Below, piece after piece: positions 1-64,000 of a stretch of DNA of 64,000 nt; position 1 is the first letter of the stretch; each line of letters opens with the position of its first letter. The position numbers and the translations under genes are program-made. The DNA is from Labrys wisconsinensis (GTDB lineage Bacteria > Pseudomonadota > Alphaproteobacteria > Rhizobiales > Labraceae): positions 682,001-746,000 of the forward strand of contig NZ_JAUSVX010000001.1 of assembly GCF_030814995.1 (NCBI RefSeq), read 5' to 3'. The notes beneath the pieces were generated by a model. It was given only the letters and a program-made list of their open reading frames with translations, ran no database searches and had not been told where the DNA came from.

Positions 1-821
1 GGCTCGGGGACAATCGACTGGAGATAGTCGTGGCCGGCCACGCGCAGGGAGGAGGTGCAGTAGGTGCCGCCGCCGATCAGGGCCCGGAAGGAGCCGTCGA
101 TCAGGCCTTTCTGGGCGATGGCGAGATCGCCGACGATGGCGCGGGTGTTCTTGAACGCGGCGCGCAGGACCTTCCGCACCTCGTCCAGCGCCGGCTTGTC
201 CAGCGGCTGGTACGGATTGACCCCGGCATGCAGCGCCAGCGGCATGATCGGCCAGTCGCCCCAGTCGAGCAGGCAGATCTTGTCCTTGTAGGCGGCGTCG
301 AACACCGGCGCGTAGCTGCGCCAGGTCTCCAGCTTGTCGAACTTGGTGTTGACCGTCGGCCCCACCCAGCCCCATCGGGTCGGCAGGCCGGTCGCCTTGC
401 CTTCGAACTGCAGCGGCCCGAAGGGCGCACGGAACTGCGGATAGAACTCGGCGTACTGGGCCGAGAAATCCTTGTCGTCGAGGAAGCGGCAGATGCCGGC
501 CGGGCCCATCCGCGCGACCCAGGGGCTGTCGGAGGAGACGAGGTCGAAGTCGCGATAGGCGCCGGCCGCGAGCTTGGCGAAGCCGCCGGCCGAATCGGTG
601 ATCAGGTCGACCGCGATCGCCGCGTCGTGGGCCTTCTGGAAGGGATCGAGGATCGCCGGGGCGTTGTAGCCCTCCCAGCACATGTAGCGGATGGACTCGG
701 CGGCCCGGGCGCGGCCGGGCACGAGGCCGCCGGCGGCGAGGGCGGCGCCGGCGCCGAGGCCCTTCAGCAGGCTGCGGCGGGAGATCGGGCTCGACGGCCC
801 GGGTCTTGTCGTGGTGCTCAT
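1..821 (-). CDS. PotD/PotF-like polyamine ABC transporter substrate-binding protein (partial, C-terminus beyond the left edge)
   Basis: The reading frame opens at ATG 821 and runs without a stop to base 1 (273 residues visible), so only the N-terminal three quarters is present. Residues 14-41 form a twin-arginine-type signal (SRRSLLKGLG, then an Ala/Gly-rich stretch ending near ARAAES). The mature part starts IRYMCWEGYN and contains LLDWGDWPIMPLAL, which fits the spermidine/putrescine-binding (PotD-like) branch of family 1 solute-binding proteins. The protein would act in the periplasm, delivering a polyamine-like substrate to an ABC permease expected to the left. It follows the GlnA/PuuA-like ligase by 57 bases on the same strand, so the two probably form one operon for uptake and gamma-glutamylation of polyamines. 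The exact ligand is not readable from the sequence. Confidence 0.85.
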   Translation of the reverse strand, partial: MSTTTRPGPSSPISRRSLLKGLGAGAALAAGGLVPGRARAAESIRYMCWEGYNAPAILDPFQKAHDAAIAVDLITDSAGGFAKLAAGAYRDFDLVSSDSPWVARMGPAGICRFLDDKDFSAQYAEFYPQFRAPFGPLQFEGKATGLPTRWGWVGPTVNTKFDKLETWRSYAPVFDAAYKDKICLLDWGDWPIMPLALHAGVNPYQPLDKPALDEVRKVLRAAFKNTRAIVGDLAIAQKGLIDGSFRALIGGGTYCTSSLRVAGHDYLQSIVPE

Positions 822-878
822 GGCAGGATTCCTCTGGGTTGGCCCGCTCTTGCCGGCGGGCGTTGCGAATGGCGGGAG

Positions 879-2243
879 CTAGACGACCTCGAGGTAGCGG
901 CGGATTTCCCACTCGCTGACGTGGCGGCGATATTCCGCGTCCTCGAAGCGGCGGGCCGCGGCGAAGGCGTCGACGAAAGCATCGCCGAACAGCGCGCGCG
1001 CCGCAGGGCTCGCGGCCAGGCGGTCGGCGGCCGCGCCGAGGTCGCGCGGGAAGGCGGCGGCGGGGTCGGCGGAGGCGCCGTAGAAGTCGCCCGCGCCGGG
1101 CGCCGGCGGCTCGACCGCGTTGCGGATGCCCCACAGCCCCGCCCCGAGCGCCATGGCGAGAGCGGCATAGGGATTGGTGTCGGCGGAGGGCACGCGGAAC
1201 TCGACCCGGGTCGCCTCCGGCGTGTCGTTGATCACCCGGACCGCGGCGGTGCGGTTCTGGACGCCCCAATTGGCCGCGGTCGGCGCCCAGGCGCCGGGCA
1301 CCATGCGCTTGTAGGCGTTGACCGTCTGGCTGCACAGCGCCAGCCATTCGGGCATCAGCCGCACCAGCCCGCCGATGAAGTGCAGCGCCGTGCGGCTGAG
1401 CCCGTGCGGGCCCGCGGCGTCGTGGAAGGCCGGGCGGCCCTCGCGATCGACGAAGGAGATGTGCAGATGGCCCGACTGGCCCGACAGGGTCGGCGCCATC
1501 TTCGACATGAAGCCGGCAACGAGGCCCTGGCGCAGGAAATAGGCCTTGGCGAAGGCCTTGAACAGGGCGGCGTCGTCGGCGGCGCGGATGCCGGCGGCAT
1601 GGACGAGCGGGGCCTCGAAGCAGCCCGGCCCGAGCTCGGTGTGGATGGCGTCGACGCCGATGCCGAGCGTGCGCATGGTCTCGTGCAGCCCCGCCAGCAG
1701 CGGGCCGTGCAGCGCCGCCGTCTGCAGCGAATAGGTGCGGTTGGCCGGCGCGAACGGGGCGAGGTCGCGGAAGGCCTTGGCCCGCAGCGTCTCCGGCGTC
1801 TCGGCGAACACCGCGAACTCGAACTCGAAGGCCGACATCACCGTGAAGCCGCCGGCCGCCGCCGCCTCGATCATCCTCAGGCACTGGTTGCGCGCCGAAA
1901 GCGCGCCGAAGGCGCCGGTGAAGTCGGCGATGCACAGGGCCGCGCCCTCGGCGAAGGGATAGCGCCTGAGGGTGTCGGCGTGCAGCGCCGCCGGCCGGTC
2001 GACATAGGCGCCGGTCTCGTAGGTCTTCTCGGCCGTGTCCCAGCCATAGAGCACGTCGCAGAACGGGTAGCCCTTGCGGGCGAGCTTCACCGCCTTGTCG
2101 GCCGAGACCAGCTTGTCGCGGAACCCGGCATCGGGATCGAACAGCCCGATATGGACCTCGCCGGCGCCGAGCTCCCGCAGCCCCGCCTCCAGCCTCGCCG
2201 CCGCCTCGTCTCCTGCCGCCATTCCCGATGTTCCGCAACCCAT
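879..2243 (-). CDS. Glutamine synthetase-like gamma-glutamyl-amine ligase (PuuA/GlnA family)
   Basis: The product is 454 residues (447 if it starts at the internal ATG 2222, Met8, which would remove the odd MGCGTSG leader). It has the glutamine synthetase layout: an N-terminal beta-grasp with FCDVLYGWDT, the FEFEFAV metal-binding segment near residue 135, an HLHISF segment, then NRTAAVRVI and the C-terminal FRVPSADTNPYAALA motif. The short length and the PotD-like neighbour favour the gamma-glutamylputrescine synthetase branch over the nitrogen-assimilatory enzyme, which is encoded separately at 32431-33471. These enzymes join glutamate to an amine using ATP in the cytoplasm, the first step of the Puu pathway. 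The gene is divergent from a LuxR regulator with a palindrome between them. Substrate specificity is inferred from context. Confidence 0.85.
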   Translation of the reverse strand: MGCGTSGMAAGDEAAARLEAGLRELGAGEVHIGLFDPDAGFRDKLVSADKAVKLARKGYPFCDVLYGWDTAEKTYETGAYVDRPAALHADTLRRYPFAEGAALCIADFTGAFGALSARNQCLRMIEAAAAGGFTVMSAFEFEFAVFAETPETLRAKAFRDLAPFAPANRTYSLQTAALHGPLLAGLHETMRTLGIGVDAIHTELGPGCFEAPLVHAAGIRAADDAALFKAFAKAYFLRQGLVAGFMSKMAPTLSGQSGHLHISFVDREGRPAFHDAAGPHGLSRTALHFIGGLVRLMPEWLALCSQTVNAYKRMVPGAWAPTAANWGVQNRTAAVRVINDTPEATRVEFRVPSADTNPYAALAMALGAGLWGIRNAVEPPAPGAGDFYGASADPAAAFPRDLGAAADRLAASPAARALFGDAFVDAFAAARRFEDAEYRRHVSEWEIRRYLEVV

Positions 2244-2280
2244 GTCGGGGGAGGCTAGGCCGGCGGATCTGGGTTATGAA

Positions 2281-2296
2281 TATCCCGAAGGGGATA
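2281..2296. promoter_or_regulatory. Palindromic operator candidate (lux-box-like)
   Basis: TATCCC-GAAG-GGGATA is an inverted repeat with 6-base arms and a 4-base spacer. It lies between the start of the glutamine synthetase-like gene (2243, leftward) and the GTG start preferred for the LuxR regulator (2375, rightward). It is a plausible site for that regulator. If so, the region 2244-2374 is promoter DNA and the longer in-frame start at 2228 is not used. Confidence 0.5.
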
Positions 2297-2374
2297 GCCG
2301 CGGGGGCGCTCGGCCCGGCGGGAAGCCGCGGCCCGCACGCGGGGGACGGATGTCTTCAAGGGGCTGGAGCTGGG

Positions 2375-3157
2375 GTGCTGGAGTTCTTCGAAACCTGGAA
2401 CAGAAGCATCGCCGAGGCGATGCGGCTCCTGCGGCAGCCGGATTTTCCGCGCGCGGTCGAGGCGGCGCTCGCCGCGCTGGTCGAGCACGACATCGTCATG
2501 GTGTTCGCCTATGCCGGTGCCGAGCGGCCGGTGTGCCTGCACCACAACATGGCGCCGGACCGCGCGGCGACGGTGATCCGCGACTATGTCCGCGGGCCCT
2601 ACCTGCTCGATCCCTTCTACGGCGCGGCGGCGGGCCCGGAGCGCTGCGGCGTGCTGAGGCTGAGGGATCTGGCGCCCGACCTGTTCTACAACTCCGAATA
2701 TTTCAAGCGCCACTATGTGCGCACCCGCATCCGCGACGAGGTCGGCTTCCTCGTGCGGCCCGCCGCCGGCACCGGCGTGGTGCTCAGCATCACGCGGCCG
2801 ATGGACCGGCCGGCCTTCTCCGCCCGCGACATGCAGGCGATCCGCGCCGCCGAGCCCGTGCTGCGCACCCTGGCCGAGGCCCATTGGCAGGACTGGCGTC
2901 CGGGCCCGGCCGAGCGGCCGCCCGCCCCGGCCGGCAAGCCGATCGACCTGGCGCTCGACCGCATGGCCGGTGGGCTCCTGACCCCGCGCGAGATCGAGAT
3001 CACCGCGATGGTGCTGCGCGGCCATTCCAGCGGGTCGATCGCCGCCATCCTCGGCATCAGCGAGGGGACGGTGAAGATCCATCGCAAGAACATCTACCAC
3101 AAGCTGGCGGTGGCCAGTCAGGCGGACCTGTTCTCGCGCTTCATCCAGCACCTCTAG
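2375..3157 (+). CDS. LuxR-family transcriptional regulator
   Basis: From GTG 2375 the protein is 260 residues, the usual size for LuxR regulators with an autoinducer-binding-like sensor. The N-terminal domain (VLEFFETWNRSIAEAMRLL, then LVEHDIVMVFAYAG and FYNSEYFKRHY) is of the solo-LuxR type. Residues about 198-260 carry the HTH (LTPREIEITAMVLRG, ISEGTVKIHRKNIYHKL). The frame is open back to 2228, but that start would overlap the divergent gene and cross the palindrome at 2281-2296, so GTG 2375 is preferred. No autoinducer synthase is nearby. The divergent layout suggests it controls the polyamine ligase and binding-protein operon. Confidence 0.85.
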   Translation: MLEFFETWNRSIAEAMRLLRQPDFPRAVEAALAALVEHDIVMVFAYAGAERPVCLHHNMAPDRAATVIRDYVRGPYLLDPFYGAAAGPERCGVLRLRDLAPDLFYNSEYFKRHYVRTRIRDEVGFLVRPAAGTGVVLSITRPMDRPAFSARDMQAIRAAEPVLRTLAEAHWQDWRPGPAERPPAPAGKPIDLALDRMAGGLLTPREIEITAMVLRGHSSGSIAAILGISEGTVKIHRKNIYHKLAVASQADLFSRFIQHL

Positions 3158-3211
3158 GCCTTCAGCCGAGACCCGCCGCAAAGCATTCGATGAGCCGGCT
3201 CAGTAAATCCG

Positions 3212-3592
3212 TCAACCGGCCCGCTCGGGCTCGCCCCGGGCTGCGAGCTCGGTGACCTCGTCGTCGGTGAAGACGCGGCTGCGGGTGAGGAAGCGCACGC
3301 CCTCCGGCGCCTCGAGCGAGAAGCCGGAGCCGCGGCCGGGCACCACGTCGATGATCAGCTGGGTGTGGCGCCAATAGTCGAACTGGGCGGCGCCGATATA
3401 GAATCGGCAGCCGGCGATCTCACCGAGCGGCACGTCCTGCGGCCCGACCCGGAAGTCGCCGGCGGGATAGCACATCGGCGCCGAGCCGTCGCAGCAGCCG
3501 CCGGACTGGTGGAACATCAGCGGCCCGTGCTGCGCCTCGAGCCGCGCCACGACCGCCGCCGCCGCCTCGGTGATCTCGACCCGGTTGACCAT
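3212..3592 (-). CDS. DUF779 domain-containing protein
   Basis: The product is 126 residues with the DUF779 signature: MFHQSGGCCDGSAPMCYP near residues 26-43 and YWRHTQLIIDVVPGRGSGFSLE in the middle. The function is unknown. The GCCDGS cysteines could bind a metal, but that is a guess. DUF779 genes are typically adjacent to AcoD/ExaC-type aldehyde dehydrogenases, and here the gene lies on the same strand 305 bases after one, so a role in aldehyde or alcohol oxidation is likely. The inverted repeat pair at 3688-3796 sits between the two genes, so cotranscription is uncertain. Confidence 0.85.
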   Translation of the reverse strand: MVNRVEITEAAAAVVARLEAQHGPLMFHQSGGCCDGSAPMCYPAGDFRVGPQDVPLGEIAGCRFYIGAAQFDYWRHTQLIIDVVPGRGSGFSLEAPEGVRFLTRSRVFTDDEVTELAARGEPERAG

Positions 3593-3687
3593 GATTGCTC
3601 CTCTCGCGGAACGTCGCCCGCTTTGTGATCGCCAGCAACCGTCCCGTCAGCGACGGCGGTCGCCCCCTCGCAGCCACCGTCGCGAGC

Positions 3688-3796
3688 GCGTGGATGGGCG
3701 GATCAAGTCCGCCCATGACGGTTGCGGGTGGGGCGACGGCCGCCTTTCCTGCCGCAACCGTTCCGTCATGGCCGGGCTTGACCCGGCCATCCACGC
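3688..3796. repeat. Inverted pair of palindromic repeats (family 1, copy a)
   Basis: This fills most of the 305-base gap 3593-3897. Two 34-base units face each other: GCGTGGATGG...CCATGACGG at 3688-3721 and its reverse, CCGTCATGG...CCATCCACGC, at 3763-3796. Each unit is itself a hairpin (GGGCGG/CCGCCC and GGCCGGG/CCCGGCC). The spacer is also bounded by TTGCGG and CCGCAA. The same unit recurs as inverted pairs at 37984-38124 and 52748-52926. Such elements are common in Rhizobiales and create spurious short frames reading like MAGLDPAIH. Confidence 0.85.
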
Positions 3797-3897
3797 GACC
3801 ACCGTCGTTGCACGGAAAGTCGCGACAGGGACGATCATCATCGTCGTGCCGCCGTCAATGCCGGCGCAGGCGTGCGCCCGCGCCGGCTATTCGATGC

Positions 3898-5418
<1,521 letters not shown>

Positions 5419-5538
5419 GGCGTTTCCCTTTGGCCTTGCGGCGGGACCGCGCGATCGGGCCGCGCGTCCTCCGCCGATGGAGATGGTCGCCCCGCCGCGC
5501 GGCGCCGCCGGCGTGCAGAGCTGTACGGCCAGCCCATC

Positions 5539-5553
5539 GCATCGATCGTGCCA
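5539..5553 (-). promoter_or_regulatory. Sigma-54 (RpoN) -24/-12 promoter for the aldehyde dehydrogenase gene
   Basis: Read on the minus strand, TGGCACG-ATCG-ATGC matches the consensus TGGCACR-N4-TTGC at every fixed position but one (A for the first T of the -12 element). The invariant GG and GC are correctly spaced. It would give a leader of about 110 bases before ATG 5418. The divergent activator has an intact GAFTGA loop, as sigma-54 contact requires. The rest of the 351-base gap 5419-5769 holds the repeats at 5725-5754 and nothing else recognised. Confidence 0.7.
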
Positions 5554-5724
5554 GATGCGCCGGGCGCTTCGATCGACCTTTGCTGCGTTGCGGTAAGTCG
5601 TTGCGTCATCTCTTCGTCGGCGCAGAACCGTTGAATTGAGTTGAGCCGCGCGACGCGATCGGCCTAGAATTGCGGCAGAACCATGCAGACGCACCCGCGA
5701 GAAGGTGACGGACGAAACAACACT

Positions 5725-5754
5725 TGCTGCAGACACCTGTTGCATTTTGCAGCA
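5725..5754. promoter_or_regulatory. Inverted repeat upstream of the AcoR-type activator gene (UAS/autoregulation candidate)
   Basis: TGCTGCA (5725-5731) is the exact inverse of TGCAGCA (5748-5754). A third element, TGTTGCA (5738-5744), pairs with the last one with one mismatch and a 3-base spacer. The cluster ends 15 bases before ATG 5770 and lies about 190 bases upstream of the sigma-54 promoter, a workable enhancer distance. Binding by the activator is inferred. Confidence 0.4.
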
Positions 5755-5769
5755 CTTCGGGAAGAGGCC

Positions 5770-7599
5770 ATGACGAGCCCATCGACGACGGCACCGGTCG
5801 AGATCGCGCGGCGGCAGTTTTTCGGGGAGGGTCGGCTGCCGCGAGCGATGGTGGGCGCCCCCATCGCCCGGTCCTGGCAGCGCTGCGCCGCCCTTGGCCT
5901 CGACATCGCGGCCTTCCCCGCCATCGAGCCGATGACCGCCGACGAGTTCCGGCACGTCTCGGCCTGCCACGAACGGCTGCGCCATGTCAGCCGCCCGGAG
6001 CTGCAGACGCTGCGGCAGGAGGCGCAGGCCATGGGCTCGGTGGTCATCCTCACCGATCCCGACGGCATCATTCTCGACACGCTGGGCGACGCGGAGTTCG
6101 CCGGCCGCGCCGCGCAGGTGGCGCTGCGGCCCGGCGTGCGCTGGAGCGAGGGTGGCACCGGCACCAATGCCATCGGCACGGCCCTCTACGAGCGGCGGCC
6201 GATCGAGGTGCACGGCGGCGAGCACTATTTCGAGACCCATGCGATCCTCACCTGTGCCGCCGCGCCGATCTTCGATCCGCAGGGGCGCATCGCCGGCGCG
6301 CTCGACCTCTCCGGCTCCGCCCTCGCCGACCATCGCTACGCCCTCGGCCTGGTGCGCATGGCGGTCGAGCAGATCGAGCACCGCTTCTTCGACGAGGGCT
6401 TCCGCGACGCCGAGGTCGTGCGCTTCCACACCGATCCGGACCTACTCGGCACGGCGCGCGAGGGCATCTTCGTCTTCCGCGACGGCCGGCTGATCGCGGC
6501 CAACCGCCACGGCCTCGGCCTGATGCAGCTCGACTGGTCGGCCCTCAACGCCCGCCGGCTCGACGAATTGTTCGCCCGGCCGCTCGCCGCCGAGGGCATC
6601 GTCCGATCCCGCGGCCGGCGCGGCGAGCCGCTGTTCGCGCGGCTGTCGCGCCCGCCCGCCCTGCCCTCCCCCGGGCCGGGCGCGCGCCGCGGGGCGGCCG
6701 CGGAGCCCTGGTTCGATCCGGCCGGCGAGGCCATGCTCGACCGGGCCCGCCGGCTGATCGACGCCGAGGTGCCGCTGCTCGTCACCGGCGAGACCGGCAC
6801 CGGCAAGGAGATCTTCGCGCGCCGGCTGCACCAGCTCTCGGCCCGCGCCGGCGGCCCCTTCGTGCCGGTCAACTGCGCCGCCCTGCCGGAGAACCTGATC
6901 GAATCGGAACTGTTCGGCTATGCCGAGGGTGCCTTCACCGGCGCGCGCCGCCAGGGCGCCAGGGGCCTGGTGCGCGAGGCCGACAAGGGCATCCTCTTCC
7001 TCGACGAGATCGGCGACATGCCGCTCGCCATGCAGGCGCGGCTCCTGCGCGTGCTGCAGGACCGGCAGGTCAAGCCGCTCGGCGGCGGACCGGCGGTCAC
7101 GGTCGACTTCGCGCTGGTCTGCGCCACCCACCGCGACCTCGCCGCCTTGACGGCGGCCGGCGCCTTCCGCTCCGACCTCTATTACCGGCTGGCGCAATAT
7201 CCCTTCGAGATGCCGGCGCTGCGCACCCTGGCGGACCGCCGCGCCGTCATCGTACACCTCCTCGCCCAGCACCTGCCCGGGGCCTGGCTCGAGCCCGAGG
7301 CCGAGGCCGCCCTCGCCGCCTATGACTGGCCCGGCAATTTCCGCCAGCTCGCCGGCACGCTGCGCGCCCTCGCCGCCCTGCACCGGCCGGGCGAGCCGGT
7401 GACGGCCGACATGCTGCCGCAGCCGATCCGGGCCCATGCGGCCGCTGCCAGCGCCGCGGCGGCGCCGAGCCGGCTCGAAGACATCGAGCGCGACGCCATG
7501 CAGCGCGCCCTCGACCTCAACGCCGGCAATGTCTCGCGCGCCGCCCGCGCCCTCGGCGTCAACCGCAGCACGCTCTACCGTCGCCTGCGCCTGTCCTGA
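5770..7599 (+). CDS. AcoR-type sigma-54-dependent transcriptional activator
   Basis: The protein is 609 residues from ATG 5770 ([10 protein letters not shown]), which has GGGAAGAG just upstream. Domain order: N-terminal GAF-type sensor (about 75-215, including [18 protein letters not shown]), AAA+ domain with Walker A GETGTGKE at about 340-347, the sigma-54 contact loop GAFTGA at about 387, Walker B LFLDEIGD, and a Fis-type HTH at the C-terminus ([20 protein letters not shown]). This is the AcoR arrangement. These proteins respond to small carbonyls or alcohols and drive RpoN promoters. The divergent aldehyde dehydrogenase carries such a promoter, so it is the likely target. Confidence 0.92.
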
Positions 7600-7615
7600 G
7601 CCGGCCAGGGACGGG

Positions 7616-7660
7616 TTGACATATCGGAGATCGACCCGACATATAGCTAGACAGTCTAGC
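7616..7660 (+). promoter_or_regulatory. Promoter and operator of the phd/vapC-type operon
   Basis: A consensus -35 TTGACA (7616-7621) is followed 18 bases later by CATATA (7640-7645). GCTAGAC-A-GTCTAGC (7646-7660) is a perfect palindrome with 7-base arms ending 14 bases before the antitoxin ATG. GACATAT also occurs twice as a direct repeat (7618-7624, 7638-7644). This fits autorepression by the antitoxin or the complex. Confidence 0.6.
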
Positions 7661-7674
7661 TTGGAGATGGGCCG

Positions 7675-7929
7675 ATGGAATGGCAGCTTCAGGATGCCAA
7701 GAATCAATTCTCCGAGGTTGTTCGACGCGCCCGCTCCGACGGCCCGCAGATCGTCACCTTGCGCGGCGAACGGGCCGCCATCGTTCTCTCGGCACAGGAC
7801 TACGACGCGCTGGTCCGGGACCGGCCGACGCTCGTCGATCATCTGCTGACCGGGCCGGCCTGGGACGATGACCTGGCCGAAGCCGTGACTGCACGAGCAA
7901 AGGCGCCCAGCCGCGAGCCTGCCTTCTGA
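7675..7929 (+). CDS. Phd/YefM-family antitoxin
   Basis: This 84-residue protein starts MEWQLQDAKNQFSEVVRRA and continues PQIVTLRGERAAIVLSAQDYDAL, the Phd/YefM fold that binds operator DNA through its N-terminus. The Pro/Arg-rich C-terminus would wrap and block the toxin. The stop TGA (7927-7929) shares a base with the ATG of the PIN toxin, so translation is coupled. The perfect palindrome just upstream is the likely self-regulated operator. Its lower GC than the neighbours fits an acquired module. Confidence 0.9.
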   Translation: MEWQLQDAKNQFSEVVRRARSDGPQIVTLRGERAAIVLSAQDYDALVRDRPTLVDHLLTGPAWDDDLAEAVTARAKAPSREPAF

Positions 7930-8333
7930 TGTATCTGGCCGATACCAACATCGTTTCGGAGGCTCGGCGAGGCACGCCGGAAGCCTTGAGATGGCTGCGT
8001 TCGATAGATCCCCGCGCCGTCTATCTCAGCGTCGTCACGCTCGGCGAGATCATGCGCGGCATCACGCTGAGGCAGAAATCCGATCCGCGAGCCGCGTCGC
8101 ATCTGACGCAATGGCTCGAAGCGCTGAGGCGCGACCATGCCGAACGCATCCTGCCGATCACCGACCGGATCGCCGTCGAATGGGGAAGGCTCACCGCCTT
8201 GCGTCCCCGCGGCGATGGGGATGGCCTGATCGCGGCCACAGCCGCCGTTCACGGGCTCATCCTCGTCACGCGCAATGTCAGGGATTTCGCCGATACGCCG
8301 ATCTCGATCGTCGACCCCTGGAACCCGGCTTGA
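7929..8333 (+). CDS. vapC: VapC-like PIN-domain ribonuclease toxin
   Basis: The 134-residue protein is a single PIN domain. The acidic active-site residues are visible in order: Asp5 in MYLADTNIVSE, Glu in VVTLGEIMRG, Asp in GDGDGLIAATA and Asp in TRNVRDF. These proteins cut specific RNAs, often initiator tRNA, with Mg ions. It overlaps its Phd-type antitoxin by one base. All expected catalytic positions are present, so it should be functional. A Phd antitoxin with a VapC toxin is a common mixed pairing. Confidence 0.92.
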   Translation: MYLADTNIVSEARRGTPEALRWLRSIDPRAVYLSVVTLGEIMRGITLRQKSDPRAASHLTQWLEALRRDHAERILPITDRIAVEWGRLTALRPRGDGDGLIAATAAVHGLILVTRNVRDFADTPISIVDPWNPA

Positions 8334-8564
8334 GCGGGGAACCCGGAAGCCTCGCCATCCGGGAGCAATCCCGCATCGGCATGCCGCAGCGCCCGAAGCC
8401 GCGATCGCCCTTTCCTTACCAAGAATACACTTGACACTTCGGCGGCCCGCCGGACAACAATCCAGACTTCATCCGGCTCGGCGCGCATTTCCGAGATTTT
8501 CAACGGATCGTCTCTGCCCTCCTCATCGCATTTTCAGGAGGGATTCCGATTTCAACTGAAGCAA

Positions 8565-9368
8565 TTGGGATCGTCGTCGATGGTGACGCAAATATTGAAC
8601 GGCGTGGAACGTGAATGTTCCATTTTCGGCGCCCTGCTCAAGCGCGAGCTCCTGCACCGGTTCGGCGCCCGCTCGCTGGGATGGATCGAGGAAGTCGCCG
8701 CCATCGCCGTCCACATCCTCGCCTTCACCGTGCTGCGCCTGCTGCTCGGCGGCCGCAGCCATGGCGGCATGGAGATCCTGCCCTTCACCGTCATCGGCGT
8801 CATGACCTTCTGGAGCGTCCGCAGTGGCGTCTCCCTGGTCGCGACCACCCCGGGCGTCATGGTCCGCTATACCGAGTTCCCGCAGGTCAGCCTGCTCAAG
8901 GTCGCGCTGGCGCGCGGCGTCGTGAATGTCGCCCTGTGCCTGGCTCTCGCCTTCGCCGCCTTCCACGCGCTGGAGCTGCTCGGCTATTCCCGTCCGATCC
9001 GGGACGGCTTCATGGTGTTCTGCTGGCTCCTGCTCGGCGGCCTGCTCGGCATCGCCTGCGGCCTCGCGCTGATGTGGCCGTTCTACGTCTTCCCCTTCGC
9101 GCGAACGGTGCTCCTGGTCTTCTTCATGCGCGTCCTGGCAGTGGTCTCGGGCACTTTCTTCGTCTTCCGCGACCTGCCCTACTCGCTGCGGCCGTTCGCC
9201 CGCTGGATGCCGACGCTGCACATCAACGACAAGGCGCGCGAGGCCTATTTCTACTCCTTCCGGGCCGACTGGGCCGACCCGGACTTCGTCACGCTGACCA
9301 CGACCATCCTGTTCGGCCTCGGCCTGCTCAGCTGCGACGCGACGCGCCGGCGGATGGCCCGCGGCTGA
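8565..9368 (+). CDS. ABC-2 type (polysaccharide-export-like) membrane permease, orphan
   Basis: The product is 262-267 residues, starting at ATG 8580 (MVTQILNGVE) or TTG 8565; a GGAGGG at 8537-8542 sits closer to the TTG. It has about six hydrophobic segments in the ABC-2/Wzm-KpsM pattern, for example VVNVALCLALAFAAFHAL, and the C-terminal LRPFARWMPTLHINDKARE seen in capsule-export permeases. Such permeases move polysaccharide across the inner membrane with a separate ATPase, but none is adjacent: the next genes are an RND operon. The 231-base region before it (8334-8564) has a TTGACA at 8431-8436 and nothing else clear. A GC hairpin at 9373-9393 follows the stop. Confidence 0.75.
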   Translation: MGSSSMVTQILNGVERECSIFGALLKRELLHRFGARSLGWIEEVAAIAVHILAFTVLRLLLGGRSHGGMEILPFTVIGVMTFWSVRSGVSLVATTPGVMVRYTEFPQVSLLKVALARGVVNVALCLALAFAAFHALELLGYSRPIRDGFMVFCWLLLGGLLGIACGLALMWPFYVFPFARTVLLVFFMRVLAVVSGTFFVFRDLPYSLRPFARWMPTLHINDKAREAYFYSFRADWADPDFVTLTTTILFGLGLLSCDATRRRMARG

Positions 9369-9526
9369 CCGGCGCCGCCGCGGCGCGGCGGCGTGCGTGC
9401 CGGACGGCAACACCGGCGCGCCGGCTTGCATCCGCCCCGCGGCCGCGGTGGAAACATCCCGGCGGAACCGCTAGACCTCTTGCCGGACGAGCCGCAGCCG
9501 GCGCGGCTGCCATCGGAAAGTGGAGC

Positions 9527-11038
9527 GTGCGTGTGTTGCCGTGGAGCGAAGCGGCCGGGCCCGGCCATCATGGCCGGCGCGGCTGGCGTCTTCTCGTTGT
9601 CCTCGGCCTGGGGATGACGGCGAGCGGCTGCGTCTCCGTGGAGGCGCCCGCGCCGAACCTGGACGTGCCGGCCGGCTACCGCCAGGCCTCGCGCACGCCC
9701 GACGCTGCCCTGCCGCGCTCGGAATGGTGGCGCGGCTTCCGCTCGCCCGAGCTCGACAGGCTCGTGGAGGGGTCCCGCACCGGCAATCTCGACATCGCCG
9801 CCGCCGTCGCCCGCATCCGCCAGGCGGACGCCGTGGCGGAGATCAACGGCGCGGCGCTGCTGCCGACCCTCGACGGCGGCGCCAACGCCTCGCGCAGCCG
9901 CAGCGCCGCCCTCGGCTCCGGCGCGCGGCCCCGCGGCCGCAACAATTACAGCCTGTCGCTCAGCGCCAGCTACCAGCTCGACTTCTGGGGCAAGAACCAG
10001 GCGGCGCTCGACGCGGCCCTGGCCAGCGCCCGCGCCAGCCGCTTCGACCGCGACACGGTCGAGCTCACCGCCGTCGCCAGCACCGCGACCACCTATTTCG
10101 ACCTGCTGGCGGCGCAGGACCGGCTGCGCATCGCCCGTGAGAACGTCGCCAATGCCAGCCGCGTGCTCGGCGTCATCCAGCGGCGCCTCGATGCCGGCAC
10201 CGCCACGGCGCTCGACGTGGCGGAGCAGCAGAGCCTGGTGGCGCAGCAGAAGGCGTCCATTCCGCCGCTCGAGCAGGAAGTCGCCCAGGACCAGGCGACC
10301 CTCGCCGTGCTCGTCGGCCGCGCGCCGGCGCATCTCACCGTCGCCGGCGGCAGCATGGACCGGCTGTCCAGCCCGCGCGTCACGCCGGGCCTGCCCTCGG
10401 CGCTGCTGGCCCAGCGCCCGGACATCCGCTCCGCCGAAGCCAGCCTCGCCGCCGCCCATGCCGACGTCGTGGCGGCGCGGGCGGCGTTCTTCCCCTCCAT
10501 CCAGCTCACCGGCCAGGCCGGGGTCGAGAGTCTGGCCCTGAAGAGCCTGTTCGAGCCCTCCAGCACCTTCTATTCCATCGCCGCCGGCCTCACCCAGCCG
10601 ATCTTCGACGGCGGCACGCTGCAGGGCCAGTTCAAGCAGGCCAAGGGCGTCGAGGCGGAGAACCTCGCCAATTACCGCAAGGCCGTGGTCTCGGCCTTCG
10701 CCGATGTCGAGAAGGCGCTGGTCGCCGTGCGCCAGCTCGGCCGCCAGGAGGCGCTGCAGCGCGACGTGGTCAAGAGCGCCCGCACCGCCTACCAGCTCTC
10801 CGAGCAGCAGCTGAACGAAGGCACGGTCGACATCACCACGGTGCTCAACAACCAGACGACGCTGTTCCAGGCGCAGAACACCCTCGTCGAGGTGAAGCTG
10901 TCGCGCCTGCAGGCCCTGGTGGCGCTGTTCCAGGCGCTCGGCGGCGGCTGGGACAAGCCGCCCGCCGCGCCGGCGGCGCCTCTGCCTGTACCGGTGCCGG
11001 TGCCGGTGCTCGTGCTCTCCCCCGCGGAGCGCTCGTGA
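9527..11038 (+). CDS. NodT-family RND efflux outer membrane factor
   Basis: The protein is about 503 residues. GTG 9527 or GTG 9533 is the likely start, both just after GGAAAGTGGAG; the open frame far upstream is a GC artefact. The N-terminus has a basic, hydrophobic signal ending in a lipobox-like ASGC, so it is probably a lipoprotein. It then shows the duplicated OEP pattern: EWWRGFRSPELDRLVE, LSASYQLDFWGKNQAALDAA and, in the second half, LTQPIFDGGTLQGQF. It forms the trimeric outer-membrane channel for the efflux system encoded by the next three genes. Its stop TGA shares a base with the next ATG. Confidence 0.92.
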   Translation: MRVLPWSEAAGPGHHGRRGWRLLVVLGLGMTASGCVSVEAPAPNLDVPAGYRQASRTPDAALPRSEWWRGFRSPELDRLVEGSRTGNLDIAAAVARIRQADAVAEINGAALLPTLDGGANASRSRSAALGSGARPRGRNNYSLSLSASYQLDFWGKNQAALDAALASARASRFDRDTVELTAVASTATTYFDLLAAQDRLRIARENVANASRVLGVIQRRLDAGTATALDVAEQQSLVAQQKASIPPLEQEVAQDQATLAVLVGRAPAHLTVAGGSMDRLSSPRVTPGLPSALLAQRPDIRSAEASLAAAHADVVAARAAFFPSIQLTGQAGVESLALKSLFEPSSTFYSIAAGLTQPIFDGGTLQGQFKQAKGVEAENLANYRKAVVSAFADVEKALVAVRQLGRQEALQRDVVKSARTAYQLSEQQLNEGTVDITTVLNNQTTLFQAQNTLVEVKLSRLQALVALFQALGGGWDKPPAAPAAPLPVPVPVPVLVLSPAERS

Positions 11039-12327
11039 TGGCGCGGCGGCTCGGTCGCAACCTCGCGGCGCTGGTCCTGGTCGGCGCGCTCGGCGCCGGC
11101 GCCTGGCTCACCCGCGAGCGCTGGATGCACTGGCCGGCCGGGCAGAGCGCCGGCACCGGCGCGACCGACGCCGCCGCGCCCCGCTCGGGCGGGCGGCGCG
11201 GGCGCTTCGGCGGCGGCCAGCAGGGGCCGATCGCCGTGCTGAGCGCGCCGGCGGCGGCGGCCGACGTGCCGGTCTATGTCGAGGGCGTCGGCACGGCGCA
11301 GGCCTTCAACACGGTGACGGTGCGCCCGCAGGTCGACGGCCGCCTGGTCGAGGTGGCGTTCCAGGAGGGCCAGGACGTCAGGAAGGGCGACGTCCTCGCC
11401 CGCATCGACGACCGGACCTATCGGGCCGAGCTCGACCAGGCCGTGGCCAAGCAGGCGCAGGACCAGGCGACGCTCGAGAACGCCAAGCGCGACCTGGAGC
11501 GCTACATCGCGCTGGCCGCCACCAATTCGGTGACCAAGCAGCAGGCCGACACCCAGCGCGCCGTGGTGGCGCAGACGCAAGCCATGCTGCAGGCCGACCA
11601 GGCGGCGATCGAGGCGGCCCAGATCACGCTCGGCTACACCACCATCACCGCGCCGATCGACGGCAGGACCGGCATCCGCATGATCGACGAGGGCAATCTC
11701 CTGCAGGCAGCCTCCTCCACCGGCATCGTCACCATCTCGCAGATCAAGCCGATCGCCGTGCTGTTCTCGGTGCCGCAGCAGCAATTGATGCGCATCAACA
11801 AGGCCAGCGCCGGCGGCGCCCTCGCCGTCGACGTCATGGACGATGCCGGCAAGGTCGTCGACACCGGCAAGCTCCTGGTGATCGACAACCAGGTCGACCA
11901 GACCACCGGCACGGTGCGGCTCAAGGCGACCTTTCCCAACGAGGGCCTGGTGCTCTGGCCCGGCGCCTTCGTCAATGCGCGCCTGCTGGTCGACACGCTG
12001 AAGGGCGCGATCGTGGTGCCGACCGCCGCGGTGCAGCGCGGCCCCGACGGCGCCTTCGTCTATCTCCTGAAGCCCGACCAGACCGTGGCCCAGCATGCGA
12101 TCACCGTCGGCCAGCAGGACGACCGCCAGGCGGTGGTCACGGCGGGCCTCGCCGTCGGCGACCGGGTGGTGACCACCGGCTTCGCCCGGCTGACCGACGG
12201 GGCGAAGGTGCAGGTTTCCCCGGCCGATCAGGGCACGGCCTCGGCCGACACCCCGGCGGTCGATCCGCCGGCCGAGCCGGCGAAGCCCCGGCAGCATCGC
12301 CGGCCGCGCGACCAGTCGGCCCAATGA
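11038..12327 (+). CDS. RND efflux periplasmic adaptor subunit (MdtA-like)
   Basis: From ATG 11038 the protein has 429 residues. An N-terminal anchor (LAALVLVGALGAGAWL) is followed by a membrane fusion protein: first lipoyl half VRPQVDGRLVEVAFQEGQDV, a coiled-coil hairpin (about 140-190), second half GYTTITAPIDGRTGIRMI, then beta-barrel and membrane-proximal parts. The low-complexity tail rich in Pro, Ala and Arg is typical. It bridges the inner-membrane pumps to the outer membrane factor. ATGA overlap joins it to the first pump gene, so the four genes are one translationally coupled operon. Confidence 0.93.
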   Translation: MARRLGRNLAALVLVGALGAGAWLTRERWMHWPAGQSAGTGATDAAAPRSGGRRGRFGGGQQGPIAVLSAPAAAADVPVYVEGVGTAQAFNTVTVRPQVDGRLVEVAFQEGQDVRKGDVLARIDDRTYRAELDQAVAKQAQDQATLENAKRDLERYIALAATNSVTKQQADTQRAVVAQTQAMLQADQAAIEAAQITLGYTTITAPIDGRTGIRMIDEGNLLQAASSTGIVTISQIKPIAVLFSVPQQQLMRINKASAGGALAVDVMDDAGKVVDTGKLLVIDNQVDQTTGTVRLKATFPNEGLVLWPGAFVNARLLVDTLKGAIVVPTAAVQRGPDGAFVYLLKPDQTVAQHAITVGQQDDRQAVVTAGLAVGDRVVTTGFARLTDGAKVQVSPADQGTASADTPAVDPPAEPAKPRQHRRPRDQSAQ

Positions 12328-15300
12328 CCGGCGTCTCCACCCCCTTCATCCGCCGCCCGGTCGCGACCTCGCTGCTCGGCATCGCGGTGATGCTGGGCGG
12401 GCTGCTCGGCTATCTCCAGCTGCCGGTGGCCCCGCTGCCGCAGGTCGACTTCCCCACCATCCAGGTGACGACGCAGCTGCCCGGCGCCAATGCCGGCACC
12501 ATGGCGGCGCTGGTCACCGCGCCGCTGGAGCGCCAGCTCGGCCAGATCCCGTCGCTGGCGAGCATGGTGTCGTCGAGCGCCTTCGGCATCAGCCAAGTGA
12601 CGCTGCAGTTCGACCTCGGCCGCGACATCGACGGCGCGGCCCAGGACGTGCAGGCCGCCATCAACGCCGCCGGCTCGACCCTGCCGCGCACCCTGCCCTA
12701 TCCGCCGACCTACGCCAAGGTGAACCCGGCCGACACGCCGATCGTGACCCTGGCGCTGCGCTCCGACAGCTATTCGATCCGCCAGCTCAGCGACATCGCC
12801 GACACCCTGCTGGCGCAGCGCCTGGCCGAGGTCAGCGGCATCGGCCATGTCGAGGTGCAGGGCGGCGTGCGCCCGGCGCTGCGCATCCAGGCCGACATCG
12901 CCCGCCTCGCCGCCTATGGCCTCGGCCTGGAGGACCTGCGCACCGCCATCGCCAATTCGAGCGTCGCCGGCCCCAAGGGCTCGCTCGACGGCACGCACCA
13001 GTCCTACACCATCGCCGCCAACGACCAGATCACCGCGATCCACGCCTACAAGGACATCATCGTCGCCCAGCGCGGCGATGCGCCGGTGCGCCTGAGGGAC
13101 GTGGCCGACGTGGTCGACGGCCTGGAGAACACCCGCGTCGCCGCCACCTACCAGGGCAGGCCGGCCGTGGTGATCGACATCCTGCGCCAGCCGGGCGCCA
13201 ACGTCATCGACACGGTCGGCCGGATCCTCGACACCCTGCCGCGCCTGCGCGGCGCCATCCCCGCCGGCATCTCGCTGGAGGTGGTGCACGACCGCACCGA
13301 GACCATCCGGGCCTCGATCCACGACGTCGAGGTGACGCTGGTCATCGCCATCGGCCTGGTCATCCTGGTGGTGCTCATGTTCCTGCGCACGCTGCGCGCC
13401 ACGATCATCGCCGGCGTCGCCCTGCCGCTGTCGGTGATCGCGACCTTCGGCGTGATGTGGCTCGCCGGCTTCAGCCTCGACAACCTGTCCCTGATGGCGC
13501 TGACCATCGGCACCGGCTTCATCGTCGACGATGCCATCGTCATGATCGAGAACATCGTCCGCCACATCGAGGACGGCGAGGACCCGCTCGACGCCGCGCT
13601 GGCCGGCGCCCGCGAGATCGGCTTCACCGTGATCTCGCTCACCGTGTCGCTGATCGCCGTGTTCATCCCGCTCCTGTTCATGAGCGGCATCGTCGGCCGC
13701 ATGTTCCGCGAGTTCGCCCTGACGCTGACCATCGCCGTGGTGGTCTCGGCCGTGATATCCCTGACGCTGACGCCGATGATGTGCGCCCGCCTGCTGCGCC
13801 GGACGCCGCATCGCGAGCGCGGGTTGATGTCCGCCTTCAATGCCGGCGTCGATTGGGTGATCGCCGGCTACCACCGCTCCCTGCTCTGGGTCGTCGACCG
13901 CACCGCGCTGATGCTCGGCCTGACCGCCCTGACGCTGGCGGCGACGCTGGCGCTCTACGTCGTCATCCCCAAGGGCTTCCTGCCGCCGCAGGACACCGGC
14001 CTGATCACCGCGGTGGTGCAGGCCGAGCCGACCGTGTCGTTCGAGGCGATGCGAACGGCGCAGGGGCGCGTCGCCGCCATCGCCGCCGAGGACCGCGACA
14101 TCACCGGCGTGGTGTCGTCGATCGGCGTCAGCGCCACCAACCTGACGCCCAACACCGGCGCCCTGACGCTGGTTCTGAAGCCGCGCGCCGAGCGCAGCAG
14201 CGCCGCCGCCATCATCGCCCGCCTGCAAGGGGCCACGGCTCATATCCCGGGCGTGTCGGCGACCTTCCAGGCGACGCAGGACATCCAGATCTCGACGCGG
14301 GCCAGCCGCGCCCCGTTCCAGTACACCCTGACCGGGACGGAATCCGCCGACGTGACCGGCTGGGCGGAGCGGTTCGCCGCACGCCTGCGCCAGGAGCCGG
14401 CGCTGCGCGACGTCGCCTCGGAGGCACAGGACGGCGGGGCCGAGCTGTTCGTCAAGATCGACCGCGAGGCCGCCTCGCGCCTCGGCGTCTCGGTGCAGGC
14501 GGTCAGCGACACGCTGAACGATGCCTTCGGGCAGCGCCAGATCGCCACCATCTACGCCCAGGCCAACCAGTACCGCGTCATCCTGGAGGCGCAGCCGCGC
14601 TATCTCGCCGATTCCAACGCCCTCCAGATCCTGCACGTCCCCGGCGGCGTCGATGCGCAGACCACCCTGCCCACCACCGTCGGCGGGACGGTCCAGCAGG
14701 TCTCGAGCTCCGGGACGCAGGTGCCGCTCTCCGCCGTCGCCACGGTCTCGCGCCGCACCGCGCCCCTGGTGATTGAGCACGACGAGCAGTTCCCCGCCGT
14801 CACCGTCAGCTTCGACCTCGCGTCCGGCGCCTCGCTCAGCGACGCGGTGGAGGCGATCGACCGGGCGCAGGCCGACATCGCCATGCCGGCCTCGATCACC
14901 GGCCGCTATTCCGGCGACGCGGCCGAGTTCGCCCAGTCGCTGGCCAACGAGCCCTGGCTGATCCTGGCCGCGGTGGTCACCATCTACATCGTGCTCGGCG
15001 TGCTCTACGAGAGCGCCATCCACCCGATCACCATCCTGTCGACTTTGCCCTCGGCCGGCGTCGGCGCCCTGCTGGCGCTGATGGCGCTCGACATGGACCT
15101 GTCGGTGATCGGGCTGATCGGCATCGTGCTCCTGATGGGCATCGTCAAGAAGAACGCCATCATGATGATCGACTTCGCGCTCGAGGCGGAGCGGGGCGAG
15201 GGCCTCGGCCCGCGCGAGGCCATCGTCAAGGCCTGCCTGCTGCGCTTCCGGCCGATCATGATGACGACGCTGGCCGCCCTGTTCGGCGCGCTGCCGCTGG

Positions 15301-15500
15301 CGCTGCAGCACGGCACCGGATCGGAGCTGCGCATCCCGCTCGGCGTCACCATCATCGGCGGCCTGATCCTCAGCCAGCTCCTGACCCTTTACACCACGCC
15401 GGTGATCTACCTGGCGCTGGAGCGGCTGCGGGTCCGACTCGCCCCGGCGGCGCCGGAGGCCCGACCGCCCTCGGCCATCGGCCACGGAGCGGTGGAATGA
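12324..15500 (+). CDS. RND multidrug efflux permease, MdtB-like
   Basis: This 1058-residue inner-membrane pump shows the HAE1-type RND layout: start TGVSTPFIRRPVATSLLGIA, twelve expected membrane spans, two large periplasmic loops, and the TM4 proton-relay motif GTGFIVDDAIVMIEN with its Asp pair. LLMGIVKKNAIMMIDFALEAER lies near the C-terminus. A second, different RND permease follows with ATGA overlap, the MdtB-MdtC heteromeric arrangement. Substrates cannot be read from the sequence; MdtABC systems export novobiocin, bile salts and similar amphiphiles. Confidence 0.93.
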   Translation: MTGVSTPFIRRPVATSLLGIAVMLGGLLGYLQLPVAPLPQVDFPTIQVTTQLPGANAGTMAALVTAPLERQLGQIPSLASMVSSSAFGISQVTLQFDLGRDIDGAAQDVQAAINAAGSTLPRTLPYPPTYAKVNPADTPIVTLALRSDSYSIRQLSDIADTLLAQRLAEVSGIGHVEVQGGVRPALRIQADIARLAAYGLGLEDLRTAIANSSVAGPKGSLDGTHQSYTIAANDQITAIHAYKDIIVAQRGDAPVRLRDVADVVDGLENTRVAATYQGRPAVVIDILRQPGANVIDTVGRILDTLPRLRGAIPAGISLEVVHDRTETIRASIHDVEVTLVIAIGLVILVVLMFLRTLRATIIAGVALPLSVIATFGVMWLAGFSLDNLSLMALTIGTGFIVDDAIVMIENIVRHIEDGEDPLDAALAGAREIGFTVISLTVSLIAVFIPLLFMSGIVGRMFREFALTLTIAVVVSAVISLTLTPMMCARLLRRTPHRERGLMSAFNAGVDWVIAGYHRSLLWVVDRTALMLGLTALTLAATLALYVVIPKGFLPPQDTGLITAVVQAEPTVSFEAMRTAQGRVAAIAAEDRDITGVVSSIGVSATNLTPNTGALTLVLKPRAERSSAAAIIARLQGATAHIPGVSATFQATQDIQISTRASRAPFQYTLTGTESADVTGWAERFAARLRQEPALRDVASEAQDGGAELFVKIDREAASRLGVSVQAVSDTLNDAFGQRQIATIYAQANQYRVILEAQPRYLADSNALQILHVPGGVDAQTTLPTTVGGTVQQVSSSGTQVPLSAVATVSRRTAPLVIEHDEQFPAVTVSFDLASGASLSDAVEAIDRAQADIAMPASITGRYSGDAAEFAQSLANEPWLILAAVVTIYIVLGVLYESAIHPITILSTLPSAGVGALLALMALDMDLSVIGLIGIVLLMGIVKKNAIMMIDFALEAERGEGLGPREAIVKACLLRFRPIMMTTLAALFGALPLALQHGTGSELRIPLGVTIIGGLILSQLLTLYTTPVIYLALERLRVRLAPAAPEARPPSAIGHGAVE

Positions 15501-18500
15501 GCGTCTCCACGCCCTTCATCCAGCGGCCGATCGGCACGATGCTGCTGGCGATCGGCGTGATGCTGACCGGCATCGCCGCCTACGGCTTCCTGCCGGTCGC
15601 CAGCCTGCCGGCCATCGACCTGCCGACGATCATGGTGACCGCCAGCCGGCCGGGCGCCGATCCCTCGACCATGGCGGCCAGCGTCGCCGCGCCGCTGGAG
15701 CGCCGTCTCGGCGCCATCGCCGGCGTCACCGAGCTCACCTCGGTCTCCTCGCTCGGCTCGACCCGGATCATCGTCCAGTTCGACCTCGCCCGGAACGTCG
15801 ACGGCGCGGCGCAGGACATCCAGGCCGCCCTCAACGCCGCCGTCACCGACCTGCCGGGCGACCTGCCGAGCCTGCCGGCCTTCCGCAAGTTCAACCCGGC
15901 CGCCGCGCCGGTGCTGATCCTCGCCCTGACCTCGGACACGATCGCGCCCAGCGCGGTCTACGACGCCGCCGACACGGTGGTGGTGCAGCGCCTGTCGCAG
16001 GTCGACGGCGTCGGCGGCGTCACGGCGAGCGGCGCCGACCAGCCGGCGATCCGGGTGCGCCTCGACCCAGACCGCATCGCCGCCATGGGCCTGTCGCTGG
16101 AGGACATCCGCACGGCCATCGTCAACACCAACGCCCTGGGGCCGCTCGGCGCCATCGACGGGCCGGAGCAGTCGCTGGCGATCGCCGCCAACAGCCAGCT
16201 GACCACGCCGGAGGCCTATGGCAACATCCTGCTGCGCACGGCGAACGGCTCCAGCGTCCGGCTGGGCGACGCGGCGGTGGTCGAGCCCGGCGTGCGCAAC
16301 AGCCGCTCCGACGCCTGGTTCAACGGCCGCCCCTCGGTGCTGCTCAGCATCTCCAGGCAGGCCGACGCCAACGTCATCGCCACGGTCGACGCGGTGAAGG
16401 CGCTCCTGCCTGAGATCAGGAAGCTGATCCCGGCCGGCATCGAGATCTCGGTGCTGTCCGACCGGACGACGACCATCCGCGCCAGCGTCCTCGACATGCA
16501 ATGGACGCTCGCCGCCACCGTCGCCCTGGTGATGGGCGTGGTGTTCGTGTTCCTGCGCCGCATCCCGCCGACGCTCGCCGCCGGCGTCACCGTGCCGCTG
16601 TCGCTGTCGGGCGCGGTCGCGGCGATGTGGGCGGCGGGCTTCTCGATCGACAACCTGTCGCTGATGGCGCTCGCCGTCTCGGTCGGCTTCGTCGTCGACG
16701 ACGCCATCGTCATGATCGAGAACATCTACACCAATCTGGAGAAGGGCCTGACGCCGATGCGGGCCGCGCTGGAGGGCGCGCAGCAGATCGGCTTCACCGT
16801 GATCTCGATCAGCCTGTCGCTGCTCGCCGCCTTCATCCCGCTGTTCTTCATGGGCGGCATCGTCGGGCGCTTCCTCCTGGAATTCTCGCTGACCCTTGCC
16901 TTCGCCATCGTCATCTCCACGGCGGTCTCGCTCACCGTCACGCCGATGATCTGCGCCCACCATCTCCGGCCCGCCCATGCCCGCGCCCCCAGCCTGTTCG
17001 ACCGGCTGGTGGACGGCTCGCTCGCCGCGCTCGCCGGCGCCTATGGCCGCTCGCTGCGGGTGGTGCTCCGGCATTGGGCGCTGACGGTGCTGACCATCCT
17101 CGCCACCGTCGCCGCCACGGTCTGGCTCTACGTACACGTGCCCAAGGGCTTCGTGCCGCAGGACGATACCGGCCTCATCCAGGGCTTCACCCAGGCCTCC
17201 ACCGACATCTCCTATCCCGCCATGGTGGTGCTGCAGAAGCGCGTCGCCGCCATCGTCGCCGAGGACCCCTCCGTGGTCAGCGTCGGCTCCTCCGTCGGCG
17301 GCAGCCTCTCCGGCGCCGTCAACCAGGGCCAGCTCTCCATCGCGCTGAAACCGCTCGACGAGCGCCCGCCGGTCGACGAGGTCATCGACCGGCTGCGCCA
17401 GCGCCTGCTGCGCGTCGCCGGCATGAACGTGTTCATGGTCGCGTCCCAGGACATCAGGGCCGGCGGGCGCTCCACCAACTCGCAATACCAGTTCACGCTG
17501 TGGGATCCGGATTTCGACGAGCTGGTCGCCTGGGCGCCGAAGGTGGTCGAGCGGCTGAAGCTGGAGCCCGGGCTGGTCGACGTCACCACCGACCGCCAGC
17601 CCAACGGCCTGCAGGCGACGGTGACCGTCGACCGCGACGCCGCCGCGCGCCTCGGCGTGCGCATCCAGGACGTCGACAACGCCCTCAACAACGCCTTTTC
17701 CCAGCGCCAGGTCGAGACGATCTACACCCAGCGCAACCAGTACCGCGTCGTGCTGGAGGCCGACCCCGACTTCGCCAGGGATCCCGGACGGATCACCCGG
17801 CTCTACGTGCCGGGCAAGAGCGACACGCAGGTGCCGCTCTCCGCCATCGCCCGGGTGGAGCGCACGCTGGCCCCCCTGGTGGTCAACCACCAAGGCCAAT
17901 ATCCCTCCGTCACCATCAGCTACAACCTGGCGCCGGGCGTGGTGCTGGAGGAGGCCTCGACGCGCGTGGCGGCGGCGGTCGCCGCGATGCACCTGCCGGA
18001 GAACCTGCACGCCGAGTTCACCGGCGACGCGGCGCAGTCGCGCCAGGCCTCCGGCGGGCAGGGCCTCGTCATCATCGCCGCCCTCCTCGCCGTCTACATC
18101 GTGCTCGGCGTGCTCTACGAGAGCCTGGCCCACCCGCTGACCATCATCTCCACCCTCCCCTCGGCCGGGCTCGGCGCCCTGCTCGCCCTGGAGGTGACAG
18201 GCGGCCAGCTGACCATCATCGCCTTCATCGGCATCATCCTCCTGATCGGCATCGTCAAGAAGAACGGCATCATGCTGGTCGACTTCGCTCTGGAGCGCGA
18301 GCGCCGCCACGGCGCTTCGCCGGAGGCGGCGATCTTCGAGGCCTGCCTCGCGCGCTTCCGGCCGATCCTGATGACCACGCTCGCCGCCCTGCTCGGCGCC
18401 GTGCCCTTCATCGTCGCCACCGGCGCCGGCTCCGAGCTGCGCCGCCCCCTCGGCATCACCATCGCCGGCGGCCTCCTGGTGTCGCAGGTGCTCACCCTCT

Positions 18501-18598
18501 ACACGACACCGGTGATCTATCTCATGCTCGACCGCCTGCACCGGAGGCTGGCGGGGAGGCGGCGGGTGAGCATGCGCTCGGCGGAAGTCGGACAGTAG
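15497..18598 (+). CDS. RND multidrug efflux permease, MdtC-like
   Basis: The protein has 1033 residues and is the second pump subunit of the operon, overlapping the first by ATGA. It shares the start VSTPFIQRPIGTMLLAIGVM, the TM4 motif SVGFVVDDAIVMIEN with both aspartates, and LLIGIVKKNGIMLVDFALERER. Two pump genes in tandem after one adaptor is the hallmark of MdtBC-type heterotrimers. It is the last gene of the operon. The 122 bases that follow hold no clear U-tract terminator, and GC drops sharply after about 18650. Confidence 0.93.
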   Translation: MSVSTPFIQRPIGTMLLAIGVMLTGIAAYGFLPVASLPAIDLPTIMVTASRPGADPSTMAASVAAPLERRLGAIAGVTELTSVSSLGSTRIIVQFDLARNVDGAAQDIQAALNAAVTDLPGDLPSLPAFRKFNPAAAPVLILALTSDTIAPSAVYDAADTVVVQRLSQVDGVGGVTASGADQPAIRVRLDPDRIAAMGLSLEDIRTAIVNTNALGPLGAIDGPEQSLAIAANSQLTTPEAYGNILLRTANGSSVRLGDAAVVEPGVRNSRSDAWFNGRPSVLLSISRQADANVIATVDAVKALLPEIRKLIPAGIEISVLSDRTTTIRASVLDMQWTLAATVALVMGVVFVFLRRIPPTLAAGVTVPLSLSGAVAAMWAAGFSIDNLSLMALAVSVGFVVDDAIVMIENIYTNLEKGLTPMRAALEGAQQIGFTVISISLSLLAAFIPLFFMGGIVGRFLLEFSLTLAFAIVISTAVSLTVTPMICAHHLRPAHARAPSLFDRLVDGSLAALAGAYGRSLRVVLRHWALTVLTILATVAATVWLYVHVPKGFVPQDDTGLIQGFTQASTDISYPAMVVLQKRVAAIVAEDPSVVSVGSSVGGSLSGAVNQGQLSIALKPLDERPPVDEVIDRLRQRLLRVAGMNVFMVASQDIRAGGRSTNSQYQFTLWDPDFDELVAWAPKVVERLKLEPGLVDVTTDRQPNGLQATVTVDRDAAARLGVRIQDVDNALNNAFSQRQVETIYTQRNQYRVVLEADPDFARDPGRITRLYVPGKSDTQVPLSAIARVERTLAPLVVNHQGQYPSVTISYNLAPGVVLEEASTRVAAAVAAMHLPENLHAEFTGDAAQSRQASGGQGLVIIAALLAVYIVLGVLYESLAHPLTIISTLPSAGLGALLALEVTGGQLTIIAFIGIILLIGIVKKNGIMLVDFALERERRHGASPEAAIFEACLARFRPILMTTLAALLGAVPFIVATGAGSELRRPLGITIAGGLLVSQVLTLYTTPVIYLMLDRLHRRLAGRRRVSMRSAEVGQ

Positions 18599-18720
18599 GG
18601 GAGGCTATCGCGCGCAACGCCCCTCCCGATCCAGGTTTCATCGTACATGGGCCTCACCCGAACGAGAGACTTCAGGCGCAACCATGAGAGCCTGCGACAT
18701 CAACTATTTATGATAGGTAT

Positions 18721-19143
18721 TCACGACGCCTTCCTATGAGGAAGTGGATCGTCCGGCACTTCGCGATAGATATGATCCGATGTGACCTCCGCTAGCAGCT
18801 TGGGGTCGTAATCTCTCCCAAACTTGAGCAACACGTGGCCATACCGATTCTTTTGTTCGACTGTGACATGTTGAACATCCGCGAGATCGGCTGCAACTTG
18901 AAATGGATCAAGGTGATAAATCGACGCCTGAAAGAGCGGGTCTTCAGATTTTTCCACGCTATACTTCAGGTTAGCAAACGCCTTCCTTGCCACGTCATGG
19001 GCGCCAAAGACATAATTCAGCGTCTCCTCGACCTTCCACCAGTAAGCGTCCCAATCGCTTTTGCTAAGCGTCATGGCTCCCGGGTATGTCCCAGCAACAC
19101 CTTGCGTCTCTTCATCGGTCGGAACGTCGCTTGGGTTCATCAT
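18721..19143 (-). CDS. Hypothetical protein, possible partner of the DUF3990 protein
   Basis: The product is 140 residues, acidic and soluble, with no signal or membrane segment. I do not recognise a family. It has a Trp/Tyr-rich stretch (SDWDAYWWKVEETLNYVFGA) and a C-terminal half with HVTVEQKNRYGHVLLKFGRD. It lies 32 bases downstream of the DUF3990 gene on the same strand, so they are probably cotranscribed. Position and size make it an antitoxin candidate, but that is inference only; known DUF3990 partners such as DUF3791 are shorter. The codon use and lower GC resemble the rest of the island at 18650-20530. Confidence 0.65.
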   Translation of the reverse strand: MMNPSDVPTDEETQGVAGTYPGAMTLSKSDWDAYWWKVEETLNYVFGAHDVARKAFANLKYSVEKSEDPLFQASIYHLDPFQVAADLADVQHVTVEQKNRYGHVLLKFGRDYDPKLLAEVTSDHIYREVPDDPLPHRKAS

Positions 19144-19175
19144 CTCGGTCCTTCAGCTTGGAGCGGCTAAGCCCG

Positions 19176-19736
19176 CTAGAAGATAAGATCTCCCCCGTCC
19201 GGTCGATTTCCAGTCGCGGCAATCGTTGGCTGGGGAAAGCCCGAGACAGCGCGACGCGTGTGAAAGCTAATCTGATCGCAGTCTCCGATAACCAACAATT
19301 GTGGCCAGAGTGACACCGGTCCATAGACGACATCGTAGGGCGCTGGGTGCGGCAGCAACCGCTGATGCGGGGGAAAGCGGTGTCGGCAATCCGTGACCAA
19401 TGCCCAATACTCCCTGGTGGGGCGCACGAAGGCGAGGGTATCAAGCGACGCAAGCCAATCCCGATCAAGGAGAAACTGTATCACGACTGCTGTCAATGTT
19501 GTTCTGCCGCCCCTCCGACGAACGCGTGCATTGGCCCATTGCTTCGCTTGGTGCAGTCGGGTCGTGACGTAGAAGCCTTGCCCAAAATCTGTGAACGGCC
19601 GACATAAGGACAGGTTCGGCACGAATGCTATGGGGCTGTAGGCACTTGGAAGGGAGCTTACTCCGGAGCCTCGCCTGAGAGAATCGTCGTCGGTCCCGTG
19701 AAAAACCCTTAGCGGTTGATTCCCCCATTGCGGCAA
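19176..19736 (-). CDS. DUF3990 family putative ADP-ribosyltransferase-like protein
   Basis: The protein is 186 residues. It shows the DUF3990 pattern: LRVFHGTDDD near residue 10 (the H of an H-Y-E/Q-type ART), then TDFGQGFYVTTRLHQAKQWA near 49-68 (the Tyr), and YDVVYGPV plus DQISFHTRRAVS near the C-terminus. This is the order of NAD-binding and catalytic elements in ADP-ribosyltransferase folds. Family members have been treated as probable toxins, but no activity can be proven here. It heads a two-gene operon with the unknown 140-residue protein, divergent from a membrane protein gene 49 bases away, inside a low-GC island. Confidence 0.7.
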   Translation of the reverse strand: MPQWGNQPLRVFHGTDDDSLRRGSGVSSLPSAYSPIAFVPNLSLCRPFTDFGQGFYVTTRLHQAKQWANARVRRRGGRTTLTAVVIQFLLDRDWLASLDTLAFVRPTREYWALVTDCRHRFPPHQRLLPHPAPYDVVYGPVSLWPQLLVIGDCDQISFHTRRAVSGFPQPTIAATGNRPDGGDLIF

Positions 19737-19785
19737 CTGGCTCTCCCCTGTTTACTGTGCGTAAATCGCCAATCGGGAGGGATAC

Positions 19786-20484
19786 ATGCACGACTTCGTG
19801 CAGATCGTCCAGGCCGTTGCTTGGCCACTTGTCGTCCTGGCAGCCTTGCTGCTCCTGCGTCGAGATCTCGCGAGCCTTGTCGATGAGATCGCTGGATCAT
19901 TCCGCAGAAGCAGGCGAATCAAATACAAGGGTTTTGGGGTGGCCCTCGAGCTTGCCGGTGAAATCGCTCAGGACACCGTCAAGCAAAGAACGAGCATCGA
20001 GCCTGCCGCCAATTCAGAGTCCGCGGAACGGGAGTTCGAAGCGCTGGCAGTCGCTTATCGTGATCTCAAAATTGCCGATCCAGCACAGCGTGCAGCCGAA
20101 CGAAGACGGCTGGCCGACCGGCTTGGTGGCTTGGCGATCGCGCTCCGCATTGATCGCCACAAGTTGAGCACCGGGCACGAAGGCGAGCGCGTTGCCTTGG
20201 CAACTGCTGTCTTGCTGAGCCCGGCACGAGGCGATCTCGGCCATCTGCTGTCCGCGGCCTCACCCCCTTCCGGCAGTTCGCTCTTTCGTTTCACGGGATA
20301 CCGGATCGTGTTGGCATTGACGCCGACGCTCTCGCACGAACGTGTCGGCAAGGGACAACTCGATCGTGTCGAGAAGATTTTGAATGTGGTTGAGCAGAAC
20401 GCGAATGCAGCGACCGATGAACCGCTTCAAACCTTGATTGACCGAACTCGGGCGGTGGTGGAGGAAATGCGGCGCGATCTTTGA
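19786..20484 (+). CDS. Hypothetical membrane-anchored protein with coiled-coil-like cytoplasmic part
   Basis: The 232-residue protein starts at ATG 19786, with GGGAGGG seven bases upstream. Residues about 8-26 (VQAVAWPLVVLAALLLL) form one membrane helix followed by basic residues (FRRSRRIKYKG), giving an N-out, C-in anchor. The rest is a charged helical region (SAEREFEALAVAYRDLK, AERRRLADRLGG) and a C-terminal domain I do not recognise. It is divergent from the DUF3990 operon and shares its low GC. It could be a sensor or membrane component of the same module or simply co-resident cargo. Confidence 0.7.
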   Translation: MHDFVQIVQAVAWPLVVLAALLLLRRDLASLVDEIAGSFRRSRRIKYKGFGVALELAGEIAQDTVKQRTSIEPAANSESAEREFEALAVAYRDLKIADPAQRAAERRRLADRLGGLAIALRIDRHKLSTGHEGERVALATAVLLSPARGDLGHLLSAASPPSGSSLFRFTGYRIVLALTPTLSHERVGKGQLDRVEKILNVVEQNANAATDEPLQTLIDRTRAVVEEMRRDL

Positions 20485-20529
20485 CCCCGGTCCGCAGGAT
20501 CTGATCCAACGTTGTCCGAGGTATTTGAC

Positions 20530-20790
20530 ATGCCCCGCTCCACAGAGCCAGCTCGACACACTCCCGGTTCTGGCACCATGCGTGCAACTGCCCCGAAGAG
20601 CTTCGAAGCCAAGCACGACACGGCCACGAGGCCCGAACCCAGAAACTGGGCCGCCGAGCTCGAGGCCTTGGACGAAGCCCTGGCGCGCGGCATCACAGAT
20701 GCTGAGGCTGAGCACGTCGTTCCCCTGGACGAGGCGTTTCGGCGCCTCCGCGACGAGCTCGGCCTCGAAGCCGACGACCGGCGGGCATGA
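20530..20790 (+). CDS. ParD-like antitoxin (toxin partner truncated)
   Basis: From ATG 20530 the product is 86 residues; ATG 20578 is an alternative. The C-terminal part, LDEALARGITDAEAEHVVPLDEAFRRLRDELGL, is the toxin-wrapping tail typical of short ParD-type antitoxins, while the N-terminal part is not a clear ribbon-helix-helix. The stop overlaps the ATG of a ParE-like gene by ATGA, as in intact parDE operons, but that toxin frame loses similarity after about a dozen codons. The antitoxin is therefore an orphan. Confidence 0.6.
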   Translation: MPRSTEPARHTPGSGTMRATAPKSFEAKHDTATRPEPRNWAAELEALDEALARGITDAEAEHVVPLDEAFRRLRDELGLEADDRRA

Positions 20791-20820
20791 GGGTCGTCGT
20801 CACCGAGGCGGCGCTCGACC
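20787..20820 (+). pseudogene. Truncated ParE-like toxin remnant
   Basis: ATG 20787 overlaps the antitoxin stop (ATGA) and opens with MRVVVTEAALD, the usual first strand of ParE/RelE toxins. After about residue 11 it runs into unrelated sequence ending at the 3' end of the leftward MFS gene (20855). Without the core and the C-terminal strand no toxin can be made. A deletion or recombination fused the remnant to the MFS gene's tail. Confidence 0.55.
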
Positions 20821-20854
20821 GAATGTTATTGCCGGCGGCGCGGCCTGCCCCGCC

Positions 20855-22189
20855 TCAGCCTGCCGTCGGGTCCTTCACCTTGCCGCTGATTGAGAGCACC
20901 AGGATGGCGGAGAGCAGCATCAGGGCGCCGACGATGACCATCGGCAGCTGGTAGAAACCGGTGAGGTCCTTGACCGCGCCGGTGATGTATGGCGCGGCGA
21001 AGCCGGCGATGTTGCCGATGGTGTTGATCAGGGCGACGCCCGCCGCCGCGCCCGCCCCGGCGAGGAAGCGCGAGGGGATGGCCCAGAAGTTCGGCAGCGC
21101 CGAGAAGATGGCGCAGGCCGTCAGCGTGATCGCCGCGATGGTGGCCTCCGGCGTGGTCATGAGCAGGGCCAGCGGGATGCTGACGGCGCCGACGAGCGCG
21201 GGGATGCCGACATGCCAGGTGCGCACGCCGCGCCTCGTCGCATCACGGCTCCAGAAGAACAGCACGATCGCCGCCGGCAGATAAGGGATCGCCGTGATCA
21301 GGCCCTTGTCGAACACGTCGAACTTGCTGCCGAACTTGGCCTCGAAGCCGGCGATGATGGTCGGCAGGAAGAAGGCCAGCGCATAGAGGCCGTAGACCAG
21401 GCCGAAATAGATCACGGAGAGGATCCAGACCCGGCCGTCGGTCAGCGCCTTGCCGACGGCGCGGCCATGGCCGCCGGCCTTGGCGCGGTCCTCCCTGGCG
21501 AGCTCGCCGTTCAGCCAGGTCTTCTCGGCCTGGCTGAGCCAGCTCGCCTCGTTCGGCGTGTCCGGCAGATAGAACCAGGTGACGATGCCGACGACGATCG
21601 CCGGCACGGCGACGCCGAAGAACATGATGCGCCAGCCCTCCAGGCCGAAGGCGCCGTGGGCCTGGATCAGCAGCGAGGCGAGCGGGGCGCCGATCACCGT
21701 GGTCAGCGGCTGGGCCAGGTAGAACAGCGCCAGAATCCCGGCGCGGTGGCGCGAGGGCACCCAGAGGCTGAGGAACAGGATGGCGCCGGGGAAGAAGCCG
21801 GCCTCGGCGACGCCGAGCAGGAAGCGCAGCACATAGAGCTCGGTGACGCTGCTGACCCAGGTGAACAGCAGCGCCACCACGCCCCAGGTGACCATGATGC
21901 GGGCGAGCCAGCGCCGGGCGCCGTAGCGGTGCAGGGCGAGGTTGCTCGGGATCTCCAGCACGATGTAGCCGAAGAAGAAGATGCCGGCGGCGAAGCCGAA
22001 CTGCGCCGCCGTGAGGCCGAGATCGGCGGTCATGCCGTTGGGGCCGGCGAAGGAGATCGCCGTGCGGTCGAGGAAGTTGATGAAGAACATCAGGCCGATG
22101 AACGGCACCAGCCGCCACGAGATCTTGCTGATGGCGGATTGCTCCGCTTGCTGCGCCGCGAGCGGGCGGGCGGTGACGGCTGCGTCCAA
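20855..22189 (-). CDS. MFS transporter, anion:cation symporter (ACS) family
   Basis: The protein has 444 residues from TTG 22189, chosen because GAGGAGG lies five bases upstream; the frame is open to 22246 but without such a site. It has about twelve membrane segments and the ACS-type first helix WRLVPFIGLMFFINFLDRTAISFAGP. The central loop carries YLPDTPNEASWLSQAEK, typical of carriers for tartrate, phthalate, glucarate and related organic anions. It imports one substrate with H+ or Na+. It is divergent from a LysR regulator with a strong palindrome between them. Confidence 0.9.
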   Translation of the reverse strand: MDAAVTARPLAAQQAEQSAISKISWRLVPFIGLMFFINFLDRTAISFAGPNGMTADLGLTAAQFGFAAGIFFFGYIVLEIPSNLALHRYGARRWLARIMVTWGVVALLFTWVSSVTELYVLRFLLGVAEAGFFPGAILFLSLWVPSRHRAGILALFYLAQPLTTVIGAPLASLLIQAHGAFGLEGWRIMFFGVAVPAIVVGIVTWFYLPDTPNEASWLSQAEKTWLNGELAREDRAKAGGHGRAVGKALTDGRVWILSVIYFGLVYGLYALAFFLPTIIAGFEAKFGSKFDVFDKGLITAIPYLPAAIVLFFWSRDATRRGVRTWHVGIPALVGAVSIPLALLMTTPEATIAAITLTACAIFSALPNFWAIPSRFLAGAGAAAGVALINTIGNIAGFAAPYITGAVKDLTGFYQLPMVIVGALMLLSAILVLSISGKVKDPTAG

Positions 22190-22437
22190 GGTTTCCTCCT
22201 CGCGCCGGCAGTCCCGGCCGCCTTCGCCCATGACGAAGCGGCGCACGGCCCTGCGGCGGCGGTCGTTCAGCTGAAGGGCGGGGTCGGACCGTGCGGCCGG
22301 CGGCTCATGGCGCCGGCCACGACGGCGCGCCGGCGTGAGGCGCGGGCCGTCTCCCGGAAAGCTTCTTGATTATAAGCACTTCCCCGAAAGTCTAGGCGGC
22401 GTTGGACTTCCCGCGCAATCGATTTATTGTCCGCCGC

Positions 22438-22456
22438 CTGTGAGCAGAACTCACAG
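22438..22456. promoter_or_regulatory. LysR operator candidate
   Basis: CTGTGAG-CAGAA-CTCACAG is a perfect inverted repeat with 7-base arms. It is 36 bases before the LysR ATG (22492) in the 302-base divergent region 22190-22491. An AT-richer stretch lies to its left (about 22365-22435), where the promoters are expected. Position and symmetry fit binding by the LysR protein to control itself and the MFS gene. Nothing else was recognised in this gap. Confidence 0.55.
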
Positions 22457-22491
22457 CACGTCCCTGCGTCTCCTTCGGAAGGCCCGTCGCC

Positions 22492-23439
22492 ATGCCCCAG
22501 CCGCTGCCCTCGCTGATCGCCCTCAAGGCCTTCGAGGCGACGGTGCGCCACCGCAGCATGAGCGAGGCCGCCGCGGAGCTCTACGTCACGCACGGCGCGG
22601 TCAGCCGCCACGTCAAGGCGCTGGAGGCGGCGCTCGGCGTGGTGCTGCTCAGCCGTAACGCCCGCTCGACCGACCCGACGCCCGAGGGCCTGCAGCTCGC
22701 CGAAGGCCTCGGCACCGCCTTTCGCCTGATCCAGGCCAGCGTCGAGCGCGTCAAGCCGGGGCCGCTGACCCTGTCCTGCTCCTCCTCGATCATGATGCGC
22801 TGGATCATCCCCAACATCGCCCGCTTCCACGCGCTGCATCCGCTGGTCGAGGTGCAGTTCAACCTGAACTTCGACCGGATCGACTTCATGCGCGACAAGG
22901 TCAGCCTGGCGATCCGCAGCAGCACCATCGCGCCGCCGCCCAACGCGGTCATCCGCGACCTGGCGGCGGAATGGATCGGCCCGGTCTGCTCGCCCGACTG
23001 TCTCAGCGCCTCGCCACTGCGGGCGCCGGCCGATCTCGCCGGGGCGCGGCTGTTGTCGACCAACACGCGGCCGCAGGCCTGGGAGGACTGGGTCGCCGCC
23101 ACGGGCCACGGCCTCGCCGACCTGCCGCTGCGCAGCAGCTTCGACCATTTCTATCTCCTGATCGAGGCGGCCGCCTGCGGCCTCGGCTGCGCCGTGGTGC
23201 CGAAGATGCTGGTGCTGGACGACCTGCGCTCCGGCCGCCTCGTCGCGCCTTTCGGCTTCGTGCCGGGGCCGCGGCGCCTCAAGCTCTGGGTCGCGCCCCA
23301 TATTGCCGGCCATCCCGACGCGCGGGCGCTCGAGCGCTGGCTGATCGAGGAGATGGCGGCGAGCCTCGCCCGCGACGAGGCCGGGCCCGGCCTTGTTTCC
23401 GGGCCCCGCCGGCAGGAGAGGCCCGGCGTTCCCGCCTGA
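22492..23439 (+). CDS. LysR-family transcriptional regulator (GcvA-like)
   Basis: The product is 315 residues. The N-terminal winged helix has the GcvA-type pattern LPSLIALKAFEATVRHRSMSEAA followed by YVTHGAVSRHVKALE. The effector domain (about 90-300) contains LTLSCSSSIMMRWIIP and EAAACGLGCAVVPKMLV. The last 20 residues are a loose Arg/Gly/Pro tail. It is divergent from the ACS-type MFS carrier, which is its likely target, probably with the carried anion as coinducer. It ends 12 bases from the convergent epimerase gene. Confidence 0.9.
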   Translation: MPQPLPSLIALKAFEATVRHRSMSEAAAELYVTHGAVSRHVKALEAALGVVLLSRNARSTDPTPEGLQLAEGLGTAFRLIQASVERVKPGPLTLSCSSSIMMRWIIPNIARFHALHPLVEVQFNLNFDRIDFMRDKVSLAIRSSTIAPPPNAVIRDLAAEWIGPVCSPDCLSASPLRAPADLAGARLLSTNTRPQAWEDWVAATGHGLADLPLRSSFDHFYLLIEAAACGLGCAVVPKMLVLDDLRSGRLVAPFGFVPGPRRLKLWVAPHIAGHPDARALERWLIEEMAASLARDEAGPGLVSGPRRQERPGVPA

Positions 23440-23451
23440 CCTCCCGGCCTT

Positions 23452-24411
23452 TCAGGGCGCCACCGGCGCCGGGAGCGCGGCCTCGAAGGCGGCGATGGTC
23501 CGCCGCAGGCCGGTCTCCAGCGGCACCGTCGGCTGCCAGGCGAGGAGCTCGCGCGCCAGCGTGATGTCGGGCCGGCGCCGGCGCGGGTCGTCCTCGGGCA
23601 GCGGCCTGCGGACCAGCCGGGAGCGCGAGCCCGTGAGCGCGATCACCATCCGGGCGAGGTCGCCGATCGAGCATTCCTGCGGATTGCCGAGATTGACCGG
23701 GCCGGTGACGTCGTCCGGCGTCTCCATCAGCCGCACCAGGCCGTCGATCATGTCGTCGACATAGCAGAACGAGCGGGTCTGCGAGCCGTCGCCGAAGATG
23801 GTGATGTCCTGCCCGGCGAGCGCCTGGGCGATGAAGCTGGAGACGACGCGTCCATCCTCCGCGCGCATGCGCGGGCCGTAGGTGTTGAAGATCCGGGCGA
23901 TCTTCACCGGCATGGCGTACTGGCGGCGATGATCGGCGAAGAGCGTCTCGGCGCAGCGCTTGCCCTCGTCGTAGCAGGCGCGCTCGCCGAGCGGATTGAC
24001 GTTGCCCCAATAGGTCTCCGACTGTGGGTGCTGGACCGGGTCGCCATAGACCTCAGAGGTCGAGGCCTGCAGGATGCGGGTCCGGCCGCGCCGGGCCAGG
24101 GTCAGCATGTTGAGGGCGCCGAGCACGCTGGTGCGCAGGGTGCGGATCGGCGCCGCACGGTACTGGGCCGGGCTGGCGGGGCAGGCGAGGTTGTAGATCC
24201 GGTCGACCTCGGCGTCGAAGGCCTCGGCCACGTCGCCGCGCACGAAGGTGAAGCGCGGGTCGCCGAGCCAATGCCGGACATTGTCGAGCGAGCCGGTGGA
24301 CAGGTCGTCGAGGCAGATCGTCTCGATGCCGCGCCGCAGGAGATGGTCACACAGATGCGACCCCAGGAACCCCGCCCCACCGGTCACCAGCACACGCTTT
24401 GCCACGGGCAT
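23452..24411 (-). CDS. NAD-dependent sugar-nucleotide epimerase/dehydratase, UDP-xylose synthase-like
   Basis: The protein is 319 residues from ATG 24411 ([20 protein letters not shown]). The Rossmann glycine motif GGAGFLG is at 11-17. The catalytic Thr/Ser lies in [15 protein letters not shown], and Tyr147-x3-Lys151 in [20 protein letters not shown] and CYDEGKR are characteristic of UDP-glucuronate decarboxylases (UXS), which make UDP-xylose. It would supply a nucleotide sugar for polysaccharide synthesis, which fits the large glycosyltransferase 600 bases away on the other strand. Confidence 0.88.
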
Positions 24412-24595
24412 TCCGCCACTCCCGGTTCCAGGCGGCCCCCGCGCCGACCTCCACCAACCGGGTCGAACCGCTCGCGGCGGACCGGCGGCACGGCCGGCGC
24501 GCTCCAAAAATTCACGCCGGCCACGATCGAGCATTGCCGTATTGTCAGCTTTATGCAAGCCTGCGCGCAGGCTGGACATTCCCTAGAGGCACGGC

Positions 24596-25027
24596 ATGGA
24601 CAAGCTTGCCACGCTGAGTACTGTCACCCGCTCCCTCATGTTGAGCGTCGGCCTCGGCGCGCCCGTTGCGTTGACCGCCTGCTCCACCAACCAGACGCCG
24701 CAGCCGGCGATGATGGCGCCCGAGGCGGGCGGCGAGCAGCAGGCCCTGCAGGAGGCCATGGCCTCGCGCAGCCCGCGCGATGCCACCCAGTTTCTGCGGA
24801 GCTATCCCCGCAGCCGCTCGATTCCCTCGCTTCTCGCCTCCCTGCCGCCGAGCAGCCTGCACGCCATCCCGCGCGGAGCGATCGCCGGGCTGCCGCGCCA
24901 GACGCTCTGCCGGATCGACCCGGCCCTCCTCGGCGAGCTGCGGATCCGCCCGGCGTGCTCGCCCGTGGCCGAGGCCGCGCCGCCGCGCATCAGCGGCGGT
25001 GGTGGCGGAGGCGGCGGCCGCTACTGA
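24596..25027 (+). CDS. Hypothetical lipoprotein
   Basis: The 143-residue product begins with a signal peptide and a lipobox, VALTAC (Cys near residue 29), so it is probably a periplasmic or outer-membrane lipoprotein. The middle has LRSYPRSRSIPSLLASLPPSSL, and the C-terminus is glycine-rich (eight Gly in a row before RY). No family is recognised. It ends 11 bases before the ATG of the large glycosyltransferase and is probably cotranscribed with it. It could be a small envelope partner of the polysaccharide machinery. Confidence 0.7.
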   Translation: MDKLATLSTVTRSLMLSVGLGAPVALTACSTNQTPQPAMMAPEAGGEQQALQEAMASRSPRDATQFLRSYPRSRSIPSLLASLPPSSLHAIPRGAIAGLPRQTLCRIDPALLGELRIRPACSPVAEAAPPRISGGGGGGGGRY

Positions 25028-25037
25028 CCGGCCGGGC

Positions 25038-28000
25038 ATGTCGCTGCCGCGGCTGCTGGCCGTCACGGACGAAGCCTGGCCGTTCGACGCTGCGCAGACC
25101 TGCCGCGAGCTCACGGCCCGCGGCTTTGCCGCCGAGACGGTGGCGCCGTCCGACCTTGCCGACGCGATCCTTCGACGGCGCGCGCTGCCCGGCGGGCAGC
25201 GCTGGCGTCCGGTGGTCCTCGGGCTGGCCCGGTCCGCCGGGTCCATCGCGGCGCTGCTGCCCGGGCCTGCGCCTCCCGCCCTTCTGCTGATCGAGGAGAG
25301 CTGGCTCGACGACCGCTTCTGCCTGCGCGAGGCGGGGCCGGGCTGGCCGGCCGGCAGCCTGGTCCAGGCGCTCTGGCCGGAGCGGCGGCGCGGGCTCGAT
25401 GCGGCCCTGGTGCGCGACGCGCTCGCCGCCGTGCCGCCCGTCGCCGCCCGCCGCCCGGCCGAGGCGGCGCCCACCTGGCTCACGGTTCGCGGTCCAACGA
25501 CGGATCCCGCCGCGCTGGCGCGGGTCGCCGCCATCGCCGAGCGCCACGGGGTCGCGGTGCGCCTGTGCGAGGACGGCCGCGACCTCGCCGTCGCGGGGAC
25601 GATGGTGTTCCTGCACCCGGCGCAGAGCGGCTGGCGCGCCCTGGCCGCCGGCTGCGAGGTGGCAGCGCCGGGGAGCGCGCCCTATGCGGGCCTCGGCGTC
25701 ACCTGGGATCTCGACGACGATGCCGAGCTCGACGCCCTGGCCGGGGTCACCTCGGCCGACGCAGGGCGGCGCAGCCGCCGCGACGCGGTCCGGCAGCTCC
25801 TGGCGGCCGACATCCTGTTCGCCGCCTTCCCGCCGCGTCCGGCCCTTGCGGCAGCGCGCCTCGCCGAGCTGATCGAGGCACGTGCGCCGCCGCAGGAGCC
25901 GACGATCAGCATCATCGTCAACAATTACAATTACGGCGCGTATGTCGGCGAGGCCATCGCCAGCGCGCTGGCGCAGGCCCGGCCGGCCGACGAGGTCATC
26001 GTCGTCGACGACGGCTCGACCGACGGGTCGACCGATGTCATCGCCGGCTTCCCCGCGGTGACGACGGTGTTCAAGCGCAATGGCGGCCAGGCCTCGGCCT
26101 TCAATGCCGGCTTTGCCCGGGCGACCGGCGACGTCATCCTGTTCCTCGATGCCGACGACCGCCTGCTGCCCGATGCGGTCGCGCGCGTCGCCGCCGCCTG
26201 GCGGCCGGGAACGGCCCGCCTGCAGTTCGCGCTGGAGGCGATCGACCGGGCCGGCCGCTCGCTCGGCCTCTATCCCGGCAGCCTCGAGCTCACCCGCGGC
26301 GACCAGGCCGGCCCCGTGCTCGCCCACGGCCTGCATCCCTTCATGCCGACTTCCGGCAATGCCTTTGCCCGCTGGGCGCTCGAGCGCATCCTGCCGATGC
26401 CGGAGCCGCACTGGCGCATCTGCGCCGACCTCTATCTCGTGCTCGCCGCCGCCATGGCCGGCCCGGTGGCGCGCCTCGAGGCCGTGCTCGGCCAATACCG
26501 CGTCCACGGCGCCAACGCCTTCTACCACCCGCTCGGCGAGTCCGCCGCCTTCGCCCGCAAGAACCTGCCATCCCATATCGCCGCCTGGCGCGACCTCGCG
26601 GCCGCGCTCGGGCGCATCGCCGGCCGGCCCGCCGCGGTCGGGATCTGGCGTCTTCGCCTGCACCGGCGCGTGCTGCTCGCCGCCTTCGATCGCGGGGGCC
26701 GCCGGGCGCAGCGCCTGCGCGAGGCGCTGCGGGCCGCGGCCCTCGCCGCCACCGTCGCCGACGTCCCCGCCGGCCTGCGGCTGCGGCACGCGGCGCTGCC
26801 CCTGCGCCTCGCCGCCATGGCCCTGCTCGGCCGCCGCCCGCCCCCGGCCTCGGCGCCCCTGCGCTGGCCGCGCTCCGCCCCGGCCGACCCGGTGCTCGAG
26901 AGCGGGCCGTCGACCTGGCCGCTGCTCGGCCACGGCGCGACCCTCGACGCGCGCGATGCCCCGGCGCTGCGGGAGGCGCTGGGCTGGGGCTGGGACTGGA
27001 GCGCGGCCGAGGCGGGCGCCGCCATGATCGAGGACGAAGCCAGCCTCGCCTTCGTCCTGCCGCCGTCCGTCCACGGCCATTGGCGCGTCAGCCTCACCTT
27101 CTCGGTCGCGCCCGAGCTCCTGCGGCTGCGCATCGAGATCAATGGCGAGGATGTCGGAGCCGCGGCGGTCGATGCCCGCGGGCGCCTGGCGCTCGCCATC
27201 CCCGATCGCCTGCTGCGCCACGACCGGCCGGACGGATGCTCCTGCCTGCTCAGCCTGTCCCTGCCGGAGGCGGGCCGCGTCCGTCCCGTGCTGGCCGGCC
27301 TCGGCGTGCGGATGCTGCCGACCGGCTCGGCCCGCATCGCGCCGCGGCTGGAGGCCGGCCGGTTCCTGGCCGTCGGCGCGGCCGCAGCCGGCAACGCCCT
27401 GCTCGCCGACGGCTGGGGCTGGCCGGAGGCCGGCGGGGCGGCGATGGCCGAGACGCGGGCGGCCCTCGTCTTCGCCGCGCCGCTCGGCCGCAGCACCGGC
27501 GCTCTGCGCCTGGAGCTGGACGCGGCCACGGCGGACGGCCCGGTGCTCCCGGCCGCCTTCGTCAACGGCGAGCCGGCCGCGCTGCACAGGTCGGGCGATC
27601 CGCGCTTTGCCACCGTCCTCGTCGAGCCCGCGGCGATCGATGCCGACGGCTTCGTCCGCCTCGAGCTGGTGGCGCGCGAGGACCTCGCCACCGGCGCCTG
27701 GCCCCGCACGGTGCTGCGCGGTCTGCGCCTCGACGACCTCGGCCGCGACCGGCGGCTCGCCTTCGACCGGCGCTACGACTTCGCCGATCCCGCCGGCCCG
27801 CTTCACGCCCGGGGCCTCGCCGCCAACGGGACGCTGGTCGGCCCGGACGCGCTGGTGCAATTCGAGCCGATCCCGGGCGGGGGCGAGCTCGTGCTCGAGC
27901 TCTTCCTGGCCGGCGGCGGGGATGGCCGCGTCGACCTGACCATCGGCGGGCGTCACATCCCGGCCGTGATCGGCGGCGTCGGCCGGGCGAGGCTGCGCAT

Positions 28001-28529
28001 CGCCCCGGCGCCGACCGTCACGCTGCGGATCGCCTTCGCCGGTCACGGACACCTCGCCTGCGCCTGGCTCGCCCTGGCGCCGGCCGAGCCCGACCCGGCG
28101 CCTGCCCTCCCCGCCGAGCCGCAGGCCATGCTCGATGCGGCAGTGCTGCAGGCTCACGCCGTGCGCCGCGCCGACTGGCATCCCGCCGTCGACGGCGTGC
28201 TCTGGCTGGCGGGCGATGCCGGCGAGCTCGACATCGCCGTCGACCCGCAGCGCCACGCGCGCATCGAGGTGACGCTCGTGCTGGTCGAAGCCATGGGGCA
28301 GGCGCTCGACATCGCCTGGCAGGGCATCGTCGTCACCGCGACCCGCTCGGGCGTGCACACCCTTCCCGTTCCGCCCGGGACGCCCACCGGCCCGGCGCGC
28401 CTCGCCTTCCGCAGCCGCCTGCTCGTCAATGTCGGCGTGCTGGCCGGGGAAGCCAACGAGGACATGCTCGGCGGCGGGGTGGCCGGGATCGCGCTGCCTG
28501 TTCCGACGGGGACACCGGCGCCCGGCTGA
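25038..28529 (+). CDS. Very large family 2 glycosyltransferase with duplicated C-terminal modules
   Basis: The protein is 1163 residues from ATG 25038 (MSLPRLLAVTDEAWPFD). Residues 1-285 form an N-terminal domain with Rossmann-like hydrophobic strands but no clear family. A GT-A domain starts at about 289 (ISIIVNNYNYGAYVGEAIAS), has VIVVDDGSTDGSTDV and a DxD-type FLDADDRLLPDA (Asp371), and ends near 520. The remaining 600 residues look like beta-rich binding modules; the motif GWGW...GAAM.E..A.L.F occurs near 649 and again near 792, pointing to an internal duplication. No membrane segment is evident, so it probably acts in the cytoplasm or at the membrane face on a nucleotide-sugar donor. Most GT2 enzymes are 250-400 residues. 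Confidence 0.85.
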   Translation: MSLPRLLAVTDEAWPFDAAQTCRELTARGFAAETVAPSDLADAILRRRALPGGQRWRPVVLGLARSAGSIAALLPGPAPPALLLIEESWLDDRFCLREAGPGWPAGSLVQALWPERRRGLDAALVRDALAAVPPVAARRPAEAAPTWLTVRGPTTDPAALARVAAIAERHGVAVRLCEDGRDLAVAGTMVFLHPAQSGWRALAAGCEVAAPGSAPYAGLGVTWDLDDDAELDALAGVTSADAGRRSRRDAVRQLLAADILFAAFPPRPALAAARLAELIEARAPPQEPTISIIVNNYNYGAYVGEAIASALAQARPADEVIVVDDGSTDGSTDVIAGFPAVTTVFKRNGGQASAFNAGFARATGDVILFLDADDRLLPDAVARVAAAWRPGTARLQFALEAIDRAGRSLGLYPGSLELTRGDQAGPVLAHGLHPFMPTSGNAFARWALERILPMPEPHWRICADLYLVLAAAMAGPVARLEAVLGQYRVHGANAFYHPLGESAAFARKNLPSHIAAWRDLAAALGRIAGRPAAVGIWRLRLHRRVLLAAFDRGGRRAQRLREALRAAALAATVADVPAGLRLRHAALPLRLAAMALLGRRPPPASAPLRWPRSAPADPVLESGPSTWPLLGHGATLDARDAPALREALGWGWDWSAAEAGAAMIEDEASLAFVLPPSVHGHWRVSLTFSVAPELLRLRIEINGEDVGAAAVDARGRLALAIPDRLLRHDRPDGCSCLLSLSLPEAGRVRPVLAGLGVRMLPTGSARIAPRLEAGRFLAVGAAAAGNALLADGWGWPEAGGAAMAETRAALVFAAPLGRSTGALRLELDAATADGPVLPAAFVNGEPAALHRSGDPRFATVLVEPAAIDADGFVRLELVAREDLATGAWPRTVLRGLRLDDLGRDRRLAFDRRYDFADPAGPLHARGLAANGTLVGPDALVQFEPIPGGGELVLELFLAGGGDGRVDLTIGGRHIPAVIGGVGRARLRIAPAPTVTLRIAFAGHGHLACAWLALAPAEPDPAPALPAEPQAMLDAAVLQAHAVRRADWHPAVDGVLWLAGDAGELDIAVDPQRHARIEVTLVLVEAMGQALDIAWQGIVVTATRSGVHTLPVPPGTPTGPARLAFRSRLLVNVGVLAGEANEDMLGGGVAGIALPVPTGTPAPG

Positions 28530-28531
28530 AC

Positions 28532-28560
28532 TTGACGGAGATGGAGCGCAAATCTAGCAT
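28532..28560 (+). promoter_or_regulatory. Sigma-70-type promoter for the caspase/SUMF1 operon
   Basis: TTGACG (28532-28537), a 17-base spacer and TAGCAT (28555-28560) make a good housekeeping promoter in an AT-richer gap right after the glycosyltransferase stop. It lies 75 bases before ATG 28635. This suggests the caspase operon is transcribed separately from the glycosyltransferase gene. Confidence 0.55.
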
Positions 28561-28634
28561 TTCTTTATTCTTGACGGCGGTCCCTTCTACTATCACTGGC
28601 CGGTATCGTGAGCAGGATTTGCAGAACCGGACAT

Positions 28635-30197
28635 ATGGGTGATGCCGTGCGCGGGAGCCTCGCCTGTGCGCGAGCCGTCGTCCTGCTGGTCCTGGCCTGC
28701 CTCGTCTGGCTCGGCCCCGCCGCCGCGGCCGAGAGCGGGCGGCGCGTCGCCCTCGTCATCGGCAACGGGGCCTATCGCCATGTGCCGAAGCTGCCCAATC
28801 CGCCGCGCGACGCCGAGGCGGTCGCTGCCGCGCTGAAGGCCGTCGGCTTCGACGTCGCCCTGGTGCTCGACGCCGACGAGAGCGGCATGCGCAAGGCGCT
28901 GCAGGCCCTGGAGGACCGGGCGCAGGGCGCCGCCATCGCCCTGGTCTACTTCGCCGGCCACGGGCTCGAGGTCGACGGCACCAATTACATCGTCCCGGTC
29001 GACGCCGAGCTCGCGCGCGACACCCATGTCCGCGACGAGGCGATCTCGCTCGACCGCATCCTCGATGCGGTGTCGCAGGCCTCGACGCTGCGCCTGGTGC
29101 TGCTCGACGCCTGCCGCAACGATCCCTTCACCACGCGCATGGTCCGCACCAGCGCCACGCGGTCGATCGGCCGGGGCCTGGCGCGGGTCGAGCCGGATCC
29201 GGCCACCCTCGTCTCCTTCGCGGCCGAGGCGGGCTCGACCGCCGACGACGGCGACGGGGCCCACAGCCCCTATGCCCAGGCGCTCCTGGACAATATCGCC
29301 ACCCCGGGCCTGGAGCTGAACTTCGTCTTCCGCCGCATCAATGCCGAGGTGCGCCAGGCGACCGCCGGGGCGCAGCGGCCGGTCTATTACGGCTCGCTCG
29401 GCAAGGACGAGGTCTATCTCGTCCCGGCCGCGCCGAAGCCCGAGCCGCCGCCGCCACCGCTGCCCAGGATCGAGGACGCCGACCGCACCCTGGCCGACCA
29501 GGCCCTGACGGCCGACATGCCGCTCGAGGAGCTCTATTGGCGCACCATCCGCTCGAGCACGCGGGCCGAGGACTTCAAGGGCTATCTCCGGCGCTTTCCC
29601 ACCGGCGCCCATGCCGACCTCGCCGAGGCTCGCGTCACCGCCCTGACCCGCGCGGCCGAGGTCGGCGCGCTGGTGCCGGGCGGGGCGGAGGACCATGCCG
29701 ACAAGGCGGCGCTGCGCCAGGCGGCCATGGACCGGATCGGGCGCCTGCCGGTCAACATGATCCAGTACGGCCTCGCCGCCCTCGGCTTCCGGCTCGACAC
29801 GGTCAGCGGCGTCCTCGACGCGCAGACGCGGCGGGCCGTCCGCGACTACCAGGGCTCGGTCAACACGGCGCAGACCGGCGAGCTGACGGCGCAGGAGACC
29901 GTGGACCTCATCCTCGCCGCGGCTGCGGCCGGGGATTCGCGCTCGGAGACGACGCTGGGCTTCATGACCGCCTCGGGCGTCGGCCTGGAGCGCGACTATG
30001 CCGTGGCGCGGGCCTGGCTCGCCAAGGCCGCGGCGCAGCAGGAGCCCTATGCCTATGTCAACCTCGCGATGCTCTACCGCGACGGGCTGGGCGGCAGCGC
30101 CGACAAGGCCAAGGCGCGCACCCTGTTCCAGGAGGCGGTCCGGCACGGCGTCCCGGAAGCGCAGCGCGCCCTCGACGACATGGACCGGGCGAAATGA
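28635..30197 (+). CDS. Secreted caspase-like (peptidase C14) protein with peptidoglycan-binding and SEL1 repeats
   Basis: The protein is 520 residues from ATG 28635; GTG 28608 is a longer alternative. A signal peptide (VVLLVLACLVWLGPAAAAES) is followed by a caspase fold: RVALVIGNGAYRHVP, catalytic His109 in LVYFAGHG and catalytic Cys160 in LLDACRNDPF. Both dyad residues are present. A proline-rich linker (about 265-280) leads to a peptidoglycan-binding-like module at about 375-425 (IQYGLAALGFRLDTVSGVLD) and SEL1-type repeats at about 438-517. It is probably a periplasmic metacaspase-like protease cutting after Arg, Lys or Asp; which one is unknown. It heads an operon with two SUMF1-fold proteins. 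Confidence 0.9.
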   Translation: MGDAVRGSLACARAVVLLVLACLVWLGPAAAAESGRRVALVIGNGAYRHVPKLPNPPRDAEAVAAALKAVGFDVALVLDADESGMRKALQALEDRAQGAAIALVYFAGHGLEVDGTNYIVPVDAELARDTHVRDEAISLDRILDAVSQASTLRLVLLDACRNDPFTTRMVRTSATRSIGRGLARVEPDPATLVSFAAEAGSTADDGDGAHSPYAQALLDNIATPGLELNFVFRRINAEVRQATAGAQRPVYYGSLGKDEVYLVPAAPKPEPPPPPLPRIEDADRTLADQALTADMPLEELYWRTIRSSTRAEDFKGYLRRFPTGAHADLAEARVTALTRAAEVGALVPGGAEDHADKAALRQAAMDRIGRLPVNMIQYGLAALGFRLDTVSGVLDAQTRRAVRDYQGSVNTAQTGELTAQETVDLILAAAAAGDSRSETTLGFMTASGVGLERDYAVARAWLAKAAAQQEPYAYVNLAMLYRDGLGGSADKAKARTLFQEAVRHGVPEAQRALDDMDRAK

Positions 30198-30231
30198 CGG
30201 ACCGGGTGACATGACGGACCGGGCGACATGA
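30194..30231 (+). other. Relay of two overlapping six-codon mini-ORFs between caspase and SUMF1 genes
   Basis: A 17-base unit, ATGACGGACCGGGYGAC, is tandemly duplicated (30194-30210, 30211-30227). The ATG at 30194 overlaps the caspase stop as ATGA and encodes MTDRVT-stop (30194-30214). That stop overlaps ATG 30211, which encodes MTDRAT-stop (30211-30231), and this in turn overlaps ATG 30228 of the SUMF1 gene as ATGA. Ribosomes ending on the caspase gene could step through both mini-ORFs by re-initiation. The arrangement is plain in the sequence; its use is inferred. Confidence 0.6.
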
Positions 30232-30950
30232 GGCGGCTGCTCCTGCTTCTCCTCGTTCTGACCGCGGTCGGCACCGGCGGACGGGCCGGCGCCGAGGACG
30301 CCGCCAAGCTGCTGCTGCCGCAAGCGCCGCTGATCCTGTTCCAGGACTGCCCGGACTGCCCGCAGATGGTGCGGCTGCCGAGCGGGCTGGCCATGAGCCG
30401 GACCCACGTCACCCGGGCGGAGTTCGCGCGCTTCGCCACCGAGACCGGGTTTTCGCAGAGCGGCTGGGGCTGCGTCTGGCAGCAGCCGGGCATCCCCCAG
30501 GGCGACAAGCACCCCGTCATCTGCGTGAGCTGGGACGACGCGCAGAAATTCGTCGCCTGGCTGTCGAAGAAGGCGGGCCATCCCTACCGGCTGCCGACCG
30601 CCGAGGAAATGCGCTATGCGGCGCTGGCCGGCGAGACCACGCCCTATTGGTGGGGCCAGGACATCGGCCGCGGCCGCGCCGCCTGCAACGGCTGCAGCCC
30701 CGGCAAGCCGCCCCAGGGCACGGCGCCCGCCGGCAGCTTCGCGGCCAACGCATTCGGCGTCCTCGATGCCGTCGGCAATGCCTGGGAATGGACGGCATCC
30801 TGCCACGATCAGAGCTGTGCCGACCGCGTGCTCGTCGGCGGCTCCTGGGCGAACGCGCCGGCGGACCTGCGCGCCGGGCACGAGATCTGGAACGACCCGA
30901 GCATCCGCTCGACGACCTATGGCCTGAGGGTGGTCCGCGATGTGGAATGA
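30228..30950 (+). CDS. Secreted SUMF1/FGE-fold protein (probably non-catalytic)
   Basis: The product is 240 residues with an N-terminal signal (RRLLLLLLVLTAVGTGGRAGA). The formylglycine-generating-enzyme (SUMF1) fold is marked by MSRTHVTRAEFARFATET, VICVSWDDAQKFVAWLSKK, YRLPTAEEMRYAA, AFGVLDAVGNAWEWTAS and a C-terminal GGSWANAP...YGLRVV. The paired cysteines that bind copper in true formylglycine-generating enzymes, which follow the GGSW motif, are absent, so it is more likely a binding protein with the C-type-lectin-like fold. Several other cysteines (CPDCPQM, CNGC) suggest disulfides. It sits between the caspase and a second SUMF1 protein. Confidence 0.85.
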   Translation: MRRLLLLLLVLTAVGTGGRAGAEDAAKLLLPQAPLILFQDCPDCPQMVRLPSGLAMSRTHVTRAEFARFATETGFSQSGWGCVWQQPGIPQGDKHPVICVSWDDAQKFVAWLSKKAGHPYRLPTAEEMRYAALAGETTPYWWGQDIGRGRAACNGCSPGKPPQGTAPAGSFAANAFGVLDAVGNAWEWTASCHDQSCADRVLVGGSWANAPADLRAGHEIWNDPSIRSTTYGLRVVRDVE

Positions 30951-31827
30951 CACGGCCCGGCCGGGCCTCCTCCGGGTCGCCGCCCTCCTCGGCGCCGCGG
31001 CGCTCGGCCTCACCCTGCTGCTGCCCGGACCGGCCGGCCGCGCTTTGGCGCAGGCCGGCGCCGAGGCGCCCGCCGGCCCCGTTCTGGTCGTGCCGGGGGC
31101 GGAGACGCCCGCCGCCAAGCCCGCGCCCGCCCCGGCCTGCAAGGACTGTCCGGAGATGGTGGCGCTGCCCGGCGGCGCGATGATCGGCAAATATCCCGTG
31201 ACCAAGGGCGAGTTCGCCTCCTTCGCCCGCGAGACCCGCTTCAGCGGCAAGGGCTGCCACCAGGCCTATGGCGAGCAATGGCACAAGGAGGCGCGCGCCG
31301 ACTGGAACGCGCCGGGCTTCGCGCAGACGAAGCGTGATCCCGTGGTCTGCGTCAGCTGGGTCGACGCCAACGCCTATATCGACTGGCTGAACAAGAAGAC
31401 CGGGCGGACCTATCGCCTGCCGACGGTGGAGGAGGCGTCGGCAGCAGCGGCGGCCGGTGGCCACACCACCTATTGGTGGGGCGACAGCGCGGACGACATC
31501 TGCCAGTACGCCGACGTCGCCGACCAGAGCTACGCCAAATCCTTCCCGAAGGATTCGCGGCCGCGGCCGGCCTGCACCGACGGCTTCGCCTATACCGCGC
31601 CGGTCGGCTCGTTCAAGCCGAACGCCTACGGCCTCTACGACATGGCCGGCAATGTCTGGGAATGGACCAACACCTGCCTGAAGGGCGATTGCAGCAAGGC
31701 CCTGTTCCGGGGCGGCGGCTGGAACGACACGGCGCTGAACAATTTCGAGACCGCCCATAGCTGGGGCGACGACGTCAACACCCGCAGCTTCGCCCTGGGC
31801 TTTCGCCTCTATCAGAGCGCGCCCTGA
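30940..31827 (+). CDS. Second secreted SUMF1/FGE-fold protein (probably non-catalytic)
   Basis: The 295-residue protein starts inside the preceding gene (11-base overlap). It has a signal segment (LLGAAALGLTLLLPGPAGRALA), a Pro/Ala linker, and a SUMF1 domain from CKDCPEMVALPGGAMIGKYP onward, with VVCVSWVDANAYIDWLNKK, YRLPTVEEASAAAAAG, AYGLYDMAGNVWEWTNT and LFRGGGWNDTALNN. As in its neighbour, the catalytic Cys pair after RGGGW is missing. The two proteins share the CxDCPxMV start and probably arose by duplication, though this one is larger. It ends the operon; a short hairpin near 31840 is not followed by a T-run. Confidence 0.85.
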   Translation: MWNDTARPGLLRVAALLGAAALGLTLLLPGPAGRALAQAGAEAPAGPVLVVPGAETPAAKPAPAPACKDCPEMVALPGGAMIGKYPVTKGEFASFARETRFSGKGCHQAYGEQWHKEARADWNAPGFAQTKRDPVVCVSWVDANAYIDWLNKKTGRTYRLPTVEEASAAAAAGGHTTYWWGDSADDICQYADVADQSYAKSFPKDSRPRPACTDGFAYTAPVGSFKPNAYGLYDMAGNVWEWTNTCLKGDCSKALFRGGGWNDTALNNFETAHSWGDDVNTRSFALGFRLYQSAP

Positions 31828-31896
31828 CGCGCGAGGAGTGGCCGCAGGCCACCGCTTCTCCCGGCGGGAGGGGCGGGCCTCGCCGGCCCATCCGCC

Positions 31897-32094
31897 TCAG
31901 TGCTTGGTCGTCCGCTCTTCCAGGATCGCCGCCTCGTGATACCAGCCGCTGCCGGATGCGGCATCGCAGGCGCGCATGGCGGCGGCCTCCAGCTCGGTCT
32001 TGACCTCGTCGCGGCGGCGAGCGGCCACGCGCCCGCGCGGCGGAAACTGGTAGATCTTGGCGGACCTGCGGTCGGTACCCTCGGTCATGCGCAT
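31897..32094 (-). CDS. DUF2735 family small protein
   Basis: The 65-residue product has the DUF2735 pattern: RRSAKIYQFPPRGR near the N-terminus, then a basic stretch and a short acidic helix (EVKTELEAAAMRACDAAS) ending GWYHEAAILEE. It is cytoplasmic and of unknown function. These proteins are found in Rhizobiales, often beside glnII, and here the gene is divergent from glnII. That makes a link to nitrogen control plausible but unproven. Confidence 0.85.
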   Translation of the reverse strand: MRMTEGTDRRSAKIYQFPPRGRVAARRRDEVKTELEAAAMRACDAASGSGWYHEAAILEERTTKH

Positions 32095-32148
32095 TCTCCA
32101 TGAAGCCCGGCATGGGGTACAACGTCTTATAGCAGGTTTTGCTCCGCG

Positions 32149-32215
32149 TTTAAGCAGATTGCCTAAATTAAAATCAGGTCATGCGCGCAATATGGGCATG
32201 CTTGTTTCTGCTTAA
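32149..32215. promoter_or_regulatory. AT-rich divergent promoter region with inverted repeat (DUF2735 / glnII)
   Basis: The 336-base gap 32095-32430 has an AT-rich core at about 32125-32230, in strong contrast to its surroundings. TTAAGCAGA (32150-32158) and TCTGCTTAA (32207-32215) are perfect inverse copies 48 bases apart. TATAGC at 32218-32223 could be a -10 for glnII. I found no good sigma-54 -24/-12 element or NtrC site, although glnII genes are often NtrC-controlled. Confidence 0.4.
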
Positions 32216-32430
32216 TTGTATAGCATTCTTCCGGCGGCGGGATTCCTGCTGCCGTCGACCCGCCGTTTTCGCCTCAGGCTCGTGATGCGTTCGTTGTCGC
32301 CTTGCATGTTCGTTCGGATCGCGACCGTCGGACCAGGCGCCAGGGGGAGCCGATCGCTGCAGCCGTCGCCGGCCGGGTCCGCATCGAATTGTCCCTGCGC
32401 CCAGCGCCTTCAGCTCGAGAGAGAGCCGCA

Positions 32431-33471
32431 ATGACGAAGTACAAGCTCGAATATATATGGCTCGACGGATACGTGCCGGTGCCCAGCCTGCGCGGCAAGA
32501 CGCAGATCAAGGAATTCGACGCATTCCCGACGCTGGAGCAGCTGCCGCTCTGGGGCTTCGACGGCAGCTCGACCATGCAGGCGGAAGGCCGCAGCTCCGA
32601 CTGCGTGCTCAAGCCCGTGCGCATCGTTCCGGACAGCCAGCGCGTCAACGGCGCCGTGGTGCTGTGCGAGGTGATGATGCCCGACGGCGTCACGCCGCAC
32701 GCCTCCAACAAGCGCGCCACCATCCTCGACGACGAGGGTGCCTGGTTCGGCTTCGAGCAGGAATATTTCTTCTACAAGAACGGCCGTCCGCTCGGCTTCC
32801 CCGAGAGCGGCTATCCCGCCCCGCAGGGCCCCTACTATACCGGCGTCGGCTACAGCAAGGTGGGCGACGTCGCGCGTAGAATCGTCGAGGAGCATCTCGA
32901 CATCTGCCTGGCCGCCGGCCTCAACCACGAGGGCATCAACGCCGAGGTGGCCAAGGGCCAGTGGGAGTTCCAGATCTTCGGCAAGGGCTCCAAGCGCGCC
33001 GCCGACGAGATGTGGCTCGCCCGCTACTTCCTGGAGCGTCTGACCGAGAAGTACGGCATCGACATCGAGTATCACTGCAAGCCGCTCGGCGACACCGACT
33101 GGAACGGCTCGGGCATGCACACCAACTTCTCCACCACCTTCATGCGCGAAGTCGGCGGCAAGGAGTATTTCGAGCAGCTGATGGCGGCTTTCGAAGAGGC
33201 CCGCGCCGACCATATCGCGGTCTACGGCCCGGACAACCACATGCGCCTGACCGGCAAGCACGAGACCCAGTCGATCCACACCTTCAGCTACGGCGTGGCC
33301 GACCGCGGCGCCTCGATCCGCGTGCCGCACAGCTTCGTGCGCAACCAGTACCGGGGCTACCTGGAGGATCGCCGCCCGAACTCCCAGGGCGACCCCTACC
33401 AGATCGCCTCGCAGGTCCTGAAGACCATCGCCACCGTCCCGACCGCCGGCGTCGCCGCCGCCGCGGCCTGA
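32431..33471 (+). CDS. glnII: Type II glutamine synthetase (GSII)
   Basis: The protein is 346 residues, the length of the eukaryote-like GSII found in rhizobia, against about 470 for GlnA. Signatures are YIWLDGYVPVPSLRGKT at the start, LPLWGFDGSSTMQAEG, GFEQEYFFYKNGRPLGFP, GINAEVAKGQWEFQIFG (metal and glutamate binding), NGSGMHTNFST (ATP binding), LTGKHETQSIHTFSYGVADR and a final LEDRRPNSQGDPYQ. It makes glutamine from glutamate, ammonia and ATP. GSII enzymes are not adenylylated and are controlled mainly by nitrogen at transcription. It is divergent from the DUF2735 gene. This is one of the best organism markers in the window. Confidence 0.97.
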   Translation: MTKYKLEYIWLDGYVPVPSLRGKTQIKEFDAFPTLEQLPLWGFDGSSTMQAEGRSSDCVLKPVRIVPDSQRVNGAVVLCEVMMPDGVTPHASNKRATILDDEGAWFGFEQEYFFYKNGRPLGFPESGYPAPQGPYYTGVGYSKVGDVARRIVEEHLDICLAAGLNHEGINAEVAKGQWEFQIFGKGSKRAADEMWLARYFLERLTEKYGIDIEYHCKPLGDTDWNGSGMHTNFSTTFMREVGGKEYFEQLMAAFEEARADHIAVYGPDNHMRLTGKHETQSIHTFSYGVADRGASIRVPHSFVRNQYRGYLEDRRPNSQGDPYQIASQVLKTIATVPTAGVAAAAA

Positions 33472-33482
33472 GCCGATCTTCC

Positions 33483-33509
33483 CCGGCGCGGGTGCCGAGC
33501 CCGCGCCGG
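33483..33509 (+). terminator. GC hairpin after glnII
   Basis: CCGGCGCGGG, a 7-base loop and CCCGCGCCGG form a perfect 10-base stem 12 bases after the glnII stop. No T-run follows, so it may protect the 3' end or assist Rho-type termination rather than act as a classical intrinsic terminator. Confidence 0.4.
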
Positions 33510-33678
33510 ATCGTCACGGTCACCATCAAAGGGGTCGCCCGGAACGGGCGGATGACGGGCGTCGCTGGGGGGGCGGCGCCCGTCGTGCGTTTCCACCGCA
33601 AATGACGCTGCGACAGTCCCGCCATTCCCAACCGTCAGGGAATGCGGATAGGCTGCGCCGGATGCGAGGGGAGCCGTC

Positions 33679-34215
33679 ATGGACACCGAACCGTTCGCCG
33701 GCCGCCTGTTGAGCGGAGAGCGCATCCTCTGGTCCGGTCGCCCGGGCACCGGCCTGGTCTTCACGCCCCGCGACGTCTTCCTGATCCCGTTCAGTCTGAT
33801 CTGGTGCGGCTTCGCCATCTTCTGGACGACGGGGGCGACGCGAGCCGGCGCCCCCGCCTTCTTCGATCTGTGGGGCGCGATGTTCGTGTGCATCGGCCTC
33901 TACTTCGTCGCCGGCCGCTTCGCGATGGACGCCTGGATCCGCGGCGGCACGGCCTATGCCGTCACCGACCGTCGCGTCCTGATCGTTCGCGGACGACCGT
34001 TCGGCAATTTCACCGCGCTCAGCCTCGGCCAGCTCCCAGACGCCCAGCTCAGCGAGAGCGGCGGCGGGCGCGGCACCATCCGCTTCGGCGCCTCGGCTTC
34101 GGGGTTCGGCCGAGGTTTCGCCGGCTGGACGCCGTCCCTCGATCCGACGCCGCAATTCCTGGCGATCGAGGATGCCCGCCGCGTGTTCGACCTGGTCCAG
34201 CGCGGCAGCAGGTAG
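33679..34215 (+). CDS. PH-like (DUF304-type) membrane protein
   Basis: The 178-residue protein opens with LLSGERILWSGRPGTG, has two membrane helices (FLIPFSLIWCGFAIFWTT and MFVCIGLYFVAGRFA), and then AYAVTDRRVLIVRGRPFGNF, the core strand pattern of bacterial PH-like domains. A glycine-rich region and FLAIEDARRVFDLVQR end the protein. The role is unknown; such proteins are small integral membrane factors. It is a single gene, 207 bases after glnII, ending 10 bases from the convergent oxidoreductase gene. Confidence 0.75.
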   Translation: MDTEPFAGRLLSGERILWSGRPGTGLVFTPRDVFLIPFSLIWCGFAIFWTTGATRAGAPAFFDLWGAMFVCIGLYFVAGRFAMDAWIRGGTAYAVTDRRVLIVRGRPFGNFTALSLGQLPDAQLSESGGGRGTIRFGASASGFGRGFAGWTPSLDPTPQFLAIEDARRVFDLVQRGSR

Positions 34216-34225
34216 GCCCGCCCGC

Positions 34226-35221
34226 TCACAGCCCCAGCACGCCCCGCAGCGTCTCCAGCCGTTCCATCGCCACCACGCCGTCGGCGATGGTCGGGGCCGG
34301 CGTCTCCGCGCCGCCGAGGGCCGGGACCACGTCGGCGAGCAGGGCGTGGTAGCCCTTGTGGTCCTCGTTGGCGGCGGCAGTGAAGTTGGGCTTCCAGGCG
34401 AGCGTGTCGACATCGTCCGAGAGCGTCGCCTGGAGATCGGCGGTCTTGAACGGCGGGTCGCGGTGCCAGCGCACCTCGACCACATCCTCCACCTCGAGAC
34501 GCTGATGGTCGCCCATCAGCTCGATGCGCTCCACCGGCGTGCCGCGCGACTGCACCGTGCCCATGGCGATGGTGCCGATGGCGCCGCAGTCGAAGTCGAC
34601 ATGCATGTGGAACAGCAGCCGGCCCGGCGTCTTCTCCACCTTGCGGGCATCGATGGCGCGCACGGGAGAGACCAGGAACGAGACGAGGTCCATGTAGTGG
34701 ACGCAATGGTGCAGGAAGAAGCCGGTATAGTCGACATTGCCGGCAAAATAGCCCGGCGCGGTCATGTAATAGCCGGTCAGGCCCAGCACCGGCCCGAACC
34801 GGCCGGAGCGCAGGATGTTGGCGGCGATGCGGTTGCCGACGGAATAGCGCTTCATGAAGCCGAGCAGCAACGGCTTGCCGGCGCGCTCGGCGGCAGCGCG
34901 CAGCGCCCGCGCGCCCTCGGCGCTGCCGGCCGGCGGCTTCTCCATGAACACCGGCAGGCCCCGATCGAGCGCAGCAAGGCCGAAGGCGAGGTGCTGGTCG
35001 GGACCGACCGCCATGCCGATCGCGTCGAGGCCGGGCGTCGCGATCAGCGCCTGCGCATCGCCGGTGAGGCGCGCCACGCCGAACTGCCGCCCCGCCACGG
35101 CGAGGCGGGCGCCGTCGACGTCACAGAGCGCGGCGATCTCGACGTCGTGGCGCAGGAGTTGGGGCAGCAGCATCTGCGTCGCGTGCACGCCGCAGCCGAT
35201 CCAGCCGATCTTCAGGGTCAT
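34226..35221 (-). CDS. Gfo/Idh/MocA family NAD(P)-dependent oxidoreductase
   Basis: The product is 331 residues from ATG 35221 (MTLKIGWIGCGVHA), overlapping the upstream isomerase gene by ATGA. The Rossmann GxGxxA-type motif is at 8-13, the EKP motif in FMEKPPAGS, and the C-terminal alpha/beta domain contains DYTGFFLHHCVHYMDLVSF with the His used in substrate binding. Such enzymes oxidise or reduce sugars, inositols or sugar acids. As the last gene of the sugar ABC operon it probably acts on the imported substrate, followed or preceded by the TIM-barrel isomerase. The true substrate is not readable. Confidence 0.9.
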   Translation of the reverse strand: MTLKIGWIGCGVHATQMLLPQLLRHDVEIAALCDVDGARLAVAGRQFGVARLTGDAQALIATPGLDAIGMAVGPDQHLAFGLAALDRGLPVFMEKPPAGSAEGARALRAAAERAGKPLLLGFMKRYSVGNRIAANILRSGRFGPVLGLTGYYMTAPGYFAGNVDYTGFFLHHCVHYMDLVSFLVSPVRAIDARKVEKTPGRLLFHMHVDFDCGAIGTIAMGTVQSRGTPVERIELMGDHQRLEVEDVVEVRWHRDPPFKTADLQATLSDDVDTLAWKPNFTAAANEDHKGYHALLADVVPALGGAETPAPTIADGVVAMERLETLRGVLGL

Positions 35222-36099
35222 CGCCGATAGTCCGTCAGGGTGAGATGGGCGCGGATGAAGGCGGCGCTGGCGGCGAGCCGGTCGCTCTCGTCCTCGTGCG
35301 GCGCCCGCCATTGCGCCAGCGGCACGCCGAATCGGTCGTCGTTGCGGCGGAAGGGCTCCAGCGAGATCGGGCCGGCATAGCCGATCTCGTGCAGGGCCCG
35401 GCCGACGGCGACCCAGTCGGTGGCGCCGGTGCCGGGAAAGCCGCGATGGTTCTCGTTGGCCTGGAAATGCACGACGCGGGCGCCGGCGAGGCGGATCGCC
35501 TCGGGGATGGAGGCTTCCTCCATGTGCATGTGGAAGGTGTCGAGCATCAGCCGCACGGCGGGATGGTCGACCGCGTCGAGCAGCTCGATCGCCTGCCGGG
35601 TGGTGCAGAGCACGTCGCTCTCGAAGCGGTTCAGCGGCTCGACCGCCAGCGTCACCCCGGCGGCAGCGGCATGGTCCCCCGCCGCACGCAGACCGGCGAC
35701 GCAGCGCGCCTTGCGGGCGAGGCGCTCCTCCTCGGCGACCGGCGCCGGCGGCCGGCCGGCGAACACCAGCGGGTTGCCGGTGAGCGGCCCGCCGACGATA
35801 TCAGCGCCGAGCGACGCGGCGCAGTCGGCGGCGTAGCGGAGATAGTCGATGCCGGCGCGGTGCCGCACATCCTCGCCGGAGGACAGGTTACGATCGAGAT
35901 TGACGCGGGCGGCGAGCACGACGCCGAGCCCGGCCTCGGCCAGCGCGGCGCGGGCGGCGGCGAGGTCGAGCTCGCCGGGCTCGGGCACCAGGAGCTCGAC
36001 GAAGTCGTAGCCGAGCTGCTTCATGCGGGAGAACAGCGGGAAATGCGCGGCCGTGAACGGCCGGGCGAACTGCATGGAGATGAGGCCGATCGGATTCAT
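35218..36099 (-). CDS. Sugar phosphate isomerase/epimerase (TIM barrel, AP endonuclease family 2 fold)
   Basis: The protein is 293 residues. It has the xylose-isomerase-like TIM-barrel pattern: GYDFVELLVPEPGELD near 30, VTLAVEPLNRFESDV near 150 (metal-binding Glu), VRLMLDTFHMHMEEAS near 182 (Asp and His ligands) and GPISLEPFRRNDDRFG near the end (Glu). All expected metal ligands are visible. It lies between the ABC permease genes and the Gfo/Idh/MocA gene in one leftward operon, so it probably interconverts the imported sugar or its keto form. Confidence 0.9.
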   Translation of the reverse strand: MNPIGLISMQFARPFTAAHFPLFSRMKQLGYDFVELLVPEPGELDLAAARAALAEAGLGVVLAARVNLDRNLSSGEDVRHRAGIDYLRYAADCAASLGADIVGGPLTGNPLVFAGRPPAPVAEEERLARKARCVAGLRAAGDHAAAAGVTLAVEPLNRFESDVLCTTRQAIELLDAVDHPAVRLMLDTFHMHMEEASIPEAIRLAGARVVHFQANENHRGFPGTGATDWVAVGRALHEIGYAGPISLEPFRRNDDRFGVPLAQWRAPHEDESDRLAASAAFIRAHLTLTDYRR

Positions 36100-36123
36100 C
36101 GAGGTCCTTTGAAAATCTCTTGG

Positions 36124-36957
36124 TCAGCCCTTGACCGCGCCCTGGGTGAGGCCGCCGATCAGGCGCCGTTGCACGAGGAGGAAGAGCAGCGTCGCCGGCA
36201 GCGCGCCCACCACGCCGCCGGCCGCCAGCAGGCCCCATTCGATCTGGTACTCGCCGATCAGGGTCTGGATCGCCACGGTGACGGTGCGCACGGTCCGGCC
36301 GCCCAGGGTCAGGGCGTAGAGGTACTCGTTCCAGGCGGTGATGAAGATGTATATGCCTGTCGAGACAATGCCGGGCAGGGCCAGCGGCAGCACGATGCGC
36401 CAGAGCGCGCCGAGGCGCGAGCAGCCGTCGGTCATCGCCGCCTCGTCGAGGCTCTTGGGGATGGCGCCGACATAGCTGGTCAGCATCCACACCGCGAAGG
36501 GGATGGCGACGGTGGCGTTGGCGAGGATCAGGCCGAGATGGGTGTCGAGCAGGCCGAGCCGGCGCATCAGCACGAACAGCGGCAGGATCAGCAGCACCAC
36601 CGGGAACATGTTGACCAGAAGGAACTGCAGCATCAGCGCCTTGCGTCCGGCGAAGCGGAAGCGCGAGAAGGCATAGGCCGCCGCCACCGAGACGGCGAGG
36701 CCGAGCACGACGGTGCCGAGGGCGACGATCAGGCTGTGGCCCATGTTGACGGCGAAATCGGTGCGGCGCAGCAGCCTGACATAGTTGTCGAGCCCCCAGC
36801 CCGCCGGCGACAGCGACACACCGCTCGCGGCGAGCTGCTCCGACGGGGTCAGCGAGGTCAGGACCATCCAGGCGAAGGGCCCGATGGCGATCAGCACGAT
36901 GACCAGCACCGGCAGGTCGGTGGTGAGGATGCGGCGCAGCGTCGACGGCTTGCTCAC
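36124..36957 (-). CDS. Carbohydrate ABC transporter permease (MalG type)
   Basis: The protein is 277 residues from GTG 36957, which overlaps the stop of the preceding permease gene as GTGA. It has six membrane segments and the cytoplasmic EAA loop YVGAIPKSLDEAAMTDGCSRLGAL, which docks the ATPase. The C-terminal RRLIGGLTQGAVKG is the usual MalG end. It pairs with the MalF-type permease immediately upstream to form the inner-membrane channel of a family 1 sugar importer. Confidence 0.94.
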   Translation of the reverse strand: MSKPSTLRRILTTDLPVLVIVLIAIGPFAWMVLTSLTPSEQLAASGVSLSPAGWGLDNYVRLLRRTDFAVNMGHSLIVALGTVVLGLAVSVAAAYAFSRFRFAGRKALMLQFLLVNMFPVVLLILPLFVLMRRLGLLDTHLGLILANATVAIPFAVWMLTSYVGAIPKSLDEAAMTDGCSRLGALWRIVLPLALPGIVSTGIYIFITAWNEYLYALTLGGRTVRTVTVAIQTLIGEYQIEWGLLAAGGVVGALPATLLFLLVQRRLIGGLTQGAVKG

Positions 36958-37874
36958 GGCTCCACCTCGCGCATGGTGCGGGCGATATAGAGGGCGACGA
37001 CGCTGCCGAGCAGGATGGTGAAGGTCACGGCGATGGCGGTGCCGTAGCCGAAGTCGAGATTCTGGCGGGCCTTGACGAAGGCATAGAGCGGCAGCGTCGT
37101 GGTGGCGGTGCCGGGCCCGCCGCCGGTCATCACGAAGATCACGTCCATCGAATTGGCGACCCAGATCACCCGCAGCAGCCCGGCCGTCGCCAGCACCGGC
37201 GCGATGCCCGGCAGGGTGATGTGACGGAACTGGCGCCAGGCGCTGGCTCCGTCGATGGAAGCGGCCTCGTACTGGCTGCGCGGAATGCCCTGCAGGCCCG
37301 CCAGGATCATCACGGCGAAGAACGGGAAGCCCTGCCAGGTCAGCGTCGCGATCACCGCATAGAGTGCCTTGTCGGGATCGGCCAGCCAGGGCACGGCCGA
37401 GCGGATCAGGCTGAGGTGGATCAGCAGGTCGTTGAGCACGCCGGTGGTGGGGTCGTAGATCCAGCGCCACATCAGCGCGATGACGACGCTCGGCAGCGCC
37501 CAGGGGATGATGATCAGGGCGCGGGCGAGGCCACGCCAGGGAAAGTCGCGGTCGAGCAGCAGCGCCGCCACGAGGCCGAGGCCCATCTGCAGCGGCACGG
37601 TGAGGCCGATCCACACCGCGGTGTGGCCGAGCGCGGTCCAGAACACCGGATCCTGCAGGAGCTTCCAATAGTTGCCGAAGCCGACGAAGCGGCTGGCATT
37701 GGGCTTCCACAGGATCAGGTCGGTGAGGCTGGTCGCCACTGCCTCGACCATGGGCAGGAACACGACCACCAGCGTCACCGCCATCGCCGGCGCCAGCAGC
37801 GCATAGGGCAGCAGCACCGTGCGCCAGGGGCGCGGCTGCGCTGGGTCCAGGGTGAGGGCGGCGGGCGTGGTCAT
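36954..37874 (-). CDS. Carbohydrate ABC transporter permease (MalF/UgpA type)
   Basis: The product is 306 residues from ATG 37874 (MTTPAALTLDPAQPRPW). Six membrane spans are expected (YALLAPAMAVTLVVVFLP is the first), with the EAA loop in LQGIPRSQYEAASIDGASAW. MTGGGPGTATTTLPLYAF is typical of this subfamily. It overlaps the MalG-type gene by four bases. Upstream, 373 bases separate it from the binding-protein gene and hold an inverted repeat pair. Confidence 0.94.
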   Translation of the reverse strand: MTTPAALTLDPAQPRPWRTVLLPYALLAPAMAVTLVVVFLPMVEAVATSLTDLILWKPNASRFVGFGNYWKLLQDPVFWTALGHTAVWIGLTVPLQMGLGLVAALLLDRDFPWRGLARALIIIPWALPSVVIALMWRWIYDPTTGVLNDLLIHLSLIRSAVPWLADPDKALYAVIATLTWQGFPFFAVMILAGLQGIPRSQYEAASIDGASAWRQFRHITLPGIAPVLATAGLLRVIWVANSMDVIFVMTGGGPGTATTTLPLYAFVKARQNLDFGYGTAIAVTFTILLGSVVALYIARTMREVEP

Positions 37875-37983
37875 GGCTGGACCCGAGCGGAAGGCGGGGC
37901 GTCCGTCGGGATAGAGGCGATGCGCGGCCTGCCGCGAAGAGCAGCGGCCCATAGGACGCCCATCCCTGCATCCGCTGGTGTTC

Positions 37984-38124
37984 GCGTGGATGGCCGGGAC
38001 AAGCCCGGCCATGACGGCTGGGGTGTCGCTGAACGCGAGCAAACCTGGCGCGGCGGTCGCAGGACGGACGCCTCGACAATCCCACCCGCGACGTCGCGGG
38101 CGGACTTGATCCGCCCGTCCACGC
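37984..38124. repeat. Inverted pair of palindromic repeats (family 1, copy b), inside the sugar ABC operon
   Basis: GCGTGGATGGCC...CATGACGG at 37984-38017 faces a partner ending CCGCCCGTCCACGC at about 38092-38124, which carries the GGGCGG-type variant arms. The pair lies in the 373-base gap 37875-38247 between the binding-protein and MalF-type genes of one leftward operon. Its hairpins would be present in the mRNA and could lower expression of the distal genes relative to the binding protein. Nothing else was recognised in the gap. Confidence 0.85.
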
Positions 38125-38247
38125 GAACACCATGGGGTCTCGGAAGGGCCCTCGCCCGCATCATACGACCCGTTGCAAAAACCGAGGTTGGAGATTGGAC
38201 GAGGCGAGCTCCTCGGCCGTCGCACAATGGAACACCCATCGCTCCCC

Positions 38248-39447
38248 CTACTGCGCGAACAGCGCTTCGAGCTGCTTCATCATCGCCTCGGACGTGATCT
38301 GGCCGGTGAGGGCCTGCTGCATCGCCGTCGGCCAGGCGGTGTTGACGAACTCGGCCGTGGCCGTGCTCTGCGGCAGCACCGCGGCGAAGGGCAGGGAGTT
38401 CACCGTGGCGTCGACGAAGCGGCGCTGGTGCAGCGTCCAGTGGGCCGCGCCGCTCTTGGTCACGGTCATCTGGCCCGTCGCCTTGTTGAAGGCGACGTTG
38501 TTCTCGCCCTCGGCCAGGAAGGCGATCCATTTCCAGGCGGCGTCCTTGACCGTGGAGGCCGAAAACACCGCAAGGGATTCGTCGCCGTAGGAGGTCCAGG
38601 CCCGGCCGTCGCAGGCCGGCACGGGCACGGCCGAGACCTTGTCGCCGAGGGCCTTCACCAGATCGTTGGAGGAGCCGATATGGTGGATGGTCATCGCCGT
38701 CTTGCCGGCCTTGAAGGCGCCGATGATCTCCTGGAAGCCGTCATTGGGTGCCGAGGGCGGGATCGACTTGTCCTTTTGGAACATGTCGATCAGCCACTGG
38801 TTGGCGGCGATCGCCTGCGGCGTGGTCAGGCCGCCGGGCGCGAGCGTGGCGCCGCGCGAGAACACGAAGGTGCCCCACTGGTCCCAGCCGCCCTTGCCGC
38901 CGCGCAGGCCGAAGCCCCAGCGCTCCGGCGCCTTGGTCAGCGCCTTGGCCGCGGCGCGGAACTCGTCGCAGGTCTTCGGCGGCTCGAGGCCGGCCTCCTT
39001 GAACAGGTCGGCACGGTAATAGAGGTAGAGCACGACATATTGGATCGGCAGGTAATACTGCTTGCCGTCCGGCCCCTTGTTCAGGGTCAGCAGGTTGTCG
39101 AGCAGGTCGGCCTTGCCCGGCCAGGCGTCGATGCGCTCGCCGATCGGCTCCAGCGCGCCCATCTCGACCAGCCGCGGCTGGGCGAACAGCTTGACCATGG
39201 CCGCGTCGGGCGCATTGCCGCCGACGATCGCGGTGTAGAGATTGTCGTAATAGCTGTTCCAGGGGACGTTCTCGGCCTCGACCTTGATGCCGGGATTGGC
39301 AGCCTCGAACTTGGCCACCAGCTCCAACATCGGGTTGTCGGGATTGTCGAAATGGTACCAGAAGCGCACGGTCTCGGCCGCGGCCGGGCCGGCGGCCAGG
39401 CTCGCGGCGAGGGCGCAGACCGCCGCCAGTCGCTGCAACAATCTCAT
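38248..39447 (-). CDS. Sugar ABC transporter substrate-binding protein (family 1)
   Basis: The protein is 399 residues from ATG 39447. A classical signal peptide (LLQRLAAVCALAASLAAGPAAAE) is followed by the family 1 fold: VRFWYHFDNPDNPMLELVAKFE, the hinge YYLPIQYVVLYLYYRADLFKEAG, and AAWKWIAFLAEGENN near the C-terminus. It captures the sugar in the periplasm for the MalF/MalG-type permeases downstream and the MalK-type ATPase encoded divergently at 41195. The ligand is probably a sugar, sugar alcohol or sugar acid. Confidence 0.92.
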   Translation of the reverse strand: MRLLQRLAAVCALAASLAAGPAAAETVRFWYHFDNPDNPMLELVAKFEAANPGIKVEAENVPWNSYYDNLYTAIVGGNAPDAAMVKLFAQPRLVEMGALEPIGERIDAWPGKADLLDNLLTLNKGPDGKQYYLPIQYVVLYLYYRADLFKEAGLEPPKTCDEFRAAAKALTKAPERWGFGLRGGKGGWDQWGTFVFSRGATLAPGGLTTPQAIAANQWLIDMFQKDKSIPPSAPNDGFQEIIGAFKAGKTAMTIHHIGSSNDLVKALGDKVSAVPVPACDGRAWTSYGDESLAVFSASTVKDAAWKWIAFLAEGENNVAFNKATGQMTVTKSGAAHWTLHQRRFVDATVNSLPFAAVLPQSTATAEFVNTAWPTAMQQALTGQITSEAMMKQLEALFAQ

Positions 39448-39482
39448 CTCGCGTCTCCTCCAGGTCTTTTCTTGGTTGGATG

Positions 39483-40427
39483 TCAGGGCTGCCGGACCAT
39501 GGCCGCGGCCGCTGCGCCGGCCGTCGCCAGGGCGCCGCGGGCTGCGGGCAAGTCGAGCGTCATCTGCAGGAAGCCGTGGGTGACGCCGGGCACCACCTCG
39601 ACCGTCTCCGTGCGGCCGAGGCGCTGCAGCCGGTCGGCCAAGGCGAGCGTGTCGGACAGCAGCGGGTCGATGCCGGCCGCCATCAGGTGCAACGGCGGCA
39701 GGGCGGCGAGCGCGGCGTCGGCGGCCTGGAGCGGGGCGGCAAGCGGATCGCGCCGGCGCCCGGCATCGGCGCAGTACCAGTCCCAGTAGCGCCGCATCTT
39801 GCCGCGGGTCAGGCCAGGGCCGGCGTCGAACCGGCGGTAGGACGCCGTCTCGAAATCGGCGTCGTAGACGCCGTAGAACAACAGCGCCCCCGCGGGCCGC
39901 GGCCGGCCGGCGACCTGCTCGTGCAGCATGGCGGCGAGCACCAGGTTGGCGCCGGCGGAATCGCCCGCGACCACCAGGGGTCCCTGCTCCGAGGCCGCGC
40001 GCAGGCAGGCGATCACGTCCATCAGGCCGGCGGGGAAGGGATGCTCCGGCGCCAGGCGATAGTCCGGCATCCACACCGGCAGCCCAGCCGCCCGCGCCAG
40101 CACGCGGCCGCAGCGCTCATGAGTCTCCGGCGAGCAGAAGGCGAAGCCGCCGCCATGCACGAACAGCAGGGTGCCGGCTCCGGCGCCCGCTGGCGTGAGG
40201 ACGCGCAGGCGCGTTGCCGCCGAGCCGAGCCCGGCATCGGCCGGCACGTGCGTCTCGGCCACCGCCATATCAGGCATGTCGCGGTTCCAGCGGCGGTTGA
40301 CCTCGGCGGTTCGCGCCCGGCCTTCGGTCGCCGGCAGCAGCGTCAGGTCCGGCACCGCACCGAATTCGGCATCCATGCGGGCGATGAGCGCCAGGAGCTC
40401 GGGCGAGAGATTGTCGGGGAAGGTCAT
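39483..40427 (-). CDS. Alpha/beta hydrolase, hormone-sensitive-lipase (HSL) family esterase
   Basis: The product is 314 residues from ATG 40427, overlapping the upstream GntR stop by ATGA. HSL-family marks are the oxyanion motif LLFVHGGGFAF, the nucleophile elbow VAGDSAGANLVLAAML, Asp in LMAAGIDPLLSD and the catalytic His in VTHGFLQMTL. It hydrolyses a short-chain ester or lactone in the cytoplasm. Being between the GntR regulator and the binding protein of a sugar operon, it may release the sugar from an acylated or lactone form. Confidence 0.9.
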   Translation of the reverse strand: MTFPDNLSPELLALIARMDAEFGAVPDLTLLPATEGRARTAEVNRRWNRDMPDMAVAETHVPADAGLGSAATRLRVLTPAGAGAGTLLFVHGGGFAFCSPETHERCGRVLARAAGLPVWMPDYRLAPEHPFPAGLMDVIACLRAASEQGPLVVAGDSAGANLVLAAMLHEQVAGRPRPAGALLFYGVYDADFETASYRRFDAGPGLTRGKMRRYWDWYCADAGRRRDPLAAPLQAADAALAALPPLHLMAAGIDPLLSDTLALADRLQRLGRTETVEVVPGVTHGFLQMTLDLPAARGALATAGAAAAAMVRQP

Positions 40428-41113
40428 TGGCTCGCCTCGACGAAGACGTTGGGACCGAAGTCGACAATGGTGGCGATGTGGTGGTGCAGCGCCGCCGAGG
40501 CGGCGGCGACATCGCCGGCGGCCACCGCATCGATGATCGGCCTGTGGCGCAGGGCAGTGGCCATCAGGTCGCGCGGCCCGGCGCTGCGCGAGATCTTGAA
40601 GCGGTGGTTGTGGATCAGGCAGCGGTGCAGGATCGGATCGAGCGCCGGCAGGCCGGCGTCCCGGAACAGGCGGCGGTGGAAGTCGCGGTCGCAGGCCGCC
40701 AGCCTCAGCTCGTCGTCGGCGCGCGCCGCCTCGAGCATGGCCTCCAGCAGGGCGCCGAGGTCGGCCAGCAGCGTGCGACTGGGCTGGCGCAGCGCGCGGA
40801 CGATGCCGCCGCACTCGACCGACTGGCGCACGCGGAACAGCTCCACCGCCTCGTCGGCGGTGCAGTCGGAGACCTGGGTGCCGCGATGGCCGCGGCGGTG
40901 CACCAGCCCCTCCTCCTGCAGCTGCAGCAGCGCCTCGCGCACCGTGCCCTGGCTGCAGCCGAAGCGGTCGGCGAGGTCGAGCTCGATCAGCTGCTCGCCC
41001 GGCATGAGCGTGCCCAGCATGATCTCGCGCTCCAGCGCGTCGAAGGCGGCGGCCGATTTGGCGGGCCGCAGGGCGGCCGGCCGTCGCGGGCGGTGAGGCA
41101 TGAGGTCGGACAT
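40424..41113 (-). CDS. GntR-family (FadR subfamily) transcriptional regulator
   Basis: The 229-residue protein has a winged helix at about 20-85 (LIELDLADRFGCSQGTVREALLQLQEEGLVHRR) and a helical FCD effector domain with the metal/ligand histidine positions in ACDRDFHRRLF and HRPIIDAVAAGD. It is divergent from the MalK-type ATPase gene with a near-perfect palindrome between them, and it heads the leftward esterase and sugar-uptake genes. It is therefore the likely local repressor, relieved by the imported compound. Confidence 0.92.
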   Translation of the reverse strand: MSDLMPHRPRRPAALRPAKSAAAFDALEREIMLGTLMPGEQLIELDLADRFGCSQGTVREALLQLQEEGLVHRRGHRGTQVSDCTADEAVELFRVRQSVECGGIVRALRQPSRTLLADLGALLEAMLEAARADDELRLAACDRDFHRRLFRDAGLPALDPILHRCLIHNHRFKISRSAGPRDLMATALRHRPIIDAVAAGDVAAASAALHHHIATIVDFGPNVFVEASQ

Positions 41114-41152
41114 CGCGTCGGGCCGTCGGGTTGCGCGCCGTCGTAATTATCA

Positions 41153-41168
41153 TTATCAATATCGATAA
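41153..41168. promoter_or_regulatory. Operator candidate for the GntR regulator
   Basis: TTATCAATATCGATAA is palindromic except for one pair (arms TTATC/GATAA, spacer of six), and TTATC also occurs just upstream. It sits in the 81-base AT-rich divergent promoter region between the GntR gene (41113) and the ABC ATPase gene (41195), the natural place for autoregulation and control of both directions. Confidence 0.55.
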
Positions 41169-41194
41169 TCAACCGAGCATGGTCGGAGGAGACG

Positions 41195-42277
<1,083 letters not shown>

Positions 42278-42373
42278 GCGCCACGCCATCTTTGTGCCAA
42301 GCCACACAGCGGCCGGGCGTGCCACCGCCTAGTGTCTCTCCAGGATCAATCGAACCCGCCCTGGAGACCCGTC

Positions 42374-42946
42374 ATGCGCATCCTTCTCGCCGCTTCCGTC
42401 GCCGTCGTCGCCCTGGCCTCCGCCGGCACGGCGTTCGCCCAGTCCAAGCCCCAGGTCGTCCCGACGCTCGGCACCCGCCAGATCGTCCCGGTGGCGGCCG
42501 TCGATGCCGGCGTCCCGGCCCCGGCCCAGCCGGTGGCCGCCCCGGCGCCGGCTCTGTCGAACCTGACCTCGCCGATCCCGGTCGCGCCGGTCGACACCAA
42601 GGCGGCCGAGGCCGTCGCCAAGGAGCTGGTGACCCAGCAGCAGCCCGCGCCGGCCCCCGTTGCCGCCACGCCGGCTCCCGCCGATGTCGCCGGCGACCTC
42701 GCCGCCGACACCCCGGCGCCCCAGCCGCAGCCGGCCGCGCCGCCCGTGGTGGCGCAGACGATCGCCCCGCCCGTGCCGGCCCCGGCTCCCGAAGTGGTCG
42801 TCCCCGTCAAGAAGCCGAAACTCTACAAGAAGCCCCACCGCATCGTCCGCTACTACCAGGACGAGGACTACGGCGCCGTCTCCTACGCCCCGCGCCGCTA
42901 CGGCTACGGCAACGGATATGGCTACGGTGGCGGCGGCTGCGACTGA
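42374..42946 (+). CDS. Secreted Pro/Ala-rich protein of unknown function
   Basis: The 190-residue product has a signal peptide (RILLAASVAVVALASAGTAFAQ), a long low-complexity Pro/Ala/Val region (residues about 40-140), and a basic, Tyr/Gly-rich tail (KKPKLYKKPHRIVRYYQDE, YGNGYGYGGGGCD). No enzyme domain is visible. It is likely periplasmic or envelope-associated. It is a single gene ending at a perfect hairpin terminator shared with the convergent ABC operon. CTGGAG at 42361 is a plausible ribosome site for ATG 42374. Confidence 0.75.
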   Translation: MRILLAASVAVVALASAGTAFAQSKPQVVPTLGTRQIVPVAAVDAGVPAPAQPVAAPAPALSNLTSPIPVAPVDTKAAEAVAKELVTQQQPAPAPVAATPAPADVAGDLAADTPAPQPQPAAPPVVAQTIAPPVPAPAPEVVVPVKKPKLYKKPHRIVRYYQDEDYGAVSYAPRRYGYGNGYGYGGGGCD

Positions 42947-42973
42947 GCCGACCGATTGCCTGCTCCTGCACCG

Positions 42974-43001
42974 AAGGCCGGATGCCCCGCATCCGGCCTT
43001 T
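42974..43001. terminator. Bidirectional hairpin terminator between convergent genes
   Basis: AAGGCCGGATGC-CCC-GCATCCGGCCTT is a perfect 12-base stem with a 3-base loop, lying between the rightward secreted-protein gene (ends 42946) and the leftward ABC permease gene (ends 43018). Its A/T ends give a short U-tract on both strands. Confidence 0.7.
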
Positions 43002-43017
43002 CCCCGTTCCGGCGCCT

Positions 43018-44016
43018 CTATCGTCCGACCCGCCGGCTGACCAGGCTCTCCACCAGCAGCGCCGCGATGATGATCGAGCCGATGGCCGAGCCCTGCCAGA
43101 ACGGCGAGACGCCCATCAGGTTGAGGCCGTTGCGGATCATCACCATGATCAGGACGCCGATCAGCGTGCCGATGATCGAGCCGCGGCCGCCGAACAGGCT
43201 GGCGCCGCCGATCACCACCGCGGCGATGGCATCGAGCTCCCAGGCATTGCCCATCAGCGGGTCGGCGGAGAGGATCTGGGCGATGGAGAAGGTGATCGCC
43301 ACCGCCGAGAGCGCGCCGGAGATCACATAGGGCAGGATCGAATAGAACAGCACGTTGAGGCCGGCGGCGCGGGCCGCCTCCTTGTTCGAGCCGACGGCAT
43401 AGATGATGCGCCCGCCCTTGGTATAGGTCAGGTACGCCCAGGCCAGGAGATAGAGCGCCGCGAGGAACAGCACGTTGGCCGGGATGCCGAGCACGCTGGT
43501 ATAGACCATCCCGGACATTTCGGGCGGGATGGTCGAGAGCGCGGTCTGCCCCGAGAAGATATAGGCGAGGCTGCGCCCGATCGCCATGACGCCCAGCGTC
43601 ACCACGAAGGCGGCGAGGCCGAAATAGGCGATGAGCACACCCGAGATCAGGCCGATGCCGGCCCCGGACAGGACGGCGATCAGGATCGCCAGGGGCAGCG
43701 GCACGCTCGGGGCGCAGAGCCCGAGGATGATGCCGGTGAGGCCGGCCACCGAGCCGACCGACAGGTCGATGCCGCCGGTGAGGATGACGAAGGTCATGCC
43801 GACCGCGACGATGCCGGTGACCACGGACTGGTCGAGGATGTTGAAGATATTGCGCGACGTGAGGAAATAGGGCGACAGCAGCGACAGCGCGACCGCCAGC
43901 ACGATCGCCAGCGCGATCATGCGGATCTCCAGGCGCTGCGTCAGCCGGCGCAGGACGCGCCGCACCGTGCCGGAAGCGGCCCGCAGGGTCTCGGGATCGT
44001 CGAGGGAAGCGGCCAT
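43018..44016 (-). CDS. Ribose-type ABC transporter permease (RbsC-like)
   Basis: The protein is 332 residues from ATG 44016 (MAASLDDPETLRAASG). It has 8-10 membrane segments and the RbsC-type motifs MTFVILTGGIDLSVGSVAG, LAAFVVTLGVMAIGRSLAY, VGSNKEAARAAGL and VVIGGASLFGGRGSIIGT. It is the inner-membrane channel of a family 2 (CUT2) sugar importer together with the ATPase and binding protein upstream. It is the last gene of this leftward operon. Confidence 0.94.
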   Translation of the reverse strand: MAASLDDPETLRAASGTVRRVLRRLTQRLEIRMIALAIVLAVALSLLSPYFLTSRNIFNILDQSVVTGIVAVGMTFVILTGGIDLSVGSVAGLTGIILGLCAPSVPLPLAILIAVLSGAGIGLISGVLIAYFGLAAFVVTLGVMAIGRSLAYIFSGQTALSTIPPEMSGMVYTSVLGIPANVLFLAALYLLAWAYLTYTKGGRIIYAVGSNKEAARAAGLNVLFYSILPYVISGALSAVAITFSIAQILSADPLMGNAWELDAIAAVVIGGASLFGGRGSIIGTLIGVLIMVMIRNGLNLMGVSPFWQGSAIGSIIIAALLVESLVSRRVGR

Positions 44017-44027
44017 CGCGGGGTCTC

Positions 44028-45941
44028 TCAGAGGGTTGTCGCCAGAGTCTCGACCTGCCGCCGCACCGCCTCGGGCGCGGGCGTCGGCGCGCCCTTCGGC
44101 AGCGTCAGCCCGACCCAGCCGAGGTCGTGGCCGCGGCTGTTGCGCAGCGGCACCAGCATGGTCGAGCGCTCCCCCGTCGGCTCGGCCACGAAGCCTGGCT
44201 CGGTCGCGAAGCCCGGCCCGCAGCGGCTGAGCGCCGTGCCGATGCCGGTATCGGCGAAAGCCCGCGCCTCGCCGGCGGCGAAGCCGGGATCCGCCGCCCG
44301 GTCGGCCACGACCAGGTTGAGGCAGATCAGCCGGTCGCCGTCGATCAGCGCCCAGAAGCCGGCGCCGCCGGCCTCGCCGGTCAGCGAGCGCAGCACCGCG
44401 GTGTTGCGGGCCATCGACGTGCGCGGGGCGGCGAGCAGGGTCAGCTTCTCCTCGTCGAGCAGGGCGGCGGGCAGGTCGGCGATGCTCTGGCCGTCGCTGA
44501 TCACCACGATGCGGTCGGAGAGCCCGAGCAATTCCTCGAAATCCGAGGACACCAGCACCACCGCCACGCCCCTGGCGGCGATGTCGCGCAGCAGCCCGTA
44601 GATCGACGAGCGCGTGCCGATGTCGACGCCCTTGGTCGGCTCGTCCAGGATCAGCACCTTCGGCTCGAGCAGCAGCCAGCGGGCGATGATGATCTTCTGC
44701 TGCATGCCGCCGGAGAAGGCGAGCATGTTGGCGTCGAGCAGCCGGTCGGCCGGCAGGCCGAGGCTCTTCATCAGCGCGTCGACGTCGGCCTCGCGCGAGC
44801 GGTAGCCGAGGCCGAAGCCGCGATGGGCGCCGAGATGGGCGAGCAGCAGGTTCTCCTTGACCGAGAGGTCGGGCACGATGCTCTGCTGGCGCCGGTCCTC
44901 GGCGACGAAGCCGATCCCGGCCTTGACCGCCTGGGCGGGCCGGCGCGGATCGATCGGCTTGCCGGCGAGGCGGATCGTGCCGGCGCGGCGCGGACGCAGG
45001 CCGAAGACCGCCTCGACCGTCTCGGAGCGGCCGGCGCCGACCAGGCCGCCGAGGCCGAGGATCTCGCCGGCCCGCACGCTGAACGAGACGTCGCGCACGG
45101 CGGGCGGCGCGGCGAGATTGGCCACCTCGAAGGCGACGGGAGCGGCCGAGGTTTCCTGGGCCGCGCGCGGGGCGTAGATGTTGCCGACGTCCTGGCCGAC
45201 CATGTGGCGGATCAGCTCGGCCTGGCCGAGCGAAGCGGTCGGGCAGGAGGCGAGCACCGTGCGGCCCTCGCGCATCACCGTGACGCGGTCGGTGATCTCG
45301 AACACTTCCTCCAGCCGGTGCGACACGAAGACGAGGCCGCTGCCATTGGCCCGCAGCCGCGTCATGATCGCGAACAGGCGGTCGACCTCGCCGGGGCTCA
45401 GCGAGGCGGTCGGCTCGTCGAAGATGATCAGCCTGGCCCTGACCCCGAGCGCCTTGGCGATCTCGACGAGCTGGCGCTGGGCGGCGGAGAGGCGCCGGAC
45501 CTCCATGTCGAGCGGCAGCACGCCTTCCTGTCCGAGCGCGGCCAGCAGCTCCTCGCCGCGCCGGTGCAGCCCGGCATAGGACAGGCGTCCCTTCTGGCCG
45601 AGCTCCGGCAGGAAGATGTTCTCGGCCACCGACAGGTCCGGGACCAGGCTCGTCTCCTGCATGACGATGGCGATGCCGATGTCGAGCGCGTCGCGGGTCG
45701 AGCGCAGGCGGACCGGGCGGCCGCGATAGACGACCTCGCCCTCGTCCGGCGCGACATGGCCGGCGATCACCTTCGACAGGGTCGACTTGCCGGCGCCGTT
45801 GGCGCCGAGCAGGCCGTGCACCTCGCCGGCGGCGAGCTCGAAGGCGGCGCCGGCCAGCGCCCGCGTGCGGTCGAAGGTCTTGAAGACGCCCGTGGCGGTG
45901 AGCAGGGGCGCGCCGTCTTCGGGCGGAGGGCTGGACGACAT
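44028..45941 (-). CDS. Ribose-type ABC transporter ATP-binding protein with extra C-terminal domain (RbsA-like)
   Basis: From ATG 45941 the protein is 637 residues, about 130 longer than typical RbsA. Two ATPase halves are present: the first has Walker A GANGAGKST and Walker B ARLIIFDEPTAS; the second has the usual degenerate GGLVGAGRSE, signature FSGGMQQKIIIARWL and KVLILDEPTKGVD. After about residue 505 an additional domain follows (GFWALIDGDRLICLNLVVAD, TMLVPLRNSRGHDLGWVGL), which looks like a small alpha/beta sensor-type module of unknown identity. The core function is to drive CUT2 sugar import; the extra domain may regulate it. Confidence 0.92.
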   Translation of the reverse strand: MSSSPPPEDGAPLLTATGVFKTFDRTRALAGAAFELAAGEVHGLLGANGAGKSTLSKVIAGHVAPDEGEVVYRGRPVRLRSTRDALDIGIAIVMQETSLVPDLSVAENIFLPELGQKGRLSYAGLHRRGEELLAALGQEGVLPLDMEVRRLSAAQRQLVEIAKALGVRARLIIFDEPTASLSPGEVDRLFAIMTRLRANGSGLVFVSHRLEEVFEITDRVTVMREGRTVLASCPTASLGQAELIRHMVGQDVGNIYAPRAAQETSAAPVAFEVANLAAPPAVRDVSFSVRAGEILGLGGLVGAGRSETVEAVFGLRPRRAGTIRLAGKPIDPRRPAQAVKAGIGFVAEDRRQQSIVPDLSVKENLLLAHLGAHRGFGLGYRSREADVDALMKSLGLPADRLLDANMLAFSGGMQQKIIIARWLLLEPKVLILDEPTKGVDIGTRSSIYGLLRDIAARGVAVVLVSSDFEELLGLSDRIVVISDGQSIADLPAALLDEEKLTLLAAPRTSMARNTAVLRSLTGEAGGAGFWALIDGDRLICLNLVVADRAADPGFAAGEARAFADTGIGTALSRCGPGFATEPGFVAEPTGERSTMLVPLRNSRGHDLGWVGLTLPKGAPTPAPEAVRRQVETLATTL

Positions 45942-46004
45942 GGCAGGTCCATAACGGCCTCGGGAGACGCGTCCCGGCAACAGGCCGGAACGCGCCGCCG
46001 GGAA

Positions 46005-46991
46005 TCAACCCATCTCGTTGGCGAAGACCGTCTGCTTCACCGTCGGCAGCAGCTGGTCGATGTTCTCGCTGCTCACCGCCAGGATCGGCACCGAGACTTC
46101 CTTCTCCACGGTCTCGCCGGCGAGATGCTTGACCATGGCCTCGCCCGACTTCACCCCCATGAGATAGGGCTGCTGCATGCCGGAGGCGACGAGCTGGCCG
46201 GACTTCAGGAGATCGACGAATTCCGGGATGCCGTCGAAGGCGGCGACCAGGATCTCGCCGTCGCGCCGCGCCGCCTTGATGGCGCGCAGGGCGCCGATCG
46301 CCGGCTGGTCGGTCTGGATCCACAGGCCGCGCATGTCGGGATTGGCGGTGAGCATGTCCTGGGTGAACTTGAAGGTCTCGTCCGCGGTGTAGGACTGCAT
46401 CTGCTGCAGCGCCGCCTCCTTGGCGTGGACGCCGCCCTCGGCCAGGCCGTCGCGGAAGCCCTTGGTGCGGGCCTGGCCGTTCTTGCGCGCCTGGGAAATG
46501 GTGATCAGGCCGATGGATCCGTCCTGCCAGCCCTTCTTCTTCAGCGCCGCGGCGAGCGCCAGGCCGACGCCCTTGGCCCCCTCGTAGTTGTTGGAGATGA
46601 TGAAGGAGACGTAGTCGCCGCTGTTGGTGCCGATATCGGCGATCACGACAGGCACGCCCGCCTGCTTGGCGAGCGCCAGCACGCTCGGGCAGGTGGAGGA
46701 ATCGGTCGGCGAGATGACGATGCCGGCCACGCCCCTGGCGATCGAATCCTGCGCGTTCTGCAGCTGGGTCTGCGGGCTGTTGTGCGAATCCAGCGCCTGG
46801 AAGCCGTAGCCCTTCTCCTTGGCCGCCGCCTCGACGCCCTTGGCGAGATAGCGCCAGAACGGCAGGTCGAGCCCCGGGGTGAGATAGACGATGTCCTTGG
46901 CCGCCGCCAGCGCCCGTGGGATGGCGAACGGGGCGGTGCCGGCAGCGAGGGCCGCGCCGGCGGCCAGCTGCATGAATGTCCGTCTTTTCAC
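46005..46991 (-). CDS. Ribose-type ABC transporter substrate-binding protein (RbsB-like)
   Basis: The 328-residue protein has a Tat-like signal (KRRTFMQLAAGAALAAGTAP, cleavage near ALAAAK) and the periplasmic-binding-protein fold of the CUT2 family: IVYLTPGLDLPFWRYLAKGVE, GVAGIVISPTDSSTCPSVL, AGVPVVIADIGTNSGDYVS and ILVAAFDGIPEFVDLL. It is first in a leftward operon with the ATPase and permease. No sugar kinase or dehydrogenase lies in this operon, so the ligand is unknown. Confidence 0.93.
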   Translation of the reverse strand: MKRRTFMQLAAGAALAAGTAPFAIPRALAAAKDIVYLTPGLDLPFWRYLAKGVEAAAKEKGYGFQALDSHNSPQTQLQNAQDSIARGVAGIVISPTDSSTCPSVLALAKQAGVPVVIADIGTNSGDYVSFIISNNYEGAKGVGLALAAALKKKGWQDGSIGLITISQARKNGQARTKGFRDGLAEGGVHAKEAALQQMQSYTADETFKFTQDMLTANPDMRGLWIQTDQPAIGALRAIKAARRDGEILVAAFDGIPEFVDLLKSGQLVASGMQQPYLMGVKSGEAMVKHLAGETVEKEVSVPILAVSSENIDQLLPTVKQTVFANEMG

Positions 46992-47224
46992 GTTGTCCTC
47001 CTGTCAGCGCCGCGCTGCGGCGGCTTGCGGCATGTCGGCCGCCTCCGCTGCGGGGGCGGCTGGTTGGGAGGCCGTCCGCCAGGGTCCGCGGCACCGCGGC
47101 GGCACAGGCACTCCAGATGCGAGAACGGCCGCCGGGCGGCGCCGGGCCGGCTGCGGCAAAGCCGCCGGTTGGTGCCGCGGCCGTGCTGCAACTGACCCGC
47201 TGGACCGTTCAGCAGACCAGTTTC

Positions 47225-47253
47225 ACCAAACAGGGAAGCGCCTGACCTGTCAA
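47225..47253 (-). promoter_or_regulatory. Promoter candidate for the ribose-type ABC operon
   Basis: On the minus strand TTGACA (47253-47248), a 17-base spacer and TTTGGT (47230-47225) lie in the 507-base gap 46992-47498. This would give a leader of about 225 bases before ATG 46991. The rest of the gap has an AT-rich patch at about 47355-47395 and a small GAAA-loop hairpin (47402-47415). No gene was recognised in it. Confidence 0.4.
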
Positions 47254-47498
47254 GTCGTGACCTTCGCCGCCCAGGCCGTGCAGATCCGCCGAATACTGCT
47301 CACCCCTCGACCAATCCAGGCAAAATCGGCGCGCACCCGCTCCCAGCCGATACTCGAGAATAAAAAGCGGTAAAAATCACCGAGATCAACTTGGAATGAC
47401 TTGGCGGAAACGCCAGGCCGCAGCCGCCTCGGAGATCAGTCTCTCGATTATTCAGGGCATGCCGAGATCTTCGCCGCGCCCTCGGCACGCCGTGGCGA

Positions 47499-48662
47499 TC
47501 AGGCCCGGCGGCTGGGAGCGCCGCGCCGGGCGATCCTGAGCACCAGGAACACCGCCAGCGCGACATGGATGCCGGCATTGTGCAGGTAGAGCGCCGCCGG
47601 GCCGAGATACTGCATGGCGTAAGAGGCGGTGACGGGCCCGAGAATGGCGCCGACGCAGTAGAGGAACAGCAGCGCCGCCGAGACGCCGACCGCGTTCTCC
47701 CGGCCCGTCCGGTCGTTGGTATGGGCCGAGGTGCAGTAATACTGGGTGGAGATGATGCCGCCCATCACCGCCCCGAGCAGGATCAGCGGCCAGCCGACCA
47801 GCGCCGGGCCGAGGAAGAACAGGGCGATCTCGCAGAACGCCGTCAGCACGCACAGGCTGGCGAGGACGACGCGCCGGTCGATGGCGTCCGAGATCCGCCC
47901 GACCGGGAACTGGAAGGCGGCGGCGCCGATGGTGATGGCGGTCATCAGCGTGCCCACGGCGATGCCGCTCATGCCGATATGGGTGGCGTAGACCGGCGTC
48001 AGCGACCAGAACGGGCCGTTGGCGAAGCCGATCAGGATGACGCCGATGAAGCCGACCGGCGAGGTGCGCAGCAGCCAGAGCAGGTTCATGCGCGCCCGCC
48101 GGGCTCCGCGCATCGGCGCGTCGTCCTCGGCCAGGAACAGCGGCAGCAGGAACACCGCCACGACGGCCGAGGCGATGGCGAACAGGGCGAAGGAGGTCGG
48201 CTCGCCCAGGCGCATCACCTGGTTGCCGGCGGCCCAGCCGCCATATTGGGTGATGGAATAGATGCCGAGCAGGCGGCCGCGGATGCGGTTGTCGGCCTTG
48301 CCCTGCAGGTAGCTCTCGACGATGGCGTAGATGCCGGCGAGGAAGAAGCCGCACAGGCCGCGGATGGCGATCCAGGCCAGCGGCTCGACGAACCAGCCGA
48401 GCGCCAGGATGGCGCCGGCGCCGAGCAGCGAGGACAGGCCGAAGGCCCGGATATGCCCGAGCCGCTGCACCAGCCAGGGGGTGAGCGTCGCCCCCGCCAG
48501 CATGCCGCCGAAATAGGCCGACCCCATCAGGCCGATGTCGAGCGCGGGAAAGCCCTCGATCTGCGCCCGCACCGGCAGCAGCGTGGTCAGGGCGCCGTTG
48601 CCGGTGAGCACGCCGAACACGGCGACCAGCAGGGCGGCGATGGAGGCGTAGGCGGGACGCAA
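47499..48662 (-). CDS. MFS transporter (drug/sugar-efflux-like, YcaD-type)
   Basis: The protein is 387 residues with twelve expected membrane spans. GGMLAGATLTPWLVQRLGHIRAFG carries the loop 2-3 motif, FLAGIYAIVESYLQGKADNRIRGR resembles YcaD-type MFS proteins, and MTAITIGAAAFQFPVGRISDAID is in the second half. It lies 24 bases after the LysR gene on the same strand and is probably cotranscribed with it. The substrate is unknown. Confidence 0.88.
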   Translation of the reverse strand: MRPAYASIAALLVAVFGVLTGNGALTTLLPVRAQIEGFPALDIGLMGSAYFGGMLAGATLTPWLVQRLGHIRAFGLSSLLGAGAILALGWFVEPLAWIAIRGLCGFFLAGIYAIVESYLQGKADNRIRGRLLGIYSITQYGGWAAGNQVMRLGEPTSFALFAIASAVVAVFLLPLFLAEDDAPMRGARRARMNLLWLLRTSPVGFIGVILIGFANGPFWSLTPVYATHIGMSGIAVGTLMTAITIGAAAFQFPVGRISDAIDRRVVLASLCVLTAFCEIALFFLGPALVGWPLILLGAVMGGIISTQYYCTSAHTNDRTGRENAVGVSAALLFLYCVGAILGPVTASYAMQYLGPAALYLHNAGIHVALAVFLVLRIARRGAPSRRA

Positions 48663-48686
48663 GACACCCTCTCGGCGAAATTTCTA

Positions 48687-49625
48687 TCAGCGTGTTTTTG
48701 GCTGCGCGTCGGGCAGGGCGAAGGGGCGGGAGAAACGGCGGATCAGCCAGGTGCGGAACAGGGCGATCTCGGGCCGGTCGAGATCGTCGGGATGGATGGC
48801 GAGGTAATAGCCGTAGCCGTCGTCCACGTCGATGTCGAAAGGCCGCGCCAGGCGTCCGGCGGCGATGTCGTCCTGGAACAGCACGGGATCGACCAGGGCG
48901 ATGCCTTCGCCCGACAGCGCGTATTGCGCGGCGAGCTGCGCGGTGTCGAAGACTAGGCCCCGGTCGACCTGCGCCGGGGACAGGCCGACCGTGCGGGCGA
49001 ACGTCTCCCACAGGAAGCGCTGCGAGCGCCCCTCGACCTTGACGTGCAGCAGATCGTTCGCGGCGACGAAGGCGGCCACGTCCGATGCCGGTCCCCGTGC
49101 GGCCACGGCGGGGTGGCACAGGACGGTGAGGCGCACCATCCACAGGAGGTCGAGCACCTGCGGGGCGACGCGCGGCGGCGAATAGACCACGGCGACGTCG
49201 ACCTCGCGCTCGGCGCTGCCGGGCACCGGGCGCGAATCGATGTCGAGCGTCACGTCGGGGAACTCGGCGCGGAAGTCGCGCAGCAACGGCACGGCGAGGC
49301 GCTGGGCGAAGGTGGTCGGCAGCAGCACGCGCAGGGAGCGGCGTGGCTTGCCGCGCTCGCGCAGGATCTCCTCCAGCGTGCCGTCGATGCGGTCGAGCGC
49401 CTTCTCCACCACCGGCAGCAGGCGGCGGCCGGCCTCGGTCAGCACCGGCTGCTGCGGCTTGCGGTCGAACAGGGCGACGCCGAGGAACTCCTCCAGGCCG
49501 ATGACGTGGCGGCTGACGGCGCTCTGCGACACCAGGAGGCTCTGCGCCGCGGCGGTGAAGCTGCCATGGCGGCCCACCGCCTCGAAGGCACGCAGGGCGT
49601 TCAGCGGCAGCCAGCGTCGGTCCAT
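48687..49625 (-). CDS. LysR-family transcriptional regulator (GcvA-like)
   Basis: The product is 312 residues. The winged helix has LPLNALRAFEAVGRHGSFTAAA and LLVSQSAVSRHVIGLEEFLG; the effector domain has SLRVLLPTTFAQRLAVPLL and YALSGEGIALVDPVLFQDD. It is divergent from an EamA-type exporter gene with two palindromes in between, so the exporter and perhaps the downstream MFS gene are its likely targets. Confidence 0.9.
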   Translation of the reverse strand: MDRRWLPLNALRAFEAVGRHGSFTAAAQSLLVSQSAVSRHVIGLEEFLGVALFDRKPQQPVLTEAGRRLLPVVEKALDRIDGTLEEILRERGKPRRSLRVLLPTTFAQRLAVPLLRDFRAEFPDVTLDIDSRPVPGSAEREVDVAVVYSPPRVAPQVLDLLWMVRLTVLCHPAVAARGPASDVAAFVAANDLLHVKVEGRSQRFLWETFARTVGLSPAQVDRGLVFDTAQLAAQYALSGEGIALVDPVLFQDDIAAGRLARPFDIDVDDGYGYYLAIHPDDLDRPEIALFRTWLIRRFSRPFALPDAQPKTR

Positions 49626-49708
49626 TCATACGCACTCGAAAGGCAGGGCGGCGCCATCATGGCGCGCGACGGCGCCCGGCCTGTTCCATCTGCGACATAA
49701 GGCGGCAG

Positions 49709-49733
49709 CGTCATGACGGATTGAAACAAATCC
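49709..49733. promoter_or_regulatory. Palindromes between LysR and EamA genes
   Basis: CGTCATGACG (49709-49718) is a perfect 10-base palindrome. It directly abuts GGATT-GAAACA-AATCC (49718-49733), with 5-base arms. Both lie in the 166-base divergent region and are plausible LysR-type recognition and activation sites. Confidence 0.4.
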
Positions 49734-49791
49734 TAGAGGCGCTGGCGCGTGCTATGGAAGAAGACCATTCTCCTCGCGCCCGCAGGTTCGC

Positions 49792-50703
49792 GTGCTCCGC
49801 GTTTCGCAAGACCTCGAACAGCGCCCCCTCACCGGCATCGCGCTGGCTGCTCTCGGCTACGCCTTCTTCTCGATCCAGGACGCGATCGTGAAATGGCTGG
49901 TGGCCGACTATGCCGTGCCGCAGATCCTGTTCGTGCGCAGCGTGATGATCGTCGTCTTCGCCGCGATCCTCGCCCGGCGCGAGGGCCATCCGCCGATCTG
50001 GGCGAGCCCCAACAAGGGATCGCTCACCTTGCGGGCGGGGCTGATCCTGGCCGCCTGGTTCTCCTACTACTCGGCCGCCCGCCACCTGCCGCTGGCCGAG
50101 CTGACGACGATGTATTTCGGCGCGCCGGTCATGGTGGTGGTGCTGTCGATCTTCGTCCTGAAGGAGCAGGTCGGCCCGGCCCGCTGGCTGGCGGCGCTCG
50201 CGGGCTTCGCCGGCGTGCTGGTCGCCGCCAACCCGACCGGCGCGCCCGACCTCAAGCCCGCCGCCATGGTGCTGTTCGCCGCCTTCTGCTGGGCCTGGAG
50301 CGTGGTGCTGGTCCGCCTGGTCAGCCGCAGCGAGACCACCCTCAACCAGATGCTCGCGAGCAGCTTCCTGTTCGCGCTGGTCTGCGCCGCCACGCTGCCC
50401 TGGCTATGGCGCACGCCCGACGCCGCCGGCTGGGGCCTGATGATCGCCCTCGGCATCGCCAGCGCCGTCGGCCAATACGTGCTCTACGAAGGCTTCCGCT
50501 ACGCCCCGGCCTCGGCCATCGCGCCGATCGAATATACCGGCCTGGTCTGGGCCTTCCTCTACGGCTATCTCATCTGGGCCGAGATTCCCGGCATCCATGT
50601 CGTGCTGGGCGCCGTCCTGATCGTCGGCTCCAGCCTCGGCCTGATCTGGTGGGAGCGGCGGCAGGCGCTGCGGCGGCGCAGACGCCCGGTGGCCGGCCGC
50701 TGA
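49792..50703 (+). CDS. EamA/DMT family transporter
   Basis: The protein is 303 residues with ten expected membrane helices in two EamA halves: GYAFFSIQDAIVKWLVADY at the start of the first, ELTTMYFGAPVMVVVLSIF at its end, then AAFCWAWSVVLVRLVSR and SAIAPIEYTGLVWAFLYGYL in the second. GTG 49792 is the start in this frame; the ribosome site is weak. It probably exports a metabolite or amino-acid-like compound. It lies 68 bases before a PheC-like gene, so a link to aromatic amino acid metabolism is possible. Confidence 0.9.
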   Translation: MLRVSQDLEQRPLTGIALAALGYAFFSIQDAIVKWLVADYAVPQILFVRSVMIVVFAAILARREGHPPIWASPNKGSLTLRAGLILAAWFSYYSAARHLPLAELTTMYFGAPVMVVVLSIFVLKEQVGPARWLAALAGFAGVLVAANPTGAPDLKPAAMVLFAAFCWAWSVVLVRLVSRSETTLNQMLASSFLFALVCAATLPWLWRTPDAAGWGLMIALGIASAVGQYVLYEGFRYAPASAIAPIEYTGLVWAFLYGYLIWAEIPGIHVVLGAVLIVGSSLGLIWWERRQALRRRRRPVAGR

Positions 50704-50771
50704 GGCGGCGTGTGTTTCTCGAGGAACGGCCCGCCGTGCAGCATGACGGCGCCGCGGGGACGGAGGGATGC

Positions 50772-51545
50772 ATGAAAGGATCGTTCTTGCCGGCGCTCGC
50801 CCTCGCCGTGCTGGCGGCGGCCTCGCAGGTCCGGGCCGAGCCATCCGCCCTCGCAGCCATCCGCGAGGCCGGCGTGATCCGGATCGGCACCACCGGCGAC
50901 TACAAGCCCTTCACGTACCGGACGGCCGCCGGCGACCTGACAGGGGCCGATATCGACATGGCCCGCGACCTCGCCGCCCATCTCGGCGTCAGGGCGGCGT
51001 TCGTGCCCACCACCTGGAAGACCCTGCTCGACGATTTCAAGGCCGGCAAGTTCGACATGGTGGTCGGCGGCATTTCGGTGAACCCGGCACGGGCCGAGGC
51101 CGGAGACTTCTCGATTGCCACGCTCAGCGACGGCAAGCGGCCGATCGTGCGCTGCGCCGACAAGGACAGGTACGTCTCGCTCGCGGCGATCGACCAGCCC
51201 TCCGTCCACGTGGTGGTCAATCCCGGCGGCACCAACGATACGTTCGCGCACGAGCATTTCGCCAGGGCGCCGATCGAGGTCTACCCCGACAACAAGACGA
51301 TCTTCGAGGAGATCGTCGCCGGCAAGGCCGACGTCATGGTCAGCGACGGCGTCGAGGTCGACCTGCAGGCGAGGCTCCATCCCGGCGTGCTCTGCCCGGC
51401 GGCGGTGACGGCCCCCTTCACCCATGACGAGAAGGCCTATCTCCTGCGGCGGGACCCGGCGCTCAAGGCGGCGGTCGACGCCTGGCTGCGGCAGGAGCTG
51501 GACGCCGGCGGCTGGCGCAAGCACCTCGACGCCGCCATGCATTGA
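50772..51545 (+). CDS. Periplasmic PheC-like cyclohexadienyl dehydratase / family 3 solute-binding protein
   Basis: The protein is 257 residues with a signal peptide (LPALALAVLAAASQVRAE) and the family 3 solute-binding fold. Several segments match the PheC dehydratase branch rather than ordinary amino acid binders: IGTTGDYKPFTYRT, VPTTWKTLLDDFKAGKFDMVVGG, VVVNPGGTNDTFAHEHF, VYPDNKTIFEEIVAGKADVM and HDEKAYLLRRDP. PheC converts prephenate or arogenate to phenylpyruvate or phenylalanine in the periplasm. No ABC permease is adjacent, which also favours an enzyme. GGAGGG lies just before ATG 50772. Confidence 0.75.
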   Translation: MKGSFLPALALAVLAAASQVRAEPSALAAIREAGVIRIGTTGDYKPFTYRTAAGDLTGADIDMARDLAAHLGVRAAFVPTTWKTLLDDFKAGKFDMVVGGISVNPARAEAGDFSIATLSDGKRPIVRCADKDRYVSLAAIDQPSVHVVVNPGGTNDTFAHEHFARAPIEVYPDNKTIFEEIVAGKADVMVSDGVEVDLQARLHPGVLCPAAVTAPFTHDEKAYLLRRDPALKAAVDAWLRQELDAGGWRKHLDAAMH

Positions 51546-51554
51546 CGCGCGCCC

Positions 51555-52664
51555 TCACCCGATCCGCGTCTTCGCCAGCACCGCCTCGTCGAGGGCATAG
51601 CCGAGGCCCGGCGCGCCGGAGAGCACGATCATGCCGTCGGCATCGACCTCCAGCGGCGTCGCCATCATGAAGTCGCGGCGCTTGGTGCTCCATTCCGGCG
51701 GATCGTAGGGGAACTCGACGAAGGGCGCGTCGCAGAGCCCGGCGGTGAGGTGGCAATTGGCGACGACGCCCATGCCGTTGGTCCAGGTATGCGGCGTGAA
51801 CAGGACATTGTTCTCCTGCGCCATGACAGCCACCCGGCGCAGGCCGGTGATGCCGCCGACCAGGGCGGCGTCGGGCTGCAGCACGTCCAGGCAGCCGTCG
51901 CGGATCAGATCGCGGAACTCGGAGAGCTCGCGCGTCATCTCGCCGCCGGCGATGCGGATGTCGACCATCTCGCGCAGGCGCCGCATGCCCTCCCTGTCCG
52001 CCCGGTGCAGCGGCTCCTCCATCCAGTAGACGCCGAGCCGCTCCAGCTCGCGCGCCACCGGCACAGCCTCCTTCAGGGTCCAGGGCGCATAGGCGTCCCA
52101 GGACATGCGCCAGCCCTGGTTGCAGTCGACCATGAGCTCGAGCCGGTTGCCGATGCGCCCGCGCACCGCTTCCAGCGCCTTGATGTCGGCCCGCCAGTCG
52201 CCGCGATGGAAACGGATCTTCAGCGCCTTGAACCCCCGCGCCAGATAGGCCTCGGCCGCATCGGCCAGCGCCTCGGGCTGGCGCAGCGTGCCGGAGGAGG
52301 CATAGGCCGGGATGCGGTCGGAGAGGCCGCCCAGCAGCTTCCACACCGGCTGCCCCGTGATCTTGCCGGCGAGATCCCACAGCGCCAGGTCGAGCGGCCA
52401 GCAGCGGCCGTAATGGAACTGGATGTTGGTGAGGATGCGGTAATGGCGCTCGATCGCCAGCGGGTCCTGGCCGACGAAGAAACGCTCGTGCCCGGCAAAG
52501 CCGGTCATGGTATCGCCCGAGCCGATACCGACGAGGCCTTCGTCGGTGGTGACGCGCACGATGGTGGCGTCGAAGGCGACGCGCGGCTGCGTGTCCCAGC
52601 TCGCATGGAAGGGCGGGTCGAGCGGCAGGCGGTGATGGCTGATCTCGATGCCGGTGATCTTCAT
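51555..52664 (-). CDS. Enolase-superfamily (mandelate racemase/muconate lactonizing) enzyme
   Basis: The product is 369 residues from ATG 52664 (MKITGIEISHHRLPLDPPFH). The capping domain is followed by a TIM barrel with ALKIRFHRGDW (the KxR/KxK site), Asp in LMVDCNQGW, Glu in WMEEPLHRADR, Glu in IAGGEMTRE and the FTPHTWTNGMG His at the end of the barrel. All three metal ligands and the base candidates are present. Such enzymes dehydrate or epimerise acid sugars or related acids. It is a single leftward gene; the specific substrate is unknown. Confidence 0.88.
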   Translation of the reverse strand: MKITGIEISHHRLPLDPPFHASWDTQPRVAFDATIVRVTTDEGLVGIGSGDTMTGFAGHERFFVGQDPLAIERHYRILTNIQFHYGRCWPLDLALWDLAGKITGQPVWKLLGGLSDRIPAYASSGTLRQPEALADAAEAYLARGFKALKIRFHRGDWRADIKALEAVRGRIGNRLELMVDCNQGWRMSWDAYAPWTLKEAVPVARELERLGVYWMEEPLHRADREGMRRLREMVDIRIAGGEMTRELSEFRDLIRDGCLDVLQPDAALVGGITGLRRVAVMAQENNVLFTPHTWTNGMGVVANCHLTAGLCDAPFVEFPYDPPEWSTKRRDFMMATPLEVDADGMIVLSGAPGLGYALDEAVLAKTRIG

Positions 52665-52747
52665 GGGCGGCTCGCGGGTTTCAGGGGTGGCGGAGTGCAC
52701 GACATGGAGGGTGGGAACGGTGCCGTTGATTGCCGACGGCAGCGTTC

Positions 52748-52926
52748 GCGTGGATGGCCGGGTCAAGCCCGGCCATGACGGTGAGGTTCCCCGCGAGACC
52801 TAAGCTGCGGCGTACGACCCGCGGTTTCTGCCGACGGGACCGCGCAGAGCCGCCGTGGCCCCCATTGAGCGCAACGGAGACCCCACCCGCGACCGTCATG
52901 GCCGGGCTTGCCCCGGCCATCCACGC
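52748..52926. repeat. Inverted pair of palindromic repeats (family 1, copy c)
   Basis: GCGTGGATGGCC...CATGACGG (52748-52781) faces CCGTCATGGCC...CCATCCACGC (52893-52926), closely matching copies a and b. The pair occupies the 352-base gap 52665-53016 between the 3' end of the aldehyde dehydrogenase gene and the start of the enolase-superfamily gene, both leftward. Nothing else was recognised there. Confidence 0.87.
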
Positions 52927-53016
52927 GAACACTGGCGGTACCGGACGCGGCGTCGCGCCGTCCAGGCGACACCGGCGCGAACCCTGCCATGCCCGTGCGA
53001 AAGGCGCCCCGCCCGC

Positions 53017-54519
53017 TCACGTGTAGGCCGTCCACACCGTCTTGAAGTCCATGTACTTCTCGATGGCGTGCGGCGAGCGGTCCCGGCCGAAGCCGGACTG
53101 CTTGAAGCCGCCGAACGGCGTCGCCGGGGAGGAGCGGTCGAAGCAGTTGACCCACACCGTGCCGGCCCGGATCGCCCCGGTGAGGCGGTGCGCGGCGTTC
53201 ATGTCGCGGGTCCACACCGCCGCGGCGAGGCCGTAGATGGAGTCGTTGGCCAGCGCCGTCGCCTCCGCCTCGGTGTCGAAGGTCGAGACGGCCACCACAG
53301 GCCCAAAGATCTCCTCGCGGGCCACGCGCGCGCCGGGCTCGACGTCGTCGAGGATCGTCGCCTCGACATAGAAGCCGCCGGTCTCCTGCATGACCCGGGA
53401 TCCGCCGCAGGCGATGCGCGCGCCCTCGGCCCGGCCGATGCCGATATAGCCGAGCACGCGCTCCATGTGGCCCTGCTCGATCAGCGCCCCCATCTGCGCG
53501 GCGGGATCGAGGGGGTGGCCGAGCGGGATCTGCTCCCTGGCCACGGCGGCGATCCTCTGCACCAGCGCGTCCTTGATCGAGCGGTGCGCCAGCACCCGCG
53601 AGCCGGCATGGCAGGTCTCGCCCTGGTTGTAGTAGATGCCCCAGGCGATGCCCGACGCCGCCGCGTCGAGATCGGCGTCGGCCAGCACCACATGCGGGCT
53701 CTTGCCGCCGCATTCGAGGGCGACGCGCTTCATGTTGCTCTCGCCGGCATAGCGCAGCATCAGCTTGCCGACCTCGGTGGAGCCGGTGAAGGCGATCATG
53801 TCGACGTCGCCGTGCAGGGCCAGCGGCTTGCCCGCGGTCTCGCCGAAACCGGGCACGACGTTGAGGACGCCGTCGGGCAGGCCGGCCGCCTTCGCCAGCG
53901 CGGCCAGGCGCAGGGCCGAGAGCGGCGACTGCTCGGCCGGCTTCAGCACCACCGAATTGCCGGCCACCAGGGCCGGGCCGATCTTCCAGGCGGTGATGAT
54001 CAGCGGATAGTTCCACGGCACGATGGCGCCGACGACGCCGAGCGGCTCGCGCCTGACCAGGGCGAGGTCGCCCGGCCCGGTCGGCGCGACCTCGTCGACC
54101 AGCTTGTCGGCGAACTCCGCGTAATATTGGATGCACTGGGCGCAGAACGGCACGTCGACGGCGAGCGAATTGCCGATCACCTTGCCGACGTCGAGCGTCT
54201 CCAGCAGCGCCAGCGTCTCGAGATCGCCGCGGATCAGCTCGGCGAAGGCGAGCAGGATGCGCTTCTTCTCCGCCGGCGGCAGGTTGCGCCAGCGCCCGTC
54301 CTCGAACGCGGCGCGGGCGGCGCGCACCGCCGCATCGATGTCGGCGGCGCCGCAATCGGCGACCTCGGCGATGACGCGGCCGTCGATCGGCGAGGCCTTG
54401 GCGAAGGTCGCCCCGTCCGCCGCCGCGACATAGGCGCCGTCGATGAAGGCACGGCCCTCCGGCCGCAACGCCGCGGCCTTGCGCTCCCAGTCGGCGCGGG
54501 TGGCGGGCTTGTCAAGCAT
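53017..54519 (-). CDS. Aldehyde dehydrogenase, PuuC/gamma-aminobutyraldehyde-type
   Basis: The protein is 500 residues. Signatures: RREPLGVVGAIVPWNYPLI (NAD-binding), Glu269 in VALECGGKSP and catalytic Cys303 in NQGETCHAGSR, ending SGFGRDRSPHAIEKYMDFK. The ECGGKSP and QGETCHAGSR motifs point to the PuuC branch, which oxidises gamma-glutamyl-aminobutyraldehyde and related aldehydes to acids. It lies 28 bases after an iron-dependent alcohol dehydrogenase gene on the same strand, so alcohol to aldehyde to acid is a plausible two-step route. Confidence 0.93.
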   Translation of the reverse strand: MLDKPATRADWERKAAALRPEGRAFIDGAYVAAADGATFAKASPIDGRVIAEVADCGAADIDAAVRAARAAFEDGRWRNLPPAEKKRILLAFAELIRGDLETLALLETLDVGKVIGNSLAVDVPFCAQCIQYYAEFADKLVDEVAPTGPGDLALVRREPLGVVGAIVPWNYPLIITAWKIGPALVAGNSVVLKPAEQSPLSALRLAALAKAAGLPDGVLNVVPGFGETAGKPLALHGDVDMIAFTGSTEVGKLMLRYAGESNMKRVALECGGKSPHVVLADADLDAAASGIAWGIYYNQGETCHAGSRVLAHRSIKDALVQRIAAVAREQIPLGHPLDPAAQMGALIEQGHMERVLGYIGIGRAEGARIACGGSRVMQETGGFYVEATILDDVEPGARVAREEIFGPVVAVSTFDTEAEATALANDSIYGLAAAVWTRDMNAAHRLTGAIRAGTVWVNCFDRSSPATPFGGFKQSGFGRDRSPHAIEKYMDFKTVWTAYT

Positions 54520-54547
54520 GGCGGCTCCTCCCCTCTCTGGTCCGGCG

Positions 54548-55705
54548 TCAGGCCTGCGTCAGCACCGTCCGGGCGAAGGCCAGGAGGTCGGTGTCCTCGA
54601 TGCGCCGCCGGTTGGACGTCCGCATCGCCGCGTTCTCCGGCCGCCCCATCTGCTCGGCCAGGCGCTCCGGCGTCACGCCGGAGAACTCCTCGGCCAGCGC
54701 CACCTTCAGGCCGACGGCCCGGGTCAGCGCCTCGAACGCCGCCGGCAGCGCCCTTGCGGAAGGCGCGCCCATGGCCGCCGCCGCCGCGGCGAAGCGCCCG
54801 TCGTCGTCGGCGACGTTCCAGGGCAGGGTGGCGATCAGGCCGAGCGCCACCGAGCGGCCGTGATGGATCGGCCGGAGCGAGGCCAGGGCATGGCCGATAT
54901 TGTGGGCGACGGCCGTGCCGCAATTGTCGATGGCGACCCCGCCGAGCGCCGCCGCCCGCTGCAGGGCTTCGCGGGCGGCGAGATCCCCGCCGTCCTGCAC
55001 CGCCCGCTCGAGATGGCCGGCGACGAGGCGGATGGCCTCATGGGCGAAGAGATTGTTGAAGGCCGTCGCATTGGCGTTGGTGGAGGCTTCCAGCGCATGC
55101 ACCAGCGCGTCGATGCCGGTGGCCGCGGTGAGGAAAGGGGGCAGCGAGCGCGTCGCCTCGGGGTCGAGGATCACCTCGTCCGCCTTCAGCTCCTCGCCCC
55201 AGAGCCAGACCTTGGCCTTGTCGGCCCGGGTGAGGATGGCCGTGCGCGTCACCTCCGAGCCGGTGCCCGCCGTGGTCGGGATGACGATCGAGGCGAGGCG
55301 CTTTCTCGGAAACGGGCGCTTGCACAGCTCGTAGTCCACCGCGGACTTGCGCGCCGTCGCCGCCGTGGTGGCGATCGCCGCCACCACCTTGCCGAGGTCG
55401 AGGGCCGAGCCGCCGCCGAGCGACACCACGGCCTTGGCCCGGGTGCGGCGCGCCAGCGCGGCGGCCGCGTCGGCCGAGGCCACGGTCGGATCGCCGCCGA
55501 ATTCGGAGAACACCGAGACGCCGAGGCCGGCCTTGGCGAGCGAGGCCTGCACGTCGTCGGCGAGCCCGGTCGCCTTCAGCCCGGGATCGGCCACCAGCAC
55601 CACATGGGCGCCGACGCCGGTCAGCGCCGCCGTCAGGGCGCCGGTGGCCTCGCGTGCTCCCGGGCCGCCCGTGATGCGCGGCATCCTGGTCTGGACATAG
55701 GTCAT
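54548..55705 (-). CDS. Iron-containing alcohol dehydrogenase (group III)
   Basis: The 385-residue protein has a Rossmann-like N-domain with VVSLGGGSALDLGKVVAAI (NAD phosphate binding) and a C-terminal metal domain: IVIPTTAGTGSEVTRTAI, ATGIDALVHALEAST (first His of the metal site) and NIGHALASLRPIHHGRSVALG (the last two His). All metal ligands are visible. It heads the leftward pair with the PuuC-like aldehyde dehydrogenase, 173 bases from the divergent MttB-family gene. Confidence 0.93.
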   Translation of the reverse strand: MTYVQTRMPRITGGPGAREATGALTAALTGVGAHVVLVADPGLKATGLADDVQASLAKAGLGVSVFSEFGGDPTVASADAAAALARRTRAKAVVSLGGGSALDLGKVVAAIATTAATARKSAVDYELCKRPFPRKRLASIVIPTTAGTGSEVTRTAILTRADKAKVWLWGEELKADEVILDPEATRSLPPFLTAATGIDALVHALEASTNANATAFNNLFAHEAIRLVAGHLERAVQDGGDLAAREALQRAAALGGVAIDNCGTAVAHNIGHALASLRPIHHGRSVALGLIATLPWNVADDDGRFAAAAAAMGAPSARALPAAFEALTRAVGLKVALAEEFSGVTPERLAEQMGRPENAAMRTSNRRRIEDTDLLAFARTVLTQA

Positions 55706-55776
55706 GACGGCGTCCCCGGTCGGCTTGCGCCATCACTCTTAGCGGCCGCCGGGATCGGCGGGCGCGCCTTTATGCG

Positions 55777-55809
55777 ATGAGCTCATGCAAAAAACCGATA
55801 GGCCGGTTT
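55777..55809. promoter_or_regulatory. Two inverted repeats in the alcohol dehydrogenase / MttB-family divergent region
   Basis: ATGAGCTCAT (55777-55786) is a perfect palindrome. AAACCG-ATAGGC-CGGTTT (55792-55809) has 6-base arms. Both lie between the leftward alcohol dehydrogenase gene (55705) and the rightward MttB-family gene (55879). They are operator candidates, but no regulator gene is adjacent. Confidence 0.35.
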
Positions 55810-55878
55810 CGTCGTGGCGGGGGTCCTGGCGGCGCGCTAGTTTTCGTCATCTGAGCCGCAACCCGCCAGGGGATGACC

Positions 55879-57432
55879 ATGGAGCTTTCCGCCGACACCA
55901 GCGAGCGGCCCCGCCGCCGCGGCCGGGAGGAGCGCACCCGTGCCGGCGCCGCGTCCCATGCCGTGCGGCCGCAGCCGCGCCGCCCGTTTCCGCCGACGCC
56001 GGGCGTCTCCGAGGACGAGCTGGAGGCGATCCACCTCGCCTCCCTCCGGGTGCTGGAGGAGATCGGCATCGACGTGCTGCACCAGGAGGCCAAGGCGCTG
56101 CTGAAGGCCGAGGGCGCCGACGTCGATCCGAGCTCCGACCGCGTGCGCTTCGACCGCGGCCTGGTGCTCTCCAAGATCGGCCTCGCCCCGCAGAGCTTCA
56201 CCCTGCACGCCCGCAACCCGCAGCGCAGCGTCGTGCTCGGCGGCGACCATCTCGCCTTCTGCTCGGTGGCCAGCGCCCCCAACGTCTCCGACCGCGACGG
56301 CGGCCGCCGGCCCGGCAACAAGCGCGACTACCAGAACCTGATCCGGCTCGGCCAGACCCTCGACGCCGTGCACCTGTGGGGCGGCTATCCCGTCGAGCCC
56401 GCCGACATCCATGCCTCGGTCCGGCATCTGGAAGCGCTGTTCGACATGCTGACCCTGTCGGATAAGGCGATCCACGCCTATTCCCTCGGCAAGGAGCGCA
56501 ATGTCGACGCGATCGAGATGGTCCGCATCGCCCGCGGCATCGACCACGAGACGCTGGAGCGCGAGCCCTCGCTGTTCACCATCATCAACTCCAACTCGCC
56601 GCTGCGCCTCGACATCCCGATGCTGGAGGGCATCATCCAGATGGCGCGGCGCAACCAGGCGGTGGTGCTGACGCCCTTCACCTTGGCCGGCGCCATGGCG
56701 CCCGTCACCATCGCCGGGGCGGTGGCCCAGCAGAACGCCGAGGCGCTGGCCGGCCTGGTGGTGGCGCAATCGGTGCGCCCGGGCTCGCCCTTCGGCTATG
56801 GCGGCTTCACCTCGAATGTCGACATGAAGTCCGGCGCCCCGGCCTTCGGCACGCCGGAGCAGATGAAGGCGGCCCTGGTCGGCGGCCAGCTCGCCCGGCG
56901 CTACGGCCTGCCCTACCGCTCCTCCAACACCAATGCCGCCAACACCATCGACGTCCAGGCCGCCTATGAGAGCGTGTTCTCGCTCTGGGGCGCCGTGATG
57001 GGCGGCGTCAACCTCTTGATGCACGGCGCCGGCTGGATGGAGGGCGGCCTGCAGGCCAGCTTCGAGAAGATGGTGATCGACGCCGACCTGCTCGACATGA
57101 TCTCGGCGTTCCTGACGCCGCTGGCGGTCGGCGAGGACGAGCTCGCCATCGAGGCAATGCGCGAGGTCGGGCCGGGCGGCCATTTCTTCGGCTGCGCCCA
57201 TACCCAGGCGCGCTACCGCACCGCCTTCTTCGCCCCGATGATCTCGGACTGGCGCAACCACGAGACCTGGCGCGAGGCCGGCTCGCCCACCGGCTACGAC
57301 GCGGCCAACCGCCTCTACAAGGCACGGCTGGCGGCCTACGAGGAGCCGCCGATGGATCCCGCCATCCGCGAGGAGCTCACCGCCTTCGTCGCCCGCCGCA
57401 AGGCCGAGGGCGGCGCGCCGACGGACTTCTGA
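55879..57432 (+). CDS. Trimethylamine methyltransferase (MttB) family protein, non-pyrrolysine type
   Basis: The product is 517 residues from ATG 55879, preferred because AGGGG lies six bases upstream; ATG 55873 adds two residues. The MttB fold shows HLASLRVLEEIGIDVLH, FTLAGAMAPVTIAGAVAQQN, YRSSNTNAANTIDVQAAYES and GGHFFGCAHTQARYR. There is no in-frame amber codon, so it belongs to the group that lacks pyrrolysine, which includes glycine betaine and other quaternary-amine methyltransferases. With the dimethylglycine/sarcosine dehydrogenase 1.9 kb downstream it suggests demethylation of betaine-like compounds. The specific substrate is inferred. Confidence 0.9.
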   Translation: MELSADTSERPRRRGREERTRAGAASHAVRPQPRRPFPPTPGVSEDELEAIHLASLRVLEEIGIDVLHQEAKALLKAEGADVDPSSDRVRFDRGLVLSKIGLAPQSFTLHARNPQRSVVLGGDHLAFCSVASAPNVSDRDGGRRPGNKRDYQNLIRLGQTLDAVHLWGGYPVEPADIHASVRHLEALFDMLTLSDKAIHAYSLGKERNVDAIEMVRIARGIDHETLEREPSLFTIINSNSPLRLDIPMLEGIIQMARRNQAVVLTPFTLAGAMAPVTIAGAVAQQNAEALAGLVVAQSVRPGSPFGYGGFTSNVDMKSGAPAFGTPEQMKAALVGGQLARRYGLPYRSSNTNAANTIDVQAAYESVFSLWGAVMGGVNLLMHGAGWMEGGLQASFEKMVIDADLLDMISAFLTPLAVGEDELAIEAMREVGPGGHFFGCAHTQARYRTAFFAPMISDWRNHETWREAGSPTGYDAANRLYKARLAAYEEPPMDPAIREELTAFVARRKAEGGAPTDF

Positions 57433-57523
57433 GGCGGGAGACGGCCGGGTCAAGCCTATGGGCGCGGAGATGAGGGCACCGGGAAGCGGAATCGGGCCGG
57501 GAACCGAGCATGGCGCGACCAGA

Positions 57524-57713
57524 GCCTTCTCCACCGAAGGTGGGGAAGGTGGCCCGACGAAGTCGGGTCGGATGGGGTGTGGCCCGCTGGTCTCGACACC
57601 TGCAGGACTTGCACTGCCGTCCATGCCAGCCGAACACCGTCTCGGACCTGCCCGCCACACCCCGTCCGCCCATGCTCCGCATGGGCACCTTCCCCAACTG
57701 CGTTGGAGAAGGC
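57524..57713. repeat. Long imperfect inverted repeat (family 2)
   Basis: CCTTCTCCACCGAAGGTGGG at 57525-57544 is mirrored by CACCTTCCCC...TGGAGAAGG at 57686-57712. Inside this, CGGATGGGGTGTGGC (about 57569) is mirrored by GCCACACCCCGTCCG (about 57654), so the arms extend about 60 bases each. It lies in the 500-base non-coding gap 57433-57932 between the MttB-family and MFS genes. The CCTTCTCC...GGAGAAGG type is a dispersed repeat known in several alphaproteobacteria. Confidence 0.65.
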
Positions 57714-57932
57714 TTTCGCGCGCTTCGTCCTGCCTGGCCCGTTCCACCGGCCGGACGTGCTTCGCGAATATCCTTGCCCATCCCCCGTTCGACCGGAAAA
57801 CCACATCGGCAAAACGTTTGCGCCTGCGGCTCGCGGCCACATTGTTTCCGTCACATTCACCTGCGACAACGCGAATCGTCCGATGTCGTCCGACCCACGG
57901 AGACGGCGCGGTTTTCGCTCCCGGCCCCTCCG

Positions 57933-59108
57933 ATGTCGCTCGTCCTCGAATCCCCGTCCCGTGCGCTGGCCTCCGGCGCGCATCCGGCCATCTTTGTCAC
58001 CTTCCTGGCCTTCGGCGCCGCAACGGGCCTGTGGGGCGGCTCGCTGCCGGAAGTGGTGCGCCAGGCCGGCGTGACCCCGCGCCTGCTCGGTGCCGCGCTC
58101 ACGGTCTTCATGCTGGCCTATATCGTCAGCATGTCGTCGGGCGGGTGGCTGGCACGGCGGGTGTCGCTGAAGCGCATCCTGCTGGTCAGCCTGCCGGCGC
58201 AGGGCCTCGCCCTGGCGGCGTTGCTGCAAGCGCCTTCGGCCCAGCTCTTCTTCGCCGCCTTCGCCGTCTTCGGTCTGATCACCGGCCTGATCGACCTGGT
58301 CATGAACGCCGAAGGCACGCGGGTGGAGGCAGACAAGGGCCGTCCGATCCTGGCCGGGCTGCATGGCGGAGCCTCGCTCGGCATGGCGATCGGCGCCCTC
58401 TCGGGCGGCTGGCTCGCGGCCAATCTCGGGACCTGGGCGGTCTCGATGCTGGGTGCGGCCCTGTTCGCCCTGGCGGTCTTGATGCTCGCGACCGGCACGC
58501 CGGACCGCGGCATCGACCCGCCGCGCGGCGTGCAGGCGGCCGGGGGCGGCGGACGCCTGATCCTGGCGCTGCTGGGCGTGGTCGTCGGCATTTCCATGGC
58601 GGGCGAGATGACGGCGTCGGCCTGGTCGGCGCCGCTTCTGATCGAGCAGGCGCCGGACTTCGCCGCCTGGGCCGGGACCGGGGCGGCTGTGTTCGCGCTG
58701 GCCCAGGCCCTGATCCGCTTCCAGGCCGACCCGCTGCGCCGGCGCTTCGGCGACCCGCTGCTCCTGGTGCTGTCGCTGGCGGTGGCCCTGGTGGGCCTGG
58801 CCATCGTCACCGTCAGCCCGACCTTCGCCGTCAGCGCCGCCGGCTTCGGCCTGATCGGCCTCGGCACCGCCTGCGTGGTGCCCTGCGGCTTCGCCACGGC
58901 CGTCGCCCGCTCGCCGCTGGCACCCTCCGCCTCGCTCGCCCTGGTCGCCTTCGCCTCGGCGCTGCCGCGCCTGCCCACCCCCTATCTCGTCGGCGAGATC
59001 GTGACGCGCGCCTCGATCGGCGCCGCCTTCGGCATGTTCGCGGCGCTGTTCCTGGTGGCGATCGGCATCGGCCTCAGCCTGCGGCGCAAGGAGCCGGCCG
59101 GGGCCTGA
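57933..59108 (+). CDS. MFS transporter (YbjJ-like)
   Basis: The protein is 391 residues from ATG 57933 (MSLVLESPSRALASGAHPA); the frame is open far upstream but through repeat DNA. About twelve membrane segments are expected. The first half has FVTFLAFGAATGLWGGSLPEV and LIDLVMNAEGTRVEADKGRPI, the latter resembling YbjJ/FucP-like carriers. It lies between the MttB-family gene and the dimethylglycine-dehydrogenase-type gene on the same strand and may carry their substrate, but the 500-base repeat-filled gap makes a single operon uncertain. Confidence 0.85.
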   Translation: MSLVLESPSRALASGAHPAIFVTFLAFGAATGLWGGSLPEVVRQAGVTPRLLGAALTVFMLAYIVSMSSGGWLARRVSLKRILLVSLPAQGLALAALLQAPSAQLFFAAFAVFGLITGLIDLVMNAEGTRVEADKGRPILAGLHGGASLGMAIGALSGGWLAANLGTWAVSMLGAALFALAVLMLATGTPDRGIDPPRGVQAAGGGGRLILALLGVVVGISMAGEMTASAWSAPLLIEQAPDFAAWAGTGAAVFALAQALIRFQADPLRRRFGDPLLLVLSLAVALVGLAIVTVSPTFAVSAAGFGLIGLGTACVVPCGFATAVARSPLAPSASLALVAFASALPRLPTPYLVGEIVTRASIGAAFGMFAALFLVAIGIGLSLRRKEPAGA

Positions 59109-59322
59109 GGCGCCAGGCACGGGAGGCCGCCGCCCACACGCCTGCCCCTTTTTCCGCCACGAAGTCCGCCTCGTCATGGGCAGTGCGCGGAGCAGCACGT
59201 GACGCGAGAACCTCGGCGTCATGGGCTGAAATGTCGCGTTTTGACGACGACCGTCGCGCTGCGGTGCCGGTCTGCGCACCCCTGCCTTCCTCTCCCCTTC
59301 CCTCGACCGGAGGTCCTTCGGC

Positions 59323-61749
59323 ATGAGATCCCATGCGCGTGTCGTCGTCATCGGGGGCGGCGTCGTCGGCTGCTCCGTGCTCTACCACCTCGCCCGCGCC
59401 GGCTGGACCGACGTGATGCTGATCGAGCGGGCCGAGCTCACCGCCGGCTCCACCTGGCATGCGGCGGGCGGCTTCCACACGCTCAACGGCGACCCCAACG
59501 TCGCCAAGCTGCAGCAATACACCGTCGAGCTCTACAAGGAGATCGAAGCGCTGTCGGGTGAGAGCTGCGGCCTGCACCTCACCGGCGGCGTCATGCTCGC
59601 CGGCACCAAGGAGCGGATGGACTGGCTCAGGATGGCGCACGCCAAGGGCCGCTATCTCGGCATGCATACCGAGATCATCTCCGCCGCCGAGGCCAAGGCG
59701 CTGCTGCCCCTGATGGAGGAGAAGGAGTTCGCCGGCGCGATGTGGGACCCGTTCGAGGGCCATCTCGACCCCTACGGCACCACCCATGCCTATGCCAAGT
59801 CGGCCCGGATCAAGGGCGCCGAGATCGTGCTGCGCAACCGCATCACCGACCTCGTGCAGCGCGAGGACGGCAGCTGGGACGTCGTCACCGAGCAGGGCAC
59901 CGTGCATGCCGAGCACGTGGTCAATTGCGGCGGGCTGTGGGCGCGCGAGGTCGGCCGCATGGTCGGGCTGGAGCTGCCGGTGCTCGCCATGGAGCATATG
60001 TACATGCTCACCGAGGACATGCCGGAGGTCGCCGAGATCAACCGGACGACCGGCAAGGAGATGATCACCGCGCTCGATTTCGAGGGCGAGATCTACATGC
60101 GCCAGGAACGCGGCGGCATCCTGCTCGGCACCTACGAGCACGATTGCCGGCCCTGGTCGGAAAAGGCCACGCCGTGGGATTTCGGCCAGAACCTCCTGGA
60201 GCCCGACCTCGACCGCATCGCGCCGCAGCTCGAGATCGGCTTCCGCCACTTCCCGGCCTTCGAGCGGGCCGGCATCCGCAAGATCATCAACGGCCCCTTC
60301 ACCTTCGCCCCGGATGGCAACCCGCTGGTCGGCCCGATCCGCGGCCTCCGCAATTTCTGGGTCGCCTGCGGCGTCATGGCCGGCTTCTCCCAGGGCGGCG
60401 GCGTCGGCCTCGCCCTCTCCAACTGGATGGTCGAGGGCGATCCGGGCTTCGACGTCTGGGGCATGGACGTCGCCCGCTACGGCGACTGGACCACGCTCGG
60501 CCACACCAACGCCAAGGTGCGCGAGAACTACGCCCGGCGCTTCCGCATCCGCTTCCCCAACGAGGAATTGCCGGCGGCGCGCCCCTTCCGCACCACGCCG
60601 GTCTATGACCGCCTCGCCGAGCGCAACGCCGTGTTCGGCGACATGGTCGGGCTGGAGCACGCGCTCTGGTTCGCCCCGTCCAAGGCGCAGGCGAAGGACG
60701 ATTTCTCCTTCCGCCGCTCCAGCGACTTTGCCCATGTCGGCGCCGAATCCAAGGCGGTGCGCGAGGGCGTCGGCCTCCTGGAGATCTCCAACTTCGCCAA
60801 ATACGAGGTGACCGGGCCGGGCGCCGAAGCCTGGTTGGAGACGCTGCTGCCCAACCGCCTGCCGGCCGAGGGCCGCATGGTGCTGACGCCGATGCTGAAC
60901 GAGAAGGGCATGCTGATCGGCGACTTCACCCTGGCGCGCGAGACGGCGGACCGCTTCCTGATCCTCGGCTCGGGCCTGGCCGAGCAATACCATATGCGCT
61001 GGTTCCTGAGCCGGCTACCGACCAGCGGCGTCGCCGTGCGCAGCCTCGGCCTCGACCTCACGGGCCTGCAGATCGCCGGGCCGAAATCCCGCGACCTGCT
61101 GGCGCGCCTCGCCGGCCGGGACGTCTCGAAACAGGCCTTCCCCTTCATGGCGATCGACCGCTTCGACGTCGGCGCCATCCCGGCCGTGGTCGGGCGCGTC
61201 ACCTATACCGGCGACCTCGGCTACGAGCTCTGGGTCAAGGCCGAGCACCAGCGGGCGCTGTTCGATCTTTTGGAGCGCACGGGCGAGGACCTGGACATCA
61301 CTCTCTTCGGCGCCCGGGCGCTGAACTCGCTGCGGCTGGAGAAGAGCTTCGGCTCCTGGTCGCGCGAATACCGGCCGATCTACACGCCGTGGGAGGCGGG
61401 GCTCGAGCGCTTCGTCTCGACCCAGAAGCCCGCCTTCGTCGGCCGCGACGCCATGCTGCGGGCCCGCGACCAGGGCCCGGTCCAGCGCCTCGCCACCTTC
61501 ATCGTCGACGCGCATGACGCCGACGTCATCGGCGACGAGCCGATCTGGCGCGACGGCACGGTGGTCGGCTGGGTGACCTCGGGCGGCTACGCCCATTGGT
61601 CGCAGGCCTCCGTCGCCCTCGGCTATGTCAAGGCCGAGGCCTTCGACCCCGCCGCCCCCTACGAGATCGAGATCATCGGCGAGCGCCGTCCGGCGCGCAT
61701 GGCGGCCGAGCCGCTGTTCGACCCGAAGGGCGCGCGGATGCGGGGGTAG
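59323..61749 (+). CDS. Dimethylglycine/sarcosine dehydrogenase-type FAD and folate enzyme
   Basis: The 808-residue protein starts RSHARVVVIGGGVVGCSVLYHL (FAD-binding GxGxxG). Domain order: DAO-type oxidase (about 5-385, with TAGSTWHAAGGFHTLNG, the site of covalent flavin His in this family), a FAO_M linker, then the aminomethyltransferase GCV_T domain (about 450-710, with LLEISNFAKYEVTGPGAE and YTGDLGYELWVKAE) and its C-terminal barrel. Such enzymes demethylate dimethylglycine or sarcosine and pass the one-carbon unit to tetrahydrofolate. It fits downstream of the MttB-family protein in betaine or methylamine breakdown. Confidence 0.92.
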   Translation: MRSHARVVVIGGGVVGCSVLYHLARAGWTDVMLIERAELTAGSTWHAAGGFHTLNGDPNVAKLQQYTVELYKEIEALSGESCGLHLTGGVMLAGTKERMDWLRMAHAKGRYLGMHTEIISAAEAKALLPLMEEKEFAGAMWDPFEGHLDPYGTTHAYAKSARIKGAEIVLRNRITDLVQREDGSWDVVTEQGTVHAEHVVNCGGLWAREVGRMVGLELPVLAMEHMYMLTEDMPEVAEINRTTGKEMITALDFEGEIYMRQERGGILLGTYEHDCRPWSEKATPWDFGQNLLEPDLDRIAPQLEIGFRHFPAFERAGIRKIINGPFTFAPDGNPLVGPIRGLRNFWVACGVMAGFSQGGGVGLALSNWMVEGDPGFDVWGMDVARYGDWTTLGHTNAKVRENYARRFRIRFPNEELPAARPFRTTPVYDRLAERNAVFGDMVGLEHALWFAPSKAQAKDDFSFRRSSDFAHVGAESKAVREGVGLLEISNFAKYEVTGPGAEAWLETLLPNRLPAEGRMVLTPMLNEKGMLIGDFTLARETADRFLILGSGLAEQYHMRWFLSRLPTSGVAVRSLGLDLTGLQIAGPKSRDLLARLAGRDVSKQAFPFMAIDRFDVGAIPAVVGRVTYTGDLGYELWVKAEHQRALFDLLERTGEDLDITLFGARALNSLRLEKSFGSWSREYRPIYTPWEAGLERFVSTQKPAFVGRDAMLRARDQGPVQRLATFIVDAHDADVIGDEPIWRDGTVVGWVTSGGYAHWSQASVALGYVKAEAFDPAAPYEIEIIGERRPARMAAEPLFDPKGARMRG

Positions 61750-61807
61750 GTGGACGCGATGCCGGCCCCTCCGGGGGCGGGTCTGCCGTCTTCCGGCGGC
61801 GAGCGGG

Positions 61808-62191
61808 CTACGCGGCATCTCCCGTGTGGTACGGCCTGATCAGCGCTTCGGCCGGGACCCCCCATTCGCGATTGAGCTTGTAGGCCTGGTTCATGGTGAG
61901 CGGGCGCTTGCGCTTCAGGATTTCGGAAGCTCTGGACTTGGAGCCCAGCAGGTCGGCGAAATCCTTCTGAGCATAGCCCTTCTGCTCCATGACATGGCGT
62001 ATCATGTCGATCGGGTCGGGATCGGGCATGGGGTAGTGCTTCTCCTCATAAGCGGAGATCAGATCCACCAGGACCAGAAAGCGGTCGCTCTCGGGTGATC
62101 CAGGCTCCGGCTCCCTGTCGAAATACGGTGCCACTTCCGCGAGAGCCCATTCATAGTCCGCCTCGGTGCGGATCGGTCGGATGTTGTCCAT
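61808..62191 (-). CDS. higA: HigA-type antitoxin (XRE family HTH)
   Basis: The protein is 127 residues from ATG 62191, whose A is the last base of the toxin's TGA stop. The N-terminal part, RTEADYEWALAEVAPYFDRE, is the HigA-type lead; the HTH is at about 70-115 (MEQKGYAQKDFADLLGSKSRASEILKRKR split over the two helices). It neutralises the HigB toxin and represses the operon through the palindrome at 62504-62520. The toxin-first gene order is typical of higBA. Confidence 0.92.
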   Translation of the reverse strand: MDNIRPIRTEADYEWALAEVAPYFDREPEPGSPESDRFLVLVDLISAYEEKHYPMPDPDPIDMIRHVMEQKGYAQKDFADLLGSKSRASEILKRKRPLTMNQAYKLNREWGVPAEALIRPYHTGDAA

Positions 62192-62496
62192 CACACTATC
62201 TCCGGGTTGATCCGGTCATATTCGGCATGCGTTCCGACGAATTTGATCAGTACGGCCCTGTGGCGGTAGGCGACGTGCACGATCAGGCGGAACTTGTTGC
62301 CACCGATGTCGAAAATGACGCGGTTATCGCCGACGAAATCCACGCTGCTGCCGAACGCGTCCTTGATATCCTGTGGACTCGCCCAGGTTGCCTTGGCAGC
62401 CTGAACGTACCAGGTTGACAAAGGCGCTTCGGCTTGGCGATGACGCTGCCAGAACTCTCTAAGGACGCGCTTCGCGATCACGTTCACGGCCGCCAT
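62191..62496 (-). CDS. higB: HigB-type mRNA interferase toxin
   Basis: The 101-residue product has the HigB (RelE-like) pattern: NVIAKRVLREFWQRH, STWYVQAAKATWASPQDIKDAF, FDIGGNKFRLIVHVAYRHRAVLIKFVGTHAEYDRI. The C-terminal KFVGTHAEYD, with His and Tyr, is the catalytic end of this family. It cuts mRNA at the ribosome. It is first in the operon, with a palindrome immediately upstream, and ends by sharing a base with the antitoxin start. It lies 220 bases from the CRISPR array. Confidence 0.93.
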   Translation of the reverse strand: MAAVNVIAKRVLREFWQRHRQAEAPLSTWYVQAAKATWASPQDIKDAFGSSVDFVGDNRVIFDIGGNKFRLIVHVAYRHRAVLIKFVGTHAEYDRINPEIV

Positions 62497-62503
62497 CTTA
62501 GAA

Positions 62504-62520
62504 GTTCCATCTTGTGGAAC
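62504..62520. promoter_or_regulatory. higBA operator
   Basis: GTTCCA-TCTTG-TGGAAC is a perfect inverted repeat eight bases before the HigB ATG. A third half-site, TGGAAC, follows at 62541-62546. The neighbouring sequence is AT-rich, as expected for the promoter. HigA binding is the natural reading. Confidence 0.6.
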
Positions 62521-62715
62521 AAGACGAAAATTTCAGATCCTGGAACAGAGCCGACTTCGACAGCCCTCGGGGCCGGGCGGCTCTCCGATGACCGACAGAA
62601 GCGCGACGTCGCTCTTTCGCGGTCCCCGCTCCCCCTGCGCGCTCCTATCGCCGATGCGGCTGCGCGCGGCGCCCCGTACTGGAAGGCTCGACTTCAATGA
62701 TCGTCGGTCGATCTG

Positions 62716-63874
62716 GTCGCCGCTGGGCCGCGCCGCGTTCCTTGCTAGAACGGCCGTCGTGCTCGCCCAACCCCGCCGCCGGTTGCGGTTGGGCCGCGCC
62801 GCGTTCCTTGCTAGAATGGGCAAGGCGCCCTCGATGGAGATCCATCTGTTGCGGTTGGGCCGCGCCGCGTTCCTTGCTAGAACTCCCGACGCAGGCGTGC
62901 GCCTCAGCGACCTGTTGCGGTTGGGCCGCGCCGCGTTCCTTGCTAGAACGTCGCAACAGTTGTCCGACGCCATGGGCTTGTTGCGGTTGGGCCGCGCCGC
63001 GTTCCTTGCTAGAACGCGCACCGACAAAGCGACACATGTCTACAAGTTGCGGTTGGGCCGCGCCGCGTTCCTTGCTAGAACCAGGGTGGCGGACGACAAG
63101 TCGCGGTCTGTGTTGCGGTTGGGCCGCGCCGCGTTCCTTGCTAGAACCGACACGCCGCCACACCTCGCCGGCCTCACGTTGCGGTTGGGCCGCGCCGCGT
63201 TCCTTGCTAGAACGGCCTATGCACGCTTGGCGCCATTGACTACGTTGCGGTTGGGCCGCGCCGCGTTCCTTGCTAGAACGCAGACCGACGCGGGGCGGCG
63301 CTTTGCTTAGTTGCGGTTGGGCCGCGCCGCGTTCCTTGCTAGAACTAGCAGCGTGATGCGCTGCCTGATGAGACCGTTGCGGTTGGGCCGCGCCGCGTTC
63401 CTTGCTAGAACTTCTGCCGACGTCTTCCTCTCTCCCCTGTCTGTTGCGGTTGGGCCGCGCCGCGTTCCTTGCTAGAACGATCTGCCAGAAAGCCAGCCGC
63501 CGCCAGCAGTTGCGGTTGGGCCGCGCCGCGTTCCTTGCTAGAACTGAATGCAATATCACTATCGCTTTGATAAGGTTGCGGTTGGGCCGCGCCGCGTTCC
63601 TTGCTAGAACCGATGCCTACAACGACGCCAAGATCATCCTGTTGCGGTTGGGCCGCGCCGCGTTCCTTGCTAGAACACCCTGATTGAGGACGAGGCCGCT
63701 TTTGCGGTTGCGGTTGGGCCGCGCCGCGTTCCTTGCTAGAACGGCGCTGTGCGCAGCGATGCCGCTGCCGGCGTTGCGGTTGGGCCGCGCCGCGTTCCTT
63801 GCTAGAACGAGGCCCGCAAGAACCTGACATCTCCAGCCGTTGCGGTTGGGCCGCGCCGCGTTCCTTGCTAGAAC
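62716..63874 (+). CRISPR. CRISPR array, 18 repeats of 36 bases and 17 spacers, type II-C-like
   Basis: Repeats start GTTGCGGTTGGGCCGC and end GTTCCTTGCTAGAAC, with spacers of 30 bases (one of 31, 63412-63442), giving a 66-base period. Repeats 3-18 are identical. Repeat 1 (62716-62751) differs at three positions near its 5' end (GTCGCCGC) and repeat 2 ends AAT instead of AAC. The GTTG start and GCTAxAAC-type end resemble type II-C repeats such as that of Neisseria meningitidis, which gives plus-strand transcription; the plus-strand terminator after the last repeat agrees. No cas gene lies to the left (higBA is there), so cas1, cas2 and cas9 should lie to the right. The 219-base space before the array (62497-62715) shows only the higBA operator. 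Confidence 0.97.
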
Positions 63875-63876
63875 GG

Positions 63877-63910
63877 CCCCCTGAAAACGCCTTGTTTTCA
63901 GGGGGTTTTT
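63877..63910 (+). terminator. Intrinsic terminator abutting the last CRISPR repeat
   Basis: CCCCCTGAAAAC, loop GCCTT, GTTTTCAGGGGG and TTTTT form a perfect 12-base stem with a U-tract on the plus strand, two bases after the final repeat. It would end the pre-crRNA transcript. On the minus strand no T-run follows, so it works mainly in the array direction. Confidence 0.9.
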
Positions 63911-63979
63911 GCAGCTTGTCCGCCTCGAAAAACCGCTTGCGGAGCCTCAATTCGTCGACACCGGCGCGAATTTCAGCGA

Positions 63980-64000
63980 TCAGAACAGCGTGAGTTGGTC
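63980..64000 (-). CDS. Possible C-terminal end of cas2 (partial, runs off the right edge)
   Basis: On the minus strand the last 21 bases read D-Q-L-T-L-F-stop in one frame, with the stop at 63980. Short QLxLF-type ends are usual for Cas2 proteins of type II-C systems, and a convergent cas9-cas1-cas2 operon next to the array is the usual layout. Only six codons are visible, so this is a pointer rather than an identification. Confidence 0.35.
   Translation of the reverse strand, partial: DQLTLF

Follow-up and report, generated by a model that had tools for sequence, protein, structure and literature searches.

A type II-C CRISPR-Cas9 locus of Labrys wisconsinensis with a predicted acquisition end beside cas2 and a candidate leader-terminator element

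Gene content and architecture of the locus

The window analyzed here, a stretch of 64,000 nt that occupies G000:C1:682001-746000 in the 8.9-Mb genome of Labrys wisconsinensis, ends inside a CRISPR-cas locus (Table 1). A reading of the sequence alone (hereafter the sequence-only reading) had presumed a cas2 gene to the right of the array; this gene is real and runs on beyond the window. When the contig was read further rightward (extension L005; window coordinate = L005 + 60000), cas2, cas1, and cas9 were all found, where that reading had proposed to look for them. Cas9 matches TIGR01865 (E = 9e-155), Cas1 matches the type II profile TIGR03639 (4e-67), and Cas2 matches TIGR01573. The three identities agree across Pfam, NCBIfam, and PADLOC, the last of which assigns the labels Cas1_II and Cas2_II, and the top-scoring solved structures for Cas9 are all Cas9. 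The operon comprises cas9, cas1, and cas2 only and lacks both csn2 and cas4, which therefore places it in subtype II-C, and the nearest relatives of its Cas1 are alphaproteobacterial. The array lies downstream of cas2 with its predicted crRNA strand pointing toward that gene, a layout common to the relatives, and the tracrRNA lies ∼5 kb to the right of the array, beside cas9. Rfam returned no match near the II-C locus.

Table 1. Coordinates of the features of the II-C locus. Positions are those of the window unless marked L005.
Feature	Position	Strand	Remark
II-C CRISPR array	62716..63874	+	18 repeats and 17 spacers; strand from tracrRNA
Repeat 1	62716..62751	+	'extra' and predicted oldest repeat; changes at positions 3, 6, and 8
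Repeat 2	62782..62817	+	C36T; ends TAGAAT
Last repeat	63839..63874	+	adjoins cas2; predicted spacer insertion site
Leader hairpin	63876..63906	+	13 pairs, covarying in relatives
IHF-consensus-like motif (YAANNNNTTGATW, 7/9)	63885..63897	.	position 11 after repeat
T-run after leader hairpin	63906..63910	+	intrinsic-terminator form for rightward transcription
cas2	L005 3980-4324; 3' end in window 63980..64000	-	stop codon at window 63980
cas1	L005 4321-5247, beyond window	-	profile match
cas9	L005 5367-8774, beyond window	-	1135 aa; profile match
tracrRNA	L005 about 8817-8902, beyond window	+	anti-repeat, hairpin, terminator

The 18 repeats share the 36-nt consensus GTTGCGGTTGGGCCGCGCCGCGTTCCTTGCTAGAAC, and the spacers measure 30 nt in 16 cases and 31 nt in one. 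Every number that the sequence-only reading gave for the repeats is correct: repeat 1 departs from the consensus three times and repeat 2 once, and repeats 3–18 show no differences among them. If the four changes were scattered at random over the 18 repeats, all would fall in the two leftmost with a probability of (2/18)^4, or ∼1.5e-4. No further degenerate copy was found to the left of the array, where the best match has 16/36 mismatches, the chance level. The change in repeat 2 gives it an end that resembles a -10 box more closely than does TAGAAC, with which the other repeats end.

Directly left of the array (61808-62496, minus strand) are a HigB-type toxin (PF09907, E = 6e-29) and an adjacent HTH antitoxin-like ORF. 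The same genome also carries a second CRISPR system, of type I-C, with cas8c, cas7c, cas4, and cas1c (L006 4290-9226; G000:C1:307290-312226).

A covarying hairpin and an IHF-like motif follow the last repeat

Eighty relatives were fetched by Cas1, and arrays lay near cas1-cas2 in 64 of them, giving 65 with the L. wisconsinensis array; in the relatives' arrays that were read, the repeats are oriented opposite to the cas genes. When the short flanks were folded as RNA, a hairpin with z < -2.5 was obtained in 56 of 65 cas2-proximal flanks versus 0/49 distal ones, and of another 40 loci, almost all from Pseudomonadota, 38 had the leader hairpin. Among the 14 leaders that share the L. wisconsinensis geometry, 8 of the 11 pairs have changed on both sides, and the covariation score is 0.664, compared with 0.202 ± 0.033 for shuffles and ≤0.24 for slid versions. 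A T-rich tail follows the hairpin in 36/65 leaders and is missing from the others. The terminator that had been read from the sequence after the last repeat is present as a hairpin with a T-run, but the presumed simple terminator proves to be a covarying hairpin kept in most relatives.

The hairpin also contains a motif resembling the IHF consensus. In opposite-strand reading (YAANNNNTTGATW), a match of at least 6/9 lies 11–13 nt from the repeat in 63 of 65 leaders, the set in which the motif was first noticed, versus 7.6 expected from shuffles; distal flanks have it in 1/49 cases. In an independent set of new loci, several of them related to one another, it was present in 24/24 from alphaproteobacteria (2.1 expected) and 13/16 from other Pseudomonadota (1.7 expected). 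Outside Pseudomonadota, where the controls were four plasmid loci only, a number too small to be decisive, 2/4 have a weaker motif and a few form hairpins. Both IhfA and IhfB are encoded in the L. wisconsinensis genome, above curated cut-offs. Santiago-Frangos et al. in 2021 reportedly included II-C among the subtypes in which some leaders have IHF sites. The element here extends over 11–36, which resembles the E. coli I-E IHF site, which spans -9 to -35 (PMC10011333), and the IHF-guided leaders of types I-E and I-F likewise have the motif within about 9–36 bp of the leader-repeat junction. They differ from the present case, in which the leader is transcription-downstream and the putative motif sits inside a terminator-like hairpin. 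A limited literature search found no published account of an IHF site nested within a terminator.

These observations suggest that the leader and the terminator coincide. For proteobacterial II-C systems we propose tentatively, at just short of even odds, that a single post-array element would serve as both terminator and adaptation leader, a covarying hairpin holding an IHF site at fixed repeat phase, with array transcription ending exactly at the insertion point. The chief competitor takes the hairpin to be a mere terminator between convergent genes and denies that the motif binds IHF, allowing it some other role such as direct contact with Cas1-Cas2; it concerns the detail of the leader and not the polarity of the array. 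We consider it a serious contender, if somewhat improbable. Convergence of cas2 and the array at the hairpin favors it, as do the T-rich tails in over half of the relatives and the hairpins with weaker motifs in a few loci outside Pseudomonadota. Against it, many hairpins lack a T-run, and between groups the centre of the hairpin is displaced by 5–8 nt, from 17 to about 22–25, while the motif keeps its distance from the repeat, so the motif is no by-product of the hairpin. The motif's excess over expectation in both sets of loci, the presence of both IHF genes, and the resemblance to the E. coli footprint likewise speak against it.

Two plasmid loci are worth recording. On pANAM02 of Bosea sp. 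ANAM02 (L094 8001-8427), a II-C cas9 and array have no cas1 or cas2 annotated beside them, and the locus still has the IHF-like motif and a leader hairpin in shortened form. On an Azospirillum thermophilum plasmid (L165 760-4004), cas9 is annotated as two overlapping ORFs, possibly through a frameshift.

The cas2-distal end of the array is predicted to be the older

Degeneracy of terminal repeats is strongly one-sided among the relatives. Both array ends fell inside the contig in 50 cases. Among these, the terminal repeat was mutated in 23/50 at the cas2-distal end versus 1/50 at the cas2-proximal end (discordant pairs 23 to 1, p = 3e-6), and 14 of 990 inner repeats were mutated. Within the distal ('extra') repeat, 58 of 68 mutations fall in the first 12 nt (21 arrays, that of L. 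wisconsinensis included). Conservation in phase with the repeat is confined to the cas2-proximal flank (A13, 1.3 bits; T19-G20, 0.8–0.9; G30, 1.1; T33-T36, 0.7–1.3), whereas the cas2-distal flank, aligned on the repeat boundary, showed no position-specific conservation, with information near 0. A leader that guides insertion would be expected to look like this, with sequence held in phase with the repeat on a single side.

For the L. wisconsinensis array itself, these sequence comparisons lend indirect support to an old left end and to acquisition at the right. The sequence-only reading had deduced the old left end from the degenerate repeats and had placed the entry of new spacers at the right, near cas2, with the adaptation leader downstream of transcription; the mutated terminal repeats and the one-sided phasing agree with both. 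Its proposed comparison of related arrays succeeded in part: the terminal repeats point to an old cas2-distal end, but no two arrays had spacers in common, none being shared among the 1,233 spacers of the relatives' arrays that were searched to polarize acquisition. A classic leader-driven array, with spacers entering at the left and repeat 1 the newest, its changes due to chance or an imprecise boundary, would agree with the transcription-upstream position of the left end, as in II-A. We regard it as very improbable, given the relatives' left flanks, which lack conserved sequence and structure alike, the concentration of degenerate repeats at the cas2-distal end, and the published acquisition at the other end in II-C.

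The crRNA strand is predicted from the tracrRNA

Read on the plus strand, the tracrRNA runs from a full-length anti-repeat through a GGC/GCC hairpin to a GC-rich terminator with TTTT (GGGGCGG...CCGCCCCTTTT). The computed plus-strand duplex of repeat and tracrRNA reaches -66.9 kcal/mol, with a lower stem, a bulge, and an upper stem. Because the tracrRNA has its anti-repeat and its terminator on the plus strand, the crRNA strand is predicted to be plus, rightward, toward cas2, in agreement with the direction first read from the array, and the degenerate repeats therefore lie transcription-upstream. In repeat 1, pairing of the first 22 nt with the tracrRNA drops from -38.8 to -32.2 kcal/mol and the lower stem is broken. 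A -10-like TAnnnT closes the repeats of this group, with TA at positions 31–32 in 90 of 92 distinct repeat consensuses and T36 in 76 of 92; the TAGAAC of L. wisconsinensis, in place of TAGAAT, makes a weak -10. That the crRNAs come instead from the minus strand, which would put the degenerate end transcription-downstream and restore classic polarity, is extremely improbable: the cas genes are on that strand and the minus repeat pairs with the minus anti-repeat (-58.4 kcal/mol), as any such pair must, but it is on plus that the tracrRNA has a hairpin and a T-run terminator after its anti-repeat, the stem-bulge-stem layout falls at the repeat 5' end in the plus duplex, the relatives' repeats end in the -10-like box in plus sense, and the post-array hairpin has its T-run on plus.

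No protospacers of the 17 spacers were found in phages, plasmids, or same-genus genomes, nor did the exact 21–23-nt 3' parts of three newer spacers match viral contigs; the strand therefore has no PAM-based check. In the array of Paracoccus lutimaris, two spacers each occur three times in a row. With 4 mismatches, one of these two sets matched DNA methylase genes of Rhodobacter phages; this was too slight a basis for calling a PAM and was set aside.

Relation to known II-C systems and proposed mechanism

We assign a probability of roughly 0.93 to the locus being a complete type II-C CRISPR-Cas9 system with the usual II-C polarity. The reversed polarity that the sequence-only reading put forward as a II-C trait is supported here but is no novelty: II-C systems are documented to acquire spacers at the transcription-downstream end (PMC12080349, PMC12638026, PMC6008519, PMC4283603), and its occurrence here is a known trait in another genome and no discovery. 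Orienting II-C arrays is an acknowledged problem, and II-C may hold subgroups with different acquisition ends (PMC12638026).

As in Neisseria meningitidis and Campylobacter jejuni, a cas9-cas1-cas2 operon has its tracrRNA beside cas9, the array lies downstream of cas2 and is predicted to be transcribed toward it, with a predicted acquisition end at cas2, and a candidate -10-like box stands at the repeat 3' end; the repeat sequence, its TAGAAC ending, and the GC-rich alphaproteobacterial host are different. A mutated upstream 'extra' repeat is likewise a published II-C property, where 60% of 357 such repeats carried mutations, which lay mostly within the first 15 nt (PMC12080349, Feussner et al. 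2025). The clustering of mutations in the distal repeats of the relatives agrees with this figure. The present array has the same first transcribed repeat mutated in its first nucleotides and the same weaker tracrRNA pairing; it differs in the single change in repeat 2, and nothing is new in kind. The locus of Mesorhizobium sp. Root554 is similar in its Cas1 (82% identical), near-identical repeat, hairpin geometry, and degenerate repeat (its positions 1, 4, and 7) at the matching end, but has 28 repeats, counted around masked stretches, and zero spacers in common.

Taken with published II-C work, the relatives suggest a mechanism in which the array is transcribed rightward, probably helped by the -10-like element that ends every repeat, and Cas1-Cas2 would insert new spacers at the right-hand repeat beside cas2, so that the leftmost repeat would be the oldest, the 'extra' repeat. 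Its crRNA would have no spacer, and decay of the 5' part of repeat 1, which is predicted to weaken tracrRNA pairing, may silence this useless guide, while the promoter-like 3' part appears retained, for which the -10-like box offers a plausible reason. The flank after the last repeat would act as adaptation leader and terminator-like hairpin at once, where bending by IHF at a site of fixed distance may guide Cas1-Cas2. If this unit of leader, terminator, and IHF site is real, it would explain how an array with a downstream leader grows without losing its terminator, would offer a simple criterion, read from sequence, by which to orient II-C arrays, and would make the IHF-dependence of II-C adaptation directly testable.
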